Part shown: positions 1-64,000 of the stretch, one piece after another
Layout: each line of letters opens with the position of its first letter
Position numbering within the stretch: the stretch's first letter is position 1
Assembly (NCBI GenBank): GCA_003170475.1
Contig: PMZI01000026.1
Location: forward strand, 127,173 to 191,172
DNA from: Ignavibacteriota bacterium
Lineage (GTDB): Bacteria; Bacteroidota; Ignavibacteria; UBA10030
Reading direction: 5' to 3'
Length of the DNA: 64,000 nucleotides
Notes under the pieces: generated by a model
Databases searched by the model: none
Told to the model about the DNA's origin: nothing
The model's input: the letters and a program-made list of their open reading frames with translations, nothing else
Program-made: the position numbers and the translations under genes

Positions 1-1
1 G

Positions 2-661
2 AACAAGACGATGGCGATGAAGGATCTTCTGAAGATGCTGTCGGCGAATTTCGAGGGCTTGGAAAAACAACGGCTGCTCTTTGTCAATAAGACTCCGAAG
101 TATGGCAACGATAATGACGAGGCCGATGATATCATGCGCTGGGTGTTCGACGAATTCTATTCCGTTGTCAACGGCCGAACGAACACAAAGGGGGGCGTCT
201 ACCGGATCAATATGCTCCCGACGACCTGTCATGTGTACTTCGGCTCAGTCACCGGTGCGTCTGCAGATGGCCGGAAGGCCTGGATGCCGCTCTCGGAGGG
301 GATTTCTCCTGTGCAAGGAGCTGATAGAAAAGGGCCAACGGCGGTACTCAAGTCCGCCGGAAAAATGGATCATGTCCGAACAGGGGGGACGTTATTGAAC
401 CAGAAGTTCACGCCCCAGCTTCTTGAAGGAGAGAAAGGGATCGAGAATCTCTCCCACCTGGTTCGGTCCTATTTCACGATGGGTGGACATCATATTCAAT
501 TCAATGTTGTCAATGCAGAAACGCTCCGGGCGGCTCAGGTAAATCCGGAACAACATCGCGATCTCATCGTACGAGTTGCGGGGTACAGCGACTATTTCTG
601 TGATCTGAGCGTGGCACTACAGGATGAAATTATCGCGAGAACGGAACATCAGGGGTTCTAA
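2..661 (+). CDS. Glycyl radical enzyme, C-terminal part (PFL2/dehydratase-type)
   Basis: This is the C-terminal end of a pyruvate-formate-lyase-family glycyl radical enzyme; the reading frame is open at the left edge, so the gene begins outside the window. The signature glycyl radical loop RVAGYSDYF lies close to the C-terminus, with the radical glycine 26 residues from the end, followed by QDEIIARTEH. That ending resembles the glycerol/diol dehydratase and PFL2 subgroups more than classical PflB, but the substrate cannot be assigned without the N-terminal half and its active-site cysteine. Such enzymes are cytoplasmic, oxygen-sensitive and need a radical SAM activase. No activase gene follows; a response regulator starts 40 bases downstream. 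Family is certain, substrate unknown. Confidence 0.9.
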   Translation, partial: NKTMAMKDLLKMLSANFEGLEKQRLLFVNKTPKYGNDNDEADDIMRWVFDEFYSVVNGRTNTKGGVYRINMLPTTCHVYFGSVTGASADGRKAWMPLSEGISPVQGADRKGPTAVLKSAGKMDHVRTGGTLLNQKFTPQLLEGEKGIENLSHLVRSYFTMGGHHIQFNVVNAETLRAAQVNPEQHRDLIVRVAGYSDYFCDLSVALQDEIIARTEHQGF

Positions 662-701
662 CTAGACGAACCATGCTACTTCAATAGAAGCTGGAGGACC
701 A

Positions 702-1088
702 GTGAAAGAAGTCATTCTGCTGATCGAGGATGAGGCGGACATCTGTAATGCGTTTTCAGAAGCGCTTTCCGAACAGGACGTCAGCGTCGTGACGGCGCAG
801 ACGGGAGAACTCGGCATAGAGATGTATCGCACTCACAAAGACGAAATCAATCTCGTGGTTCTTGACCTTTCATTGCCTGGCATTAGCGGAGAGGACACGT
901 TCAAAGTCCTGAGGAGAATCAATCCGAATGTCAAGGTTGTCATCTCTTCCGGCTACGGCGATCAGTATGTGAAGAAGGTGTTCAAAGGGGTTGCTTTGGT
1001 CGGCACGCTCCAGAAGCCATATACGTGGGGAGCGCTCGTTGAAAACATGGTGAAGTTCCTCAGCATGATACGGACCAAGCCAATGTAG
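702..1088 (+). CDS. Single-domain response regulator (CheY-like receiver)
   Basis: A 128-residue stand-alone receiver domain. The acidic pocket is E9/D10/E11, the phospho-acceptor is D55 in LVVLDLSLPG, the switch Ser is in ISSGYGD around 82-83, and the conserved Lys is K105 before P106. There is no output domain, so it would act by protein-protein contact or as a relay in a phosphotransfer chain. The GTG start at 702 is chosen because GGAGG lies 4 bases upstream. No histidine kinase is adjacent; the partner must be elsewhere. It lies between the glycyl radical enzyme and a convergent minus-strand gene pair. Confidence 0.88.
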   Translation: MKEVILLIEDEADICNAFSEALSEQDVSVVTAQTGELGIEMYRTHKDEINLVVLDLSLPGISGEDTFKVLRRINPNVKVVISSGYGDQYVKKVFKGVALVGTLQKPYTWGALVENMVKFLSMIRTKPM

Positions 1089-1104
1089 CCTTCAAAGGTA
1101 TCCG

Positions 1105-2145
1105 TCAGGAACCAAGACTCATCAAATCGTTGATCACGCCGAACGCCGTGTCAGAGAGAGTGGGTTCCGTCTCTGTGATCACGAACGGTGCCAGCAAATC
1201 TGTCTCAATCATCAGTATCGATCCGCTTTCCCGAATCGGCGCAAAAGGATGCCCCCGTTCGATTTCCTCAAGTGCAACTTTCGTCTTCACCTGTTCGCCT
1301 TCTCTCCACGCTTTGCAGATGAGTTTCAGGTGTTTGCCTGCTTTGACAGCAGTCTGAGCGTCCGCCACTGAAACGTGGGTGATTCCCTGACGGTCCACAT
1401 CGTATGGTGTGAGTGAGGCACCCATCAATGCGTTCGCAAGAACTGTGATCTTGGCGGAAGCGTCCCATCCTTCGAGATCGTGCCTTGGGTCTGCCTCAGC
1501 GAAGCCCTCCTTCTGCGCGATGGTCACTGCCGCTTCAAGCGATTCTCCCTGCTCCATGCGTGAGAGGACAAAGTTGGTCGTGGAGTTCAATACTCCGGAC
1601 ACTCCGAGAATCGAGGCTGCTTTCAAACCGTGCTTTGCGAGATTGAAGACAGGTGTCCCGTCCATCACGGTTGATTCGATCAAGAAACTCACTCCTTTGT
1701 CGTGTGCGAGGGAGGTGAGCTCGTGATAGGCGAACGCTGCGGGCGCTTTGTTAGCAGTGACCACATGTTTTCCACGGTTTAAGGCTTCCCTGACATGCGA
1801 CAAAGCCGGTTCTCCCTTTTGAGCGATCGAAAGAGTGGAGAGTTCGACCAACACATCATAGTCAAGTTGACGGACGGCGTCCAGCCCCTTGATGTTCGTG
1901 AGTTCGAAATTCGTCCAGGAGAAGCGCCCTCCCTCTCGAATCTCCTGCAGCGCTTTCACAACGTCCACACCATTGTTGTTAACGAGCGAGCCGCGAGATT
2001 TCGTTACGATGCCAACGACGCGCAGATCAAGACTCCGTACATTGGGATGTCTTTCTCTTTCGAGGAAGAGGATTTCCGCCACTTTCTGACCGACGTTTCC
2101 AAAGCCGACGAACAGGGCGCGCACCGGTTTGTTTTCAGCCTGCAT
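1105..2145 (-). CDS. hom: Homoserine dehydrogenase (short form, no ACT domain)
   Basis: Catalyses NAD(P)H-dependent interconversion of aspartate semialdehyde and homoserine, in the threonine/methionine pathway. The N-terminal Rossmann fold shows GFGNVG at 14-19; TANKAP with K133 and the family signature region around D219-K232 (DPRHDLEGWDASAK) are present. At 346 residues it lacks the regulatory ACT domain of longer enzymes, so feedback by threonine through ACT is not expected. The start overlaps the end of the upstream aminotransferase gene region (2 bases apart on the minus strand), and a GAGGAG ribosome site lies within that gene 9 bases before ATG, so the two are likely co-transcribed and translationally coupled. 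Confidence 0.92.
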   Translation of the reverse strand: MQAENKPVRALFVGFGNVGQKVAEILFLERERHPNVRSLDLRVVGIVTKSRGSLVNNNGVDVVKALQEIREGGRFSWTNFELTNIKGLDAVRQLDYDVLVELSTLSIAQKGEPALSHVREALNRGKHVVTANKAPAAFAYHELTSLAHDKGVSFLIESTVMDGTPVFNLAKHGLKAASILGVSGVLNSTTNFVLSRMEQGESLEAAVTIAQKEGFAEADPRHDLEGWDASAKITVLANALMGASLTPYDVDRQGITHVSVADAQTAVKAGKHLKLICKAWREGEQVKTKVALEEIERGHPFAPIRESGSILMIETDLLAPFVITETEPTLSDTAFGVINDLMSLGS

Positions 2146-2147
2146 GA

Positions 2148-3389
2148 TTATTGCTCCTCTGCGATGCGTGCGATTTCATGAAGGAGCTTCGAAACCTCGT
2201 CCATCGTGTTGTACAGTGAGATCCCGACACGCGTTACCCCTCCTCGCTCGAGCAAACCCAGGGCCTCAATTGCACGGAGAGCGTAGAAATGACCGTCCCA
2301 TGTGCAAAAGCCCTTTTCGCCGAGGCGAGTGCAAACCTCTTCGGCGGTCTTCGACTCGATCGTAAATGAAATCGTAGGAGCTCTCAAGGCAGAGCCAAAC
2401 GGCTGGCCATAAATGGTAATGCCGCGTAGCGTTGACAGTCCGTTGTAGAACTCGCTGGCGAGGTGGCGTTCATGTTGACCGATCAGCTTCATCGCCGAGA
2501 CAATCTTGGATCTCAGATCGGGACCGGAAGCGAGAGCGGCGATATATTCAATGGCCGCTTTGACGCCGACGATTGCGGCGTGGTTCAAGGTGCCCGTTTC
2601 GATCTTGTATGGCGCGCTCTGATCCTGCGTTCGCAAGCGGTCCGGTTCGAGTTGGTCGAGCAGACCTTCCCGGCAATAAAGGATTCCAACATGAGGGCCG
2701 TAAAATTTGTACGCGGAACAAAGAAGGAAATCAACGTTCAGTGCTCTGACGTCCAAAGAGAAGTGTGGCGCGTAGTGAACGGCATCTACAAGCAGCCAAG
2801 CTCCGACCTTAGACGTAAGTTCTCGTGCGAGTGCCACGTTGTTGACCGTCCCGAGTGCGTTCGAAGCTAGCCCGAGAGCAAGGAGGCGTGTTTTTGGACC
2901 AATCTTCGCCCTCAGATCATTCTCGTCGAGAGTCCCGTCTCGTCTCAAAGCCACTTCGCGAATCACAATACCTCGTTCTTCGAGCGAGAGCCACGGTCCA
3001 CGATTTGCTTCATGGTCGAGTTGCGTAATGACGACTTCATCCCCCGGTTTCATTGTTCTTCCGAGGGCCTTGCTGAGGGAGAAGTTCAGAGTCGTCATGT
3101 TTGCGCCGAGCGATACGCAATTCAGATCCTTCGCGCCAAGAAATGTTGCGATGACTCTTCTTGTTTCCTGGAGCAACAGGTCGGATTCGCGTGTCGTGAC
3201 AAAACATCCGTGAGTATTGGAGTTGCAGGAAGCATAATAGTTTGTGATCGATTCGATGACTTGCCGGGGCATTTGAGTGCCGCCCGGTCCGTCGAAATAG
3301 ACGAGCGGGCGATCGCGGAACGTGCGCGCCAGCGACGGGAAATCAGGCCGATGGCCCGCAAGAACCTGAGAAGAGGTTTCTGTTTCCAT
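2148..3389 (-). CDS. Cysteine desulfurase-like class V aminotransferase
   Basis: A 413-residue PLP enzyme of the aminotransferase class V fold, closest in style to the cysteine desulfurase-like family TIGR01976. The PLP lysine is K228 in SAYKFYGPH, and D202/H205 in VDAVHY contact the cofactor. The typical active-site loop cysteine of IscS/SufS is not evident, so true desulfurase activity is uncertain; other class V enzymes act on kynurenine, selenocysteine or isopenicillin N. It is the first gene of a two-gene minus-strand operon with homoserine dehydrogenase, which hints at a role in sulfur amino acid metabolism, but this is inference only. Confidence 0.85.
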   Translation of the reverse strand: METETSSQVLAGHRPDFPSLARTFRDRPLVYFDGPGGTQMPRQVIESITNYYASCNSNTHGCFVTTRESDLLLQETRRVIATFLGAKDLNCVSLGANMTTLNFSLSKALGRTMKPGDEVVITQLDHEANRGPWLSLEERGIVIREVALRRDGTLDENDLRAKIGPKTRLLALGLASNALGTVNNVALARELTSKVGAWLLVDAVHYAPHFSLDVRALNVDFLLCSAYKFYGPHVGILYCREGLLDQLEPDRLRTQDQSAPYKIETGTLNHAAIVGVKAAIEYIAALASGPDLRSKIVSAMKLIGQHERHLASEFYNGLSTLRGITIYGQPFGSALRAPTISFTIESKTAEEVCTRLGEKGFCTWDGHFYALRAIEALGLLERGGVTRVGISLYNTMDEVSKLLHEIARIAEEQ

Positions 3390-3625
3390 TGTTGTGTTAC
3401 GTTTTGGGAAAGAGAGTGGGGAAGGGCTTTGTTAGAGGAGAATCTATGGAATGTGAAGGCGAGAATCAACAGGCACAACGCCTTAACTCACACGTTCGAT
3501 GTTGTTGACGTTTCCCATTTCGTGGAAAGTCCTCTTGAGAATGCACCTCGAAATGCAACTTCTCTGAGACAATCTCGTCCTCTAGTTATCACGCCGGTTT
3601 CACTCAAACTCCAGTTCTGAATTCG

Positions 3626-5836
3626 TTGAGGTGGCACATCGAGTCGTCAAACTTCACTGTGCGCTTGCCGCTGATTATGCTTCTCCTTGCTTCATGTTCT
3701 CCCGGTGTGTCAGCCGACAGTCCGAAATCCATCAAACTGAGAAGAAGCCCTATACCAGTGGTTGTGGATGGTGTCATCGATCCGATATGGAGCACGGCCG
3801 ACTCCGCGGATGGCTTCATGCAGCAACAACCGTATTATGGTGTACCTTCGACGCGTAGAACGGTCGCGAAAGTCCTTTCGACTGACGAAGCTCTCTACTG
3901 TCTTATGGTCTGCTATGACCAGAGAGACAGCATCCAGGTGATTACCGGAAGGCTCGACAACAACGACGGCGACTATTGCTCGATTCTTCTGGACACCTTC
4001 CTCGACAAAAGAACTGCCTACAAATTCGGAGTGGTAGCTTCCGGTGCCCGCTCCGACTGCCGGATGCTCGATGACGCCAGAAATCGAGACTACAGTTGGG
4101 ATGGAGTCTGGTTTGCCCAGACAAAAGTGTATGACTGGGGATTCGTTGTCGAGATGGAACTGCCCTACCGTTCATTTCAATATGACGAGAAACTCACCGA
4201 GTGGGGGATCGATTTCGATCGATGGATGCCGGCGCGCCAGGAAGATACGTACTGGAACAAGTATGAAGAAAATGAAGGACAGCGGGTCTCGAAATTCGGC
4301 AGACTGGTGTTCGAGGATTTTCGACCGAATATCAAAGGAGATAACCTCGAGTTCTATCCTGTGGGTATAACGAGGGCAACCTATCTTCAAGATGGCAAGT
4401 ACAAAGGTGAGCCTGATGCGGGTCTCGACATCTTCTATAATCCATCGCAAAAACTGACATTCCAGCTGACCGCCAATCCTGATTTCGCCCAGATTGAAGC
4501 GGATCCCTTCGCTTTTAATATCACGCGGTACGAAACGTACTTCGATGAGCGTCGGCCGTTCTTCACGCAGGGCGCCGAAATCTTCACGCCCTCAGGTAGG
4601 GAACAGGGTACGGGCTTCTACCGCCCGCTCGAATTGTTTTACTCGAGAAGGATTGGAAAGCGCCTGCCGGACGGATCCGACGTTCCTCTTCAGTTGGGGA
4701 CAAAAGCGTTTGGTCGCGTGGACGATTGGGAGTATGGCGGCTTCCTCGCAACGACTGGTGCCCGCGACTACGACGTTGACGGTGTCAAGACCACAGAGAG
4801 TCGAGCCTTGTTCGGATCCGTGCGATTGAAAAGGCAGATTCTCGAGAATTCATCGATCGGCATTCTCGTCGTCGGCAAACATGACGCAAATCAGGACAAT
4901 GCGGTGTTCGATCTCGACGGCGCGTTCCGCGCTTCTGATTGGCAACTCTCGTACCAACTCGCCCGTTCGTTTAAGGGCCGGCAGGGTGATTTTGCGGCTT
5001 CCTCCGGTCTTGTGATGGCCAAAGACAACCTGATGGTACTGATCCGTGGGAAGTACATCGGGAACAATTTTGAAGTGGAACAAGTGGGGTACGTCCCATG
5101 GCTGGGGACCGGCGAATTGACGGGTCTCGGAGGGCCGCGTTGGTACTTCAATGATGGATATGTCAGACAGATCCTCCTCATGGGAGGATTCATGTTCAAC
5201 TACAAAGAGGTCGAGACGTACACCGGACAATCGGGAGTGCTGGTGTTCAATATGCAGTTCAGAACCAACTGGGGATTTGAGTTTGATTTCGTTGCAGGGC
5301 GTTCGAAGGATCAGGGAATTAAATATGACTCGTATGAACTCGATTACTCTTCATGGTTCAACGTCTCGCCGAATTGGAATGCAAACGTCAACGGGACAAT
5401 CAGCAAGACATACAACTTCTCCCGAGATTATCTCGCAACGTATTTCTCTCTTGGGACTCAGGTGGGATGGCATGTCCTCAAGCAGGTCGATCTGGGAACA
5501 TCCTACAATATATATGTTGAGGGAAATCCCGAAGGCAAGATTCAGGACATCACCTACAACGCCCGACCCTATGTCTCTGTGACTCCGCTCAATGATCTCA
5601 ACGTTCGAATGTATCTCGACAACGTTCTCTTGAGGTCGACAGACAGGACAGAGCACTTGATTTTCGGTTTCCTCTTTTCGTATAGTTTCCTGCCAAAGAG
5701 CTGGATCTACCTTGCAGTCAATGAGGTGCGCGATCGGAGTGACCAGTTTGATCCGGTGGGCGTGCTCCTTCCCAATACACTTCACGTGACAGATCGAGTC
5801 AGTGTTCTGAAGGTGAAGTACCTTTACTACTTCTAG
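3626..5836 (+). CDS. DUF5916 protein with CBM9-like N-terminal domain
   Basis: A secreted protein of up to 736 residues. After a hydrophobic leader (PLIMLLLASCSPGVSA) comes a family-9-like carbohydrate-binding beta-sandwich (about 35-230, with IPVVVDGVIDPIW) and then the DUF5916 region to the end, rich in alternating aromatic strands and ending in YYF, as expected for an outer-membrane beta-barrel. Function of DUF5916 is not established; members are common in Bacteroidota and often sit near exported hydrolases. The start is unsure: TTG at 3626 is the longest, while GTG at 3659 or ATG at 3677 would still give a signal peptide. A strong terminator follows the stop codon. Confidence 0.8.
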   Translation: MRWHIESSNFTVRLPLIMLLLASCSPGVSADSPKSIKLRRSPIPVVVDGVIDPIWSTADSADGFMQQQPYYGVPSTRRTVAKVLSTDEALYCLMVCYDQRDSIQVITGRLDNNDGDYCSILLDTFLDKRTAYKFGVVASGARSDCRMLDDARNRDYSWDGVWFAQTKVYDWGFVVEMELPYRSFQYDEKLTEWGIDFDRWMPARQEDTYWNKYEENEGQRVSKFGRLVFEDFRPNIKGDNLEFYPVGITRATYLQDGKYKGEPDAGLDIFYNPSQKLTFQLTANPDFAQIEADPFAFNITRYETYFDERRPFFTQGAEIFTPSGREQGTGFYRPLELFYSRRIGKRLPDGSDVPLQLGTKAFGRVDDWEYGGFLATTGARDYDVDGVKTTESRALFGSVRLKRQILENSSIGILVVGKHDANQDNAVFDLDGAFRASDWQLSYQLARSFKGRQGDFAASSGLVMAKDNLMVLIRGKYIGNNFEVEQVGYVPWLGTGELTGLGGPRWYFNDGYVRQILLMGGFMFNYKEVETYTGQSGVLVFNMQFRTNWGFEFDFVAGRSKDQGIKYDSYELDYSSWFNVSPNWNANVNGTISKTYNFSRDYLATYFSLGTQVGWHVLKQVDLGTSYNIYVEGNPEGKIQDITYNARPYVSVTPLNDLNVRMYLDNVLLRSTDRTEHLIFGFLFSYSFLPKSWIYLAVNEVRDRSDQFDPVGVLLPNTLHVTDRVSVLKVKYLYYF

Positions 5837-5857
5837 CACCAGGAATTTGGTGGGTGG

Positions 5858-5884
5858 AGGGCGTTCTTCGGAATGCCCTTTTTG
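5858..5884 (+). terminator. Intrinsic terminator after the DUF5916 gene
   Basis: A GC-rich hairpin with 8-bp stem GGGCGTTC/GAATGCCC (one G-T wobble), a UUCG tetraloop and a run of five T residues follows the stop codon by about 20 bases. It is the best intrinsic terminator in the window and separates the DUF5916 transcript from the AmmeMemoRadiSam genes. Confidence 0.88.
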
Positions 5885-5886
5885 TT

Positions 5887-5981
5887 TTCAGGAAGTTCAA
5901 TGCCAGTGAGCGGTTTGGCAAAGTTTGCCTTTCGGTTCAAACTAAAGTAATTTTGAACGAGGCAGATTTGAGCTTCCTGAA
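5887..5981 (+). promoter_or_regulatory. Candidate structured RNA leader of the Memo-AMMECR1 gene
   Basis: The 118 bases between the terminator and ATG at 6006 contain nested inverted repeats. The outer arms TTCAGGAAGTTC (5887-5898) and GAGCTTCCTGAA (5970-5981) pair over 12 positions with one wobble. They enclose GGCAAA-G-TTTGCC (5917-5929) and GTTCAAA/TTTGAAC (5935-5941, 5952-5958, loop of 10). An alternative pairing TGCCA (5901-5905) with TGGCA (5916-5920) would compete with the first inner helix. This could be a three-way-junction cis-regulatory RNA, or an operator region. It matches no riboswitch class I recognise, and chance is not excluded. Confidence 0.4.
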
Positions 5982-6005
5982 CGTGAAACATCCACGAGGT
6001 TCATT

Positions 6006-7520
6006 ATGGCGAAACGACGCGCTTTTGCTCTCGCGCTGGCGCTGATCGTACCCTGGTGTGCGGCAGATGCGCAACAAAATTCTCCGGCCATCGACCGGCA
6101 GCCCGCTGTCGCGGGGCAATTCTATCCTGGAGACGCGGGGGAACTGCGCTCGATGCTCAAAGACCTCTTCTCCCGCGCCGTGCCCTCAAAAGAGATTGAA
6201 AACATCGCGGCGGTGATCTCGCCGCATGCCGGCTATGTCTTTTCCGGCGGCGTTGCCGCGTCGGTTTTCAGTCAGCTCGATCCCCAAAGGCGATATGACA
6301 ATGTCTTTATTCTCGGCCCGAGCCATCATGTCGGATTTGAAGGAGCTTCGGTCTATACCGCGGGGAATTTCATCACGCCGCTTGGCACAGTTCAGGTAAA
6401 CACACAGCTCGGAAAAGAGCTCATCCGGAAAAGTAAGACATTTGTTTCGCGCACCGATGCTCACCTCTCTGAACACAGCGTGGAGGTGCAGATTCCGTTC
6501 CTGCAGTACCGATATGGAAAGAACTGTTTGATCGTGCCTATCGTGGTTGGTGCGGGATTTCCCGCGACGCTGAGGGACATCGCTGCAGTCCTTCGGCCCT
6601 ACTTCAACGATCGCAATCTCTTCGTTATCAGTTCTGATTTCTCTCATTATCCGCCCTACGCCGATGCCATCAAAGCTGACAAGGCGACTGCCGATGCCAT
6701 CGTGTCGCGATCGCCCGATGCTCTCCTGCGAGTCATGAAATCAAACGCAGAGGCAGGGATCCCCAATATGGCAACGAGTTTGTGTGGATGGCCCTGCGTG
6801 TTGACGTTGTTGTACATGATTCAAGATGATCCTCATATCCATGTGCAACTCATTGACTACAAGAATTCAGGTGACGCATCCGTGGGGCAGAAGGATCAGG
6901 TGGTCGGATACTGTGCCATGGTCGTTTCCCGAACTCTCGAACAGAAAAAGGAATCGTTCAATCTCAACGAAAAAGAGAAGAAGGACCTCCTCATCCTTGC
7001 GAGACAGACGGTTGAACAGCAGGTGAAGCAAAAAAGCGTGGCTGTGGTGGATCCGGCGGCATTCTCGAAATCGCTGGTCACAAATTGCGGGGCGTTCGTG
7101 ACGCTTCGGAAGAACGGTGATCTGCGTGGATGCATCGGGAGGTTCGATGCCAGCGAGCCGCTGTATGCAGTCGTGCAGAAAATGGCCATCGCTTCGTCAT
7201 CGGAAGATTACAGGTTTCCTCCGGTCTCGCCTCAAGAGATCGATCAGATTGAAATCGAGATCTCTGTTCTGACCCCGATGCGTCGGATCACATCCATTGA
7301 CGAGTTTCAACTGGGGAAACACGGCATCTACATCAAAAAAGGTGACCGAGCCGGGACATTTCTTCCGCAAGTGGCGGAAGAGACTCGTTGGACGAAAGAA
7401 GAGTTCCTCGGTCATTGTGCGCAAGACAAGGCGGGAATCGGTTGGAACGGGTGGAAGGATGCCGAGTTGTACGTGTACGAGGCGTTGGTTTTCAGTGAGA
7501 AGGATCTGCATCTTCGTTAG
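6006..7520 (+). CDS. AmmeMemoRadiSam systems B and A fused: secreted Memo-AMMECR1 protein
   Basis: A 504-residue fusion with a Sec-type signal (MAKRRAFALALALIVPWCAADA). Residues 31-310 are a Memo domain: H74 (ISPHAGY), H107/H108 (GPSHHVG), H214 (DFSHYPP) and C260 (LCGWPC) correspond to the conserved metal-pocket residues. Residues about 320-500 are an AMMECR1 domain with the hallmark LRGCIG at 373-378. Both families belong to the AmmeMemoRadiSam system, whose biochemical role is unknown. Human MEMO1 is reported as a metal-binding protein. GAGG 6 bases before ATG supports the start. The gene leads a likely operon with the membrane synthase-like protein and the radical SAM enzyme. Confidence 0.93.
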   Translation: MAKRRAFALALALIVPWCAADAQQNSPAIDRQPAVAGQFYPGDAGELRSMLKDLFSRAVPSKEIENIAAVISPHAGYVFSGGVAASVFSQLDPQRRYDNVFILGPSHHVGFEGASVYTAGNFITPLGTVQVNTQLGKELIRKSKTFVSRTDAHLSEHSVEVQIPFLQYRYGKNCLIVPIVVGAGFPATLRDIAAVLRPYFNDRNLFVISSDFSHYPPYADAIKADKATADAIVSRSPDALLRVMKSNAEAGIPNMATSLCGWPCVLTLLYMIQDDPHIHVQLIDYKNSGDASVGQKDQVVGYCAMVVSRTLEQKKESFNLNEKEKKDLLILARQTVEQQVKQKSVAVVDPAAFSKSLVTNCGAFVTLRKNGDLRGCIGRFDASEPLYAVVQKMAIASSSEDYRFPPVSPQEIDQIEIEISVLTPMRRITSIDEFQLGKHGIYIKKGDRAGTFLPQVAEETRWTKEEFLGHCAQDKAGIGWNGWKDAELYVYEALVFSEKDLHLR

Positions 7521-7565
7521 AGGTGCATAGGTGCTCAAATTCACGAATGCAAATGATACCAGCCT

Positions 7566-9716
7566 ATGAAGACACCGCACCAGGAAATCGAAACTCAGCT
7601 GACGATCTGTCTTGTGGCTGTCGGTCTCACCTCGCTAGTCACGCAAGTAATTCTGCTTCGCGAATTCCTCTCTGTCTTCTTCGGAAACGAACTTGTCATT
7701 GGCGCGCTCCTTGCCAACTGGATGATACTCACCGGAATTGGAGCCTACCTCGGTCGCTACCTGGGCAGGCGCGGAATTGATCTCCTTCCCCCGTTATTGA
7801 TTCTCATTGCAGTTGTGCCTTTTGCAACGGTTCTGGGCTTGCGCCTTCTCAGGAATATCGTGTTCCCGCTTGGAGCTATGGTGGGGATCGTTCCGATTTT
7901 CTGGAGTTCATTTATCCTGCTGATTCCTTATTGCGTACTGTCGGGGGCCTCCTTCTCCGTGCTCGCAAACCTCAATACGAAGACTGAGAAACCGGTCTCG
8001 ATCGGCACCACGTACGCATGGGAATCCATCGGAAGTGTGATCGGCGGTGTCGTCTTCAGTCTTGTCCTCTTCCATTACCTGAACACGTTTCAATGCCTGA
8101 CGGCGTTGATGGCGCTCGATCTGGCTGCAGCTCTCTTCCTTGTGCGTGAACGCCCGACAGCTCGAATCGTCATGTGGGGGTTGGTTATCCTCATGGTTCT
8201 TCCCGTCCTTCTCCTCAATGTCGATGCGTTGACGAAGAGCCGCCTGTTTCCCGAACAGAAAGTCCTCTTCTCCAGGGACACGCCGTATGGGAGTCTCACG
8301 GTGACGAGACAGGCTGAACAAGAGAACTTCTACGAGAATAACGTCCTGCTCGCATCAACAGATGATGCTACGAGCGCCGAAGAATCGGTACACTACGCGA
8401 TGCTGCAACATGGTGCGCCTCAGACGGTGCTCCTGGTCTCTGGCGCGATGACGGGGGCGGCTCGCGAGATATTCAAGCACAAGGTCCATCGACTCGACTA
8501 TGTGGAAGTGAATCCATATTTGGTCGAACTCGCCAAATCGTATTCTCCGGCCCTGAGTGATACGCGGGTCAACACGTTTAATGTCGATCCGAGAATATTT
8601 GTCCGAGAAACACAGGCCATGTACGATGTCGTGCTTCTGAATGTTCCGGAGCCTTCAACGGTTCAGATCAATCGCTACTACACATTGGAATTCTTCGAAG
8701 CGCTGAAGAAGCGAATGAATCCGGAGGGGATTCTCTCCCTCGCACTTCTCCCCTCAACGGAGTATGAAAGTGAAGAAGCGCGCGGCATCAATTCGACGAT
8801 GATGAACACATTGAGGAAGGTTTTCAAGGAGGTTCTTATCGTTCCCGGTTTGCGAACGTATTTCCTGAGCTCCGATGCTAGCCTCGATATCCACATCGGC
8901 AAACTGGTCTTACAGCGAGGTATCGAAAACACCTATGTCAATCAATACTATCTCGATGACGAGATTCTGTCACAACGCAGTGATCTTCTCCAGCGCAGTC
9001 TGATGGCGGATGCCCCTTTGAACAAGGACTTCACTCCGGTCTCTTACTATCGCCAGGTCGCCCATTGGCTCAGCTACTTCCGCAGCAATCTTTGGCTCGT
9101 CGGGGGGATTGCTCTCCTTTTCCTTGTGTTTGCCGGCTTCCAGATGAATTCCGTGAGTGCCGGTATTTTTGCCGGAGGATTTGCGGCCTCGTCGATCGAG
9201 GTTCTCCTCTTGATTGCATTCCAGGTTCTTTATGGATATGTGTATGAGGTTTTGGGCTTGGTCGTGACTGTTTTTATGGCAGGGTTGGCGGTGGGTGCTT
9301 TCTGGAGAATAAAAATTATCCCTCGGGCATCTATTGTCCAGTATGCAATGGTTCAGATGGCAGTTGCGATGTATTGTTTCCTTCTTCCTGTTGTCTTGCT
9401 GATGCTTCAGCAGGTTCAGGGATCAGCAGCCATCGTCCATGGGTCGATTGTTCTCCTTACATTTGCGATTGCGGTTCTGGTTGGAGTAGAATTCTCGGTT
9501 GCAGCGGATCTTCGTCGGGGGCAGCCTCAACGCGTGGCGTCAGAGCTGTATGGAGTAGACTCCATTGGATCTGCTCTCGGTGCATTGCTCGTCGCTGTCG
9601 TGCTAATACCCGTTTTCGGCATCGTAGCCGCGAGTCTCATTCCCGGTATCCTGAGCATGGCGACGGCGCTTGTTGTGCTTGGTAGAAGAAAGTCGATTGA
9701 GCGGAAAATTTTGTAA
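7566..9716 (+). CDS. Membrane protein with spermidine-synthase-like domain
   Basis: A 716-residue protein in three parts: about seven membrane helices (10-235), a soluble Rossmann-type domain resembling polyamine aminopropyltransferase (about 255-460, with LLVSGAMTGAAREI and YVEVNPYLVELA in place of the usual nucleotide-binding loop and acidic residue), and a second membrane block (505-710). Fused MFS/spermidine-synthase proteins are a known but uncharacterised class; polyamine formation cannot be assumed. Its place between the Memo-AMMECR1 and radical SAM genes, 45 bases from one and 9 from the other, indicates it works with that system, perhaps as the membrane partner using S-adenosylmethionine or a derivative. 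That role is inference. Confidence 0.85.
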   Translation: MKTPHQEIETQLTICLVAVGLTSLVTQVILLREFLSVFFGNELVIGALLANWMILTGIGAYLGRYLGRRGIDLLPPLLILIAVVPFATVLGLRLLRNIVFPLGAMVGIVPIFWSSFILLIPYCVLSGASFSVLANLNTKTEKPVSIGTTYAWESIGSVIGGVVFSLVLFHYLNTFQCLTALMALDLAAALFLVRERPTARIVMWGLVILMVLPVLLLNVDALTKSRLFPEQKVLFSRDTPYGSLTVTRQAEQENFYENNVLLASTDDATSAEESVHYAMLQHGAPQTVLLVSGAMTGAAREIFKHKVHRLDYVEVNPYLVELAKSYSPALSDTRVNTFNVDPRIFVRETQAMYDVVLLNVPEPSTVQINRYYTLEFFEALKKRMNPEGILSLALLPSTEYESEEARGINSTMMNTLRKVFKEVLIVPGLRTYFLSSDASLDIHIGKLVLQRGIENTYVNQYYLDDEILSQRSDLLQRSLMADAPLNKDFTPVSYYRQVAHWLSYFRSNLWLVGGIALLFLVFAGFQMNSVSAGIFAGGFAASSIEVLLLIAFQVLYGYVYEVLGLVVTVFMAGLAVGAFWRIKIIPRASIVQYAMVQMAVAMYCFLLPVVLLMLQQVQGSAAIVHGSIVLLTFAIAVLVGVEFSVAADLRRGQPQRVASELYGVDSIGSALGALLVAVVLIPVFGIVAASLIPGILSMATALVVLGRRKSIERKIL

Positions 9717-9725
9717 GGTGATGCG

Positions 9726-10886
9726 ATGGAACCAAACATGATTTCGAAGCGCGAGTTCTTGAGACGATGCGCAATATGCTCTGCGGGGATGGCTTTCGGC
9801 ATGACGGGCCTCGAGCCACTGGCGAAAGGAGCGGTGGGGCTGGCCAGACCGTCACCGATTCCTGATGAACTGTGGAAATGGAGCAAGGAGGCGCTCTTTT
9901 ATAGAAGGGTGGGTGAGGGCCTCGAGTGTCAAAAATGCCCGAATGGCTGCATACTCATGGCAGGTGACACCGGTGTCTGCAGAAATCGTGTCAATCACAA
10001 CGGCAAGATGTATTCCATCGCCTACGGGAATCCCTGCGCAGTGCACGTCGACCCGATTGAAAAGAAACCGTTCTTTCATTTTCTGCCATCGACCCGCGCC
10101 TACTCGGTGGCTGTTGCGGGATGCACGATCTCGTGCCTCAACTGCCAGAATTGGGAGATTTCGCAATTCAGTCCGAAAGAAACGCAGAACTTTGATCTTA
10201 TGCCGGATCAGACAGTAGAAGAATGTTTGAAGAACAACGCCGAGTCGATCGCGTACACCTACTCGGAACCGACCACCTTCTACGAGTATGCATACGATAC
10301 TGCCGTATTGGCGAGAAAGAAGAAAATCCGCAATGTCTGGAAGTCAAACGGCTATATCAACGAACAACCGCTGCGCCATTTGTGCAAGGTCATGGATGCT
10401 GCGAACATCGATCTGAAGAGCTTCGACGATTCAATCTGCATGAAACTCAACGGCGGGCACTCCGAGCCTGTGCTTCGATCTCTCAAGATCTTCAAAGAAG
10501 AGGGAGTCTGGCTCGAAATCACGAATCTTATTATTCCGACGTGGACGGACGACCTGGATATGATCAAACGGATGTGTGATTGGCTTGTCCAGAATGGACT
10601 TCATGAATGCCCCCTGCATTTCAGTCGATTCAATCCCCTCTATAAACTGACGCAGCTTCCTGTCACTCCGGTGTCGACCCTGGAGCGGGCTAGGGAAATT
10701 GCTCTGACGTCAGGGCTCCAGTATGTCTATATCGGAAACGTCCCGGGTCATATGGCAGAGAATACGTACTGCCACAAATGCAGCAAGATGATTATCGAGA
10801 GGCGGGGGTTCAGGATTCTCAACAGCAACCTCGAAAGGGGAAAGTGCAGATTCTGTGGTGCGCGCATTCCAGGTGTCTGGTCTTGA
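9726..10886 (+). CDS. AmmeMemoRadiSam system radical SAM enzyme with Tat-like leader
   Basis: A 386-residue radical SAM protein. The 4Fe-4S cluster motif CxxxCxxC is C133, C137, C140 (CTISCLNC). There is an extra cysteine cluster ahead of it (C68, C71, C75, C85) and two CxxC pairs at the C-terminus (C349/C352, C374/C377), suitable for zinc or a second cluster. The first 40 residues carry a twin-arginine-like leader (KREFLRRC, then a hydrophobic stretch), unusual for a radical SAM enzyme, since these normally act in the cytoplasm. ATG follows the previous stop by 9 bases. The subfamily resembles pyruvate-formate-lyase-activating enzymes but is assigned to AmmeMemoRadiSam by layout and context. 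Reaction unknown. Confidence 0.92.
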   Translation: MEPNMISKREFLRRCAICSAGMAFGMTGLEPLAKGAVGLARPSPIPDELWKWSKEALFYRRVGEGLECQKCPNGCILMAGDTGVCRNRVNHNGKMYSIAYGNPCAVHVDPIEKKPFFHFLPSTRAYSVAVAGCTISCLNCQNWEISQFSPKETQNFDLMPDQTVEECLKNNAESIAYTYSEPTTFYEYAYDTAVLARKKKIRNVWKSNGYINEQPLRHLCKVMDAANIDLKSFDDSICMKLNGGHSEPVLRSLKIFKEEGVWLEITNLIIPTWTDDLDMIKRMCDWLVQNGLHECPLHFSRFNPLYKLTQLPVTPVSTLERAREIALTSGLQYVYIGNVPGHMAENTYCHKCSKMIIERRGFRILNSNLERGKCRFCGARIPGVWS

Positions 10887-11027
10887 GTGATTCCGACCAG
10901 CATTGTCCTTTTTGATTCACCCGCTACTTCTTCTCCCGAAAAATTCTTATCATCGCGAGCACATCTGTCAGGCCTGTGGGCCGTCTTCGTGGCCACGTCA
11001 TACCCCTACTCGTAGGAGGCAATCTCC

Positions 11028-14000
11028 ATGCACTGTCGCAATCGGTTGAGCAACGCTATCGCTTTCCTGTTCGCAATTTGCATCACGATGTCCATTGCAC
11101 AGGCACGTCAGGCGACGGTGAGGGAATCAAATCAGGTCTTTCGGACATATCCTTTCAGCGATCCTGATCCCATCGCCCGGATGACCAACATTTATCCTTA
11201 CTTTCGGTTTGAGGGATACAGTATTACGCCGGTGGAGAGGAAATGGAAGGTTGTGACTCTTGAAAACCCCTACATCAAGGTGACGATTGCGCCGGAGATT
11301 GGCGGGAAAATTTTGGGCGCGTTCGAAAAATCCACTGGCAAAGCGTTCATCTATACCAACAATGTGGTGAAGTTCCGGGAGATCGCGATGCGGGGTCCCT
11401 GGACCTCGGGAGGTATTGAATTCAACTTTGGCGACATCGGTCACACTCCGGCGACATCATCTCCTGTGGACTATGTGACCCGCACGAACGACGACGGGAG
11501 TGTCAGCTGCATTGTTGGCGCTCTCGATCTTGCGTCCCGGACCGAGTGGAGAGTCGAGATTCGTCTGCCGAAAGACAAAGCGTATTTTCAGACCGAATCG
11601 TTCTGGTACAATCCGACAGATTTCAATACGTCTCTCTATCATTGGATGAATGCGGCCGCGGATGCCAGTCCCGACCTGCAGCTTCTCTATCCAGGATTAG
11701 GTTTCATCGACCATGGCGGTAGAGCGTTTTCGTGGCCGCGTGACAACACTGGGCGTGACATCTCACGCTATGCCAACAATGCGTTCGGACCCGCCAAGTC
11801 GTATCACGTTCTCGGTACATACACGGACACCTACGCTGCATATTATGCGAACAGCGATTTCGGCGTCGTTCACTGGTCTCCCTATACGGACAAGCCGGGG
11901 AAGAAAATCTGGATCTGGGCGCTCTCGAGGGAAGGTGAGATATGGAAGGATCTTCTGACGGATCCGGAGCTTGGAAACGGACAATATGTCGAGATCCAGT
12001 CCGGGTTGCTCTTCAATCAGGCCGCCGCAGGGAGCACAAGAACTCCTTTCAAGCATCAGGCGTTCGCTCCTCTGAGTGAGGAGAACTTTGTTGAAGCATG
12101 GTTTCCGTTCAAAGATATCGGTGGTCTTGTCGAGGCAAATCTCCATGGATCGCTGAATGTTCAGGCAACAGGTGGCATGCTAAGAGTTGCATACTGTCCG
12201 TTGGAGAAAACGACTCAACCTCTCGTCGTCAGTATCGGCGGCAAAGAAGTTTACAGAAGGGAGCTCAATCTTCAGCCGCTGCAGGTATTTGTTGACTCCC
12301 TGACACGCTCAGGTGACGGGGAAATCGAAGTGAGTGTTGGTGATTTGATTTCATTCAAAAGTCAGGAAGCGGCGCGCCGGCAGCTCCAGCGGCCGTTGGA
12401 AACGAACAAAGAATTCGATTGGAACAGTGTTGGTGGATTGTATACAGATGCGGTTGAGCGAGCTCGACAGCGAGACTACAAGGGCGCACTCGAGAAATAC
12501 CTTGCCTGTCTTTTGAAAGACCCGGTCTACACGCCCGCACTTGCGGGGATCGCTGAGATCTACTGCCGTCGAATGGAGTACCAGAAAGCACTGGAATATG
12601 CACGTCGTGCGTTGGCAAATGACGCATACGATCCTGATGCGAATTTCATTTATGGTGTCATCAACAAGAACTTAGGAAGCTTTTACGATGCACTGGATGG
12701 ATTTGGTGCGGCTGCACGATCAATGAAGTATCGATCTGCGGCGAATGCGGAGATGGCGGAGGTCGCCTTTCTTCAGAAGCATTGGCCGGCGGCGGAAGCC
12801 TACGCGTTTCGCGCTCTCGATTATGATCGATCAAATGTGCGGGCCAGCCGGTTGTTGATAGTACTCTATCGGGTTCAAAGAAAGACGGAGTCTGCCAAAG
12901 ATGCGGTTGCGCACTTGAAAGCAATCGATGCGCTGAGCCACCTTGCAGATTTCGAGAGTTCCTTGATCGATCGTGCGAAGGAGAATTTCGACCAGCTCAG
13001 GTCCATGATCAGAAATGAACTTCCGTACGAAAGCTATCTTGAGCTTGCAAGCTACTACTTTGGATTAAAACTCTATGAGGATGCTGCGCTCGTGCTTCAA
13101 CAATCGCCGGCCCATCCGATGGTGTTCTACTGGCTTGCCTATCTGAGCAATGTCACCCATCAACCGCAAAAAGCCGATGATTACCTCGCGAAGGCAATAG
13201 AGCAATCGACGTCGCTCGTGTTTCCATTCCGTCAAGAATCGGCCGAAATCTTCAAGTGGGCAGACACAGCGAAGCCAAACTGGAAAACGAAGTACTACCT
13301 CGCGCTTCTTCTTTGGAGCAAAGACAGAATTGATGCAGCTCGAGATCAGTTTGCTGCCTGTGGCAACGAACCTACGAATGCGTCCTTCTATCTCACGAGA
13401 GGCAATTTTCTGAAAGCCGATCAAAGCGCGGAGGCACTCCGTGACTACAAGAGGGCGCTAGAACTTGGACAGGGCGAGTGGAGAGCGTATCGTGCTCTGA
13501 TTGATTACTATACGGAAGAGATTCATTACACCGAGGCTCTGGAGATCGCCAGGTCTGCGGCCAAGAAGTTTTCATCGAGCTATGTTGCTCTTTTCGATCT
13601 CGCGAGGTCCTACGTGCTCAACCGCCAGTATGCTGCCGGCCTGAAGATCCTCGACACGTTGACAGTGCTGCCGTTCGAGGGTGCGCGCTATACACGGGAG
13701 GTATACCGTCAGGCTTCAGTCCTCGCAGCCGCCGAGGCTATGAAGGCAGGCAACTATGACCGGGCGGCAAAGCTGCTTGAGAAGGCACGTCAGTGGCCGG
13801 AGCGATTGGGAGCCGGCAAGCCGTACGATGTTGACAATCGGCTGGAGGACTATCTCGAGGGATTGTGTTTACAGAAGTCCGGCACAAAAGACAAAGCGAA
13901 GAAACTCTTCGAGCATGTGGTCTCGTTCACAAGCGATCATGGCGCTGATGGTGGTGCTCAGCGATTGTTTGGTGCGTTGGCTGAGCGTGAGCTGGGACAG

Positions 14001-14216
14001 CAGGAGTTCGGGACAAAGTTGAGAGGGGAAATGTCGAGAGATCCACGATCTATTCTCGTTCGATGGTTGGCTGCAGTACTCAATAGGAACACAAGTGATT
14101 TCTCCGTTATCCGCGAAGAGTTGCGTGGACCCGGTGGCATGTCGTTGCTTGGGAGGGCTTCGATAGATCAGGATTTTGCGCTTATCACAGAAGTCCTTTC
14201 ACTGATTGGCTTCTAG
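11028..14216 (+). CDS. DUF5107 protein with tetratricopeptide repeats
   Basis: A 1062-residue secreted protein. A signal peptide (FLFAICITMSIAQA) is followed by a DUF5107 region (about 40-380), related in fold to galactose-mutarotase-like beta-sandwiches, with ENPYIKVTIAPEIGGKI near its start. The second half (about 460-1000) is built of TPR-type helical repeats (for example ARQRDYKGALEKYLACL, YQKALEYARRALAND). DUF5107/TPR proteins are widespread near glycoside hydrolases, and a sugar-binding role is likely but unproven. AGGAGG 8 bases before ATG is an excellent ribosome site. It lies between the AmmeMemoRadiSam genes and GH38, and could belong with either, but more likely begins the glycan locus. 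Confidence 0.85.
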   Translation: MHCRNRLSNAIAFLFAICITMSIAQARQATVRESNQVFRTYPFSDPDPIARMTNIYPYFRFEGYSITPVERKWKVVTLENPYIKVTIAPEIGGKILGAFEKSTGKAFIYTNNVVKFREIAMRGPWTSGGIEFNFGDIGHTPATSSPVDYVTRTNDDGSVSCIVGALDLASRTEWRVEIRLPKDKAYFQTESFWYNPTDFNTSLYHWMNAAADASPDLQLLYPGLGFIDHGGRAFSWPRDNTGRDISRYANNAFGPAKSYHVLGTYTDTYAAYYANSDFGVVHWSPYTDKPGKKIWIWALSREGEIWKDLLTDPELGNGQYVEIQSGLLFNQAAAGSTRTPFKHQAFAPLSEENFVEAWFPFKDIGGLVEANLHGSLNVQATGGMLRVAYCPLEKTTQPLVVSIGGKEVYRRELNLQPLQVFVDSLTRSGDGEIEVSVGDLISFKSQEAARRQLQRPLETNKEFDWNSVGGLYTDAVERARQRDYKGALEKYLACLLKDPVYTPALAGIAEIYCRRMEYQKALEYARRALANDAYDPDANFIYGVINKNLGSFYDALDGFGAAARSMKYRSAANAEMAEVAFLQKHWPAAEAYAFRALDYDRSNVRASRLLIVLYRVQRKTESAKDAVAHLKAIDALSHLADFESSLIDRAKENFDQLRSMIRNELPYESYLELASYYFGLKLYEDAALVLQQSPAHPMVFYWLAYLSNVTHQPQKADDYLAKAIEQSTSLVFPFRQESAEIFKWADTAKPNWKTKYYLALLLWSKDRIDAARDQFAACGNEPTNASFYLTRGNFLKADQSAEALRDYKRALELGQGEWRAYRALIDYYTEEIHYTEALEIARSAAKKFSSSYVALFDLARSYVLNRQYAAGLKILDTLTVLPFEGARYTREVYRQASVLAAAEAMKAGNYDRAAKLLEKARQWPERLGAGKPYDVDNRLEDYLEGLCLQKSGTKDKAKKLFEHVVSFTSDHGADGGAQRLFGALAERELGQQEFGTKLRGEMSRDPRSILVRWLAAVLNRNTSDFSVIREELRGPGGMSLLGRASIDQDFALITEVLSLIGF

Positions 14217-14234
14217 ACCCGATCGTTCAAGTTG

Positions 14235-14250
14235 CCTTTGACTTCAAAGG
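14235..14250. other. Inverted repeat between the DUF5107 and GH38 genes
   Basis: CCTTTGA-CT-TCAAAGG is a perfect 7-bp inverted repeat with a two-base centre, 18 bases after the DUF5107 stop. The short centre favours a protein-binding palindrome over an RNA hairpin. No T-run follows. Confidence 0.3.
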
Positions 14251-14341
14251 TGGCTAGTTTGGCGAAGGCACACGGGAGTAAGGGACAAAATGAGATATGC
14301 GGAGCTGCAGTGAGGCATTTTCGACCATTTCACGGGGTGTG

Positions 14342-17300
14342 ATGATGAAGAACCTACTCAATCGAGCATATTGCTGTCTGCTCATCACTCTGGCCACAAC
14401 TTCGGTGAGTTTTTCACAGAACCTCGGCGAGGAGATTCATCTGAACATTCGTCAGAAAGTCGATTCGGCGAATCTCGCTGACGCCGGTACCTATCTCAAT
14501 GGATACAGAAAGTCCATTGAAGGCGAGACAATTGCCTACCGTTCCTCGCACCCAGACGCGGAAACGGCCTTGCTGGTCCGGGCTCGAAAGGATGCCCATT
14601 CGATAACATGGGAGACAGATACGATTCCTGACGCATTCCTCGGAGACCAATACCGACTTATCTGGCTCGGGGGGCTGGAGAAGGATGGATTCCAGAATCC
14701 CCATGAAGTGCACAAGTTTGATTTCATTGTCAACGGCACGAAATGGTTGACGTTCAGGAACCTGAAAGATACGACGGCGAAGAAGTGGAAAGTCCGAGCC
14801 CCTAACGGCGCAGAGCTCTCGTTTGAGTCAACGACGGTGGACAGGGTAGGGGATTTGTTCGGTTATATGCTTCTCACTATCCCCAAGCGACTTGTTTCCC
14901 CGGGCAAACCGTTGACGATCCAGGTGGTGGGTGAGGATGCGGAGAGCGGCGATTGGTTTATGACATTCCAGTACAGTTTCAGTTTCCAGCCGCGCGTGCG
15001 TTTGGAACCCGGCATTCTGCGAAGTAAGACTGGTGAATCCCAAATGATTCGATTGAGCCTGGACAATCTCAGGAGAGGAAGGGCTATCCAGATCTTCGTC
15101 AAAGATCGGCAAATCACATCGACGGTACTCTCTGTCGGTGCGAACGTATTCTACATACCCATCACCGTGGTGAAGGAGCCGAAGGAAATTCCCATTTTCT
15201 TCACCGTGAATGATGTCAGAATAAGCAGGAGGCTCGTGCCCGTGAGACCCGTAAGAAGCCGAGACATCTATCTTCTGTCGTACTCCCATAACGATATTGG
15301 GTATACAGACCTTCAGCCAAACATTGAAAAGAAACAAATGAAGAACCTCGAGATCGCACTGGATCTCATTCAAAAGACCAAAGACTACCCTCTCGATGCT
15401 CGTTTCAAATGGAACATGGAAGTTTTGTGGGCCTTGGACGGTTATCTGAAACAAGCGTCGGAATCAAAACGACAGGAGGTCATCGATGCCGTTCGGGATG
15501 GAAGTCTCGGACTGAACGCTCTCTATGCGAACTTCCTGACCGGCCTCGCGGGCGCGACGGAAATGAGTCATTTCACAGAGTTTGCCAGGAATTTCACATC
15601 GACCTATTCCCTTCCCATTACGACGGCGCTCGTGTCGGATGTCCCGGGTTTCAGCTGGGGGATGGTCCCGACGTTGGCTCAGAGCGGCGTGAAGTATTTT
15701 TCGATTTCCCCGAATCCAACCGACCGAATCGGCTACACACTTGAAACGTGGGGAGATCGGCCATTCTACTGGAAATCGCAGTCTGGCAAAGAGAAGATCC
15801 TCACGTGGGTTGCGCGCGAAAGCTACGCCAGCTTTCACGAGGGAGATTTGTCAAAGTTGGGAGATGAAAAAATCTTCAAGCTCATTCGGAAGCTCGATGA
15901 TCTGGACTATCCGTACGACATCGTCCAACTTCCTTATACCATTGGGGGAGACAATGGTCCGCCGGATCCGAATCTCTCCGAGTTCGTGAGGCGGTGGAAC
16001 GAGCGGTACTCGGCGCCGCGTCTTATCATTGCGACCCATGAGCAGCTCTTCACAGAATTCGAGCGGCGATATGGTTCCACGCTGCCGACCTTCGGAGGTG
16101 ATTTCACCCCGTACTGGGAGGATGGAGCGGCATCTTCTGCTTCTGAGACGGCGTTGAACAGGCAGGCGGCAGACCGATTGATTCAAGCAGAGGCAGTGTG
16201 GGCGATGCGTTCTCCGGCTCCGTTTCCTACAGAGGAATTCGTTGCGGCCTGGCGCAATGTCATTCTCTATGACGAACATACCTGGGGGGCGTATAACAGC
16301 ATTACGGACCCAGACACGTCGTTTGTGAAGGGTCAATGGGAGATCAAGCGGCGGTTTGCGACCGACGCCGACAGTCTTTCGAAGTTCCTGCTTGTGAAAG
16401 CCGCTGCGGGAGAATCGAAATCCAAGAAAGGAGAACTTGGGATCGATGTCTACAATGCGAATTCGTGGGATCGCACAGACGTGGTGTATTTGACAGAGGA
16501 TCAGAGTGCCGCCGGTGACCTGGTTGTCGATGGAGGCGGGAATCCTGTTCCATCACAACGCCTTACGTCCGGCGAGTTGGCGGTTTTGGTGAGAGAGATT
16601 CCGTCGATGTCTTCGAGGCGGTTGTTCGTCCGAAAAGGGGTCGCTCATATGGTTGGTGCTGCTGGCGTCTCCGGAAATACGATTGAGAACAGTCTTCTCT
16701 CAGTCTCAGTCAATCCCAACACCGGTGTCATCAGCAGTTTGGAGTGGAAGAGAAATGGTCTCCAGTTGGCCAGTACGCGTCAGGAGGGTGGACTGAATGA
16801 ATACATTTATGTCCCGGGAACGGATCCCAAGGACGCAAAGCGAGTGACGAATGTCAAGGTGAGTGTGAAGGAGAAAGGGAAACTCGTGTCTTCTCTGCTC
16901 GTCGAGGCAGATGCTCCCGGTTGCAGGAAGTTCTCGTACGAAGTACGTGTGGTGGAAGGGGTCAACCGTGTCGACGTTATCAACAGACTGGACAAGGAAG
17001 CGATCCGGACGAAAGAAGGGGTCCATGTTGCGTTTCCTTTCAATGTTCCAGAGGGGCAGCTTCGATACGATGTTGCTCATGGAATCGTTCGTCCGGAGGA
17101 AGATCAGTTGCCGGGGGCCTGCAAGAACTTTTTCTCCGTCCAAAGCTGGGTTGACGTTTCCAACGACCAGCGCGGGATTACCTGGGCAACTCCCGATGCC
17201 CCGCTCATCGAAATTGGATCAATCACTGCAGAGAGGCGTTGGTTGAAAGAAACCGACAACGCGCAGAACCTCTACTCCTATGTCATGAACAATTACTGGC

Positions 17301-17707
17301 ACACGAACTACAAGGCGGATCAGGAGGGGATGATCACCTTCCGCTATTCACTTCAGCCGCATGGGGAGCTTTTGATGGAAGATGTTGTCCGGTTTGGGAT
17401 GGGTCAAAGGGAACCACTCATTGCAGTTGCTGCCGCGGGTCCGGCGAAACCCGACAACTCGCTTTTCGAGATTGAATCAAATAGCATTGTTGCGATATCT
17501 GCAAAGCCGATCGGGACCAATGGCTCCTGGTTGTTGTGTCTCTACAATCCGACCTCTCTGAATCACGCTACCACCTTGCTCTGGAACCGGGGCATTCCCG
17601 TTTCGATTCATGCGAGCGATGCGTTCGGGAAAACTGGAGAATCTTTGGAGGGTGGGATTCACGTTCCAGCTTACGGAACGGTATTTGTTCGCGTGAACCG
17701 GAAGTAG
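14342..17707 (+). CDS. GH38-type alpha-mannosidase, secreted
   Basis: About 1121 residues from the ATG pair at 14342/14345, preferred over the longer frame at 14297 because it begins directly with a signal peptide (LLNRAYCCLLITLATTSVSFSQ). After an N-terminal beta region comes the GH38 catalytic barrel: H316-N317-D318 (SHNDIGYTD) is the zinc-binding HxD signature, and D433 in SDVPGFSWG is the probable nucleophile. Long C-terminal beta domains follow, as usual for the family. The expected activity is hydrolysis of alpha-linked mannose, for example from N-glycans, though GH38 relatives of this long secreted type are less studied. First of the dense run of exported glycosidases. Confidence 0.85.
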   Translation: MMKNLLNRAYCCLLITLATTSVSFSQNLGEEIHLNIRQKVDSANLADAGTYLNGYRKSIEGETIAYRSSHPDAETALLVRARKDAHSITWETDTIPDAFLGDQYRLIWLGGLEKDGFQNPHEVHKFDFIVNGTKWLTFRNLKDTTAKKWKVRAPNGAELSFESTTVDRVGDLFGYMLLTIPKRLVSPGKPLTIQVVGEDAESGDWFMTFQYSFSFQPRVRLEPGILRSKTGESQMIRLSLDNLRRGRAIQIFVKDRQITSTVLSVGANVFYIPITVVKEPKEIPIFFTVNDVRISRRLVPVRPVRSRDIYLLSYSHNDIGYTDLQPNIEKKQMKNLEIALDLIQKTKDYPLDARFKWNMEVLWALDGYLKQASESKRQEVIDAVRDGSLGLNALYANFLTGLAGATEMSHFTEFARNFTSTYSLPITTALVSDVPGFSWGMVPTLAQSGVKYFSISPNPTDRIGYTLETWGDRPFYWKSQSGKEKILTWVARESYASFHEGDLSKLGDEKIFKLIRKLDDLDYPYDIVQLPYTIGGDNGPPDPNLSEFVRRWNERYSAPRLIIATHEQLFTEFERRYGSTLPTFGGDFTPYWEDGAASSASETALNRQAADRLIQAEAVWAMRSPAPFPTEEFVAAWRNVILYDEHTWGAYNSITDPDTSFVKGQWEIKRRFATDADSLSKFLLVKAAAGESKSKKGELGIDVYNANSWDRTDVVYLTEDQSAAGDLVVDGGGNPVPSQRLTSGELAVLVREIPSMSSRRLFVRKGVAHMVGAAGVSGNTIENSLLSVSVNPNTGVISSLEWKRNGLQLASTRQEGGLNEYIYVPGTDPKDAKRVTNVKVSVKEKGKLVSSLLVEADAPGCRKFSYEVRVVEGVNRVDVINRLDKEAIRTKEGVHVAFPFNVPEGQLRYDVAHGIVRPEEDQLPGACKNFFSVQSWVDVSNDQRGITWATPDAPLIEIGSITAERRWLKETDNAQNLYSYVMNNYWHTNYKADQEGMITFRYSLQPHGELLMEDVVRFGMGQREPLIAVAAAGPAKPDNSLFEIESNSIVAISAKPIGTNGSWLLCLYNPTSLNHATTLLWNRGIPVSIHASDAFGKTGESLEGGIHVPAYGTVFVRVNRK

Positions 17708-17719
17708 GCAACAACAAGT

Positions 17720-17746
17720 TGCCACGCACCTGCGAGGTGCGTGGCA
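17720..17746. terminator. Hairpin between convergent genes
   Basis: A perfect 11-bp inverted repeat, TGCCACGCACC/GGTGCGTGGCA with loop TGCGA, sits exactly between the GH38 stop (17707) and the minus-strand DUF116 stop (17752). The position suggests a bidirectional terminator, although neither strand shows a proper T-run. Confidence 0.6.
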
Positions 17747-17751
17747 CATCA

Positions 17752-18588
17752 TCAGTCCTTCAGCAAATCTTCCAACTTTGCCAGATTTATAGTGTTCCAG
17801 TAGAACTTGCCCCACCAGCGGGCGCATCGGTTCGCATCGAGCGGTATGCCTACAACGGGCACGCCGTGTCTGAGGCACATCCTCATCCCTCGCACGAGCT
17901 CCGGCACGCACGCAATACCAAGCACACCAAGACTGTTTCCTTCCTTGTGGGCTTTCCGAAAGACCGAGCGTAGATCAGCAGTCATCCATACGTAGGGCTT
18001 CACCCCATGAAGTCTCAGGGTCTTGCTCACATGATTGACGTTGCAGTCGTCTGAGCACCCTTTGCAGACGTAATCGATATCTCTCTGCGCAGAACGGCAT
18101 TCTGCTTCGAGATCGCGGAGGCAGTGGGGGAGAAACGCGAATTTCTTCTTGCATGATCGGAACTGACCGCCGTAAATACTGTTCACCAGCTCGATCTCGA
18201 CCATCGCGAGATGATATTGTTCCTCGGACATTGTCAACGTCCGATTCCATCGGTCAAAACCCCGAAGCGAGCGGAGATGTAATTCCACTCCAGAAGTGAA
18301 CGGGTGAAGCGTACTGCTGAGTGTGCGGAGGAGGAGAGTATCGGGGGAACCTGCGTCCGAAGTCAGAAGTTTTCGCAGGGCTCGTTTGTGCTTTCCCAGC
18401 TCTTGTACATCAAGCAACAATGTCTGCGGGTTTGGGGATGATTGGAGGAGGGTCTCGCTGAGTTGTTCAATGATTTCGTAATACCTGTCGGAGAACACTG
18501 CATCAGGTCGCAGCGAATAGGTCTTGCCCTCGAAGGAATCGGGTTCTGGCTGTCGACCTGCATGAGCCTGTATCGTTCTCATGGTCAA
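17752..18588 (-). CDS. DUF116 family protein
   Basis: A 278-residue cytoplasmic protein whose C-terminal half matches the DUF116 family: a cysteine-rich segment (CRSAQRDIDYVCKGCSDDCNV), then GIACVPELVRGMRMC and the ending PLDANRCARWWGKFYWN. The many conserved cysteines suggest metal or iron-sulfur binding. The N-terminal 120 residues are helical and not recognised. DUF116 genes are often reported near lipoate or radical SAM genes, but here it stands alone, convergent with GH38 and divergent from GH29. Function is unknown. Confidence 0.8.
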   Translation of the reverse strand: MTMRTIQAHAGRQPEPDSFEGKTYSLRPDAVFSDRYYEIIEQLSETLLQSSPNPQTLLLDVQELGKHKRALRKLLTSDAGSPDTLLLRTLSSTLHPFTSGVELHLRSLRGFDRWNRTLTMSEEQYHLAMVEIELVNSIYGGQFRSCKKKFAFLPHCLRDLEAECRSAQRDIDYVCKGCSDDCNVNHVSKTLRLHGVKPYVWMTADLRSVFRKAHKEGNSLGVLGIACVPELVRGMRMCLRHGVPVVGIPLDANRCARWWGKFYWNTINLAKLEDLLKD

Positions 18589-18594
18589 AATGTA

Positions 18595-18623
18595 TTGATT
18601 AACTCGTTATTGTTCCATAATAT
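18595..18623 (+). promoter_or_regulatory. Possible promoter for the GH29 fucosidase gene
   Basis: TTGATT, 17 bases, then TAATAT, in the divergent region between DUF116 and the fucosidase gene, about 130 bases before ATG. This fits a sigma-70-like promoter. If the host uses the Bacteroidota consensus (TTTG and TAnnTTTG), the match is less meaningful. A GGGAA/TTCCC inverted repeat lies just downstream. Confidence 0.4.
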
Positions 18624-18759
18624 TGAAGGGAATTTTTCCCCTTTTTCAGAGCATTTCCGCTCGCTGTCTTCACGAAAACAACGCTGCTCCTGCCATGATT
18701 CGATCTTCATGATCGAGCATGTGAGGCATTTCCCATTCCGTCATCCGGAGAGCGCGCAT

Positions 18760-20820
18760 ATGAAGCCCATTTCAGCCCTTCTCCTCGCCTTCTTTTGCGT
18801 CGTTCACCTTCAGTCACAAGATGTGAAGAATTATCTCAACGAGTCGCGTGCACAATATGAAGCGCGCATGGATTGGTGGAGCCAGGCCAGGTTTGGCATG
18901 TTCATTCACTGGGGGCTCTATGCGATTCCTGCCGGGGAGTGGAAGGGAAGCACAAATCACGCTGAATGGATCCGCACGACAGCCCAGATTCCGCTGGCGG
19001 AATATGACAAGTTTGTCGGACAATTCAACCCGGTGAAATTCAACGCGACCGATTGGGTGCGGATGGCGAAAAATGCCGGAATGAAGTACATCACTATTAC
19101 ATCGAAGCATCACGACGGCTTCTGCTTGTTCGACTCAAAGTACACAGATTTCGACGTGATGTCGACGCCATTCAAGAGAGACATCCTGAAAGAGCTTGCC
19201 GATGCGTGCCACAAAGAAGGGATCAAGATTTGTTTCTATCATTCCATCATGGACTGGCATCATCCCGATTATCTGCCGCGAAGGGAATGGGAAAGGGACA
19301 GGTCGACCACTGGTGCAGACTACGACCGCTACGTTCAGCACTTGAAGAGCCAGTTGAAAGAACTTCTTACAAACTACGGGGAAATAAGCGTTCTCTGGTT
19401 CGACGGAGAGTGGGAATCCACTTGGAACCAGAAGTACGGGACGGAAATCTATAACTATGTGAGGAGCCTGCAGCCGAATATCATCATCAACAATCGGGTT
19501 GGAGCGGGTCGATCCGGAATGGAGGGATTTACGAAGGCAGGCGAGTTTGCAGGCGATTTCGGTACGCCTGAACAGGAAATCCCAGCAACTGGAATGCCGG
19601 GTCTGTATTGGGAAACCTGCATGACGATGAACAACAACTGGGGGTTCAACAAGCACGATGATCATTGGAAGTCCCCTGAGGATTTGATACGCAAACTCGC
19701 CGACATCGCCTCCAAGGGAGGCAACTTTCTTCTGAATGTCGGACCTACATCGGAAGGAGTGTTCCCACAGCCGAGCATCGATCGCCTCCGTGCGATCGGC
19801 GAATGGATGAAGGTCAACGGCGAAGCGATCTATTCCACGAAGGCGAGCCCATTCAAGAGCCTGAGCTGGGGGCGATGTACTCAAAAACCGGTCGACGGTG
19901 GAGTACGGCTGTTTCTCCATGTGTTCGATTGGCCGTCCGATGGAAAACTTGTTGTGCCCGGCATTCTCAATCAGGAAAAGGGAGCTTATCTTCTTGCCGA
20001 TGCCAATCGCACGCCGCTTATGGTTGGGCGCGACGGAGACGCTCTTGTGATCAGTGTCCCCGCAAAGGCGCCAGATCCAATGAACACCGTGGTTGTCCTC
20101 GATGTCGATGGGAAGCTTGATATTACGAGCCCCCCCGCGATCAGCGCAAAGTTCGACATCTTCATCGATGCTCTCGATGTCTCGTTCAGCTCTCCTCGCT
20201 CGAACGCGGAGATCCGATACACACTCGACGGAAGCGTCCCGACCCCATCATCGCAAAACGTGACGGACCCGGTCACTTTGAGAGCTACGACAACTGTAAC
20301 GGCACGGTGTTTCCGCGAAGGGAAGCCGGTCAGCGGCCCTGTTTCTGCGACCTTCACCAAGGTGAAGCCAGCACCTGCTGCAAATGTCGATGGTGTTGTC
20401 AGTGGCATTCAGTATTCGTACTACGAAGGGGATTGGAGCGCACTTCCTGATTTCACGAAGCTGAAAGCCCTGAAGAGCGGCACACTCTCGACCTTTGATT
20501 TGTCTCCAAGATCTCAACCGGAATACTTTGGGCTTGAATACAATGGCTACATCCGAATTTCTGAAGACGGTGTGTATTCGTTCTTCGTAGCATCGGATGA
20601 TGGCAGCCGCTTGTTGGTAGACAATAAACTTCTCGTCGACAATGACGGACTCCATTCGATGGTCGAGAAAAATGGGGTCGTTGCGCTCTCTGCCGGGTTG
20701 CATCCACTCACGGTGCAATATTTCCAGAAGAGCGGCGGGAGAGATATCAAAGTGCTTGTCGAGGGTCCGAAGAGCTCGAAAGTGGAAATACCTGCTTCGA
20801 TGCTCTTCATAAAGAAGTAG
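18760..20820 (+). CDS. GH29 alpha-L-fucosidase with chitobiase-like and PA14 C-terminal domains
   Basis: A 686-residue secreted enzyme that removes terminal alpha-L-fucose. The ATG at 18760 gives a signal peptide (MKPISALLLAFFCVVHLQSQ); an in-frame extension to 18442 runs through the promoter region and is rejected. The GH29 barrel (about 30-350) shows H50 (FIHWGLY), SKHHDGFCLF at 115-124 and the nucleophile D215 in VLWFDGEW. After the beta-sandwich comes a chitobiase-like repeat (IRYTLDGSVPT, about 485-540) and a PA14 domain (about 550-680, with LLVDNDGLHS) likely to bind glycan. The same two-module tail occurs on the second GH20 enzyme of this window. Confidence 0.95.
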   Translation: MKPISALLLAFFCVVHLQSQDVKNYLNESRAQYEARMDWWSQARFGMFIHWGLYAIPAGEWKGSTNHAEWIRTTAQIPLAEYDKFVGQFNPVKFNATDWVRMAKNAGMKYITITSKHHDGFCLFDSKYTDFDVMSTPFKRDILKELADACHKEGIKICFYHSIMDWHHPDYLPRREWERDRSTTGADYDRYVQHLKSQLKELLTNYGEISVLWFDGEWESTWNQKYGTEIYNYVRSLQPNIIINNRVGAGRSGMEGFTKAGEFAGDFGTPEQEIPATGMPGLYWETCMTMNNNWGFNKHDDHWKSPEDLIRKLADIASKGGNFLLNVGPTSEGVFPQPSIDRLRAIGEWMKVNGEAIYSTKASPFKSLSWGRCTQKPVDGGVRLFLHVFDWPSDGKLVVPGILNQEKGAYLLADANRTPLMVGRDGDALVISVPAKAPDPMNTVVVLDVDGKLDITSPPAISAKFDIFIDALDVSFSSPRSNAEIRYTLDGSVPTPSSQNVTDPVTLRATTTVTARCFREGKPVSGPVSATFTKVKPAPAANVDGVVSGIQYSYYEGDWSALPDFTKLKALKSGTLSTFDLSPRSQPEYFGLEYNGYIRISEDGVYSFFVASDDGSRLLVDNKLLVDNDGLHSMVEKNGVVALSAGLHPLTVQYFQKSGGRDIKVLVEGPKSSKVEIPASMLFIKK

Positions 20821-20867
20821 TCCAGTTCAATCAGTCACAACACAGTCAATTTTTCGGGCAACCACGA

Positions 20868-23210
20868 ATGTATTCTAGAATCTTGTTCTGCTTCGTCTTG
20901 ATCGGTGCTATGTCTTCCATATCGTTTTCTCAGGCAAGGTCAACAACAAGCATCGTCCCAAAACCTTCTTCGGTAATTGAAAAGGCCGGATCATTTATCC
21001 TGACTTCAGGCACTGTGATCTCTTTCTCGGACAATTCACTTGACCAGGCAGGGGTGGCTGAATCTCTGTCGAAACGATTGGGCAGTGTTACGGGGTTGAA
21101 GCTGAGCAAAGTCGGGGCCGGGAAACATGCAAAGTCTGCTATAGTTCTTAGCACCGCAAACAATCCGGAGCTTGGAGATGAGGGCTATTCGTTGGTTGTC
21201 GCAAAAGGCGGAGTTCAGATCAGCGCAAATTCGCATGCTGGTTTGTTCTACGGTGTGCAGACGCTGCTTCAATTGATGCCGCCGGAGATCTACAAGTCCG
21301 GCCTGGTGACGAAGAAGAACTGGAGTATCCCATGCGTAGAAATCAAGGACTCACCCCGCTTCAAGTGGCGGGGGATACATCTTGACGTAAGCCGACACTT
21401 CTTGCCGAAGGAATTCATCAAGACGTACATTGACATTCTCGCGATGCATAAAATGAACGTCTTTCACTGGCATCTCACGGACGACCAGGGTTGGAGAATT
21501 GAGATCAAGAAATATCCTAAGCTCACAGAAGTGGCAGCGTGGAGAGTGGACAGGGAACAGCAACCATGGAGTGTCCGCGATCCTCAGCGTCCGGGAGAAA
21601 AAGCAACCCTCGGAGGGTTCTACACACAAGACGAGATCAGGGAGATCGTCAAGTATGCGGCGGAGCGGAACATCACCATCGTTCCTGAAATCGAAATGCC
21701 GGCTCATACAACAGCTCTTCTTGCAGCATATCCCCAGTTCTCCTGCACCGGCGGGCCGTTCACTGTCCCGCCCGGCGGCGTTTGGCCCATCACCGATATC
21801 TTTTGTGCGGGCAATGATAGCACGTTCTTCTTTCTTCAGGATATCCTGACAGAAGTGATGGCCCTCTTCCCCGGTCCGTTCATTCATATCGGAGGAGATG
21901 AGGCGGACAAGAAAGAATGGAGAGTGTGTCCAAAATGTCAGGCCAGGATCAGAGATGAACACTTGCAGGGCGAAGCGGGACTTCAGAGTTACTTCGTCCA
22001 GCGAATCGAAAAATTCCTGAACTCCCGTAATCGTCGACTCATCGGCTGGGATGAAATCCTTGAGGGAGGAATCGCGCCCAACGCCGCTGTTATGTCGTGG
22101 CGCGGGATGGAGGGTGGGGCGGCGGCTGCACGACAAGGTCATGACGCAGTGATGACTCCGGGATCGCATACATATTTCAACAGCTACCAAGGGAAAGAGG
22201 ATCTCGAACCCCTTGCTGGAGGTGGTTACTTGCCCATCAGCAAAGTGTACTCGTACGAACCTGTTCCCGAAGGACTTACGCGTGAGGAGGCAAATCACAT
22301 CCTGGGAGCGCAAGGTTGCCTCTGGGGTGAATTCATTCCTACTCCAGAACAGGCAGAGTATATGTTGCTTCCCCGCATTGCTGCGCTCGCTGAGGTTGTC
22401 TGGTCGCCGAAGGAATCACGAAACTGGCCGGACTTTGCGGATCGACTGGAACATCAGATGAAGCGCTATCGAGCTTCTGGATATAATTATTCGAAGAGCG
22501 CTTACCTTGTGACGATAACGCCAAGCGTCGACTCACTCAAGAAACAGATCAAGCTTACGCTCGCGAATGAAATGAACTACCCTTCGATCCGCTACACGTT
22601 GGACGGATCCGAGCCCACGATGTCATCCCCCCAGTACAAACGTCCCATCGCAATCTCGAAAGCGACGACCGCGAAGGCCGGAGCATTCTCGAAAGGAGTG
22701 CTTCTTGGAAAAATCTCGAGCCAAGATGTCTTCATCCACAAAGCGTCATTCAAGTCGGTCAAGCTGAAATATCCGTACGAGCTCTACACAGGAGGGGGAG
22801 AATTCGGATTGGTGAACGGGCTTCGGGGTTCATTGACGTTCGCTGATGGGAATTGGCAGGGTTTTCATCAATCCGATCTTGACGGGGTTGTTGATCTGGG
22901 AAAACCAACCGCGATCAAGAGAATCGCAGCGGGCTTTTTCGAGAGAACCGTATCCTGGATCTTCTATCCCACGCTTGTCGAATACTCGGTCTCAATTGAT
23001 GGGAAGCATTTCACAACTGTGGCCAAATTCGAAATACCTGCCCCGATCGGTCATCGGGAGACATCCATCCGGGAGTTATCACAAGACCTCAAGGATGTGA
23101 AGGCTCGATATATCCGCGTCTACGCAAAGAATGTTGGCGTCTGTCCTGATTGGCATGCGGGGAAGGGAGACAAGGCGTGGTTGTTCGTGGATGAAATTGT
23201 GGTAGAATAA
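20868..23210 (+). CDS. GH20 beta-N-acetylhexosaminidase with C-terminal chitobiase-like and F5/8C-like domains
   Basis: A 780-residue secreted enzyme releasing terminal GlcNAc or GalNAc. A signal peptide (LFCFVLIGAMSSISFSQA) is followed by the GH20b domain (30-150) and the catalytic barrel (about 155-520). The substrate-assisted pair is D344-E345 in HIGGDEADK, and FHWHLTDDQGWRIEIKKYP is classic. A chitobiase-like repeat (IRYTLDGSEPTMSSP) and a discoidin-like domain (DGVVDLGKPTAIKRI onward) follow. The start follows the GH29 stop by 47 bases and GH95 begins 9 bases after its stop, so these are probably co-transcribed. Substrate range, N-glycan antennae versus mucin or chitin, is open. Confidence 0.94.
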   Translation: MYSRILFCFVLIGAMSSISFSQARSTTSIVPKPSSVIEKAGSFILTSGTVISFSDNSLDQAGVAESLSKRLGSVTGLKLSKVGAGKHAKSAIVLSTANNPELGDEGYSLVVAKGGVQISANSHAGLFYGVQTLLQLMPPEIYKSGLVTKKNWSIPCVEIKDSPRFKWRGIHLDVSRHFLPKEFIKTYIDILAMHKMNVFHWHLTDDQGWRIEIKKYPKLTEVAAWRVDREQQPWSVRDPQRPGEKATLGGFYTQDEIREIVKYAAERNITIVPEIEMPAHTTALLAAYPQFSCTGGPFTVPPGGVWPITDIFCAGNDSTFFFLQDILTEVMALFPGPFIHIGGDEADKKEWRVCPKCQARIRDEHLQGEAGLQSYFVQRIEKFLNSRNRRLIGWDEILEGGIAPNAAVMSWRGMEGGAAAARQGHDAVMTPGSHTYFNSYQGKEDLEPLAGGGYLPISKVYSYEPVPEGLTREEANHILGAQGCLWGEFIPTPEQAEYMLLPRIAALAEVVWSPKESRNWPDFADRLEHQMKRYRASGYNYSKSAYLVTITPSVDSLKKQIKLTLANEMNYPSIRYTLDGSEPTMSSPQYKRPIAISKATTAKAGAFSKGVLLGKISSQDVFIHKASFKSVKLKYPYELYTGGGEFGLVNGLRGSLTFADGNWQGFHQSDLDGVVDLGKPTAIKRIAAGFFERTVSWIFYPTLVEYSVSIDGKHFTTVAKFEIPAPIGHRETSIRELSQDLKDVKARYIRVYAKNVGVCPDWHAGKGDKAWLFVDEIVVE

Positions 23211-23219
23211 ACTTATTCC

Positions 23220-25571
23220 GTGACCGAAATGCCCTCGCGAACTGTTCAAGTGTTCTGGTTGTTGTGTCTCCTCGCCTCGATCGCTTTTGGGGATGGACCT
23301 GTGTCCTCTTTGCGCCACATCTCCGTTACGAAATACCACAGTCTTCGGTTCAGCAAACTCGCGCGGAGTTGGGATGAAGGAATTCCGCTCGGTAACGGGC
23401 TGATCGGTGCGCTGATCTGGCAACGTGACAGTGTTCTTCGGATGTCACTGGACCGTGCGGATTTGTGGGACTTGCGCGAGATCAAGGAATTCGACCGTCC
23501 CGAATTCCGGTACTCCTGGGTTGTCGAACGAGCACTGCACGGTGACTATCGGAGAGCCCAGGAAATGGGAGATGTGCCCTATGACCGCGACGCTGCTCCC
23601 ACCAAACTTCCCGGAGCTGCGCTCGAGCTCCCCATCCCCGGAATCAATGAGGTGGACAAAGTTGAACTCGATCTTGAGGATGCAGTGTGCACTGTTTCCT
23701 GGAAGAGTGGAGTCAAGATGGAGAGCTTCGTTCATGCCACCCAGCCATTTGGCTGGTTCAGGATTAGAGGACTGAGCTCCAAGATCAGGCCAATGCTTGT
23801 CCCGCCTCCGTATGCACTGCCTGACACCGTCAAGGATCATGGCAACAGTGGCCCCGGAGGAAATGACCTCCGTCGCTTGGGATACGCTTCGCCCGTGGTG
23901 GAAGAAAGCGTTGGTGCCCGCGGGCAGAGACGAATCCGATATCATCAGGAGTGCTGGAACGGTTTCTCGTACAACGTCGAACTCGTCTATCACTACGATG
24001 CGAACAACACCTTGAGCGGGTTCTGGTCAATCGTGCCGAGCAGTCCATATCAATTGACAGATCAGAAAAGCGTTAGCTCACCAGTGCCGAAGGTTTTCTC
24101 CATTGACGATGTCTACAAGACGCACCGACAATGGTGGCAGCAATTTTGGCAACAATCTTCGATATCGCTCCCGGATTCGATCCTCCGGAGACAATGGTAT
24201 CTCGAAATGTACAAATTCGGGAGCGCCTCGCGCCGCGGCGCTCCACCGATAACCCTTCAAGCTGTCTGGACTGCGGATAATAGCCGGCTTCCGCCGTGGA
24301 AGGGAGATTTCCACCACGATCTTAATACGCAACTCAGCTATTGGCCTTCTTACAGCGGCAATCATCTTGAAGAAGAACTCGCATTCCTCGATTGGCTCTG
24401 GTGGTGTAAGCCCGTCGCCGAGAAATACACTCGGACCTACTTCGGCACCGAAGGAATCGATTTCCCGGGAGTTTCGACCCTTACCGGTTCACCGATGGGG
24501 GGATGGATACAATACTCGCTCTCTCCGACCGTATCCGCATGGCTTGCTCAGCACTTTTATCTCCACTGGCGTTACAGCATGGACAGGACGTTTCTGAAAG
24601 CGCGAGCGTATCCGTGGATTCAGGAGGTGGCGGTGCATTTGGAGCAACTCTCGGTGCGAGATAGCCTTGGAAGGAGAAAACTCCCGCTCAGTTCCTCGCC
24701 GGAGATTAATGACAACCGGCTCGACGCATGGTTCAAGGAGATGACAAACTACGATTTGTCGCTTGTCCGATGGCTCTATGGCGTCGCCGAAGAGCTCGCT
24801 CTGGAACTGGGGAAGCAAGAGGAGGCGAACAGGTGGAACACCATTCGGCAAGAGTGGCCCGAACTCGCCATGGGTCAAAACGGAAAACTGCTTGTCGCAC
24901 CAGGTTATGAATTGAAAGAATCCCACCGTCACTTTTCTCATCTGATGTCAATTCATCCGCTCGGCCTGCTTGATTGGGATCGGGGTGAACAGGATCGGGC
25001 AATCATCTCGGCCTCGCTTGGCGACCTGGAGCGGCTCGGAACGGATTGGTGGTGCGGCTACTCGTACGCGTGGTTGGGCAGCATGTGGGCTCGGGCTCGC
25101 AATGGCGACAAAGCTGCTGAGGCTCTCCGGACATTTGCCACATGCTTCTGCCTGCCCAATAGTTTCCACGTCAATGGTGATCAGTCCAAGAGCGGAAAAT
25201 CGAAATTTACCTACAGGCCGTTTACGCTCGAAGGCAACTTCGCATGTGCGCAGGGCATTCAGGAAATGTTGATTCAAAGTCATAACGGCATCCTGAGAGT
25301 TTTTCCGGCAATCCCTTCCAGCTGGCAAACAGCGTCGTTTACAAAACTTCGGGCCGAGGGAGCGCTTCTGGTCTCCGCTATCCGGGAAGACGGTCGCACG
25401 CAATCTGTAACCGTTACCGCTGAGAAAGGGGGAAAGGTGAAGATGATGAATCCTTTCGACAGACGGAAAGTAAAATCGCAGGCGAACGGGGTGACGGATA
25501 TTCAATTCAAGAATGGTTTTATCGAATTCAAAGCCAAGGCGGGAGCCTCGGTCACGTTTAATCTTCAGTAA
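23220..25571 (+). CDS. GH95-like glycosidase (alpha-L-fucosidase or alpha-L-galactosidase)
   Basis: A 783-residue secreted protein. The N-terminal beta domain carries SWDEGIPLGNGLIGALIWQ, typical of GH95, and the (alpha/alpha)6 region has MTNYDLSLVRWLY and SHRHFSHLMSIHP, family hallmarks. GH95 enzymes invert and cleave alpha-1,2-fucose or alpha-L-galactose caps. The middle is divergent from standard GH95, so specificity is inferred only. The annotated GTG at 23220 has a weak ribosome site; ATG at 23229 is an alternative, both leading into the signal VQVFWLLCLLASIAFG. It lies between GH20 and GH35, with short gaps, in what looks like one transcript. Confidence 0.8.
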   Translation: MTEMPSRTVQVFWLLCLLASIAFGDGPVSSLRHISVTKYHSLRFSKLARSWDEGIPLGNGLIGALIWQRDSVLRMSLDRADLWDLREIKEFDRPEFRYSWVVERALHGDYRRAQEMGDVPYDRDAAPTKLPGAALELPIPGINEVDKVELDLEDAVCTVSWKSGVKMESFVHATQPFGWFRIRGLSSKIRPMLVPPPYALPDTVKDHGNSGPGGNDLRRLGYASPVVEESVGARGQRRIRYHQECWNGFSYNVELVYHYDANNTLSGFWSIVPSSPYQLTDQKSVSSPVPKVFSIDDVYKTHRQWWQQFWQQSSISLPDSILRRQWYLEMYKFGSASRRGAPPITLQAVWTADNSRLPPWKGDFHHDLNTQLSYWPSYSGNHLEEELAFLDWLWWCKPVAEKYTRTYFGTEGIDFPGVSTLTGSPMGGWIQYSLSPTVSAWLAQHFYLHWRYSMDRTFLKARAYPWIQEVAVHLEQLSVRDSLGRRKLPLSSSPEINDNRLDAWFKEMTNYDLSLVRWLYGVAEELALELGKQEEANRWNTIRQEWPELAMGQNGKLLVAPGYELKESHRHFSHLMSIHPLGLLDWDRGEQDRAIISASLGDLERLGTDWWCGYSYAWLGSMWARARNGDKAAEALRTFATCFCLPNSFHVNGDQSKSGKSKFTYRPFTLEGNFACAQGIQEMLIQSHNGILRVFPAIPSSWQTASFTKLRAEGALLVSAIREDGRTQSVTVTAEKGGKVKMMNPFDRRKVKSQANGVTDIQFKNGFIEFKAKAGASVTFNLQ

Positions 25572-25588
25572 CCACGACGGGCCACGTT

Positions 25589-27418
25589 ATGAGACTTTTC
25601 ACAATTACTGTTCTCTTTCTGATGCTTTGTCAGTGTGACCTCTCGGGTCAGGTTGCAAGACATACCTTTGCTCTTGGCGAAAGAGATTTTCTTCTCGACG
25701 GGAAGCCGTTTCAAATCATCGCCGGCGAGATGCATTTTGCACGAATTCCGCGCCCCTATTGGCGCCATCGGCTACAGATGGCGAAGGCAATGGGACTGAA
25801 TACGATTGCAACGTACGTCTTCTGGAATTTTCACGAACCGCTACCCGGTAAGTTCGGTTTCTCGACGGAGAATCATGACATTGCAAGTTTCATACGGATG
25901 GCGAAGGAAGAGGGTCTCTGGGTGATCGTTCGACCCGGTCCCTATGCGTGCGCAGAGTGGGAGTTTGGCGGCTTTCCATGGTGGTTGTTGAAAGAAAAAG
26001 ATCTTCTCGTACGGAGCAAGGATCCTCGTTTTCTCAAAGCATGTGAGCGATACATCAAGGCGCTCGGCGATGAAATCGCCCCGCTTCAGGTTACCAAGGG
26101 TGGTCCGATCCTCATGGTTCAGGTTGAGAACGAATACGGCTCATATAGCGACGACAAGGAATTCATGGGAAAGACGCGTGACATGATCGTGTCAGCCGGC
26201 ATCGATGTCCCGTTGTTTACCGCCGATGGGCCATACCAGTGCAAAGCCGGATACCTGCCGGGTGTGCTGCCTGCGATCAATGGGGAGGAGAACGCGAAGT
26301 CCCTGAGAGATACGGTGAAGAAGTACAACGATGGAAAGGGGCCGTACTTCATTCCAGAGTTCTATCCAGGTTGGCTTGACAGCTGGGGAGAAAAGCATAA
26401 CATCGTCCCGGTCCAGAGTTTTCTCGGCAAGTACGACTCGTTGTTGACAGAGGGTGTCTCGGTAAGCCTCTACATGTTTCATGGTGGAACGACCTTTGGA
26501 TTCATGAATGGCGCAAACTACAACAAGGAACACCCGATTCTTCCTCAGCCCAGCACATATGACTACGACGCCCCTCTCGACGAAGCAGGCCGGCCGACGC
26601 CGAAATTCATGGCGATGCGGGAAGTGATTGCGAAACATCTCAGTCCCAGTGTGAGAATGCCTGACGTTCCGCCCGCCAACAAGATCATTGCTGTTCCTGC
26701 GTTCAAGCTTTCTGAAGTGACAAACCTCTACGCGCTCCTCGGCAAACCGATGATCTCGGATACTCTCCTCTCCATGGAGGATCTGAATCAGGGATACGGC
26801 TACATTCTGTATCGGACAACGGTGAAGAATCCAGCGAAGGGTCTGCTGAAAATCGACGGACTCAGAGATTATGCATTGGTCTACGTCAACAAGACTCGCG
26901 TGGCGGTGCTCGATCGGCGTCTCGGCCAGGATTCCGTCGAGGTGACAATCAACACTGCGAACTCGACGCTGGACATTTTCGTGGAGAATCTCGGAAGGAT
27001 CAACTATGGGAAGCGGATAACGGACAATCGCAAAGGGATCACGGGCTCCGCCTGGTTGGCTGGTGAAGAGTTGCACCGTTGGAGTATCTATAGCCTTCCT
27101 CTCGACCATATGGGTTACGAGCAATTCGCCGGGAAGGTTCTTGATGGTGTGCCAGTCCTTCGCAGGGGTCACTTCTTATTGGAGGAAACCGGAGACACAT
27201 TCCTTGATATGCGTCCCTGGGGGAAAGGATGTGTCTGGATCAATGGTCACAACATCGGACGGTACTGGTATATCGGACCACAGCAGACCCTCTACGTTCC
27301 CGCACCCTGGTTGAGAAAGGGAAATAACGAAATCGCGATATTTGAACAGCTCAAGTCAGCGCAGGATTCGATCGAGGGGCTTGCGACACCGATTCTTGAT
27401 CAGTTGAGAAATCCGTAG
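25589..27418 (+). CDS. GH35 beta-galactosidase, secreted
   Basis: A 609-residue enzyme that removes terminal beta-galactose. The signal peptide is LFTITVLFLMLCQCDLSG. The catalytic barrel contains GEMHFARIP, the acid/base E182 in VENEYGSY and the nucleophile E257 in IPEFYPGWLDSWG. C-terminal jelly-roll domains with WGKGCVWINGHNIGRYW are typical of family 35. The product galactose could be imported by the symporter and phosphorylated by the galactokinase encoded further downstream. The gene sits 17 bases after the GH95 stop. Confidence 0.95.
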   Translation: MRLFTITVLFLMLCQCDLSGQVARHTFALGERDFLLDGKPFQIIAGEMHFARIPRPYWRHRLQMAKAMGLNTIATYVFWNFHEPLPGKFGFSTENHDIASFIRMAKEEGLWVIVRPGPYACAEWEFGGFPWWLLKEKDLLVRSKDPRFLKACERYIKALGDEIAPLQVTKGGPILMVQVENEYGSYSDDKEFMGKTRDMIVSAGIDVPLFTADGPYQCKAGYLPGVLPAINGEENAKSLRDTVKKYNDGKGPYFIPEFYPGWLDSWGEKHNIVPVQSFLGKYDSLLTEGVSVSLYMFHGGTTFGFMNGANYNKEHPILPQPSTYDYDAPLDEAGRPTPKFMAMREVIAKHLSPSVRMPDVPPANKIIAVPAFKLSEVTNLYALLGKPMISDTLLSMEDLNQGYGYILYRTTVKNPAKGLLKIDGLRDYALVYVNKTRVAVLDRRLGQDSVEVTINTANSTLDIFVENLGRINYGKRITDNRKGITGSAWLAGEELHRWSIYSLPLDHMGYEQFAGKVLDGVPVLRRGHFLLEETGDTFLDMRPWGKGCVWINGHNIGRYWYIGPQQTLYVPAPWLRKGNNEIAIFEQLKSAQDSIEGLATPILDQLRNP

Positions 27419-27425
27419 CCGAAGC

Positions 27426-27725
27426 GTGTGTCCGTCGGCAACCCCCGACAGAGTCGAGGAGGACATCTCAAAGCTCACGGGTTGGGGCCGTCGGACGCTC
27501 CGGTTCAATGGGTTTCTTGTGGTAGAGTATGATAGAACTCGTGTAGAATCCTTCAGCGGCATAGTACGGGCGAAGGTTTCGGTGCTCTCTATCGAAAAGG
27601 ACTCTGTACGGGTTGATTCCCGCGGCCAGGTTCTGGATCCCTTTTCCTTGGGTGTGCGTGGGGACTGGGCAAAAGAGAAATTGTCATCGCAGTTACCCCT
27701 GGAATTTCATCCTATTTCAAAATGA
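27426..27725 (+). CDS. Hypothetical protein, 99 residues
   Basis: A small frame filling the gap between GH35 and the nucleotidyltransferase-kinase gene. Codon use is like the neighbours (GAG, CTC, AAG, GTT), supporting that it is or was coding. It starts with GTG only 7 bases after the GH35 stop, with no clear ribosome site. The middle part looks like beta strands (FNGFLVVEYDRT, VRAKVSVLSIEKDSVRV). No signal peptide and no recognised family. It might be a remnant of a larger gene. Confidence 0.45.
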   Translation: MCPSATPDRVEEDISKLTGWGRRTLRFNGFLVVEYDRTRVESFSGIVRAKVSVLSIEKDSVRVDSRGQVLDPFSLGVRGDWAKEKLSSQLPLEFHPISK

Positions 27726-27731
27726 TAACAA

Positions 27732-28889
27732 ATGAACAACAGAAAAAAGGTTTTTGTCACGGGCTGTTTCGATATGCTCCACAGTGGACATGTTGCATTC
27801 CTCATGGAGGCAGCAAGCCACGGTGATGTGTATGTGGGGATAGGGTCGGATGAAACTGTTCACAAGCTCAAGGGTCGTTTCCCGGTCAACAATCAGACTG
27901 AGAGGCGATTCATGCTTGAAGCTCTGCGCTGCATTACTCGTTGCACTGTCAACGCTGGGTCCGGCATCCTGGATTTTGTTGACAATCCTGATGCCCTTGA
28001 CGCCGACATTCTGTTTGTGAACGAAGATGGGAGCAGTCCCGAGAAAGAGGATTATTGCCGTAAACACGGACTCGAGTATGTGGTAAGCAAACGCGTGCCG
28101 CATGGAAATTTGCCTGTCCGCACGACGACGGCACTTCGGACGGAATGTAATATTCCGTTCCGAATCGACCTGGCAGGGGGTTGGCTCGATCAACCATTTG
28201 TTTCGAGATACTGCGCCGGCTCAGTCCTGACCATTTCGATCGAGCCTACGATTGATTTCAACGACAGGAGCGGAATGGCGTCGAGCACGAGGCGCAAAGC
28301 GATCGAGTTGTGGCACTCAGATATCCCATCAGGTGACAAAGAGAGACTTGCCAAAACGCTTTTCAGCTATGACAATCCGCCGGGAACTGAGGTTATTTCC
28401 GGATCTCAGGATGCGCTCGGAATCGTTCTTCCGGGCTTGAACAGGCTCGACTACCGCGGCGAGTACTGGCCGCGCACAATCGATTCGGTCTTTGAGGAAT
28501 CGATTCTCCGGTTTTTGGAAGACCATCTCTTTCTTGTAACTCTGGGACCTCGCACGAGTGCGTTTTCCGTTCTTGAAGGAACGCGGATCGATACCTCTGG
28601 CGCGGAGCGGTTGGCTGAAGCGGCAGACGAATGCTGGAAAGCCATCATTTCAAAGAATCTGGCGGCGTTTGGTGCTGCATTCACTGAATCATTCGACGCG
28701 CAGGCGGCAATGTTTCCGAATATGGTTGATGAGGGCATCCGAAACATCATCGAACGCTACAGAACGAGAGCACAGGGCTGGAAACTGTCGGGTGCGGGAG
28801 GCGGTGGGTATCTCATTTTGGTCTCAGACAAGGAAATAGCAAATACGATTCGGATTAAGATCCGTCGATCAGTGTCAATCGACGGATGA
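27732..28889 (+). CDS. Fused HxGH nucleotidyltransferase and GHMP sugar kinase
   Basis: A 385-residue cytoplasmic two-domain protein. Residues 5-130 are a cytidylyl/adenylyltransferase-like Rossmann domain with the HxGH nucleotide-binding motif at H17-H20 (FDMLHSGH). Residues 138-385 are a GHMP kinase domain: IPFRIDLAGGWLDQP at 141-155, ISGSQDALG at 222-230 and KLSGAGGGGYLILVS near the end, closest in style to fucokinase/HddA-type kinases. A protein that phosphorylates a sugar and then activates it with a nucleotide is the simplest reading, similar in logic to HldE but with a different kinase fold. Next to a fucose-type mutarotase and fucosidases, a deoxy sugar is a likely substrate. Product and nucleotide are unknown. 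Confidence 0.85.
   Translation: MNNRKKVFVTGCFDMLHSGHVAFLMEAASHGDVYVGIGSDETVHKLKGRFPVNNQTERRFMLEALRCITRCTVNAGSGILDFVDNPDALDADILFVNEDGSSPEKEDYCRKHGLEYVVSKRVPHGNLPVRTTTALRTECNIPFRIDLAGGWLDQPFVSRYCAGSVLTISIEPTIDFNDRSGMASSTRRKAIELWHSDIPSGDKERLAKTLFSYDNPPGTEVISGSQDALGIVLPGLNRLDYRGEYWPRTIDSVFEESILRFLEDHLFLVTLGPRTSAFSVLEGTRIDTSGAERLAEAADECWKAIISKNLAAFGAAFTESFDAQAAMFPNMVDEGIRNIIERYRTRAQGWKLSGAGGGGYLILVSDKEIANTIRIKIRRSVSIDG
28860..28887 (+). terminator. Perfect hairpin overlapping a stop codon
   Basis: ATCCGTCGAT (28860-28869) and ATCGACGGAT (28878-28887) form a perfect 10-bp stem with loop CAGTGTCA; the second arm runs into the stop codon of the kinase fusion. There is no T-run after it, so it may be a transcript-stabilising or pausing structure rather than a true terminator. 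Confidence 0.5.
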
Positions 28890-28944
28890 GCAGTCAGGCG
28901 ATGAATGTGACACTATGTGAAGTTTCATACCTGGGAGAGCAGCA

Positions 28945-29286
28945 ATGAAAAAACGATACTGCCTTACGCTGGATCTCAAGAACGATCCCGAACTGATTAG
29001 CCAATACAAGTACTGGCATGAGCCCGGGAATATTTGGCCGGAGATTCCACGTGGTATCCGGGAGTCAGGATTGGATGAGATGGAGATCTATCTGCGGGGG
29101 ACACGGATGTTCATGATCGTCGAAGCGGACGAGTCCGTCGACTTCGACTTAGCCATGAAGAAGATGTCCGCTTTCCCGCGGCAGCCCGAGTGGGCCGCGT
29201 TTGTGGCCAGGTTCCAGCAGCAATTGCCCGATGCCAAGGGGGATGAAAAGTGGATGATGATGGAACGGGTGTTCAAGCTTTCCTAG
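28945..29286 (+). CDS. L-rhamnose mutarotase family protein (probable L-fucose/L-rhamnose mutarotase)
   Basis: A 113-residue cytoplasmic protein of the RhaM/DUF718 family, interconverting alpha and beta anomers of a 6-deoxy-L-sugar. YCLTLDLKNDPELISQYKYWH at the start and IYLRGTRMFMIVEAD are characteristic, with the conserved His in the YKYWHEPGN region. Members of this family in L-fucose gene clusters act on fucose, and the two fucosidase genes upstream favour that here. A ribosome site (GGGAGAGCAGC) precedes ATG. The hairpin repeat follows 10 bases after the stop codon. Confidence 0.9.
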   Translation: MKKRYCLTLDLKNDPELISQYKYWHEPGNIWPEIPRGIRESGLDEMEIYLRGTRMFMIVEADESVDFDLAMKKMSAFPRQPEWAAFVARFQQQLPDAKGDEKWMMMERVFKLS

Positions 29287-29295
29287 CAGTACGCA

Positions 29296-29343
29296 GAAGT
29301 CCGGCTTCTCAAAGGCTCATTCTAAAAGAAGTCGGGCCACTTC
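29296..29343. repeat. Intergenic hairpin repeat, copy 1
   Basis: GTCCGGCTTCT (29299-29309) pairs with AGAAGTCGGGC (29327-29337) around a 17-base loop, 11 bp with two G-T wobbles; flanking GAA and TTC extend it after a 3-base bulge. It begins 10 bases after the mutarotase stop. A related copy, same arm length and same loop length, lies at 41259-41298, also just after a stop codon. Confidence 0.6.
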
Positions 29344-29382
29344 CGTTGTTCATCGATTCTCTGGAGTGAAGGAATGGTGATC

Positions 29383-31905
29383 ATGCAACCGAAACCTCTC
29401 TATCCAATTCTCGTTGCGGTCGTTCTTCTTTCCATGACAGCCGCCTTTGCACAAAACCTTGAACGGTACAAAGATCCGAAGACACCAGTCGAAGAGCGTG
29501 TCAGTGATCTTCTGTCCAAGATGACCATCGAGGAGAAGATTGACATGCTAGGAGGAGTGGAGAGCTTCTACATCCGTCCAAGCGAACGACTAGGCATTCC
29601 GAAGATCAAAATGGCTGATGGGCCGCTCGGGGTTCGCAACTACGGCAAAGCTACCGCCTTCCCTGCCGGAATTGCCTTTGCTGCATCCTGGAACAAAGAG
29701 CTCGCCCAGCGTTACGGAGAAGCGGTTGGAAAAGAAGCGCGGTCCAAAGGCGTCCATATCATGCTCTCTCCGGGCGTCAACATCTATCGAGCTCCGATGT
29801 GTGGGCGCAATTTTGAGTACTACGGGGAGGATCCCTATCTCGCCAGCAGAATGGTGGTAGCGTACATCAACGGAGTTCAGAGCCAGGGGGTCGTCGCAAC
29901 GGTGAAACACTATGCTGTCAACAACCAGGAATATGATCGGCACACCGTCAGCTCGGATTTGGATGAGCGGACACTGCGGGAGATCTATCTCCCCACGTTT
30001 AGAGCTGCTGTGGAAGAAGCACATGTTGGTGCCGTCATGAATGCCTACAATCTTGTGAACGGGGTTCATTGTTCGCAGAATGAACATCTCCTGAAAGAAA
30101 TACTGAAAGGCGATTGGAAATTCGACGGCATGCTGATGTCGGATTGGGGTTCAACGTATGACGGAGTGGCTGCGGCGAATGCCGGACTCGATCTCGAGAT
30201 GCCCTCGGGGGCATACATGAATCGCGATACACTTCTCCCGGCGATCAAGTCGGGCAAATTGAGCGTCGCAACCATCGACGACAAGGTTCGCAGAATGCTT
30301 CGCGTCATGTTCCGATTTGGGTTCTTCGATCGCGAGCAACTTGACTCGTCGCAACCGCTCTACAATCCAGAATCTCGTTTGGTGGCCTTGCAGGCAGCGC
30401 GGGAAGGCATTGTGCTGCTGAAGAATAGAGACAACATTCTTCCTCTTGACAGGACAAAGATACACTCGATCGCCGTCGTTGGACCAACGGCCCATCCGAC
30501 GGTCACTGGTGCAGGGGGCAGTTCTCAAGTGCGACCGTTTCGATCTGTTTCGTTCCTTGACGGAATCACCTCTGTGTCCGGAGAGCACATCAACGTGCTC
30601 TACAGCCCGGGTGTCACCAATGACGTCGGATTGCTTTTCGAGAGCTCGGAGTTCCTCAGTCCTTTGCCGGGGAAAGAGTCTGTTCGCGGTCTGAAGGGCG
30701 AGTATTTCGCCAATCGAGATCTGTCAGGATCTCCCGCCATGACTCGAGTCGATCAACACATACGATTTGATTGGGGGGAGTCCGCGCCGGCATCAGGCTT
30801 CCCACCAGATGATTTTTCGATCCGCTGGACGGGGAAGATTCGTGTGGATTCTGATGGCGAATATCAGTTTTTTGTCCAGGGTGACGATGGCTTCCGGCTC
30901 TTTTTGAATGGGGAGAAGATCATCGACGAATGGCGGGTGCAGGCTGCGACATTGAAAGAGGCAAGACTTTCTTTAAAGGGGGGTACGCTCGCTGACATCA
31001 AGCTGGAATACTATGAACATACAGGCAATGCGCAGGTTTCTCTTGGCTGGTCGAAAGCAATCTCGCCGAAAGATGCTGAAGCCGTCAGACTAGCTGCTCG
31101 GAGCGATGTTGCCGTAGTCTGCGTGGGCTTTGACGCAACGACAGAGGGAGAAGGATTTGACAGGACCTTCGCCCTTTCGAAAAAACAACAGGAATTGATC
31201 AAAGAAGTGGCTAAGGTCAATGGGAAAACGATCGTCGTCCTTACGGCTGGTGGAAATGTCGCGATGTCGGATTGGCTTGATGACGTGTCCGGCCTTCTCC
31301 ATGCGTGGTATCCGGGCCAGGAGGGTGGGACGGCGCTGGCGGAAATTCTCTTTGGGGATGTCAGTCCATCCGGCAAACTGCCCGCAACGTTTGAGAAGCG
31401 ATGGGAAGACAACGCGGTTTTCAACTCGTACTCTGCAGTCGACAAGAAGATTGCCTTCAAAGAAGGGGTCTTCGTGGGCTACAGGCATTTCGATGCGAAA
31501 AACATCGAGCCGCGATTCCCGTTTGGTTACGGACTCTCGTATACCACCTTCGACTACAAGAATCTCATGGTGACGCCGACGTCGATTGCTCAGGAGCCAA
31601 AGGTTAGCGTAGAATTTGAAGTCACAAACTCGGGAGGGCGCGAAGGGGCGGAAGTTGCGCAAATCTATGTGGGGGAGCTCGACCCCGGCGTGGCTCGACC
31701 TGTGAAAGAGCTGAAAGGCTTCGAAAAAATCTGGTTGAAACCCGGCGAAACTAAGAAGGTCTCAGTAGTTTTGGGCAAAGACGCTTTTGCCTACTATGAT
31801 GTTGGGAAGAAACAATGGTCTGTCAAGCCGGGGAAATTTGAAATCAGCGTAGCGAGTTCATCGAGGCTCGTACGGTGCAGCAAGCAGATCACGCTATCGG
31901 AGTAG
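29383..31905 (+). CDS. GH3 beta-glycosidase with inserted PA14 domain (first)
   Basis: An 840-residue secreted enzyme. ATG at 29383 is chosen because AAGGA lies 9 bases upstream; ATG at 29374 would abut the ribosome site. A signal peptide (LVAVVLLSMTAAFAQ) precedes the GH3 N-terminal barrel with nucleophile D254 in LMSDWGSTYDG, the GH3 C-terminal domain, an inserted PA14 module (about 430-560, with FFVQGDDGFRLFLNGE) and a fibronectin-III-like end. GH3 includes beta-glucosidases, beta-xylosidases and N-acetylglucosaminidases; the PA14-inserted type is mostly beta-glucosidase-like. Linkage cannot be told from sequence alone. It lies after the mutarotase and before the M24 peptidase. Confidence 0.92.
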   Translation: MQPKPLYPILVAVVLLSMTAAFAQNLERYKDPKTPVEERVSDLLSKMTIEEKIDMLGGVESFYIRPSERLGIPKIKMADGPLGVRNYGKATAFPAGIAFAASWNKELAQRYGEAVGKEARSKGVHIMLSPGVNIYRAPMCGRNFEYYGEDPYLASRMVVAYINGVQSQGVVATVKHYAVNNQEYDRHTVSSDLDERTLREIYLPTFRAAVEEAHVGAVMNAYNLVNGVHCSQNEHLLKEILKGDWKFDGMLMSDWGSTYDGVAAANAGLDLEMPSGAYMNRDTLLPAIKSGKLSVATIDDKVRRMLRVMFRFGFFDREQLDSSQPLYNPESRLVALQAAREGIVLLKNRDNILPLDRTKIHSIAVVGPTAHPTVTGAGGSSQVRPFRSVSFLDGITSVSGEHINVLYSPGVTNDVGLLFESSEFLSPLPGKESVRGLKGEYFANRDLSGSPAMTRVDQHIRFDWGESAPASGFPPDDFSIRWTGKIRVDSDGEYQFFVQGDDGFRLFLNGEKIIDEWRVQAATLKEARLSLKGGTLADIKLEYYEHTGNAQVSLGWSKAISPKDAEAVRLAARSDVAVVCVGFDATTEGEGFDRTFALSKKQQELIKEVAKVNGKTIVVLTAGGNVAMSDWLDDVSGLLHAWYPGQEGGTALAEILFGDVSPSGKLPATFEKRWEDNAVFNSYSAVDKKIAFKEGVFVGYRHFDAKNIEPRFPFGYGLSYTTFDYKNLMVTPTSIAQEPKVSVEFEVTNSGGREGAEVAQIYVGELDPGVARPVKELKGFEKIWLKPGETKKVSVVLGKDAFAYYDVGKKQWSVKPGKFEISVASSSRLVRCSKQITLSE

Positions 31906-31970
31906 GAACAAGAATTCCGTTTACGAACGTAGAGGCTTTCACATTTCTCATCACTCAGAGGAGCGACACA

Positions 31971-33230
31971 ATGATTTCACGGCGCAGTTTTCTCAAGGTC
32001 GGCGGGCTCTCAATCTCAACCGCTGGATTCGTAAGCGAGATACTTACAGGCTCGGCATTTGCTCAGGATGCGAATCTTCAGAACATGGTTTCGGGCGTGA
32101 AGCCGATGGCTCCAGAGGATTATGAGGAGCGGTTGGAGCAGGCGAGAAAAATCATGGCCAAGAATAAGATGGATGCTTTGTTCGTGAGCGGCGGCTCGGA
32201 TCTCGGGTACTTCACGAATGTGAACTGGTTCCTCAGTGAACGGACCTTCGGTGCCCTCATCAATCGGAAGGGAAAGACAATCTGGGTGTGGCCGTCATTT
32301 GAGGCGGAGAGCGCACGGGAAATGATCCCCAAGGATCAGGAACTGCGACCGTGGGAAGAACATGAGAATCCTTTCAAGCTTATCGGTGGCGTCATGAAGG
32401 ATTTGGGGGTTCCCAATGGCAGACTTGGAATCGCCCCTGTGACGAGAAGTTTCATCGTCTTTGGCTTGCGCAAAGATGTTCCGGAGATTGAACTTGTCAA
32501 CGGAGCCGTGGTAACAGAAGGATGCAGAGGAATAAAGTCCCCGAAGGAAATCGGGTACATGGATCTCGCCAACAAAATCACGAAGCTCGCCTACAGGGAG
32601 GGATTCAAACAGCTGAAAGAAGGGATGACCCCGCGGGATCTCTCGAACGTGATCAGCACAGCTCATCAACAGATGGGTGTGAGAGGCAATGGCGGACCCC
32701 AGTTTGGTCCAAGCACTGCATTCCCTCATGGTTCACGGATTCCCCGCACACTTCACGATGGAGATGTTGTCATGGTGGATGGTGGTTGCAGTGTTGAAGG
32801 ATATCAATCAGACGTTACGCGAACGATCGTCTACGGCAAACCCTCAGACAAACAGAAATTGGTCTGGGACATCGTGAAACGCGCTCAGACGGCTGCGTTG
32901 AAGACGGCGCGACCCGGTGTACCTTGCGAGGATGTCGATCATGCCGCAAGGAAGGTCATCGAAGATGCGGGTTACGGGCCGGGATACAAGTACTTCAGTC
33001 ATAGGTTGGGTCATGGCATTGGAATGGATGGTCATGAATTCCCCTACCTCGTGAAAGAGAACAAGCTCAAACTGCAACCTGGGATGACATTCAGTGATGA
33101 GCCCGGAATCTACATTTATGGAGAATTCGGGATGCGTCACGAGGATTGCTTCGTTGTGACCGACGACGGGGCCCGTTTTCTTGGTGGCATGGAAACTACA
33201 GCCATTGACAAGCCGTTCGGCGAGGCGTAG
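31971..33230 (+). CDS. M24 family metallopeptidase (Xaa-Pro aminopeptidase-like), Tat-exported
   Basis: A 419-residue protein with a twin-arginine leader (SRRSFLKVGGLSISTAGFV, ending AFAQ). The creatinase-like N-terminal domain is followed by the pita-bread domain with the full dinuclear metal set D270, D281, H348, E377, E391. It probably removes N-terminal residues next to proline, or cleaves another amide bond, as several M24 relatives act on creatine-like molecules. ATG at 31971 is chosen over the longer frame at 31875 because of the GAGGAG site and the leader. Placement among glycosidases fits degradation of glycoprotein-derived peptides. Confidence 0.88.
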   Translation: MISRRSFLKVGGLSISTAGFVSEILTGSAFAQDANLQNMVSGVKPMAPEDYEERLEQARKIMAKNKMDALFVSGGSDLGYFTNVNWFLSERTFGALINRKGKTIWVWPSFEAESAREMIPKDQELRPWEEHENPFKLIGGVMKDLGVPNGRLGIAPVTRSFIVFGLRKDVPEIELVNGAVVTEGCRGIKSPKEIGYMDLANKITKLAYREGFKQLKEGMTPRDLSNVISTAHQQMGVRGNGGPQFGPSTAFPHGSRIPRTLHDGDVVMVDGGCSVEGYQSDVTRTIVYGKPSDKQKLVWDIVKRAQTAALKTARPGVPCEDVDHAARKVIEDAGYGPGYKYFSHRLGHGIGMDGHEFPYLVKENKLKLQPGMTFSDEPGIYIYGEFGMRHEDCFVVTDDGARFLGGMETTAIDKPFGEA

Positions 33231-33362
33231 ATCCGCCGTATCTTCTGGAAAATGAAGATCTTAGACAGTATCTTCAGTTACTTTACTAGGTTACTGACGT
33301 TGCGTTCTTCCGCGTCATCCACGTGTTGCAGGTTCTCACTGGTATCGAAAGGTGTCCCTGGC

Positions 33363-36152
33363 ATGAAGCCCTCTTTGAATCGCTTCTTGTTACGCATTGT
33401 CCTGTGTTCGATCTTGATCGGATCTTTGATCGACGTCTTTGCACAACCACAGCTCATCCAAAAGCAGAAGGCTAGCCCAAAGACGGAGCTGATGATTGAG
33501 AATCAACAGGTGCGGTGCACGGTGCAGGTGCAGGGAAATCAGTTACTGTCAGACAAACTGGAGGTCCGATCGTCGTGGGCTCAGACAGTTGGAGGTTCGG
33601 TGGCGGGCGTGGAAACAGACGCCGATTTCGCCGTCGATCTGATGTACACGGATTGGGACGCTCCCGGCAAATCGAACTGTGCAGACAATCTGGTGACCTT
33701 CACGAAAAAGAACTTCGCCTTTCAGCGCCAGGAAATTCTGGAGAGTGCGGGAGGTGCGAAAGAGCTTGTCCTTTACTTTGGCGGCGTTGACCACCTGATT
33801 CAACTCATGGTGACCTACCGCCTCGAGCCATCCTGGTTCTACGTCAAGAGGAATATCGCTTTGTGTGATACGGCCGGCAATGGTCATCTTGTCCGTTTCT
33901 TCGTGCCTCGCGCGGGAGAAATCAAGGGAGTAACGAAGGTAGTGAAGGCGGGGGGCTTTGGTCAGCCTATCGCCGTGCTTTTGAAAACCGGAGGTGCTTT
34001 CTTTGGAACAGAATATCCCGCCGCTGACAATAAGCTCGAGCCGAAGGCAAAAGGAATCCACACCATCCGTTGCAGTGCAGAACTCGGCGACCGGATTCCA
34101 AAGTCATGGTTGAGAAGCGACTGGGTGGTGGAGGGCGTGACTCCTGACACCTATGTCAAACTCTGGTTCGACAAGTATGTCAACGATATCCGTGTGGCGC
34201 GACTACGGTCCTATTCTCTCTACAATACTTGGTACGATCTTCGTTCGCCGGAATATCCCCGATGGCCAAAAGAAAACGTGATGAGTGAGCAGACCGGTTT
34301 CAAGATGGCGGACATTCTTCGCCGTAACATGATCGAGAAGCACAACATCCAGCTCGACGCGTTCGTCCTCGACGACGGATGGGATGTGTACAAGAGCGAC
34401 TGGGTTCTTCGGAAGGAACAGTGGCCAAACGGATTGAAGCCATTGTCGGATGATCTCAAGAAGACGAACACGAGTCTCGGGATGTGGATTGGTCCGACGG
34501 GGGGATATTCGTTTCGCAGACAAAGGCTTGGGTTCATGAAAGAACATGGGTATGAGATCGTCAATGATATGTTGTGTGTCGGAGGGAAGAAATACAGCGC
34601 TTTGCTCAAAGAACGGATTGCAGATTTCGTGGAGAACAATGGCGTCGGATATTTCAAATGGGATGGGATCCAGTTCTCATGCAGCGAGCCGGATCATGGT
34701 CATCCTATCGATGTCTATTCACGGAGAGCAATTCTCCAATCGGTCGAAGATATGTGCAAGACTGCCCGAGATCGCAACCCGAATATGTTCCTCAATATCA
34801 GCTCAGGGACGTGGATGAGTCCGTGGTGGGTGAAGTACGCAAATACGATCTGGATGCAGGGAGCAGACTACGGATTCGCCGACGTGCCGTCGATCAGCAT
34901 GCGTGATGGGGCGATCACCTATCGTGACTTCGTCTTGTATGAGGATTGGAAGCTCAAGGGGCTCTGGTTCCCCATTGCAAACCTGATGACTCACGGGATC
35001 ATCAAAGGCAAAAGCGAATCGGTCGGGACGTATGCTGAGCCGATCGACAAGTTCACCGACGATGTACTTCTCTATTTTGCCCGCGGTGTGGCGATGTATG
35101 AGCTCTACATCTCACCAGATATTCTCTCCGATGGAGAGTGGACATCCATTTCGCGCTCAATGGCATGGGCACGAAAGAACTTTGATCTTCTGATGCATAC
35201 GGAGCTGATTGGCGGAAATCCGCTCAAAGGTGAGGCGTACGGATATGTTCATTTCAGCGGAAAGAGGGGGATTATTGCTGCTCGAAATCCCGTCATCGAA
35301 GATGCGAAGTTGACGGTTGCCCTCGAGGCGGCACTTGGCCTGGATCCGAAAGCTTCTTCGCTTGTTCTCCAACGTCTCTATCCTACTCGCTGGACCTCTC
35401 CGAAACTCTATAAGACAGGCGATGTCATCACTCTTCCCTTAGACGGTTTTGAGATGGCGGTCTATGAAGTCTTCCCGGTCTCGGACGCATGCGAGCCTTT
35501 GCTGGCAGGCGTTGTTTTTGACGTCGTGGGGCAATCCGGCATATCATGGAAACTCTCTCTTCACAGTCCATCGGCTGAGGTGAAGGTCTTGAATCCGAGC
35601 GTCTTGATATCAAGTGCAGAAACTTCGCAAGCGCTGCAGAAACTGATAGCCGAGGTCAAAAACGGTCCGGTGACTGAGCTGGTGAAAGGGAGCAAAGTTC
35701 TTGCCGCGACGGATGAGAAGAATGGCCTCGAAGTAAACTTGACGGTGGGAGAAAGCGCGATCGATGGAATGATCGCCGTCCTTCTGGCACAGGATACCGC
35801 CACGGAAAAGAAAGTCGGGATCAAGGTGACCGCACAGATCGATGGTCAGGATGCAAAGGTCTCCACGGAATTTCAGGAAGGGAAATCGCAGTGGTACAAA
35901 GTCGCGATTACTGCAGGCAAGCATAGAGTGACGTTCCATGTGAGCCCAGCCAAGGACAGCTTGACCTGGTCAGGCAAAGCAACCGCATGGTTTGTTTCCA
36001 GGCAAAAGCAGAATTCGGTGGCAATCGAACTGACACTCAATCAGGCTCCCACTGAGCGGCTATTGCCGCCAACCGTATGGCCCGCAGGCGAGGTACGCAA
36101 AAACATCAAACTTGGAGAGGCTTTGCTCATGGCAAAGGGTGTGAAGAACTAG
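33363..36152 (+). CDS. GH36-like alpha-galactosidase, secreted
   Basis: A 929-residue exported protein. ATG at 33363, after AAGGTG, opens a signal peptide (FLLRIVLCSILIGSLIDVFAQ); the frame extends to 33252 but without a ribosome site. After an N-terminal beta-sandwich comes a clan GH-D barrel: DAFVLDDGWDVY, the putative nucleophile D434 in YFKWDGIQF and a probable acid/base in the SMRDGAITYRD region. About 250 residues of C-terminal beta domains follow and may bind glycan. Alpha-galactosidase or alpha-N-acetylgalactosaminidase activity is likely, but the family is wide. The aldolase gene begins 1 base after its stop, pointing to co-transcription. Confidence 0.78.
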   Translation: MKPSLNRFLLRIVLCSILIGSLIDVFAQPQLIQKQKASPKTELMIENQQVRCTVQVQGNQLLSDKLEVRSSWAQTVGGSVAGVETDADFAVDLMYTDWDAPGKSNCADNLVTFTKKNFAFQRQEILESAGGAKELVLYFGGVDHLIQLMVTYRLEPSWFYVKRNIALCDTAGNGHLVRFFVPRAGEIKGVTKVVKAGGFGQPIAVLLKTGGAFFGTEYPAADNKLEPKAKGIHTIRCSAELGDRIPKSWLRSDWVVEGVTPDTYVKLWFDKYVNDIRVARLRSYSLYNTWYDLRSPEYPRWPKENVMSEQTGFKMADILRRNMIEKHNIQLDAFVLDDGWDVYKSDWVLRKEQWPNGLKPLSDDLKKTNTSLGMWIGPTGGYSFRRQRLGFMKEHGYEIVNDMLCVGGKKYSALLKERIADFVENNGVGYFKWDGIQFSCSEPDHGHPIDVYSRRAILQSVEDMCKTARDRNPNMFLNISSGTWMSPWWVKYANTIWMQGADYGFADVPSISMRDGAITYRDFVLYEDWKLKGLWFPIANLMTHGIIKGKSESVGTYAEPIDKFTDDVLLYFARGVAMYELYISPDILSDGEWTSISRSMAWARKNFDLLMHTELIGGNPLKGEAYGYVHFSGKRGIIAARNPVIEDAKLTVALEAALGLDPKASSLVLQRLYPTRWTSPKLYKTGDVITLPLDGFEMAVYEVFPVSDACEPLLAGVVFDVVGQSGISWKLSLHSPSAEVKVLNPSVLISSAETSQALQKLIAEVKNGPVTELVKGSKVLAATDEKNGLEVNLTVGESAIDGMIAVLLAQDTATEKKVGIKVTAQIDGQDAKVSTEFQEGKSQWYKVAITAGKHRVTFHVSPAKDSLTWSGKATAWFVSRQKQNSVAIELTLNQAPTERLLPPTVWPAGEVRKNIKLGEALLMAKGVKN

Positions 36153-36153
36153 G

Positions 36154-36915
36154 ATGGACAACCTCGCTCAGAAACGGGACGCCCTCATGAAGCTTTCTCA
36201 TGAACTTGGTCGCGAAGATCGGGGTTGGGCAATTCTTGGAGAGGGGAACACCTCTATCCGCGTTGACCCGGAGACCTTCCTCGTCAAGGCGAGCGGCTGC
36301 AATCTGGGGACGCTCTCCACAGACGATCTCGTGGCGTGCAGAACACTACCGCTGGTGAGCTTTCTCGAGAGGAAGAATGCTTCAGACCAGGAGGTGGACG
36401 CCGCTCTCTACGCGTGTCGGACGGATGAGCATGCCAAGAAACCTTCCGTCGAGACGCTGTTTCACGCATATCTGCTGAGTCTCCCCGGCATCGAATTTGT
36501 CGGTCATACGCACGCTCCTGCAGTCAATCAGATTCTCTGCTCGCCGCGCGCGAAGGAGTTTGCTCAGAAGAGAATATTTCCGGACGAAGTTGTCTGCTGC
36601 GGCAGCGAATCACTGTATATTCCCTACACCGATCCCGGGCTGAAGCTGGCACGGGCGATTCGATCGGGCACCAGTGCATATTATAAAAGTAACAGAATCT
36701 TTCCCCGGGTCATCGTTTTGCAGAATCATGGGATCATCACCATCGGAGCAACTGCGAACTCTGTGCTGGCGGCGATGATGATGGCGGAGAAAGCTGCGTC
36801 GATTTGGATTGGCGCGACTCTGTTCGGAGGACCGAGGTTCATGAGCAAGGCCCAGGTTCATCGAATTGCATCGCGACGAGACGAAGAGGTGCGTAAACGT
36901 GAGATGAAACTCTAA
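36154..36915 (+). CDS. Class II aldolase/adducin family protein
   Basis: A 253-residue cytoplasmic aldolase of the L-fuculose/L-rhamnulose-1-phosphate and L-ribulose-5-phosphate epimerase fold. The zinc-binding histidines are H118 and H120 (GHTHAPA) and H192 (QNHGI); E100 in PSVETLFH is the catalytic acid. It could cleave fuculose-1-phosphate to dihydroxyacetone phosphate and lactaldehyde. It sits immediately before a second, larger aldolase fused to a dehydrogenase, so the two may handle different sugars or different steps; the exact substrate is not shown by the sequence. Only 18 bases separate its stop from the next gene's start. Confidence 0.88.
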   Translation: MDNLAQKRDALMKLSHELGREDRGWAILGEGNTSIRVDPETFLVKASGCNLGTLSTDDLVACRTLPLVSFLERKNASDQEVDAALYACRTDEHAKKPSVETLFHAYLLSLPGIEFVGHTHAPAVNQILCSPRAKEFAQKRIFPDEVVCCGSESLYIPYTDPGLKLARAIRSGTSAYYKSNRIFPRVIVLQNHGIITIGATANSVLAAMMMAEKAASIWIGATLFGGPRFMSKAQVHRIASRRDEEVRKREMKL

Positions 36916-36933
36916 CGAGTGAGGGAGGATATT

Positions 36934-39123
36934 GTGCATTCAGAAAAGACATTTAAGCACGTCAACTATCTTTGGGATGAGTCGGCAGCTGCCAAGCTCG
37001 ATCCCGTCGGATTACTCATCTATCGATCGAATCTCCTGGGCACGGATCAACGCATCACCAACACCGGCGGAGGGAATACATCGGCAAAAATCATGGAGAC
37101 CGATCCGCTGACAGGTCAACAGGTGGAAGTTCTCTGGGTGAAAGGCTCGGGAGGAGATCTCAGAACATCGACAAAGGAGAATTTCTCTTCATTATATCAG
37201 GACAAGCTCGTCGGACTGCAACCGCTGTATTCGAAGAATGCGAAAAAAGGCCCAAAGACCGAGATTGAAGACGCGATGGTTGGCATGTATCCGCACTGCA
37301 CGTTCAATCTGAATCCACGTGCGACGTCTATCGACACACCTCTCCATTCCTTCATTCCGTACAAGCATGTTGATCACATGCATCCGAACGCAGTGATCGC
37401 CATAGCCGCCTCCAAGAATTCTCAGAAGCTGACAAGAGAGATTTTCGGAGATGATATCGTCTGGACTCCCTGGCAGCGACCGGGCTTTGATTTAGGCTTG
37501 AAGCTCCAGGAAATCTGCAAACAGCATCCGAACGCAAAAGGGGTTTTGCTTGGCCAGCACGGGATCATCAACTGGACCAACGAAAGTCGCTCGTGCTACG
37601 ATCTGACGCTCGGTCTCATTGAAAAAGCAGCCGAATACATTCAATCGCGGGACAAAGGGGATAAGACCTTTGGAGGGAAGAGATATCGCTCGCTTGAGCC
37701 GGGCAAGAGACGCGAAGCATTTGTTCAGATCTTGCCTTGGTTGCGGGGAGCGGTGAGCCAGCAGAGGCGATTCATAGGCACCGTCCAGGACGACGACACG
37801 ATTCTTCGTTTCGTCAATAGTGCGGACGCGTCACGCCTGGCCGAGCTTGGGACATCGTGTCCCGATCACTTCCTCAGAACGAAGATCAAGCCGTTGTATG
37901 TGAACTGGAATCCTTCAAGTGAGACGGTCGATCAGCTCAAGCAGAAGCTTTCCGATGGTCTGGTGAAGTACCGCCAGGATTACGCCTCGTATTACGACCG
38001 TTGCAAGCATCCTCATTCGCCGGCAATGCGCGATCCGAATCCGACTGTCATCCTGATCCCGGGACTTGGGATGATCGCATGGGGCAAGGACAAGAGCGAA
38101 TCTCGGGTGACTGCTGAGTTCTACAACTGTGCGGTCGAGGTTATGCGCGGTGCAGAAGCGATGGACGAATACATCGCTCTCCCACAACAGGAGGCATTCG
38201 ACATCGAATATTGGCTTCTCGAAGAGGCAAAGCTGAAGCGCATGCCGCCTGAGAAAGAGCTCGCACGACAGATCGTTGCGGTTGTTGGCGCCGGGAGCGG
38301 TATCGGCAAGGAGATCACTCATAGGATTGTGAAAGAGGGGGCGCATGTCGTATGCGCGGATCTTTCCATTGATGCTGCCAAAGCAACTGCGAAAGAAATC
38401 ACGGACAAATTCGGGTTCGGTATCGGCGTTGCCGGAACTGGAATCTCGAACTGCGGTCCAGCGATTGGACTTTCAGCCGACTCCACTAATCGTTCTTCGA
38501 TTCGCGCCATGCTTGACGACGTGATTGTCGCGTACGGCGGGATCGATGGGATGGTAGTGACAGCTGGAGTCTTTGTTCCTCCTGATGTCACCGGCCATAT
38601 CCCCGACGACAAGTGGGCGCATACCTTTGCCGTCAACGTCACGGGTGCCTACCTGGTCGCCGATGAGACGAACAAGGTCTGGAAAGAGCAGGGGCTGAAC
38701 GGAAGTCTTATCATAACAACGAGTGTCAACGCAGTCGTTTCGAAGGAAGGAAGCCTTGCGTATGACACGAGCAAGGCCGCCGCTAATCACCTGGTAAGAG
38801 AACTTGCGATCGAGCTTGCGCCGTTGATCAGGGTGAACGGTGTTGCACCCGCAACCGTTGTTGCCGGGAGCTCAATGTTTCCACGCGACAGACTCATCGC
38901 TTCGCTGGCAAAATACAAAATCGCCTGCTCTGAAGAAGAAACAACCGAGTCGCTCAGGGCCAAACTGGCAGAGTTTTATGCTGATAGGTCATTGATTAAG
39001 CAGGCTATCACTCCCGCTGATCAGGCGGAAGCGGCGTTTCTGCTCTTGAGCAATCGACTGAGCAAAACTACCGGTCAGATCCTAAGCATTGATGGCGGCC
39101 TGCAGGAGGCGTTTTTGCGCTGA
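36934..39123 (+). CDS. Bifunctional aldolase/short-chain dehydrogenase (RhaD/RhaE type)
   Basis: A 729-residue fusion. Residues 1-430 are a class II aldolase domain (ITNTGGGNTSAKI near the start; HVDHMHP). Residues 445-729 are a short-chain dehydrogenase with GAGSGIG near 453 and the catalytic Y610/K614 in YDTSKAAANHL. In known members the aldolase splits rhamnulose-1-phosphate and the dehydrogenase oxidises the lactaldehyde formed; versions acting on fuculose phosphate are plausible. The GTG at 36934 is favoured over GTG at 36919 because GAGGGAGG lies 6 bases before it. Adjacent class II aldolase and the upstream mutarotase support 6-deoxy-sugar catabolism; an isomerase is not in the window. 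Confidence 0.9.
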   Translation: MHSEKTFKHVNYLWDESAAAKLDPVGLLIYRSNLLGTDQRITNTGGGNTSAKIMETDPLTGQQVEVLWVKGSGGDLRTSTKENFSSLYQDKLVGLQPLYSKNAKKGPKTEIEDAMVGMYPHCTFNLNPRATSIDTPLHSFIPYKHVDHMHPNAVIAIAASKNSQKLTREIFGDDIVWTPWQRPGFDLGLKLQEICKQHPNAKGVLLGQHGIINWTNESRSCYDLTLGLIEKAAEYIQSRDKGDKTFGGKRYRSLEPGKRREAFVQILPWLRGAVSQQRRFIGTVQDDDTILRFVNSADASRLAELGTSCPDHFLRTKIKPLYVNWNPSSETVDQLKQKLSDGLVKYRQDYASYYDRCKHPHSPAMRDPNPTVILIPGLGMIAWGKDKSESRVTAEFYNCAVEVMRGAEAMDEYIALPQQEAFDIEYWLLEEAKLKRMPPEKELARQIVAVVGAGSGIGKEITHRIVKEGAHVVCADLSIDAAKATAKEITDKFGFGIGVAGTGISNCGPAIGLSADSTNRSSIRAMLDDVIVAYGGIDGMVVTAGVFVPPDVTGHIPDDKWAHTFAVNVTGAYLVADETNKVWKEQGLNGSLIITTSVNAVVSKEGSLAYDTSKAAANHLVRELAIELAPLIRVNGVAPATVVAGSSMFPRDRLIASLAKYKIACSEEETTESLRAKLAEFYADRSLIKQAITPADQAEAAFLLLSNRLSKTTGQILSIDGGLQEAFLR

Positions 39124-39198
39124 CTAGACGTCATTCAGGCGGCCGAAAGAGGCTTGCAGTCGGACACCAAACGACAGCTCAAAGATGACTATTGGATT

Positions 39199-39224
39199 GG
39201 TTCATACTGTGATCACACTGAACC
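39199..39224. promoter_or_regulatory. Nested palindrome just before the DUF1801 gene
   Basis: GGTTCA (39199-39204) and TGAACC (39219-39224) flank a perfect palindrome TGTGATCACA (39208-39217), ending only 3 bases before ATG at 39228. It takes the place where a ribosome site would be, so binding of a regulator or RNA folding there would affect expression. No matched regulator gene is nearby. Confidence 0.4.
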
Positions 39225-39227
39225 CTT

Positions 39228-39605
39228 ATGAAGACAGGACCACAGACCGTGCAGGCATACATTGCGGCGGCTCCAAAAGAGGTGCAGGGCAAACTCAAAG
39301 CGCTTAGGGCTGCAATCAGATATGTCGCACCGGGCACCGATGAACGCATCAGCTACGGTATGCCTTATTACAGTTACAAGGGACGTCTGGCCTATTTTCG
39401 ACTTTCAAGAAACCACATCGGACTCTATCTACCGCCGCCTGTGATACAAGAATACAAGAAGGACCTGGAAGATTATGAAACTGCTACGGCGACCATCCGC
39501 TTTCCTCTTGACGACAAACTTCCGGTGGTGCTCATAAAAAAGCTGGTCAAGGCGCGGATGAAACTAAACGAGGCAAAAAAGGGAAAGTTGAAGCACCATG
39601 GTTGA
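39228..39605 (+). CDS. DUF1801 (YdhG/YjbR-like) protein
   Basis: A 125-residue cytoplasmic protein of the DUF1801 family: QTVQAYIAAAPKEVQGKLKALRAAIR, ISYGMPYYSYKGRLAYF and the IRFPLDDKLPVVLIKKLVKARM ending are typical. The fold is shared with YdhG and the CyaY/YjbR superfamily, but function is unknown. The stop overlaps the start of the next gene by 8 bases, so the two are translated together. The pair looks unrelated to the glycan genes and seems somewhat richer in A+T. Confidence 0.88.
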   Translation: MKTGPQTVQAYIAAAPKEVQGKLKALRAAIRYVAPGTDERISYGMPYYSYKGRLAYFRLSRNHIGLYLPPPVIQEYKKDLEDYETATATIRFPLDDKLPVVLIKKLVKARMKLNEAKKGKLKHHG

Positions 39606-40230
39606 TTGGTTCATCGATCATCCGATTGTATCAGGTTTCATAACTGTTCTCCTGATGTGGAGCGACTGGCTGCTTACCATTGCTCAAGAGAAGGAAAGGG
39701 TCGAGCATTACTCTGAACATTATCAAAGCTATCCGACGAACACGATCGAGGGCCATCCCGCTTTTCAGAGTTCAATACCAAAGAGGCAATTGATAAATCC
39801 GAAGCACTTCATCGCTGCTTTGGCCATTGGAACGGTTGTGTCAATAATGTTAATGATGGTTCCACGGATGTGGTGTGAATTGCTTCTTGGATACATATGG
39901 GGGCTCTTTGTCATTGTTGATACTCAACATATCAGCAATTGGATCGGTTACAGGGCGGGACGGCAAGGAATTCACGGGAAATTGTGGATGCACCAACGGA
40001 CAGGATACTTGGTGCAATCGGGACGCTATTTTTCCTTCACACTATTTCTCGTGGTACTGTCGATTCTTTCGGGTTCCGTGGTCATTTACGGAGTGACAAT
40101 AGCGGGACTCGTTTCTTCCTTGAGGCAATTGATTTGGCTAAAGAGAATTCCAAAGATAGAAAAAGATGACGCCCTTCGTGGAATAACGAATTCAGAAAGC
40201 ACGGCGACATCTGAAAAAGTTGTTCAATGA
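39598..40230 (+). CDS. Hypothetical membrane protein
   Basis: A 210-residue protein with about four membrane segments: IVSGFITVLLMWSDWLLTI near the start, HFIAALAIGTVVSIMLMMV, CELLLGYIWGLFVIVDT, and the pair FSFTLFLVVLSILSG / VVIYGVTIAGLVSS. The soluble loop near 30-70 has Tyr/His-rich HYSEHYQSYP. No family recognised. It overlaps the DUF1801 gene by 8 bases. Base use (more A/T in third positions) differs a little from neighbours, which may point to a separate origin of this pair. Confidence 0.7.
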   Translation: MVDWFIDHPIVSGFITVLLMWSDWLLTIAQEKERVEHYSEHYQSYPTNTIEGHPAFQSSIPKRQLINPKHFIAALAIGTVVSIMLMMVPRMWCELLLGYIWGLFVIVDTQHISNWIGYRAGRQGIHGKLWMHQRTGYLVQSGRYFSFTLFLVVLSILSGSVVIYGVTIAGLVSSLRQLIWLKRIPKIEKDDALRGITNSESTATSEKVVQ

Positions 40231-40318
40231 ATCAAAGCTGCTTCCGCAGTCGGAGTGCGTTCAACGCGATTCGACAAGAACCAGGGGCACCTTTCATCCT
40301 TGTACTGAAAGAGGCTTG

Positions 40319-41245
40319 ATGGGGCTGGCACGCAACACTTTATTGTGGATCTCTGAAAACCGAAAGCTGCGCCAGGCACTGCCGAGGTACGCATTCATCC
40401 GCCGCGCCGTTTCGCGTTTCATGCCCGGCGAAGCATTGGCGGATGCCCTGAGAGCGGCCGAAGAGTTGAAGCCACAGTTGATCAGCACGGTTTTTACCCA
40501 TCTCGGCGAGAACGTCACAGATGAACCCGAAGCGAGAAAAGACGCGGAAGAATACGTCGATGCCTTGCATCAGATCCAACGACGAGGACTGGATACCCAC
40601 GTTTCTGTCAAACTTACTCATCTCGGGCTCGACCTGAATGAGAAAGCCTGCATCGACAATCTTGTTGCGATTGTTTCAGAGGCGAAGACGGTAGGCAATA
40701 CGGTCTGGATCGACATGGAGCAGAGCCTCTATGTGGATCGGACACTCGACATCTATAAGCGAGTGCGGAAGGAGTTCCCGAATGTCGGTCTTTGTTTGCA
40801 GGCGTATCTCTACAGGACGGAAAAAGATCTGGACGGGCTTCTGCCGTACTCTCCTGCCATCCGTTTTGTGAAGGGGGCCTACAAGGAGCCGCATTCAGTT
40901 GCCTTCAAAAAGAAATCAGATGTTGACGCGAACTTCTTCATGCTCTCCTCAACGCTGATGCGGCACATAAGGACAGGCTCAAAGCTTGTCGTTGGCACGC
41001 ACGACACAAGACTCATTGCGTCTCTCCAGGACAAGGCGGCGCAACTGGGGCTTTCGAACACGGATTACGAATTTCACCTTCTGTTTGGAATTCAGACGAG
41101 CGAGCAATTGCGGCTTGCGCGTGAGGGCTACCGCGTGAGAGTTCTGATTAGTTACGGGAGTTTTTGGTTTCCGTGGTATGTCCGGCGGTTGGCTGAGCGG
41201 CCGGCAAATGTTTGGTTTGTGATGCGAAAGATGTTCTCTTCCTAA
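40319..41245 (+). CDS. Proline dehydrogenase family protein
   Basis: A 308-residue FAD enzyme of the proline dehydrogenase (PutA N-terminal) family, oxidising proline to pyrroline-5-carboxylate. FMPGEALADALRAAEEL is the family N-terminal signature; SVKLTHLGLD, RFVKGAYKEP and YEFHLLFGIQ are conserved FAD and substrate segments, and GTHDTRLI is present. The ATG at 40319 follows GAAAGAGG; the frame runs upstream to 40220 but into the preceding gene. The matching P5C dehydrogenase is not in the window. Nearness to the exported proline-specific-type M24 peptidase could be meaningful: proline released from glycopeptides might be used here. Confidence 0.9.
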   Translation: MGLARNTLLWISENRKLRQALPRYAFIRRAVSRFMPGEALADALRAAEELKPQLISTVFTHLGENVTDEPEARKDAEEYVDALHQIQRRGLDTHVSVKLTHLGLDLNEKACIDNLVAIVSEAKTVGNTVWIDMEQSLYVDRTLDIYKRVRKEFPNVGLCLQAYLYRTEKDLDGLLPYSPAIRFVKGAYKEPHSVAFKKKSDVDANFFMLSSTLMRHIRTGSKLVVGTHDTRLIASLQDKAAQLGLSNTDYEFHLLFGIQTSEQLRLAREGYRVRVLISYGSFWFPWYVRRLAERPANVWFVMRKMFSS

Positions 41246-41258
41246 GAACGAGTATGGA

Positions 41259-41298
41259 GTCCGACTCTTACTCCGGCTATTCGAAGAAGAAGTCGGAC
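41259..41298. repeat. Intergenic hairpin repeat, copy 2
   Basis: GTCCGACT-CTT (41259-41269) pairs with AAG-A-AGTCGGAC (41287-41298) with one bulged A and a 17-base loop. It starts 14 bases after the proline dehydrogenase stop. Arms and the loop segment GGCT(C)ATTC resemble copy 1 at 29296-29343. Confidence 0.6.
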
Positions 41299-41325
41299 TT
41301 CTACCAATCAGGTGAGGTTTGAAAT

Positions 41326-42273
41326 ATGAAAGCACGCTTTGCTGTTGCAGTTCTTCTCACTGGACTTCTTGCGGGCTTTGTTTTGGCCCAGCCAAAGATG
41401 AAGATCGCGGTTATCCCAAAGGGAACCACGCACATATTCTGGAAATCGGTCGAAGCCGGGGCACGACAGGCAGGCAAAGAACTCGGAGTCGAGATCATCT
41501 GGAAGGGACCGCTGAAGGAAAATGACAGGGCCCAGCAGATTGCTATCGTGGAGCAGTTTGTCACGGAAGGCGTCACAGGAATCGTTCTTGCACCCTTGGA
41601 CAACACAGCTCTGCAAAGGCCCGTCGCGGAAGCAATGGAGAAGAAGATCCCTGTTGTTATTTTTGACAGTGGATTGAAAGGCGAACCTGGCAAAGACTAC
41701 GTGAGTTTTGTTGCGACGGACAACAAGAAGGGGGGCAAACTCGGTGGAGATCATCTCGCAAAGTTGCTCGGTGGCAAAGGGAACGTTGTGCTCCTGCGGT
41801 ATCAGGTAGGATCTGCGAGCACCATGGAACGCGAGGAGGGGTTTCTCGAAGGAATAAGAAAAGTCGGTGGGCTCCGAATCACAGTGGACAATCGCTTTTC
41901 GGGAGCGACGGCAGGAGAGGCGAAAACAGCCTCGATGAACATCGTCGACAAACTCAAGGAAGCCAACGGAGTCTTCTGTCCGAACGAATCTTCGACGTTT
42001 GGTATGCTCCTGGCTCTCCGCCAAATGAATCTGGCGGGTAAGGTTCGCTTCGTGGGGTTTGACACTTCGCCTCCGCTCATCGAAGCGCTTCAGAGTGGTG
42101 AGATCGATGCGTTGGTGGCCCAGGATCCAACGCTCATGGGATATCAAGGCGTGAAGACGCTTGTCGCCAAACTTCAGGGGAAGGAAGTGCCGAAAACAAT
42201 TGACACTGGTGTTCGATTGATCACTCGCGACAATCTCAACACTCCGGAAATTAAGAAACTACTCGGAAACTGA
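41326..42273 (+). CDS. Ribose-type sugar ABC transporter substrate-binding protein
   Basis: A 315-residue periplasmic protein of the RbsB-like type I binding fold (Peripla_BP_4). The signal peptide is MKARFAVAVLLTGLLAGFVLAQ. Typical features are IPKGTTHIFWKSVEAGARQAG, APLDNTALQ for ligand contacts and VGFDTSPPLIEALQSGEIDALVAQDP in the second lobe. The ligand is some monosaccharide; with fucose, galactose and mannose released nearby, any is possible. The permease is encoded two genes downstream with a DUF6786 gene in between. No ATPase gene lies in the window. The start has a moderate GGTGAGG site. Confidence 0.92.
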   Translation: MKARFAVAVLLTGLLAGFVLAQPKMKIAVIPKGTTHIFWKSVEAGARQAGKELGVEIIWKGPLKENDRAQQIAIVEQFVTEGVTGIVLAPLDNTALQRPVAEAMEKKIPVVIFDSGLKGEPGKDYVSFVATDNKKGGKLGGDHLAKLLGGKGNVVLLRYQVGSASTMEREEGFLEGIRKVGGLRITVDNRFSGATAGEAKTASMNIVDKLKEANGVFCPNESSTFGMLLALRQMNLAGKVRFVGFDTSPPLIEALQSGEIDALVAQDPTLMGYQGVKTLVAKLQGKEVPKTIDTGVRLITRDNLNTPEIKKLLGN

Positions 42274-42309
42274 CGCTGGATGACTCGAAGCAAACAAGGA
42301 GATGGAGCG

Positions 42310-43533
42310 ATGAAAAAAATAGTTCTCATATTGATGGTGGTCGCTATGATAACTCAATCGGGCCTCGCACAAGGGAAGACGATGGCTCCCAATTTTACGG
42401 ATGATGTGGCATTCCTGAAACAGCATGTGGATGTCATCGTCTTGTCGGACAAGACTGGATCCAACCAGGTAGCGGTGATACCGGGATATCAGTGCCGGGT
42501 CATGACCAGCACAGCTGGCGGAGCGCAGGGCATCAGTTACGGTTGGGTGAATCGTGATCTGATCTCTTCAGGTGAAAAGAAAGAACACATCAACGTTTAC
42601 GGCGGTGAGGATCGATTCTGGATCGGGCCGGAGGGCGGGCAGTATTCGGTCTTCTTCAAAAAGGGTGATTCATTCGATCTTGATCACTGGTTTACACCGG
42701 CTTCCGTTGACACAGAGCCCTTCGAACTCGTCGGCAAGGCTCAGGATCGCGTGCATTGCCGTCGCTTGATCGAATTGACGAACTACTCCGGGACGACGTT
42801 CAATCTCGAAGTCAATCGGGAAATTCGTTTGCTTGACGCAAAGAGCGCAGAGAAGAATCTCGGTGTAACAATTAAACCGACCGTGAAGGTTGTGGCGTAT
42901 GAATCGATAAACTCCGTCAAGAATATTGGAACGAAGGCCTGGGCCAAAGAGAGTGGCTTGCTCTCGATCTGGATCCTCGGAATGTTCAATGCGGCGGATG
43001 CAACCACGATTGTAGTGCCTTTCATGAAGGGCGAAGAGTCAAAACTCGGTCCTGTGGTCAACGATACGTACTTTGGCAAGGTGCCGGGAGAGCGGTTGAT
43101 GATCAAGGACGGTGTGATGTATTTTGCTGCCGACGCCAATTATCGCAGCAAAATCGGCGTGCCGCCTCGTCGTGCAAAATCGATGTTTGGCAGCTACGAC
43201 GCACTGAACAAGGTTCTGACGATCATTCAGTTTACGCTCCCCAAGGGGTCGAGCGACTATGTCAACTCTATGTGGGAGATCCAGAAAAAGCCGTTTGGCG
43301 GCGATGCCGTCAACAGCTACAACGATGGTCCCCCCAAACCCGGTGCCGCCCAGCTGGGTCACTTCTATGAACTTGAGACTTCGTCGCCCGCGCTCGCGTT
43401 GAAACCAAATGGGGCCGCTACTCACGTCAGCAGGACGATGCATCTTGAGGGACCGGAAAAAGAACTTGATGCAATCGCCCGTGCGACGCTTGGGGTCGGG
43501 CTTGAAGACATTAAAGCAGGTTTGAAAAAATAG
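42310..43533 (+). CDS. DUF6786 family secreted protein
   Basis: A 407-residue exported protein. ATG at 42310 is preferred because GGAG lies just upstream and the signal peptide (MKKIVLILMVVAMITQSGLAQ) starts there. It contains a DUF6786-type galactose-mutarotase-like beta-sandwich: SYGWVNRDLI, HINVYGGEDRFWIGPEGGQYSVFF and the C-terminal YNDGPPKPGAAQLGHFYELETSSPA are family-like. Its position between a sugar-binding protein and the matching permease suggests it binds or changes the anomeric state of the transported sugar. Function is unknown. Confidence 0.8.
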   Translation: MKKIVLILMVVAMITQSGLAQGKTMAPNFTDDVAFLKQHVDVIVLSDKTGSNQVAVIPGYQCRVMTSTAGGAQGISYGWVNRDLISSGEKKEHINVYGGEDRFWIGPEGGQYSVFFKKGDSFDLDHWFTPASVDTEPFELVGKAQDRVHCRRLIELTNYSGTTFNLEVNREIRLLDAKSAEKNLGVTIKPTVKVVAYESINSVKNIGTKAWAKESGLLSIWILGMFNAADATTIVVPFMKGEESKLGPVVNDTYFGKVPGERLMIKDGVMYFAADANYRSKIGVPPRRAKSMFGSYDALNKVLTIIQFTLPKGSSDYVNSMWEIQKKPFGGDAVNSYNDGPPKPGAAQLGHFYELETSSPALALKPNGAATHVSRTMHLEGPEKELDAIARATLGVGLEDIKAGLKK

Positions 43534-43554
43534 GACCTCTGACCACCTCATCAA

Positions 43555-44505
43555 ATGAAATCCTGGCTCAAAAATCTTGGCCCGGTGATAGGGCTTGTGT
43601 TTGTGTTCGCACTGTTTGCGATCCTCACGCCCGACAAGTTTGCCACCGCCAGCAATCTCCAATTGATGCTCCTCCAGACTGCCGTCGTGGGAACTGCAGC
43701 TCTTGGGATGACCGTCGTGATCATCAGCGGCGGTATTGATCTGTCCGTTGGTTCCGTCATTGCTCTCACAACGGTCATCGTCGCTCTTCTTTTGAATAGC
43801 GGAGCCCCGCCTCTTGTTGCAGCCATGGGTGGAGTTCTTGCAGGTATGATCTGCGGATCCATGATTGGCCTTCTCATCACTCAAGTCAGGCTCGCGCCGT
43901 TTATCGTGACGCTTGGGATGTGGGGTGCATTGCGGGGAGCGGCGAAAGGCCTCGCCGGCGAAACGATGATCGTAACCCCGGGAACATGGCTCACAAAGCT
44001 TCTCAATACGCTCACGGATCAACAGTCGTGGATGCTGTTCCCGCCCGGAGTGTGGTTAATGCTCCTCCTCGCGGTCATTGTCGGAATCGTACTGAAGTAC
44101 ACCCGCCCGGGGCGCCACGTTTTTGCGGTCGGCTCCAACGAAATCGCTGCGAGGATTTGCGGCGTTTCCGTTGAACGAACGAAGCTGATGGTCTATGTCA
44201 TTGGCTCCGGATTCGCGGCATTGGCGGGGGTTTTGCAGTACTCCTACCTGACGGTCGGCGATCCCACAACTGCATCAGGGATGGAACTGGATATCATCGC
44301 TGCCGTCGTCATCGGCGGCGGTAGCCTTGCCGGTGGCGAGGGAAGCATCATGGGAAGTTTGGTCGGAGCCCTCATTATGACGACCGTGGCCAACGGTTGT
44401 ACAAAAATGGAATTGCCCAACTGGGTGCAGGAGATCGTCGCCGGAGCGATCATCGTGATCGCCGTCTCCCTCGATCGATTTCGCCACCGGAAGTATCATG
44501 ACTAG
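43555..44505 (+). CDS. Ribose-type ABC transporter permease
   Basis: A 316-residue inner-membrane permease of the BPD_transp_2 / RbsC type with about 8-10 helices. The signature ISGGIDLSVGSVIALTTV and the C-terminal GGGSLAGGEGSIMGSLVGALIM segment are typical. It pairs with the binding protein at 41326. The ATPase of RbsA type (double nucleotide-binding domain), normally encoded between binding protein and permease, is missing here, its place being taken by the DUF6786 gene. ATG 21 bases after the previous stop. Confidence 0.93.
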   Translation: MKSWLKNLGPVIGLVFVFALFAILTPDKFATASNLQLMLLQTAVVGTAALGMTVVIISGGIDLSVGSVIALTTVIVALLLNSGAPPLVAAMGGVLAGMICGSMIGLLITQVRLAPFIVTLGMWGALRGAAKGLAGETMIVTPGTWLTKLLNTLTDQQSWMLFPPGVWLMLLLAVIVGIVLKYTRPGRHVFAVGSNEIAARICGVSVERTKLMVYVIGSGFAALAGVLQYSYLTVGDPTTASGMELDIIAAVVIGGGSLAGGEGSIMGSLVGALIMTTVANGCTKMELPNWVQEIVAGAIIVIAVSLDRFRHRKYHD

Positions 44506-44551
44506 TTTGTGCCCCCCCTTCCGTCCTCTCACATCAATACACTGAGAAACT

Positions 44552-46831
44552 ATGACACTCACTATCTTCAGAACCGTGATCATTCTGGTCCTTGGTACAC
44601 TCATTGCCGAAGGTTCATCCAATCCTCTCATCACAAAGAGTGAACCTGCGATCTCCATCATTCCCAAACCTCTCTCTCTAAAAAGAGATGACGGGACTTT
44701 CCTTGTCACGAAAACGACGAGTGTTTTGTACAGTGGTCTTGGTGAGATCCAGCGCATCGCCGAAGTGCTTGCCTCCCGGTTGAGGAAGTCAACGGGATAC
44801 CCGATCGTTGTCGCGCCCCTTACGTCAGGGAGCAAACTCGAAGATGCAATCGTCGTTTCGCTGTCCGGCAATGACAATCTTGGCTCAGAGGGGTACCAAC
44901 TGATAGTAACTCGCAAGCTCGTGCGTATTGAAGCGACTACTCCCGCGGGTGCGTTCTACGGCGTCCAGACGCTGTATCAGATTCTGCCCGTTGAGATTGA
45001 AAAAAGCGCACCAACAGAAAACGTTGCATGGTCAATTCCTTGCGTGCGGATCGAGGACAAACCCCGATTCTCGTGGAGGGGGATGCATCTCGACGTCGGT
45101 AGGCATTTTTGCTCGATGGATTCAGTGAAACGATACATTGACATGATCGCCTCGTACAAAATAAACACCTTCCACTGGCATCTCACGGAGGACCAGGGGT
45201 GGCGCATCGAAATCAAGAAGTATCCGCGACTGACGACTGCCGGTGCGTGGCGGAAGGAGACGATGGGGAATAGGACACCGCACGGCGGCTTCTATTCACA
45301 GGATGAAGTTCGGGAGATCGTTGAATATGCCCGTCAGCATTTCATTACTGTTGTACCGGAAATTGAGATGCCAGGTCACTCGCAGGCAGCATTGACAGCG
45401 TATCCAGAACTCTCGTGCTCCGGCGGACCGTTCGCGGTGGCCACAGAATGGGGAGTGTTCAATGATGTCTACTGCGCGGGAAATGAAAAGACCTTCCGGT
45501 TTGTCGAAGAGGTCATCGACGAGGTGTCGGCTCTGTTCCCGGGTCCGTTCTTTCACATCGGTGGCGATGAATGTCCGAAGGTTCGATGGAGCAATTGCAA
45601 GCGCTGCCAGGATCGGATTGCAGCGAATGGTCTGAAGAATGAGCAGGAACTTCAAAGTTACTTCGTCAAACGGGTCGAACAGATGCTCAGTGCCCGCGGC
45701 AAGCGCTTGGTGGGATGGGATGAAATTCTCGAGGGCGGTCTGCCGCCAAAAGCGACGGTGATGTCGTGGCGGGGAATAGAGGGTGGTATCGAGGCAGCGA
45801 AGTCGGGACATGATGTTGTCATGACGCCGACGTCACACTGCTACTTTGACTATTATCAGGGTGCAGCAGGTGAGCCGAAGGCCATCGGAGGATTTCTGCC
45901 GATCGACACAGTCTATTCATACGAACCGGTTCCTGCTGCCTTGTCGCCAGAAGAGTCGAAGCATGTTCTTGGTGCTCAGGGAAATGTCTGGACTGAGTGG
46001 ATGCCGAACTATCGGCAGGTCGAATATATGGCGGCCACACGGATGATAGCGTTGAGCGAAGTGGTGTGGACGGTAAAGTCCCAGCGCAATTTCAAAGATT
46101 TCATGCAAAGGATGACTCCGCACTATCAGCGTCTCGCACTGCGCGACATTAATTTCCGTGTCCCGATGCCGATCGGAGGTGGTGGCCGGAAGGTGATCTT
46201 CAAAGACACGATTGCGGTCATGACAAATCCGGTTCCGGACGCGACAATCTATTATACGCTCGATGGGCAGGAGCCAACCACGTCGTCACCAACGTACACA
46301 AAGCCGATACCCATCAAAGGCGACCAAACGCTCAAAGCAATGCTCCAGATTCCCGGAGTGAAGGCAAGTTCAACGATCACGACCTCGTTTCTGACGGTGG
46401 ACCCGAACGTCAATGGAATTGCGTACAACTATTTTGAGGATGTCTGGGTTCTGCTTCCCGATATGGCTCTCATGAAGCCGTTGAGGTCGGGGAAGACGTT
46501 CGATTTGAGTTTCGCGTACCTGCCTCATCGCTGGGGAGACTACGGATTCCAATTCAAATGCCTCATTGATCTTCCGAGCGATGGCGACTACATACTTTTT
46601 CTTGCGTCAGATGACGGAAGCAAGCTGTTTCTGGATGACAAGCTGTTGATCAACAATGATGGACTCCACAGCACGATGGAGCTCAACGGCAAGGCGACGC
46701 TGGCCAAAGGCAAGCACAAGTTGGAAGTGTGGTACTTCCAGTCAGGCGGAGCGTCCGACCTCTTTGTCTCTCTTGAGGGCCCGGGTATGCCAAAACAGCA
46801 GATCCCTCCGAGAATGTTGACACTTCAATAG
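44552..46831 (+). CDS. GH20 beta-N-acetylhexosaminidase with chitobiase-like and PA14 tail (second)
   Basis: A 759-residue secreted enzyme, paralogous to the GH20 at 20868. Signal peptide: TIFRTVIILVLGTLIAEGS. GH20b domain to about 165, then catalytic barrel with FHWHLTEDQGWRIEIKKYP and the catalytic pair D339-E340 in HIGGDECPK. The C-terminal part has a chitobiase-like repeat (IYYTLDGQEPTTSSP) and PA14 (LFLDDKLLINNDGLHS), the same module pair as on the GH29 fucosidase. Having two GH20 enzymes with different tails suggests different substrates or linkage positions, for example antennary and core GlcNAc. Confidence 0.94.
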   Translation: MTLTIFRTVIILVLGTLIAEGSSNPLITKSEPAISIIPKPLSLKRDDGTFLVTKTTSVLYSGLGEIQRIAEVLASRLRKSTGYPIVVAPLTSGSKLEDAIVVSLSGNDNLGSEGYQLIVTRKLVRIEATTPAGAFYGVQTLYQILPVEIEKSAPTENVAWSIPCVRIEDKPRFSWRGMHLDVGRHFCSMDSVKRYIDMIASYKINTFHWHLTEDQGWRIEIKKYPRLTTAGAWRKETMGNRTPHGGFYSQDEVREIVEYARQHFITVVPEIEMPGHSQAALTAYPELSCSGGPFAVATEWGVFNDVYCAGNEKTFRFVEEVIDEVSALFPGPFFHIGGDECPKVRWSNCKRCQDRIAANGLKNEQELQSYFVKRVEQMLSARGKRLVGWDEILEGGLPPKATVMSWRGIEGGIEAAKSGHDVVMTPTSHCYFDYYQGAAGEPKAIGGFLPIDTVYSYEPVPAALSPEESKHVLGAQGNVWTEWMPNYRQVEYMAATRMIALSEVVWTVKSQRNFKDFMQRMTPHYQRLALRDINFRVPMPIGGGGRKVIFKDTIAVMTNPVPDATIYYTLDGQEPTTSSPTYTKPIPIKGDQTLKAMLQIPGVKASSTITTSFLTVDPNVNGIAYNYFEDVWVLLPDMALMKPLRSGKTFDLSFAYLPHRWGDYGFQFKCLIDLPSDGDYILFLASDDGSKLFLDDKLLINNDGLHSTMELNGKATLAKGKHKLEVWYFQSGGASDLFVSLEGPGMPKQQIPPRMLTLQ

Positions 46832-46916
46832 GGATGACGCAACTTCGATCGATCTTGCGACGTCTCGCGAGGTGGTAGTTTGTTGATGAAATCACTGTTA
46901 CTACGAGGTTGGAGCT

Positions 46917-49900
46917 ATGAAAATCCGTCGACGAGACTTTCTTAAAGCGGCAAGCGGTCTGGCGATGGGGTCGGTCGCGAGTTCGGTTTCTTCGTTTGGA
47001 GCCAATCGATCATCTGAACCGATCGAGAAACCAAAGGTCGCCGTATTCTTCGAGCCGTCGTTTCCGGCAGTGGATGGCTTGGCGCTGGATCGCTCGATTT
47101 TGGACCGAGCCTTCGCTGGCTACGACGTTGCGTTTCTGGGACTGAAAGATCTCAAAGAAAAACTCAGCGCTGATTCGTTTCAGCTTCTTGTTCTGCCCTA
47201 CGGCTCGGCGTTTCCCAAGGAGGCATGGGTTCCTGTTTCGCGCTATCTTCGCGAAGGCGGAAACTGGTTAAACCTCGGTGGAGTCCCGTTCTCGAGACCT
47301 GTGGTGAAGACAAAAGATGCTTGGCGCAAAGAGGTCCGCCAGACAGAATACCACAAAAAGCTCGGTATCACCCAGGCATTCCCGGTTTCAACGTCGGCGG
47401 TCAAGGCATACAAAGATGTAGGTTCTCATGAGCTGGCAGATCAGTTTAAGGCGACGGAAGTATATGAGTTCTACGTCCGATTTACCGTAACGAAAGATTT
47501 TCCCGATGAAGATGGAACTGGAGGCGCGCGGGACGCACGCTTGGACCCGCTGGTGTTTGGCCTCGACAAAGACGATCGGAGGCTCGTCGCACCGATTCTT
47601 CAGATCGATCGTTTGCAGGGAGACTTCGCAGGAGGGCGATGGATTCTGGCCAACTTCTCGGGTTCAATATCCCCGAAAGCAATCCGCACGCTTGCCGACG
47701 TAGCACTGCTCGGCGCGATAGAGTTTACCGTTCGAACATCGTTTGCTTCGTACCGTGACGGTGAAATTCCGTCAGTTACTCTGCAATTGCGCCGGCCCAA
47801 AGGGGATGTTGAGCATATCGCAACAAGGGAGTGCGAACTTGAGCTTCTGGATGCAAGAGGAAACTCATTGGATCTCCTGAAAGTCCCGTTACAGGGAAAG
47901 GGTGTGTTGGCGTTGGGCATCGTGACGCTGAGCGGAAAGAAGAAACTCTCGCCGGGGCTCTATCGCGTTGCTGCGACGCTCCCCCTGCCTTCAGGTGACG
48001 ATTCTCTCCGCCATACCTCCGGATTCTGGATGCGTGATGAGCAACTACTGTCATCAGGGAAGCCATATGGGTTGGACAACAACTACATCCTCCGGGACGG
48101 AAAGCCTTTCCCCGTAACCGGCACGACTTACATGATTTCAGATGTGCATCGGAAGTTTCTTCTGGAGCCGAATCCGTTTCTCTGGGATAAAGACTTTGCG
48201 GAGATGAAGCAGGCGGGGATAAATATGGTCCGGACCGGAATATGGACGGGTTGGAAAAACATGATGCTGGATGTCCGTGCGCCCAATGAAGCAGCCCTGC
48301 GTTCGCTCGATGCTTTTGTCCTGACAGCGAGGAAGCACGATATTCCTCTGATCTTCACGTTGTTCGCATTCGTCCCCGAACAATGGGGAGGAGAGAATCC
48401 CTATCTCGATCCGCGTTCCGTCAACGCGCAGAAGGAATTTGTGAGTACACTAGCGCTCAGATTCCGAACGGTCAACGATCTTTTCTGGGATTTGATCAAC
48501 GAACCGTCTTTCTGTAATCCGAAGCAGCTATGGACGTGCAAACCTAACTATGACAGATTCGAGAGCACAGCCTGGGCCAACTGGCTGAACGACCGGGTGA
48601 AAGATGAAGGAGATCCCGAACGGGCGATGCAAATCCAGGAGATGCATCGGGCTACGGCAGATGAGCCGGCCTCGCTGCCGACACCGCAGGATTTTTCGGA
48701 TCTGAATATTTTCGATGAACATCGTCCCATCAAGGCCGTCGATTATCGTCTGTTCGCGCAGGAGATGTTCCGTTTGTGGATCGACCAGATGACTTCGGCC
48801 ATCAGGAGCAACGGCAACTCTCATCAATTCATCACGATCGGTCAGGATGAAGGTGGAACCGGTGACAGACCCAATCCTCAATTCTTCAGTGACCGCGTTG
48901 AATTTACCTGCATCCACAACTGGTGGCTGAATGATGATCTTGTCTGGGATAACGTGCTCACCAAGGCGCCCGGTAAGCCCAACCTTGTCGAAGAAACGGG
49001 CGTCATGTTTTACGAAAAAATGGATGGGAGCGCATGGAGAACAGAGATCGATGCTGCCCGCCTCCTTGAGCGCAAGCTCGCCATTTCGATGGGAATCGGC
49101 GGGGCCGGATTCATTGAATGGATTTGGAATACCAATCCTTTCATGAAGTCAGACAATGAGGCCGCCATTGGCCTTTTCCGCGTAGACGGCACATTCAAGC
49201 CTGAACTGCGCACGGTGACGGAATATGCACGCTTTTTTGCTTCCCAGCGACACCTTATGCAGGGGAAGCAGAATGAGGAAGTGGTTCTTATCATACCTCA
49301 TTCGAATATGTTTTCAACGCGAAATTCCGCTTCTGATGCAACGCGCCAGTCGGTAAGGACAATGTACTATCAGTGCAACGTCCCCATGCGTGCAGTTTCG
49401 GAGTACCGATTGAATTTACTCAAAGAGGTCCCGCAACTCCTGATCCTTCCCTCGCCGGGGGTGCTGACTGACGGCGCGTGGAGTCAAATTGTTGAGCTTG
49501 TCGAAAATGGTGCAGCGCTCCTCCTGACCGGCACCATCGACGCTAATGAGCACTGGTTGGAACGACCGCGTCTGAAGCAGCTCGGGATCGATTGCTCTAC
49601 ACGCCCCGTCACACAAGAAGAATCCCTCATCATTGGTCGCAAAGAATATCGGCTCAGCTATCGCGGTGAGAAGCTTCAACGCATCGAGAAGTCCGTCGTG
49701 AAAGAAGGTGAGACGCCGGCAATCTCGATCGTTCGGCGCGGGAAAGGCAAGATCTTCTGGTCCCCCTTGCCTGTAGAAATCTCCGATACGCCCGACACTA
49801 CAGCTGCTCTCTATCGATATGCGCTCAAGGAAGCCGGAGTAGCCTCGGTCTGTGAAGTTGATCAGCGGGATTCGTCCGTGTTGATCGCGCCAACGGTATT

Positions 49901-50069
49901 CAACGATGCCGTCCTGTACACCCTCGTATCCGAATGCGATCGTGATGTTGAAGCGAAGTGGACTCATAGCGAATCGAGAACGCCGTTGAGCATAACTGTT
50001 CGGGCACAGCGATCGGCACTTGTGTTTGTGAATCGTAAAACCGGGAATACTCTGGCGCAATGGAACTGA
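46917..50069 (+). CDS. Tat-exported clan-A glycoside hydrolase-like protein with flanking GATase-like domains
   Basis: A 1050-residue protein with a twin-arginine leader (KIRRRDFLKAASG). Residues about 35-130 look like a class I glutamine-amidotransferase-like fold (VAVFFEPSFP, FQLLVLPYGSAFP). The middle is a TIM-barrel of clan GH-A type: E529 in DLINEPSF as acid/base and E692 or E693 in NLVEETGV as nucleophile. From about 790 a second GATase-like, beta-galactosidase-trimerisation-type domain appears (VVLIIPHSNMF, LLILPSPGVLTDGAW). The family is not assignable by eye; GH5/GH2/GH42 relatives are possible. Substrate unknown. It sits between GH20 and glycosylasparaginase. Confidence 0.65.
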   Translation: MKIRRRDFLKAASGLAMGSVASSVSSFGANRSSEPIEKPKVAVFFEPSFPAVDGLALDRSILDRAFAGYDVAFLGLKDLKEKLSADSFQLLVLPYGSAFPKEAWVPVSRYLREGGNWLNLGGVPFSRPVVKTKDAWRKEVRQTEYHKKLGITQAFPVSTSAVKAYKDVGSHELADQFKATEVYEFYVRFTVTKDFPDEDGTGGARDARLDPLVFGLDKDDRRLVAPILQIDRLQGDFAGGRWILANFSGSISPKAIRTLADVALLGAIEFTVRTSFASYRDGEIPSVTLQLRRPKGDVEHIATRECELELLDARGNSLDLLKVPLQGKGVLALGIVTLSGKKKLSPGLYRVAATLPLPSGDDSLRHTSGFWMRDEQLLSSGKPYGLDNNYILRDGKPFPVTGTTYMISDVHRKFLLEPNPFLWDKDFAEMKQAGINMVRTGIWTGWKNMMLDVRAPNEAALRSLDAFVLTARKHDIPLIFTLFAFVPEQWGGENPYLDPRSVNAQKEFVSTLALRFRTVNDLFWDLINEPSFCNPKQLWTCKPNYDRFESTAWANWLNDRVKDEGDPERAMQIQEMHRATADEPASLPTPQDFSDLNIFDEHRPIKAVDYRLFAQEMFRLWIDQMTSAIRSNGNSHQFITIGQDEGGTGDRPNPQFFSDRVEFTCIHNWWLNDDLVWDNVLTKAPGKPNLVEETGVMFYEKMDGSAWRTEIDAARLLERKLAISMGIGGAGFIEWIWNTNPFMKSDNEAAIGLFRVDGTFKPELRTVTEYARFFASQRHLMQGKQNEEVVLIIPHSNMFSTRNSASDATRQSVRTMYYQCNVPMRAVSEYRLNLLKEVPQLLILPSPGVLTDGAWSQIVELVENGAALLLTGTIDANEHWLERPRLKQLGIDCSTRPVTQEESLIIGRKEYRLSYRGEKLQRIEKSVVKEGETPAISIVRRGKGKIFWSPLPVEISDTPDTTAALYRYALKEAGVASVCEVDQRDSSVLIAPTVFNDAVLYTLVSECDRDVEAKWTHSESRTPLSITVRAQRSALVFVNRKTGNTLAQWN

Positions 50070-50099
50070 TGCCTAGTCACTCAGGAAAAGGATGATCGT

Positions 50100-51098
50100 A
50101 TGAAACGTCGAACGTTTATCAAGACTGCATCCCTTGCAGGTGCCGCAACAATGATCACGAAGAACGCGCTTTCGGAACCACGCTCGGGTTTCCTCTCGCA
50201 TGCCGAGACAGGATCCAAGGGCCCAATTATTCTTTCCACGTGGGATTTCGGCAAGGAAGTGCCTCAGTCCGCCCTCAAAGCGCTCGAAGCCGGTGGAACT
50301 GTTGTCGACGCGGTTGAAAAAGGCGTCATGGTTCCTGAAGCAGATCCAAAAGTGACGAGCGTCGGATACGGCGGATTCCCTGATCGAGACGGGAAGGTCA
50401 CACTCGATGCCTGCATCATGGATGGTGAAGGCAATTGCGGCTCAGTCCTTTTTCTGGAACACATCATCCATCCGGTCTCAGTCGCACGGCTCGTGATGGA
50501 GAAAACGCAGCACGTGATTCTTGCAGGAGACGGAGCACTGCAGTTTGCGCTGGAAAACGGTTTCAAGAAGGAAAACCTCTTGACTCCGGAGGCTGAAAGA
50601 GCCTGGAAGCAATGGCTTAAGACAAGCAAGTACAATCTTCCGAAGGTGGACAAGGACAACCATGACACCATTGGTCTCCTCGCAATGGACGCAAAGGGAA
50701 ACATGGCGGGTGCATGTACGACGAGCGGAATGGCTTGGAAAATACGCGGAAGAGTCGGAGATTCGCCCATCATCGGCGCCGGGCTCTATGTTGACAGCGA
50801 TGTTGGCGGAGCGACTTCCACAGGCATCGGGGAAGCTGTCATTAAGGTCGCTGGGAGTTTTCTGGTCGTCGAGTTGATGCGAAACGGCAAGTCACCTCAG
50901 GATGCTTGTCGGATTGCGCTCGAGCGCATCGTTCACAAGCAACCGAAGTACGCAGAAGGGAAGGATTTCCTTGCGGGCTTCGTTGCGCTGAACAAAGCGG
51001 GTGAAGTCGGCGCAATGAGCTATCGCAAAGGATTGCAGTACACGTTGCACAAAGACGGCGTGACGAAAGTATATGACGCCGAGTACATCGCAAAATAG
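50100..51098 (+). CDS. N4-(beta-N-acetylglucosaminyl)-L-asparaginase, exported
   Basis: A 332-residue N-terminal-nucleophile hydrolase that cleaves the GlcNAc-Asn amide bond of N-glycosylated asparagine. A twin-arginine leader (MKRRTFIKTASLAGA) directs export. The precursor would self-cleave before T190 in NHDTIGLLAMD, giving alpha and beta chains; HDT-IG is the hallmark of bacterial glycosylasparaginase. GRVGDSPIIGAGLYVD and GATSTGIGEA line the active site. Length fits the family. It occurs next to GH20, clan-A hydrolase and a CutC-family gene, whose start follows 10 bases after the stop codon. Its presence strongly suggests N-linked glycans are a target of the locus. Confidence 0.94.
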   Translation: MKRRTFIKTASLAGAATMITKNALSEPRSGFLSHAETGSKGPIILSTWDFGKEVPQSALKALEAGGTVVDAVEKGVMVPEADPKVTSVGYGGFPDRDGKVTLDACIMDGEGNCGSVLFLEHIIHPVSVARLVMEKTQHVILAGDGALQFALENGFKKENLLTPEAERAWKQWLKTSKYNLPKVDKDNHDTIGLLAMDAKGNMAGACTTSGMAWKIRGRVGDSPIIGAGLYVDSDVGGATSTGIGEAVIKVAGSFLVVELMRNGKSPQDACRIALERIVHKQPKYAEGKDFLAGFVALNKAGEVGAMSYRKGLQYTLHKDGVTKVYDAEYIAK

Positions 51099-51108
51099 GA
51101 GACGATCG

Positions 51109-51837
51109 TTGATCCTCGAAGTCTGCGTGGATTCTGCCGAATCCGCCATCGCTGCACAACGAGGTGGCGCAGGGAGGGTGGAACTGTGCGCTGATCTTGA
51201 GCACGGGGGAGTCACGCCAAGTGCTGGGTTGATGAAATCTGTACGGGAGAACGTCGCCCTGAACATCCATGTGATGATCCGGCCGCGGCCTGGGGATTTC
51301 TGCTATTCCGAGGCTGAATTCTCGGAGATGAAGAGGAACATCCGGGAAGCAAAAGCACTGGACGTTGATGGTCTTGTTTTCGGAATCCTCTCCAGCGATG
51401 GAAGGATCGACGCTGAGAGAAATGCGATCCTCCTGGAGATGGCCCGGCCATTGTCCGTGACGTTTCATCGTGCATTTGATGAGACGATTGATTTGTTCGC
51501 GGCACTTTCAGAATTAACTCGGCTTGGATTCAATCGAGTATTGACGTCGGGAGGGATGCCGTCTGTAGAAGCCGGCTTGCAAACGCTTACCCGTCTTGTT
51601 CACGCAGCTGAGTCTTCGATGAAGATTCTTGCCGGCGGCGGTATTACTCATGAGAATGTCGCAAATGTCGTCGAGCAGACAGGTGTTGACGAGATCCATG
51701 CGCTAAGGTCCGTATCGACTATGCTCGTGCTAGGTTCCTCTGATGCCAAGTTCGTTCACTCTCCTCGAATGGTTGCGGATGCTTCCAAGGTCCGATGGAT
51801 GGTTGAAACCCTTCAGCGTCTCTCATCGCTGAAATGA
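51109..51837 (+). CDS. cutC: CutC family protein
   Basis: A 242-residue TIM-barrel protein of the CutC family (historically copper homeostasis; the enzymatic role is unsettled). LEVCVDSAESAIAAQRGGAGRVELC, VMIRPRPGDFCYSEAEF, GLVFGILSSDGRID and VTFHRAFDE are characteristic. The start is taken as TTG at 51109, directly before the conserved opening ILEVCVDS, with AGGAGA upstream formed in part by the previous stop codon; an ATG at 51073 would overlap the asparaginase gene by 26 bases. Tight linkage to glycosylasparaginase is notable; CutC-like proteins in glycan loci may act on sugars rather than copper. Confidence 0.9.
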   Translation: MILEVCVDSAESAIAAQRGGAGRVELCADLEHGGVTPSAGLMKSVRENVALNIHVMIRPRPGDFCYSEAEFSEMKRNIREAKALDVDGLVFGILSSDGRIDAERNAILLEMARPLSVTFHRAFDETIDLFAALSELTRLGFNRVLTSGGMPSVEAGLQTLTRLVHAAESSMKILAGGGITHENVANVVEQTGVDEIHALRSVSTMLVLGSSDAKFVHSPRMVADASKVRWMVETLQRLSSLK

Positions 51838-51876
51838 GAACGCGCAGTTCAGCTGGATCAATGACACTCCAAAATG

Positions 51877-51944
51877 CTTGATTTTCCAATCAAGAACGCG
51901 TAAGCTACACCAAGAACACTGGGTATTGTCGTCTCAAGGACGAC
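51877..51944. other. Two short hairpins upstream of the symporter gene
   Basis: In the 177-base gap before the symporter, CTTGATT/AATCAAG (51877-51894, loop TTCC) and GTCGTC/GACGAC (51928-51944, loop TCAAG) are perfect inverted repeats. Neither has a T-run. They may end the cutC transcript or form part of the symporter leader. Nothing else is visible in the gap. Confidence 0.35.
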
Positions 51945-52014
51945 CGGCAGTTGTTGCCGAGTATGCCTCCATCTCGAACAAATAATCACTCTCTCAAAGC
52001 AAGGACAACCCCTG

Positions 52015-53691
52015 ATGCAATCCATTCAACTTGCATTTTCCGATTGGCTCATCATCGCCCTCTATTTCGGCTTTGTGCTGGGGATTGGCTGGTACCTCAG
52101 GCGATTCACGAAAAATGAAAATGACTTCTTTCTTGCAGGACGGAAGAACAGTGCCTGGGTTGCCGGGCTTGCATTTCTTTCGGCGAATCTCGGAGCGCTT
52201 GAACTCCTCGGCATGACAGGCAACACCTTCAAGTACGGAATGTATGTCGCGCACTTCTACTGGATTGGCGCTATTCCCGCCATGCTTTTCTTGGGTTTGT
52301 ACATGATGCCATTTTACTACAGCAGTCGCATCAAGTCGGTGCCGGGATACCTCAAACTTCGATTTGACGAAAAGACCCGGGTGCTGAATGGAATTGCGTT
52401 TGCCGGGATGACACTGCTCGTCTCAGGTATCAATCTCTACGCAATGGCGCTTGTCATGCACACATTCCTTGGCTGGGACTGGAATGTCAGCATGTGGATT
52501 TCGGCGGCGACAGTTGCTGCGTATGTGACATTGAGCGGGTTGATGTCCGCGATCTTCACGGAGATCATCCAGTTCTTCCTCATCTGGTTCGGGCTCTTTC
52601 TTGTTTCGATCCTCGGGATCGTCGAGATCGGCAGCATCCATGACATTTTCCATCGAGTCGATGAACTCTACAAGACTGTCTCCTATTCGACCTTGTGGTC
52701 TTCAAGCGGTGATCCGTCTCAAAACGGAATGCTCATTACGTGGGGTGGCATAGCTCTTGGACTCGGGTTTGTTCTCTCATTTGGCTATTGGACCACGGAT
52801 TTTCTCGTCGTCCAGAGAGCATTTTCCGCGAAAGATCTGCGGACGGCACGGATGACTCCAATTCTTGCTTCGTTCTTTAAGATGGCCGTTCCATTCATCG
52901 TCATTCTCACAGGCTTGATCGCCATTGTGCTTGCCAACGATCCTAAGAGTGGATTCGCTTTGTTGCAGGACGGCGGACAGGTCAATTATGACTCCGCTTT
53001 GCCCCTCTTGATTGCCCGGTACTATCCTGCGGGACTTGTCGGTCTGGGCGTCACGGCACTGCTTGCGGGATTCATGGCCGGTCAGGCTGGAAATATCAGT
53101 GCCTTCAACACAGTGTGGACATACGATATTTATCATTCAGTTCTGAACAGGAAAGCCTCAGATGCACATCTGCTCCGGATGGGTCGCGCTGCCACTATTG
53201 TGGGTATTTTGCTGAGTGTTGGCACAGCGTATTGGGCAAAGAGTTTTCCGAGCATCATGGACTACATGCAGGCAATTTTCTCATGGGTCAATGCTCCATT
53301 GTTCGCCACCATGCTTCTTGGAATGTTCGTACGATGGATTACCCCCAACGGAGCTTTCTGGGGTCTCTTGGCCGGGATGGGATCGTCGTTCACCATGTTT
53401 CTTGCCGTCAAATTCAGTTGGATCGACCCTCGACTGATCACGTTATCGAGTGTTCAGAGCGACATGGCTTCCAATTTCTGGAGGGCATGGTGGGCTTGGT
53501 TGATTTGTTTCGTCTTTACGATTGTCATCAGCCTCTTCACCAAGAAGAAACCGGAGGCGGAGCTCGTCGGACTCGTGAAGGGTCTAACGCCCGCAGCCGC
53601 TGCGGATGGAATCCTCTGGTACCGAAAGCCCGAGACGTTTGCCGTACTCGCTGTGATTATCCTGATCATTCTGAATATCTACTTCTGGTAA
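52015..53691 (+). CDS. Sodium:solute symporter (SSS/SLC5 family)
   Basis: A 558-residue inner-membrane protein with about 14 helices of the sodium/solute symporter family. DFFLAGRKNSAWVAGLAFLSANLGALELLGMTG includes the family motif for sodium-site helix 1; SAIFTEIIQFFLIWFG and the ALLAGFMAGQAGNISAFNTVWTYDIY segment (sodium site, helix 8) are conserved. With galactokinase encoded two genes further, galactose or a related hexose is the probable cargo; amino acids are a less likely option. The small membrane protein just downstream may be its partner. Confidence 0.9.
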   Translation: MQSIQLAFSDWLIIALYFGFVLGIGWYLRRFTKNENDFFLAGRKNSAWVAGLAFLSANLGALELLGMTGNTFKYGMYVAHFYWIGAIPAMLFLGLYMMPFYYSSRIKSVPGYLKLRFDEKTRVLNGIAFAGMTLLVSGINLYAMALVMHTFLGWDWNVSMWISAATVAAYVTLSGLMSAIFTEIIQFFLIWFGLFLVSILGIVEIGSIHDIFHRVDELYKTVSYSTLWSSSGDPSQNGMLITWGGIALGLGFVLSFGYWTTDFLVVQRAFSAKDLRTARMTPILASFFKMAVPFIVILTGLIAIVLANDPKSGFALLQDGGQVNYDSALPLLIARYYPAGLVGLGVTALLAGFMAGQAGNISAFNTVWTYDIYHSVLNRKASDAHLLRMGRAATIVGILLSVGTAYWAKSFPSIMDYMQAIFSWVNAPLFATMLLGMFVRWITPNGAFWGLLAGMGSSFTMFLAVKFSWIDPRLITLSSVQSDMASNFWRAWWAWLICFVFTIVISLFTKKKPEAELVGLVKGLTPAAAADGILWYRKPETFAVLAVIILIILNIYFW

Positions 53692-53703
53692 CCGGGAGCT
53701 CCG

Positions 53704-53928
53704 ATGGAAAAAGAACCAAAAGAAATGAAGCCAATCTGGTATTTTGTCGGTCTCATGCTCAGCGCCATGGGAGCTGTGGTCGTCATTGCCGGTGTCGCAA
53801 ACTACCTCAGCCCGCCAGCGAGAGAGACAGTGCTCTCTCGACTTCACCCGGAACTGTGGTGGGGAGTGGTGATGATCGTCGCCGGACTCGTGTTCTTCTT
53901 CTCAAATCGACGCTCGGAGACCGAATAA
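53704..53928 (+). CDS. Small two-helix membrane protein
   Basis: A 74-residue protein with two membrane helices (PIWYFVGLMLSAMGAVVVIAG and LWWGVVMIVAGLVFFFSN). It begins 12 bases after the symporter stop with GGGAGC upstream and is followed 13 bases later by galactokinase. Small proteins of this kind accompany some SSS symporters elsewhere (for example YjcH with ActP), so an accessory role is possible. No family recognised. Confidence 0.8.
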   Translation: MEKEPKEMKPIWYFVGLMLSAMGAVVVIAGVANYLSPPARETVLSRLHPELWWGVVMIVAGLVFFFSNRRSETE

Positions 53929-53941
53929 CGGGCACTCTATC

Positions 53942-55117
53942 GTGACGATTCGCCAAGCAGATATTGAATCGGTGTTTCGCGAAAAAGTTGGAAGGCGGCT
54001 CGATCGGGTCATTGTGCGATCGCCGGGGCGGGTCAACCTAATCGGGGAACACACGGACTACAATGAGGGTTTCGTCCTTCCCGCGTCAATCGACAGAGCG
54101 TTGATTTTTGTCGTGTCAGCCCGCAATGATGGCCTCTGCTGCTTCTACGCCGCTGACTTGAAGGATGAGTTTTCCGTTGCACTCACCTCAATCGAGCGGA
54201 CGCAGAAAGGATGGCCGAACTATCTTCTCGGTGTCATCGAAGAACTGAAGAAGATGGGGCTCAGCATTCCTGGCTGTGATGTGGTGTTCGGCGGAGATAT
54301 CCCGATCGGTGCGGGGATGTCCTCATCGGCCGCCGTTGAATGCGGGTTCGCGTTCGCTCTGAATCAATTGTTCAATTTCGGGATCAGCAGCATGGAGTTA
54401 GTGAAGCTCGGTCAACGTTGCGAGAACAACTTTGTCGGCCTCAACTGCGGGATCATGGACCAGTTTGTCAACATCTTCGGCGAAGACAGAAAAGTTCTGA
54501 AGATCGATTGCCGATCTCTTGCATTTGAATATTTCCCGTTCGAACGAGACGATCTCGCCCTCGTGCTGTGTGAGACAGAGGCGAAGAGATCCCTCGCCTC
54601 TTCAGAATACAACATTCGACGCCGACAATGCGAGACCGGGGTTGGAATTCTTCAGAAACACAAGCGGGAGATCAGAAGTCTGAGGGACGTCAGTCCGGAG
54701 CTTCTCAACGAGCATCGCAATGAGATGGAGCCGATCATCTTCCAGAGATGTGCATACGTCGTCGGGGAAAATCAGCGTGTGCTTCAGGCGTGTGAAGATC
54801 TTCATCGGAATGATTTTCGAGCATTCGGCGGGCAGATGTATCTGTCGCATTCTGGACTCAGGGACGGATATCAGGTGAGCAGTCCTGACCTGGATTTCCT
54901 GGTGGATGCTGCTTCGTCGATTGACGGTGTGCTGGGTGCAAGGATGATGGGAGCCGGATTCGGGGGCTGCACCATCAATTTGGTCGAGCAAAAGGGCGTC
55001 GACAACTTTGTCGAGGAAATGAAGAAAAGCTATCGTCACCGAACAGGCAAAGAAAGCAACGTGTACGTGACGCACATTCAGTCGGGAACGTGTTTGTTGC
55101 CGATGATTGAAAACTAG
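53942..55117 (+). CDS. galK: Galactokinase
   Basis: A 391-residue GHMP-family kinase that phosphorylates galactose at C1, the first step of the Leloir pathway. The galactokinase signature GRVNLIGEHTDYNEG (29-43), the ATP-binding loop PIGAGMSSSAAVE (121-133), catalytic D173 in CGIMDQF and MMGAGFGGCTINLV near the end are all present. The start is GTG at 53942, preceded by a weak site. Transferase (galT) and epimerase (galE) genes are not in the window. It follows the symporter and likely uses galactose released by the GH35 and GH36-like enzymes. Confidence 0.95.
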   Translation: MTIRQADIESVFREKVGRRLDRVIVRSPGRVNLIGEHTDYNEGFVLPASIDRALIFVVSARNDGLCCFYAADLKDEFSVALTSIERTQKGWPNYLLGVIEELKKMGLSIPGCDVVFGGDIPIGAGMSSSAAVECGFAFALNQLFNFGISSMELVKLGQRCENNFVGLNCGIMDQFVNIFGEDRKVLKIDCRSLAFEYFPFERDDLALVLCETEAKRSLASSEYNIRRRQCETGVGILQKHKREIRSLRDVSPELLNEHRNEMEPIIFQRCAYVVGENQRVLQACEDLHRNDFRAFGGQMYLSHSGLRDGYQVSSPDLDFLVDAASSIDGVLGARMMGAGFGGCTINLVEQKGVDNFVEEMKKSYRHRTGKESNVYVTHIQSGTCLLPMIEN

Positions 55118-55132
55118 CAAAGGGAATCAATC

Positions 55133-58012
55133 GTGGTATCACCCCGCGTTGTGTGCGGAATCCAAGCTTCTATGGTCTCTTCATCACTGTTCTTTAGATT
55201 TCCATCGATCCGTTTTGTGTCGAGAATCCTCGGTCTCGCTGCGGCGCTAAGGTGTTTGACGTTCTGTAGCGCACAATCTATCAAGGATCTCGACGTCTCG
55301 ACGACTCACGGCATCGTTGTTCACTCATTTCTCGCTGAAGATGGCAATCGGATATCCTGCAGAGACAGTCTTCCGCTCTTCACTTTTGAGCTTAACGATT
55401 CAGTCGTGAATTCGTTGAGCCTTACCGCTAGCCGTGGCGGTGATAGCCTGTCCTGGACTCACGCTTCGGGAATCAGTGGCTCCGTCAGGGTTGAGAGAGA
55501 TTTCAGCCCGGGTTGGAGGGCTTTGCTGACCTTCCGCAACTCGTCGGGTCAGAAACAGCAAATCTCGAACGTTGTTCCTCTCGGCAGGGGGTCGGATCAT
55601 GTTTACATTATTTCAGCGGGCTCTTCAGACTTCATTCATCGACTAAGCCGGTCGCAACTTTTCAGGCCGGGGGTGGGGCCGATTGGTGTTGTCTTGCCGG
55701 ACAATGCATGGGAGATGGGATTCTGTGACGCTCTTGTCTCGCCGTCACGATCGTTGGCAGCCATCGCACGAAGGACAGCATCAGGAAAGGCGGATGAGCG
55801 CCGGTTCCGGACGATTCTCGAACCCGGAGGTTTTGTTCAATATGACTTACATATTGATGGCCATGCCGGCGATTGGCGCGAGGGACTGCGGATGATGTTT
55901 CAGAAAAGGTGGCTGTACGATCTCGAGAGCTTTGATGACGGACTCTATGCGCGAAAGGATCTCGAGTGGATTCGTCACAGTTATCTTCTGCTCCTTCAAT
56001 TTGCCTGGGACAAGAAGTATTATGATGCTCTTGAACAGAAGTGCATTTTTGATGAATTCATGACTGCTCAGGACAAGGTCCTTGGCGGCTATGATGCATA
56101 CATGATCTGGCCCACTTGGCCTCGCCTTGGTTTGGACCAGCGGAATCAATGGGACATGTACCGCGATCTCCCCGGCGGTCTCGATGAGCTGCGGCGTCAG
56201 GCCCAGGTGATGCATCAACGCGGCGGCCGGTATTTCATCTCCTACAATCCCTGGGATGAGAGTACACGACACGAAGAGCACATCACGGGGATGGAATCAC
56301 TTCTGAAGTGCATCGATGCCGACGGAGTTGTGCTGGACACGTGGGGAGAGTCGAACAAGGAGTTTCAGGCTGCAGCGGATCGAGTGAAGCCGGGCATTGT
56401 CCTGTACAGCGAGGGGATGGCCGTGCCCAAAGACATGCCTGCGATTGTTGCCGGGAGAGTGCATGATGCTCTTTTCATGCCGCCACCATTGAATCTCAAC
56501 AAGCTTATTAAACCCGAGAATGCGATCTTCCGCGTCGTTCAACTTGCTGAGGGGCGCATTCACCGAGAGTCGGCTGTCTCTTTTTTCAATGGCTATGGTG
56601 TGGAGCTGAACATCATGCGACCGGGTCGACCTGATTGGATGGATGAAGAGTTCACGTATCTTGGCAGGACGACAAAGATACTGCGCGAGAATTCATCTGT
56701 ATTCCTCAGCCATGACTGGACGCCTCTGATTCACACAGCGACCGACAGCATCTGGGTCAATCAATGGCCCTCAGATTCGAAAACTCTCTACACGGTGTAT
56801 AGCCTCAAGCCGGAAGGATATAACGGACCACTGTTTGAAGTGCAGCGGACAACAGGAGGCCATTATTTGAGTCTGTGGCATCACGAAGAGCTTCAGCCGG
56901 TGACTCTCAGCAATCGGACATTCGTGCCGGCAACGGTCGAGGGTTTCAGCAGGTCGTGGCTTGGCACACGGCGTGAAGGTAATGTCGACTGCATTGCCTG
57001 GTTGCCGAATGTCCTCAGTGTCAAATTGAATCAGGACTCGCTCTCTTTCGATGCAGGCCGCGGGAACAAGGTGATCGTTTGGGCCGGGATGCCTTCCTAC
57101 AGTTGCCGTTTTGTGGAATTCCCGGTTGGGGCTCGAACAATCTCTCTGCGAGGACAGCTTGGATCGCATGAAGAAAAAATCGTAGTCCAGCTGTTCGATG
57201 GAAAAGAACTTCTGGATGAGCGCGTAGTCAACGTACCACTTGCGACGCCCAGGATTATATCGAAAGTTGAACGAACTCGAGCCGCAGAAAGTGCTCCCTC
57301 CGGGATGGTCGCGATTCCTGCTGGAGTATTCACATTCAAAACATCGAGGAGCTTTCTCAGCCCGAATGAAACGATTCCCTATCCGGACTATGCCGACGGC
57401 CGCAGCATTTTTGTTCAGCGGTTCTTCATCGATGTCTATCCGGTCACGAACGCACAGTTCAAGTCATTTGTTACTGCAACGAGTTACAAGCCGAAAGACT
57501 CGACGAACTTTCTGAAGCATTGGATTGCGGGAAAACCCCCGAAAGGTCTGGAGCATCATCCTGTGGTCAATGTAAGTCTAGACGACGCAAAGGCTTACGC
57601 CCGTTGGTCAGGGAAACGCCTCCCAACGGAGGCCGAATGGCAATATGCGGCTCAGGGCACTGACGCAAGGAAATATCCGTGGGGGGATCAATTCGATTCG
57701 ACGAGGTGCAACAACAGCCTCGGCCGAACGACGGCCGTCGACCAATTTCCGTCAGGGAAAAGTCCATTTGATGTGATGGATCTTGTTGGAAATGTGTGGC
57801 AGCTGACGAACGACGTCTACGACAACGGAAGCAACTACTTCGGAATTATTCGTGGCGGTTCTTTTTACAATCCGAAGGCAAGTGTTTGGTATATTCAGGG
57901 TGGTCCCCAGCGTGTCGACAATCCGCAGATACTTTTGATGGTTGGTCAAGGATTAGACCGAAATGCCACGGTCGGTTTCCGTTGCGTCAAAGATACGGAA
58001 CCACGAAACTAG
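55133..58012 (+). CDS. Secreted GH-like protein fused to an FGE-sulfatase (SUMF1-like) domain
   Basis: A 959-residue exported fusion. GTG at 55133 has AGGGA 7 bases upstream; the hydrophobic leader is near 22-45 (FVSRILGLAAALRCLTFCSAQ). A beta-sandwich (50-260) and a TIM-barrel-like region (about 265-530) resemble clan GH-D alpha-galactosidases: D402 in GVVLDTWGES is a candidate nucleophile and YSEGMAVP a candidate second site. Residues about 720-955 form a formylglycine-generating-enzyme fold (MVAIPAGVF, PVTNAQFKSFV, RLPTEAEWQYAA, GNVWQLTNDVY, VGFRCV). The two copper-binding cysteines needed for true FGE activity are not seen, so that domain probably binds rather than oxidises. Activity is inferred loosely. 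Confidence 0.7.
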   Translation: MVSPRVVCGIQASMVSSSLFFRFPSIRFVSRILGLAAALRCLTFCSAQSIKDLDVSTTHGIVVHSFLAEDGNRISCRDSLPLFTFELNDSVVNSLSLTASRGGDSLSWTHASGISGSVRVERDFSPGWRALLTFRNSSGQKQQISNVVPLGRGSDHVYIISAGSSDFIHRLSRSQLFRPGVGPIGVVLPDNAWEMGFCDALVSPSRSLAAIARRTASGKADERRFRTILEPGGFVQYDLHIDGHAGDWREGLRMMFQKRWLYDLESFDDGLYARKDLEWIRHSYLLLLQFAWDKKYYDALEQKCIFDEFMTAQDKVLGGYDAYMIWPTWPRLGLDQRNQWDMYRDLPGGLDELRRQAQVMHQRGGRYFISYNPWDESTRHEEHITGMESLLKCIDADGVVLDTWGESNKEFQAAADRVKPGIVLYSEGMAVPKDMPAIVAGRVHDALFMPPPLNLNKLIKPENAIFRVVQLAEGRIHRESAVSFFNGYGVELNIMRPGRPDWMDEEFTYLGRTTKILRENSSVFLSHDWTPLIHTATDSIWVNQWPSDSKTLYTVYSLKPEGYNGPLFEVQRTTGGHYLSLWHHEELQPVTLSNRTFVPATVEGFSRSWLGTRREGNVDCIAWLPNVLSVKLNQDSLSFDAGRGNKVIVWAGMPSYSCRFVEFPVGARTISLRGQLGSHEEKIVVQLFDGKELLDERVVNVPLATPRIISKVERTRAAESAPSGMVAIPAGVFTFKTSRSFLSPNETIPYPDYADGRSIFVQRFFIDVYPVTNAQFKSFVTATSYKPKDSTNFLKHWIAGKPPKGLEHHPVVNVSLDDAKAYARWSGKRLPTEAEWQYAAQGTDARKYPWGDQFDSTRCNNSLGRTTAVDQFPSGKSPFDVMDLVGNVWQLTNDVYDNGSNYFGIIRGGSFYNPKASVWYIQGGPQRVDNPQILLMVGQGLDRNATVGFRCVKDTEPRN

Positions 58013-58071
58013 TTCACAGGTTGAAATAAGAAAACGAGGAGAGGACGAGTGAGAACGAACGGAGAAATCGT

Positions 58072-58950
58072 ATGCATCCATTAATCAAGGGATTGCTCAC
58101 AGAGCCGACAGTGGTTACCGACGGTGCTTGGGGATCGCAGATTCAAAACCTTGGACTCGCACCGGGCGAATGTCCGGACAACTGGAATCTCGTCAACCCG
58201 GCCGCCATCGAGCAGGTTGCGTCATCGTATGTCGCCGCCGGAAGTCGGATTATTCTGACCAACACGTTTGGTGCAAATAGAATAATGCTCGAACGCCACG
58301 GCCTTTCAGACAAAGCGCCGGCCATAAACAAGGCAGGCGCAATGATCTCCCGGAAAGCTGCTCACGACAAAGCCTTGGTGTTCGGCTCAATCGGCCCGAC
58401 AGGGAAGATGGTCTTTTCGGGTGAGGTCTCGGAGAGCGAACTCAACGAAGCATTCGCAGAGCAGGCAGTTGCACTCGCCGAGGGAGGAGTTCACGGTTTT
58501 GTCATTGAAACGATGAGCGAGTTGGCCGAAGCGCGGATTGCACTCAAGGCAGTACAACGCCTTGGTCTCCCTGTGGTTGTCTCGATGACGTATGATTCCG
58601 GCAAGGGATTTGAGAGGACTATGATGGGTATTACGCCGGAGGAGGCTTCAGAAGAACTCAAAGTTGCGGGCGCCGACGTGATAGGGGCCAACTGTGGTAT
58701 GGGGACAGAATACATCGTCTCCATATGTTCGCGACTGAGGTCGACGACGAATCTTCCCATCTGGATCAAACCCAACGCCGGATTGCCGGAAGTCATCGAC
58801 GGCAAAGTGACGTACAACTCAACGCCGGAGAGTTTCGCCGGTTATGCACTCAAGATCCAGGCTGCCGGCGCGAATTTCATCGGTGGATGCTGCGGCACAA
58901 ATCCTGAATACATCCGTGCGCTGAAAAGAGTACTGAGCCAGAAGGCGTAG
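58072..58950 (+). CDS. Homocysteine S-methyltransferase-like protein
   Basis: A 292-residue cytoplasmic barrel of the MetH N-terminal/betaine-homocysteine methyltransferase family. TDGAWGSQIQNLGL opens the domain; zinc ligands are C208 (IGANCGMG) and C273/C274 (GGCCGTNPEYI). NTFGANR near 64 is typical. Without cobalamin domains it would accept a methyl group from a small donor or from a separate corrinoid protein. It starts the right-hand block with two UroD-family proteins, supporting methyl transfer. The acceptor could be homocysteine or another thiol. Confidence 0.88.
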   Translation: MHPLIKGLLTEPTVVTDGAWGSQIQNLGLAPGECPDNWNLVNPAAIEQVASSYVAAGSRIILTNTFGANRIMLERHGLSDKAPAINKAGAMISRKAAHDKALVFGSIGPTGKMVFSGEVSESELNEAFAEQAVALAEGGVHGFVIETMSELAEARIALKAVQRLGLPVVVSMTYDSGKGFERTMMGITPEEASEELKVAGADVIGANCGMGTEYIVSICSRLRSTTNLPIWIKPNAGLPEVIDGKVTYNSTPESFAGYALKIQAAGANFIGGCCGTNPEYIRALKRVLSQKA

Positions 58951-58990
58951 ATCGTCGTGTGACTAAGCTCTCGCGTATTACGAAGGACTT

Positions 58991-60016
58991 ATGAGACCGG
59001 ATTTTGAAACGCTTCTAACAACTTTGCGAAGGGGCAAAGGGAGTCACGTTCCCATGATCGAACTGGGCGTCCACCCATCGATCAAAGAAAAGCTCATGGG
59101 GACGCCTGTCATGACCCTACAAGATGATGTCGAGTTCTGGCAGAAGGCCGGTTACGACTATGTGAAGCTTCAACCGGTTGCGGATTTCAATCCTTCAAAA
59201 ATCGGGCTCGGCGACCATGTAACATTCAATGAAGATGGAACGCTCTTTCGGACGTGGGCCTCCGAAACCTCCGGGGTTATCTCTAACCCAGAAGATTTCG
59301 GACGATACCAATTTCCCGAGAAAGCTGATTTCGACTATTGGAAGTTTGAACAAATACGATCCATTCTGCCGGAAGGGATGGGTGTCATCGGCCAATACGG
59401 CGACATCTTCACGATGACATGGGAAATGATGGGGTTTGAGGCCTTTTCGTTGGCAATCTATGAAAATCCCGATTTCGTGAAGGAACTGAATCGGAAAATC
59501 GGCGAGCTCGTGATGAGCATGTTCGAATATTTCGCACAATCCGATGCCGTCGATGCGCTTTGGTATAGCGATGACATCGCGTTCACCGGAGGACTGCTCG
59601 TCTCTCCCGAAACACTCCATGAGTATTTCTTTCCGTGGCTCCGCCGGATCGGCGATCTCGCACGGAAATACAACAAGCCATTGCTTTACCATACCGATGG
59701 CGTTCTGTGGGATGTGTTCGATGAGATTATCGCCTGTGGGGTTGACGCAATGCATCCCATTGAACCAAAGGCGATGGACATTGGAGAGGTGAAGGCCCGG
59801 TACGGCGACAAGTTGTGTCTCCTGGGAAATGTCGATGTCGATATCCTCTCACGAGGCACGACAGAACAGATCCGCAGCATCGTGAAAGAGAACGTGGCAA
59901 AAGCGGGCTACAATGGCGGCTATTGTGTGGGGTCGGGCAACAGCATTCCCGAATATGTGAAGTATGAGAACTACCTGGCTCTTCTTTCCGCCACACGTGA
60001 ATTTGGCGGTGGCTGA
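58991..60016 (+). CDS. Uroporphyrinogen decarboxylase family protein (first)
   Basis: A 341-residue cytoplasmic barrel of the UroD superfamily, which includes heme-pathway UroD and corrinoid-linked methyltransferases such as MtaA. It lacks the N-terminal arginine pattern of true HemE. The position where methyltransferases carry HxC shows H234-T-D236 (LLYHTDGVLWDVF), with no cysteine, so zinc-thiol binding of the MtaA type is doubtful. IEPKAMDIGEVKARYGDKLCLLGNVD is a typical C-terminal segment. Function is unclear; the nearby homocysteine-methyltransferase-like and HxC-bearing UroD proteins suggest methyl-group metabolism. Confidence 0.85.
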   Translation: MRPDFETLLTTLRRGKGSHVPMIELGVHPSIKEKLMGTPVMTLQDDVEFWQKAGYDYVKLQPVADFNPSKIGLGDHVTFNEDGTLFRTWASETSGVISNPEDFGRYQFPEKADFDYWKFEQIRSILPEGMGVIGQYGDIFTMTWEMMGFEAFSLAIYENPDFVKELNRKIGELVMSMFEYFAQSDAVDALWYSDDIAFTGGLLVSPETLHEYFFPWLRRIGDLARKYNKPLLYHTDGVLWDVFDEIIACGVDAMHPIEPKAMDIGEVKARYGDKLCLLGNVDVDILSRGTTEQIRSIVKENVAKAGYNGGYCVGSGNSIPEYVKYENYLALLSATREFGGG

Positions 60017-60091
60017 TCTTCTCAATCCAATCTGATGACCTTCCCGGAAACTTTTTCGACCCACTCTGGCAACAAAAAAAGGATGTACTCC

Positions 60092-62746
60092 ATGAACCCA
60101 TTTGCCCGATTGTCTCTCCTGGCACTGCTCGATTTCCTTCTGGCGTTCATCGCGCTAGTTCCCTTCGTCGCATCCGCACAGGAAACGAAACTCCCGTATC
60201 AAAACTCATCGATCGCGACCGAACAACGGATCGACGACCTTCTCGCGAGAATGACTGTTGTGGAGAAGGTCTCACAACTGCAATGTACGCTCAAGAAGAT
60301 CGAATGGGGAAAAACCCTGACGGTGGTTGGCATCGGGGGCATCGGCCCGATCTATCGTTCGTTGAGCCCGAAAGAAGAAGCGGAGAAGATCAACGAAATT
60401 CAGAAACTCTCGATGGAGAAGACGCGGCTCGGTATTCCTATCATCGTCCATGATGAAGCCCTCCACGGTCTTGTCTCAAACCAGGCGACGAGTTTTCCCC
60501 AGGCGATCGGTCTGGCTGCAACATGGGATGTCGATCTCATGGCAAGGGTCGCGACTGTGATCGGAAAAGAAACGAGAAGCCGGGGAGTAAGGCAGGTGCT
60601 GTCACCCGTAGTGAATATTGCCCGTGATGCGCGTTGGGGAAGAGTAGAAGAGACTTACGGCGAAGATCCATACCTGCAGTCTCGTATGGCAGTCGCATTC
60701 TGCAAAAGTATCGAAGGCGAAGGCGTGTTGACAACGCCGAAGCACTTCATTGCAAACGTCGGTGACGGGGGACGGGACAGCTATCCTATAAGTCTCACGG
60801 AGAGGGAACTTCGTGAAGTATATTTCCCCCCGTTCAAAGCTGCATTTCAGGAGGCGAAGGCATGGTCAGTGATGGCATCGTACAATTCCATCGATGGAAC
60901 GCCGGCTTCTTCGAACAAGTGGCTGCTGACGGATGTCTTGAGGAAGGAGTGGGGATTCAAAGGTCTTGTCGTCTCGGACTATGGTTCGGTCGCAGGAATC
61001 ATGGAGAAGCACTTCGTGGCGGCGACTCCGAAGGAAGCAGCAATCAAGGCAGTCGAGGCTGGAATGGACATGGAACTGCCCGATATCGACTTTTATGGTG
61101 CGCCGTTGCTGGAAGCCGCGAAAGACGGATCTGTTTCGATGAAGGCTGTGGATGACGCGGTGAGAAACATCTTGCGCGCGAAATTCCACCTTGGACTGTT
61201 TGAGCATCCGTACGCAGACCCTCAGGCCGCTGCGGCTTTGAACGACTCTCCTGATCATCGGGCGCTGGCGCGTGAAGCTGCCCGCAAGGCTATCGTGCTC
61301 TTGAAGAATGAAAAGAACACGCTGCCATTAAGAAAGGATCTGAAATCGATCGCTGTTATCGGCCCAAATGCAGGCATTGTAAATCTCGGGGGGTACAGCG
61401 GATTCGGTATGAAAATGGTATCGCTGCTCGACGGAATCAAGGGAACAGTGGGATCAGCGACAAAAGTGGTTTCGGAAAAAGGGTGTGAAGTCGGCTTCGC
61501 GGCTTATCCTCCAATCCAGCCGGAATTTCTGATTCCGGAGGGAGGGAAACCGGGCGAACACGGCATGAAAGGTGAATACTTCAAGAACAAAGATCTCTCG
61601 GGCAAGCCCGAACTTGTGCGTATCGACCAAAAAATCGATTTCACCTGGGCGAATGGGTCTCCCGATTCAACGATCCCTTCGGATCAGTTCTCCGTACGGT
61701 GGACGGGGACGCTCATCCCTTCATCATCAGGCACTTATACACTGGGCTTCGGATCCGATGATGGTGTTCGCCTCTGGATGGATGGGAAACTCCTCATCGA
61801 CAGTTGGTATGACCGCGGTGCGTCGCTTGATGCCGTCCCGGTGAAGCTCGAAGCTGGACACGCCTATCATCTGAAGATTGAGTATTACGAGAACACGGGC
61901 TGGGCATATGCGAGCCTCGTGTGGGATTTGAAACGGACGGTCAATCCTCTGATCCGGGCAGCTGCAGATGCTGCGAAGAAATGCGAAGTTGCCATTGTCG
62001 CCGTCGGCATCGTTGAAGGGGAAGGGTACGATCGTGCGAACCTTGATCTCCCGGGACAACAGGAAGACCTCATTCGCGCCGTCTGTGAAACCGGCACGCC
62101 AACGATCGTTGTGTTGATTGCCGGTAGCGCCGTAACAATGAAGAACTGGGTTGATGACGTGGCGGGGATTGTCGAAGCGTGGTACCCTGGAGAAGAGGGA
62201 GGCAACGCACTTGCTGATGTTCTCTTTGGCGACTACAATCCCGGAGGCAAATTACCCATCACATTCCCACAGACCGTTGGACAGGTCCCGCTCTACTACA
62301 ATCACAAACCAACAGGCAGAGGCGACGACTACACGGGGATGAGCGGCAAGCCTCTGTTTCCGTTCGGCTTCGGGCTCAGCTACTCGACATTTTCCTACAC
62401 CAATCTACAGTTGAAGCCCGCGAACATTGTTCCCACGGGCACAGTTGAAGTGACGATTGATATCCAGAACACAAGTGCCCGTAAAGGCGAAGAGGTTGTC
62501 CAACTCTACATTCATGATCCGGTCGCAAGCGTCACCAGGCCGTTGAAAGAGCTCAAAGGATTCAGGCGGGTGTCGTTGAATCCGAATGAGACGAAGACAG
62601 TCTCATTCACTCTTGCGAGGGATGATTTTGGGCTCCTCGATTCAAAATTGAATTTTGTCGTTGAACCGGGAACCATCGAAGTGCTGATCGGCAGCTCGGC
62701 TGATGACATACGAACACGGTCGAGCTTTGAAATTGTGAAACAATAG
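60092..62746 (+). CDS. GH3 beta-glycosidase with inserted PA14 domain (second)
   Basis: An 884-residue secreted enzyme. ATG at 60092 is chosen (AAGGA 8 bases upstream) and opens a signal peptide (LSLLALLDFLLAFIALVPFVASAQ). The GH3 barrel holds RVEETYGEDPYLQSRM, the nucleophile D296 in VVSDYGSVAGI, and DMELPD; the C-terminal domain carries a PA14 insertion (about 500-620, LGFGSDDGVRLWMDGK) and a fibronectin-III-like end. Same architecture as the GH3 at 29383, but the barrel differs (KHFIANVGDGGRDSYP in place of the NNQEYDRH region), indicating different specificity. It is flanked on both sides by UroD-family genes. Confidence 0.93.
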   Translation: MNPFARLSLLALLDFLLAFIALVPFVASAQETKLPYQNSSIATEQRIDDLLARMTVVEKVSQLQCTLKKIEWGKTLTVVGIGGIGPIYRSLSPKEEAEKINEIQKLSMEKTRLGIPIIVHDEALHGLVSNQATSFPQAIGLAATWDVDLMARVATVIGKETRSRGVRQVLSPVVNIARDARWGRVEETYGEDPYLQSRMAVAFCKSIEGEGVLTTPKHFIANVGDGGRDSYPISLTERELREVYFPPFKAAFQEAKAWSVMASYNSIDGTPASSNKWLLTDVLRKEWGFKGLVVSDYGSVAGIMEKHFVAATPKEAAIKAVEAGMDMELPDIDFYGAPLLEAAKDGSVSMKAVDDAVRNILRAKFHLGLFEHPYADPQAAAALNDSPDHRALAREAARKAIVLLKNEKNTLPLRKDLKSIAVIGPNAGIVNLGGYSGFGMKMVSLLDGIKGTVGSATKVVSEKGCEVGFAAYPPIQPEFLIPEGGKPGEHGMKGEYFKNKDLSGKPELVRIDQKIDFTWANGSPDSTIPSDQFSVRWTGTLIPSSSGTYTLGFGSDDGVRLWMDGKLLIDSWYDRGASLDAVPVKLEAGHAYHLKIEYYENTGWAYASLVWDLKRTVNPLIRAAADAAKKCEVAIVAVGIVEGEGYDRANLDLPGQQEDLIRAVCETGTPTIVVLIAGSAVTMKNWVDDVAGIVEAWYPGEEGGNALADVLFGDYNPGGKLPITFPQTVGQVPLYYNHKPTGRGDDYTGMSGKPLFPFGFGLSYSTFSYTNLQLKPANIVPTGTVEVTIDIQNTSARKGEEVVQLYIHDPVASVTRPLKELKGFRRVSLNPNETKTVSFTLARDDFGLLDSKLNFVVEPGTIEVLIGSSADDIRTRSSFEIVKQ

Positions 62747-62761
62747 AACTCGGGGACTGGA

Positions 62762-63769
62762 ATGCAAAGAAATATGCTGATGTGGAAAAACAATATACTC
62801 GCTTCGCCCAAAAGGATTGCCATCCCCATCATGACGCACCCCGGGATTGATCTCACCGGACATACGGTTGACGAGACGGTGCATAGTTCGGAATTACATG
62901 CAGGCGCCGTTCAGGCTGTCGCAAAGGCTTATCCCACCGGTGCTTCGACTATGATCATGGATCTCTCCGTGGAGGCAGAGGCGTTCGGGGCAAAGGTTCG
63001 CTTCGCTGACAATGAAGTTCCCGCTGTGACCGGAAGATGCGTCTATGATGAAGAATCTATTGGGCGACTTGCGATTCCTGATCTCTCAGAGGCACGAGTC
63101 GGTCAATGGCTTGAGGCGGCACGCCGGGCTGCCTTGGTAATCACGGATCGACCGGTGTTCGCCGGATGCATTGGACCCTTTTCGCTCGCGGCTCGGTTGT
63201 ACGACGTCACCGAAATCATGACGGCAATTCTCATTGAGCCGGAGAGCATCTTGTCACTGGTGGACAAATGCACACGGTTTCTCATCACGTACGTGAAGGC
63301 GTTCAAATCGGTAGGAGCAAACGGGATTGTGATAGCGGAACCTGTTGCCGGGGTCCTGTCAGCAGATCTCTGCACTCAATTCTCGTCAGAATTCGTGCGG
63401 CGAATCGTCCTGGAAACTCAGGACGAGAACTTCCTCGTTGTTCTCCACAATTGTGGAGATACCGACACCCTACTGTCCTCGATGCACGGAACTGGCGCAG
63501 CGGGATTGCACTTTGGCAACCGATGCACGATTACGGGGGCGCTGGAACAGCTCCCTCCCGGAGTTCTTGTGTTGGGCAACCTTGACCCCGTCGGCGTATT
63601 CAAATCGGGAACGCCGGAGACAATAAGGGCGGCAACGGAGAGTCTCCTTCAGTCAACGAAGAGCTTTGCCAATTTCATCCTTTCTTCAGGATGCGATGTG
63701 CCGCCGAATGTGCCGCTGAAGAACATTGATGCTTTCTTCGACGCATTGGCTGAGTTTAATCGCTCATAG
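62762..63769 (+). CDS. Uroporphyrinogen decarboxylase family protein, methyltransferase type (second)
   Basis: A 335-residue cytoplasmic UroD-superfamily protein. It carries the zinc motif of methylcobamide:thiol methyltransferases: H229-N-C231 (LHNCGDT) and C311 (SSGCDVPP). This supports a corrinoid-dependent methyl-transfer role rather than heme synthesis. TGHTVDETVHSSELHAGAVQ and TMIMDLSVEAEAFG are family-like. No corrinoid protein is seen in the window. It starts 15 bases after the GH3 stop, so is probably in the same transcript. Confidence 0.88.
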   Translation: MQRNMLMWKNNILASPKRIAIPIMTHPGIDLTGHTVDETVHSSELHAGAVQAVAKAYPTGASTMIMDLSVEAEAFGAKVRFADNEVPAVTGRCVYDEESIGRLAIPDLSEARVGQWLEAARRAALVITDRPVFAGCIGPFSLAARLYDVTEIMTAILIEPESILSLVDKCTRFLITYVKAFKSVGANGIVIAEPVAGVLSADLCTQFSSEFVRRIVLETQDENFLVVLHNCGDTDTLLSSMHGTGAAGLHFGNRCTITGALEQLPPGVLVLGNLDPVGVFKSGTPETIRAATESLLQSTKSFANFILSSGCDVPPNVPLKNIDAFFDALAEFNRS

Positions 63770-63799
63770 ACAATTCCAACCAAGATCCGCGACCAGACT

Positions 63800-63822
63800 C
63801 CATGGAAGAAACGGTTCCATGG
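63800..63822. other. Inverted repeat before the last gene
   Basis: CCATGGAA and TTCCATGG form a perfect 8-bp inverted repeat with spacer GAAACGG, about 30 bases after the UroD stop and 21 bases before the next chosen start. It could be an operator or a weak terminator; no T-run follows. Confidence 0.4.
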
Positions 63823-63843
63823 CAGATTCGAAAGGGATTTGGC

Positions 63844-64000
63844 ATGGCATCCCGCAAACGCAAGGCGCCCAGATTCAATCGCCGCGATTTCTTCAAGAAG
63901 GCCACACTCGGGGGCCTCGCACTCCCGCTTCTCTCGTTTTCGCCGCAGGGTGAGAAAGTGAACCGCAGGCAAAGCGCGGCAAAACAACTTTCCATCCCTT
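63844..64000 (+). CDS. Tat-exported protein, N-terminal fragment
   Basis: Only the first 52 residues lie in the window. A twin-arginine leader is clear: basic start (MASRKRKAPRF), NRRDFFKKATLGG and a hydrophobic stretch LALPLLSF. ATG at 63844 is favoured by AAGGGA about 8 bases upstream; an in-frame ATG at 63802 lies inside the inverted repeat. What the mature protein does cannot be told; oxidoreductases (Gfo/Idh type), glycosidases and glycosylasparaginases with such leaders all occur in similar loci. Confidence 0.75.
   Translation, partial: MASRKRKAPRFNRRDFFKKATLGGLALPLLSFSPQGEKVNRRQSAAKQLSIP

Follow-up and report, generated by a model that had tools for sequence, protein, structure and literature searches.

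The window analysed here is a stretch of 64,000 nt from an Ignavibacteriota bacterium (GCA_003170475.1, contig PMZI01000026.1, positions 127,173–191,172 of the forward strand). Three adjacent genes on the + strand, separated by gaps of 45 and 9 bases, encode a putatively exported Memo–AMMECR1 fusion (AmmeMemoSam B + A; 504 aa, 6006–7520), an MFS-fold membrane protein with an inserted spermidine-synthase-like domain (716 aa, 7566–9716), and an AmmeMemoRadiSam radical SAM (rSAM) enzyme (386 aa, 9726–10886). The same genes, coordinates, families and gaps had been read in a first-pass annotation of the window, and that reading held. The accompanying claim that all three products carry export or membrane signals also held, and the rSAM leaders and the fusion signals recur in homologues. 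Because the leader, the fusion and the gene linkage are found again in dozens of genomes, chance or a one-genome artefact can be rejected.

The first gene begins with a Sec-type signal peptide (MAKRRAFALALALIVPWCAADAQ; 6006–6074, + strand) whose hydrophobic N-terminal core is common to homologous fusions. A signal-like hydrophobic N-terminal segment is present in 67 of the 67 fusions with a readable N-terminus, 33 of which match a loose lipobox-like pattern. The Memo half (residues 31–307; 6099–6923, +) matches PF01875 (E 8e-62) and TIGR04336 (248.1 bits, cut-off 26). The AMMECR1 half (residues 328–496; 6996–7493, +), whose conserved LRGCxG motif was located by profile match and fusion alignment, matches PF01871 (E 2e-50) and TIGR04335 (161.2 bits, cut-off 99). 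The Memo metal-site residues H74, H107, D211, H214 and C260, identified by conservation among the fusions and alignment with MEMO1, are kept in at least 97% of 69 fusions. Together with the intact CxxxCxxC motif of the rSAM enzyme, they argue that both enzymes are active, an inference from sequence alone.

The product of the third gene matches TIGR04337 (AmmeMemoSam_rS) with 331.7 bits against a cut-off of 220. Its radical SAM motif CxxxCxxC (C133, C137 and C140; 10122–10145, +) and the flanking core motifs are invariant across 20 aligned exported members. The protein has the leader MISKREFLRRC, and comparison with rSAM relatives marks S-K-R-E-F-L-R-R-C as a Tat-type leader motif (9744–9770, +). 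A motif count found a [K/R]R-x-F leader in 55 of 55 non-redundant cassette rSAM proteins (48 KR and 7 RR). This count left out frames with a variant core motif or with the motif too close to the start of the frame; where such frames have an N-terminus, inspection by eye showed the leader there too. A few frames (L024/L055, L071 and L123/L161) are truncated. Thus, every cassette-type rSAM with a readable N-terminus bears the leader, whereas it is present in 0 of the 24 leaderless-type TIGR04337 relatives compared. The possibility that the leader is an artefact of the window's single genome was ruled out by this recurrence among relatives.

The first-pass annotation had described the leader as Tat-like (KREFLRRC), which held as a motif and can be refined. 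Compared with the Tat consensus (S/T)-R-R-x-F-L-K, the window protein, like its lineage, has KR and not RR, and other members of the clade have RR. The RR leaders come from archaea, from Acidobacteriota, from a Spirochaetes MAG and from one further family within the window's class, so that KR and RR interchange among the cassette rSAMs. All other Tat-type leaders read in the window's own genome are RR. According to a 2019 review (PMC6708511), a single Arg-to-Lys substitution only slows Tat export in most bacteria, thylakoids tolerate KR, and TtrB was the sole known native KR Tat cargo. With the TAT model TIGR01409, the rSAM of an Aenigmatarchaeota locus (L150) scores 21.4 bits (cut-off 16.7), and no other cassette rSAM exceeds the cut-off.

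In a tree of 74 rSAM proteins, 49 leader-bearing members form one clade (support 100/98), whose members include Ignavibacteriota, Bacteroidota, Acidobacteriota, Myxococcota and Nanobdellota. Another leader-bearing rSAM (L047/L018) branches outside it. This separate lineage has its own MFS/SpdSyn gene (L047, 6988–10469), and Memo/AMMECR1 was not found within the 14 kb fetched for L047. Leaderless counterparts are also encoded on two further contigs of the window's own genome: one contig has a second Memo adjoining a free-standing AMMECR1 gene, and the other has a second TIGR04337 enzyme. Across 61 relatives, rSAM matches split into two score groups; in the loci fetched, leader and cassette go with the high scores, and low-scoring members have neither. 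Replacement of the leaderless system by the cassette was ruled out, as both are present in the own genome.

The multi-helix protein encoded by the second gene exceeds the cut-off of the 'fused MFS/spermidine synthase' family NF037959 (45.2 bits, cut-off 40) and matches Spermine_synth (PF01564, E 4e-18) at residues 275–432. Its AlphaFold model (pLDDT 87, pTM 0.86) shows seven helices, a domain and seven helices, with the last long helix of the model covering two membrane segments of the sequence-based topology. By structure comparison, the membrane part resembles MFS transporters (SLC37A4, Z 29.5 over 351 residues at 3.7 Å; VMAT2, Z 28.5), and the inserted domain resembles SpeE (1uir, Z 27.8). 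This domain (residues 219–505; 8220–9080, +) has seven TM helices on either side and is predicted from them and from the K+R distribution to be extracytoplasmic. Sums of K+R, added by hand from per-residue bins, are 8.7 for predicted inside loops vs 2.7 for outside loops in the N half, and 10.1 vs 1.2 in the C half. Because each half independently favours it, the N-terminus is predicted to lie inside and the domain outside, a topology consistent with the MFS fold and with the seven helices that the model shows on each side of the domain; both topology and fold are model predictions.

Within the domain, the putative nucleoside-pocket residues E272, H276, G293, G297, E314 and D341 are kept. Among 92 homologues, positions 295/296 are mostly hydrophobic or Ser and position 359 is mostly Asn, so that the acid of GGG[DE]G and the catalytic Asp of DxxDP are lost. 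These are what we take to be the ligand-contact positions, assigned from general knowledge of spermidine synthases. A working spermidine synthase was ruled out on the lack of conservation of these two acidic positions, and with the aminopropyltransferase aspartates gone the membrane protein is probably no polyamine synthase, as inferred from sequence alone. The first-pass description of a multi-helix protein with a spermidine-synthase-like domain held, and can be refined to an MFS-fold/SpdSyn fusion with the domain predicted outside. As to the suggestion that the protein may bind SAM or decarboxylated SAM, the nucleoside pocket is kept and the aminopropyltransferase aspartates are lost, and handling of SAM is inferred only.

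In many Bacteroidales loci, a domain of ~110 residues is found on the membrane protein or is encoded by the gene just before it. It has conserved His residues (H34, H76, H90 and H94) and three long predicted helices. Its Pfam matches are all sub-threshold (DUF4405 in 9 of 22 members and prokaryotic b561 in 7), and its structure matches, STEAP1 (Foldseek E 0.5) and the Hyd-1 cytochrome b (Z 5.7), are not significant. A role of this domain as a heme-b electron supply is possible on such sub-threshold similarity and is no more than a lead. The membrane protein of the window lacks the domain. Small genes for His-containing membrane proteins also lie beside the archaeal rSAM in two loci (L103, 11105–11407; L150, 12278–12562); they are not matched by the Bacteroidales domain, and the L150 gene has a weak b561 match.

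The cassette recurs in Ignavibacteriota, Bacteroidota, Acidobacteriota, Spirochaetes, Myxococcota and DPANN-type archaea. With the membrane protein as the sole query, a scan of the genome collection returned 415 relatives, the best 80 loci of which were examined. Both rSAM and Memo/AMMECR1 accompany the membrane gene in 58 of the 80 and at least one of them in 71; the remaining loci comprise 8 with Memo/AMMECR1 only, 5 with rSAM only and 9 with neither. Many of the incomplete loci sit at contig ends, and three (L095, L143 and L151) have no partner gene beside the membrane gene despite room on both sides. Gene order and orientation vary between loci, and the linkage is kept. Among 148 genomes sampled evenly from the phylum, 5 have the membrane gene and all 5 have the trio; the distribution of the cassette in the phylum is patchy yet consistent. 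The membrane gene is thus a recurring partner, and the first-pass proposal that it is an unrecognised fourth part of the system is supported by this linkage. A search of the loci for a further partner gene common to all of them found none; the only additions were tatC, present in some loci, and the small His-rich membrane domain of Bacteroidales.

Genes of the Tat system adjoin some of these cassettes. The tatC gene lies next to the trio in four archaeal loci (L103, L112, L123 and L150), and in one Bacteroidota locus (L083) the only tatC found in the genome precedes the fusion gene by 46 bp. Whole-genome searches found one tatA and one tatC in each of five archaeal genomes (G061–G064 and G066), which are MAGs of unstated completeness; in all five the two genes adjoin each other and lie no more than about 5 kb from the exported rSAM. 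One more archaeal genome has tatC on a different contig, and a whole-genome search of another found no tatC. The fetched Ignavibacteriota loci showed no tat gene next to the cassette; the window's own genome has TatC and other Tat-type leaders.

Four lines of evidence, namely the rSAM leaders, the tat genes in the cassette, the fusion signals and the membrane-protein topology, place the system outside the cytoplasm. The cassette is therefore likely to be an extracytoplasmic AmmeMemoRadiSam paralogue with all of its parts outside, a reading that rests on genomics without a localisation experiment. The first-pass claim that the system works at or outside the inner membrane is supported as far as genomics reaches. 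Of the refuting conditions set with that claim, the two that concern leader and linkage came out on its side: the leader is general among rSAMs of the cassette type, and the membrane gene recurs as a linked partner. In the proposed mechanism, the rSAM enzyme would fold and acquire its Fe-S cluster(s) in the cytoplasm and would then be exported folded via Tat, and the Memo–AMMECR1 fusion would leave through Sec, in many cases as a lipoprotein. The MFS/SpdSyn-like protein, which would stay in the membrane and expose its nucleoside-binding domain to the outside, may pass SAM out or retrieve spent 5'-deoxyadenosine or methylthioadenosine. The rSAM enzyme, together with the metal-binding Memo and AMMECR1 domains, would then modify an unidentified substrate outside the membrane. 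The handling of SAM by the membrane protein is the more doubtful step, and we lean slightly against it, since it is inferred and a transport role is suggested by the fold only; substrate modification and catalysis outside the membrane are likewise inferred. A bolder reading, with as much to be said against it as for it, is that radical-SAM chemistry takes place outside by means of an export-and-supply cassette, in which the MFS/SpdSyn protein would bring SAM across the membrane or clear away 5'-deoxyadenosine and, in some lineages, the heme-b-like domain would supply electrons. To our knowledge, there is no source of SAM or of low-potential electrons outside the membrane, which weighs against outside chemistry. 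A counterpoint to Tat export itself is the KR leader of the window's lineage, set against RR in the other Tat-type leaders read in its own genome; Tat tolerates KR, but such leaders are rare.

One rival explanation has no radical chemistry outside: the rSAM enzyme would act on itself or on a partner while still in the cytoplasm, and its leader would afterwards direct its export or keep it at the membrane. In its favour, most bacterial members have KR rather than RR, SAM is found in the cytoplasm, and proteins exported by Tat mature before they cross the membrane. However, Memo and AMMECR1, the two presumed partners, are on a chain exported by Sec, or as a lipoprotein, which would be unfolded in the cytoplasm, and the soluble domain of the membrane partner is predicted to lie outside; we consider this explanation unlikely. 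Slightly less likely still is that the exported rSAM no longer cleaves SAM and is an Fe-S protein with a structural or electron-transfer role in a Memo–AMMECR1 complex outside the membrane. The need for SAM outside would then vanish, but this is inference only and no result favours it, whereas CxxxCxxC and its flanking core are invariant in 20 members and the TIGR04337 score is far above the cut-off.

It is very unlikely that the MFS/SpdSyn-like gene encodes an ordinary polyamine synthase or exporter that lies close by accident. The domain does have the SpeE fold and a motif resemblance. Yet the linkage recurs although gene order and orientation differ, neither the acid of GGG[DE]G nor the catalytic Asp of DxxDP is conserved, and the domain is predicted outside.

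On the preferred reading, an exported paralogue, the cassette would be a variant of the already known AmmeMemoRadiSam system (TIGR04335/04336/04337; MEMO1 and AMMECR1 in animals). The three families are matched above curated cut-offs with their motifs kept, but the window cassette differs in its fused and secreted Memo and AMMECR1, its Tat-type rSAM leader, its extra MFS/SpdSyn gene, and an rSAM that falls in a separate clade while a leaderless copy coexists in the own genome. The membrane protein shares a multi-helix part and a SpeE-like domain with fused MFS/spermidine synthases (NF037959; PRK03612-like membrane aminopropyltransferases), which it differs from in having 14 helices, a domain between the halves that is predicted outside, no catalytic Asp and linkage to an rSAM cassette. 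The S/T-K-R-x-F-L leader, with a short hydrophobic stretch after it, has a parallel in Tat-exported Fe-S proteins such as TtrB (KR), although the presumed cargo here is a radical SAM enzyme and not a respiratory electron carrier. The nearest solved radical SAM relative by sequence profile is pyruvate formate-lyase activating enzyme (3c8f, 8fo0; E 8e-14), which is cytoplasmic and has neither the leader nor the N- and C-terminal Cys clusters that mark the window's rSAM family. No report of an exported AmmeMemoRadiSam and no paper on an extracytoplasmic radical SAM enzyme was found in the literature searched, which for the former excluded a likely relevant 2019 JBC Memo-superfamily paper, and no source found gives the reaction of the family.

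Their need for SAM and for a strong reductant is why radical SAM enzymes are regarded as cytoplasmic. An exported system, if real, implies either a pool of SAM outside or a transporter for it, and would offer a natural handle on the unknown Memo/AMMECR1 reaction; human MEMO1/AMMECR1-type members are linked to disease and cancer. It would also provide a whole family of natural KR-type Tat leaders, compared with the single one in the 2019 review (PMC6708511). The archaeal genomes in which the sole tatA/tatC found lie beside the cassette make the question of location directly testable.

Several other features flank the cassette. At 11–661 (+) the window contains the C-terminal part of a glycyl-radical enzyme, with the motif RVAGYSDYF read by eye, and a weak activase-like radical SAM match lies just left of the window (own-genome contig C27, 125033). 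Immediately downstream of the cassette is a gene for a DUF5107-TPR protein (11028–14216), which is also the downstream neighbour in six other fetched cassette loci, some of them duplicates of one another. The region 14297–62746 is a large glycoside-hydrolase island (GH38 by Pfam, other members by eye), and several nearby products have RR Tat-type leaders, at 31974, 46923 and 50100.
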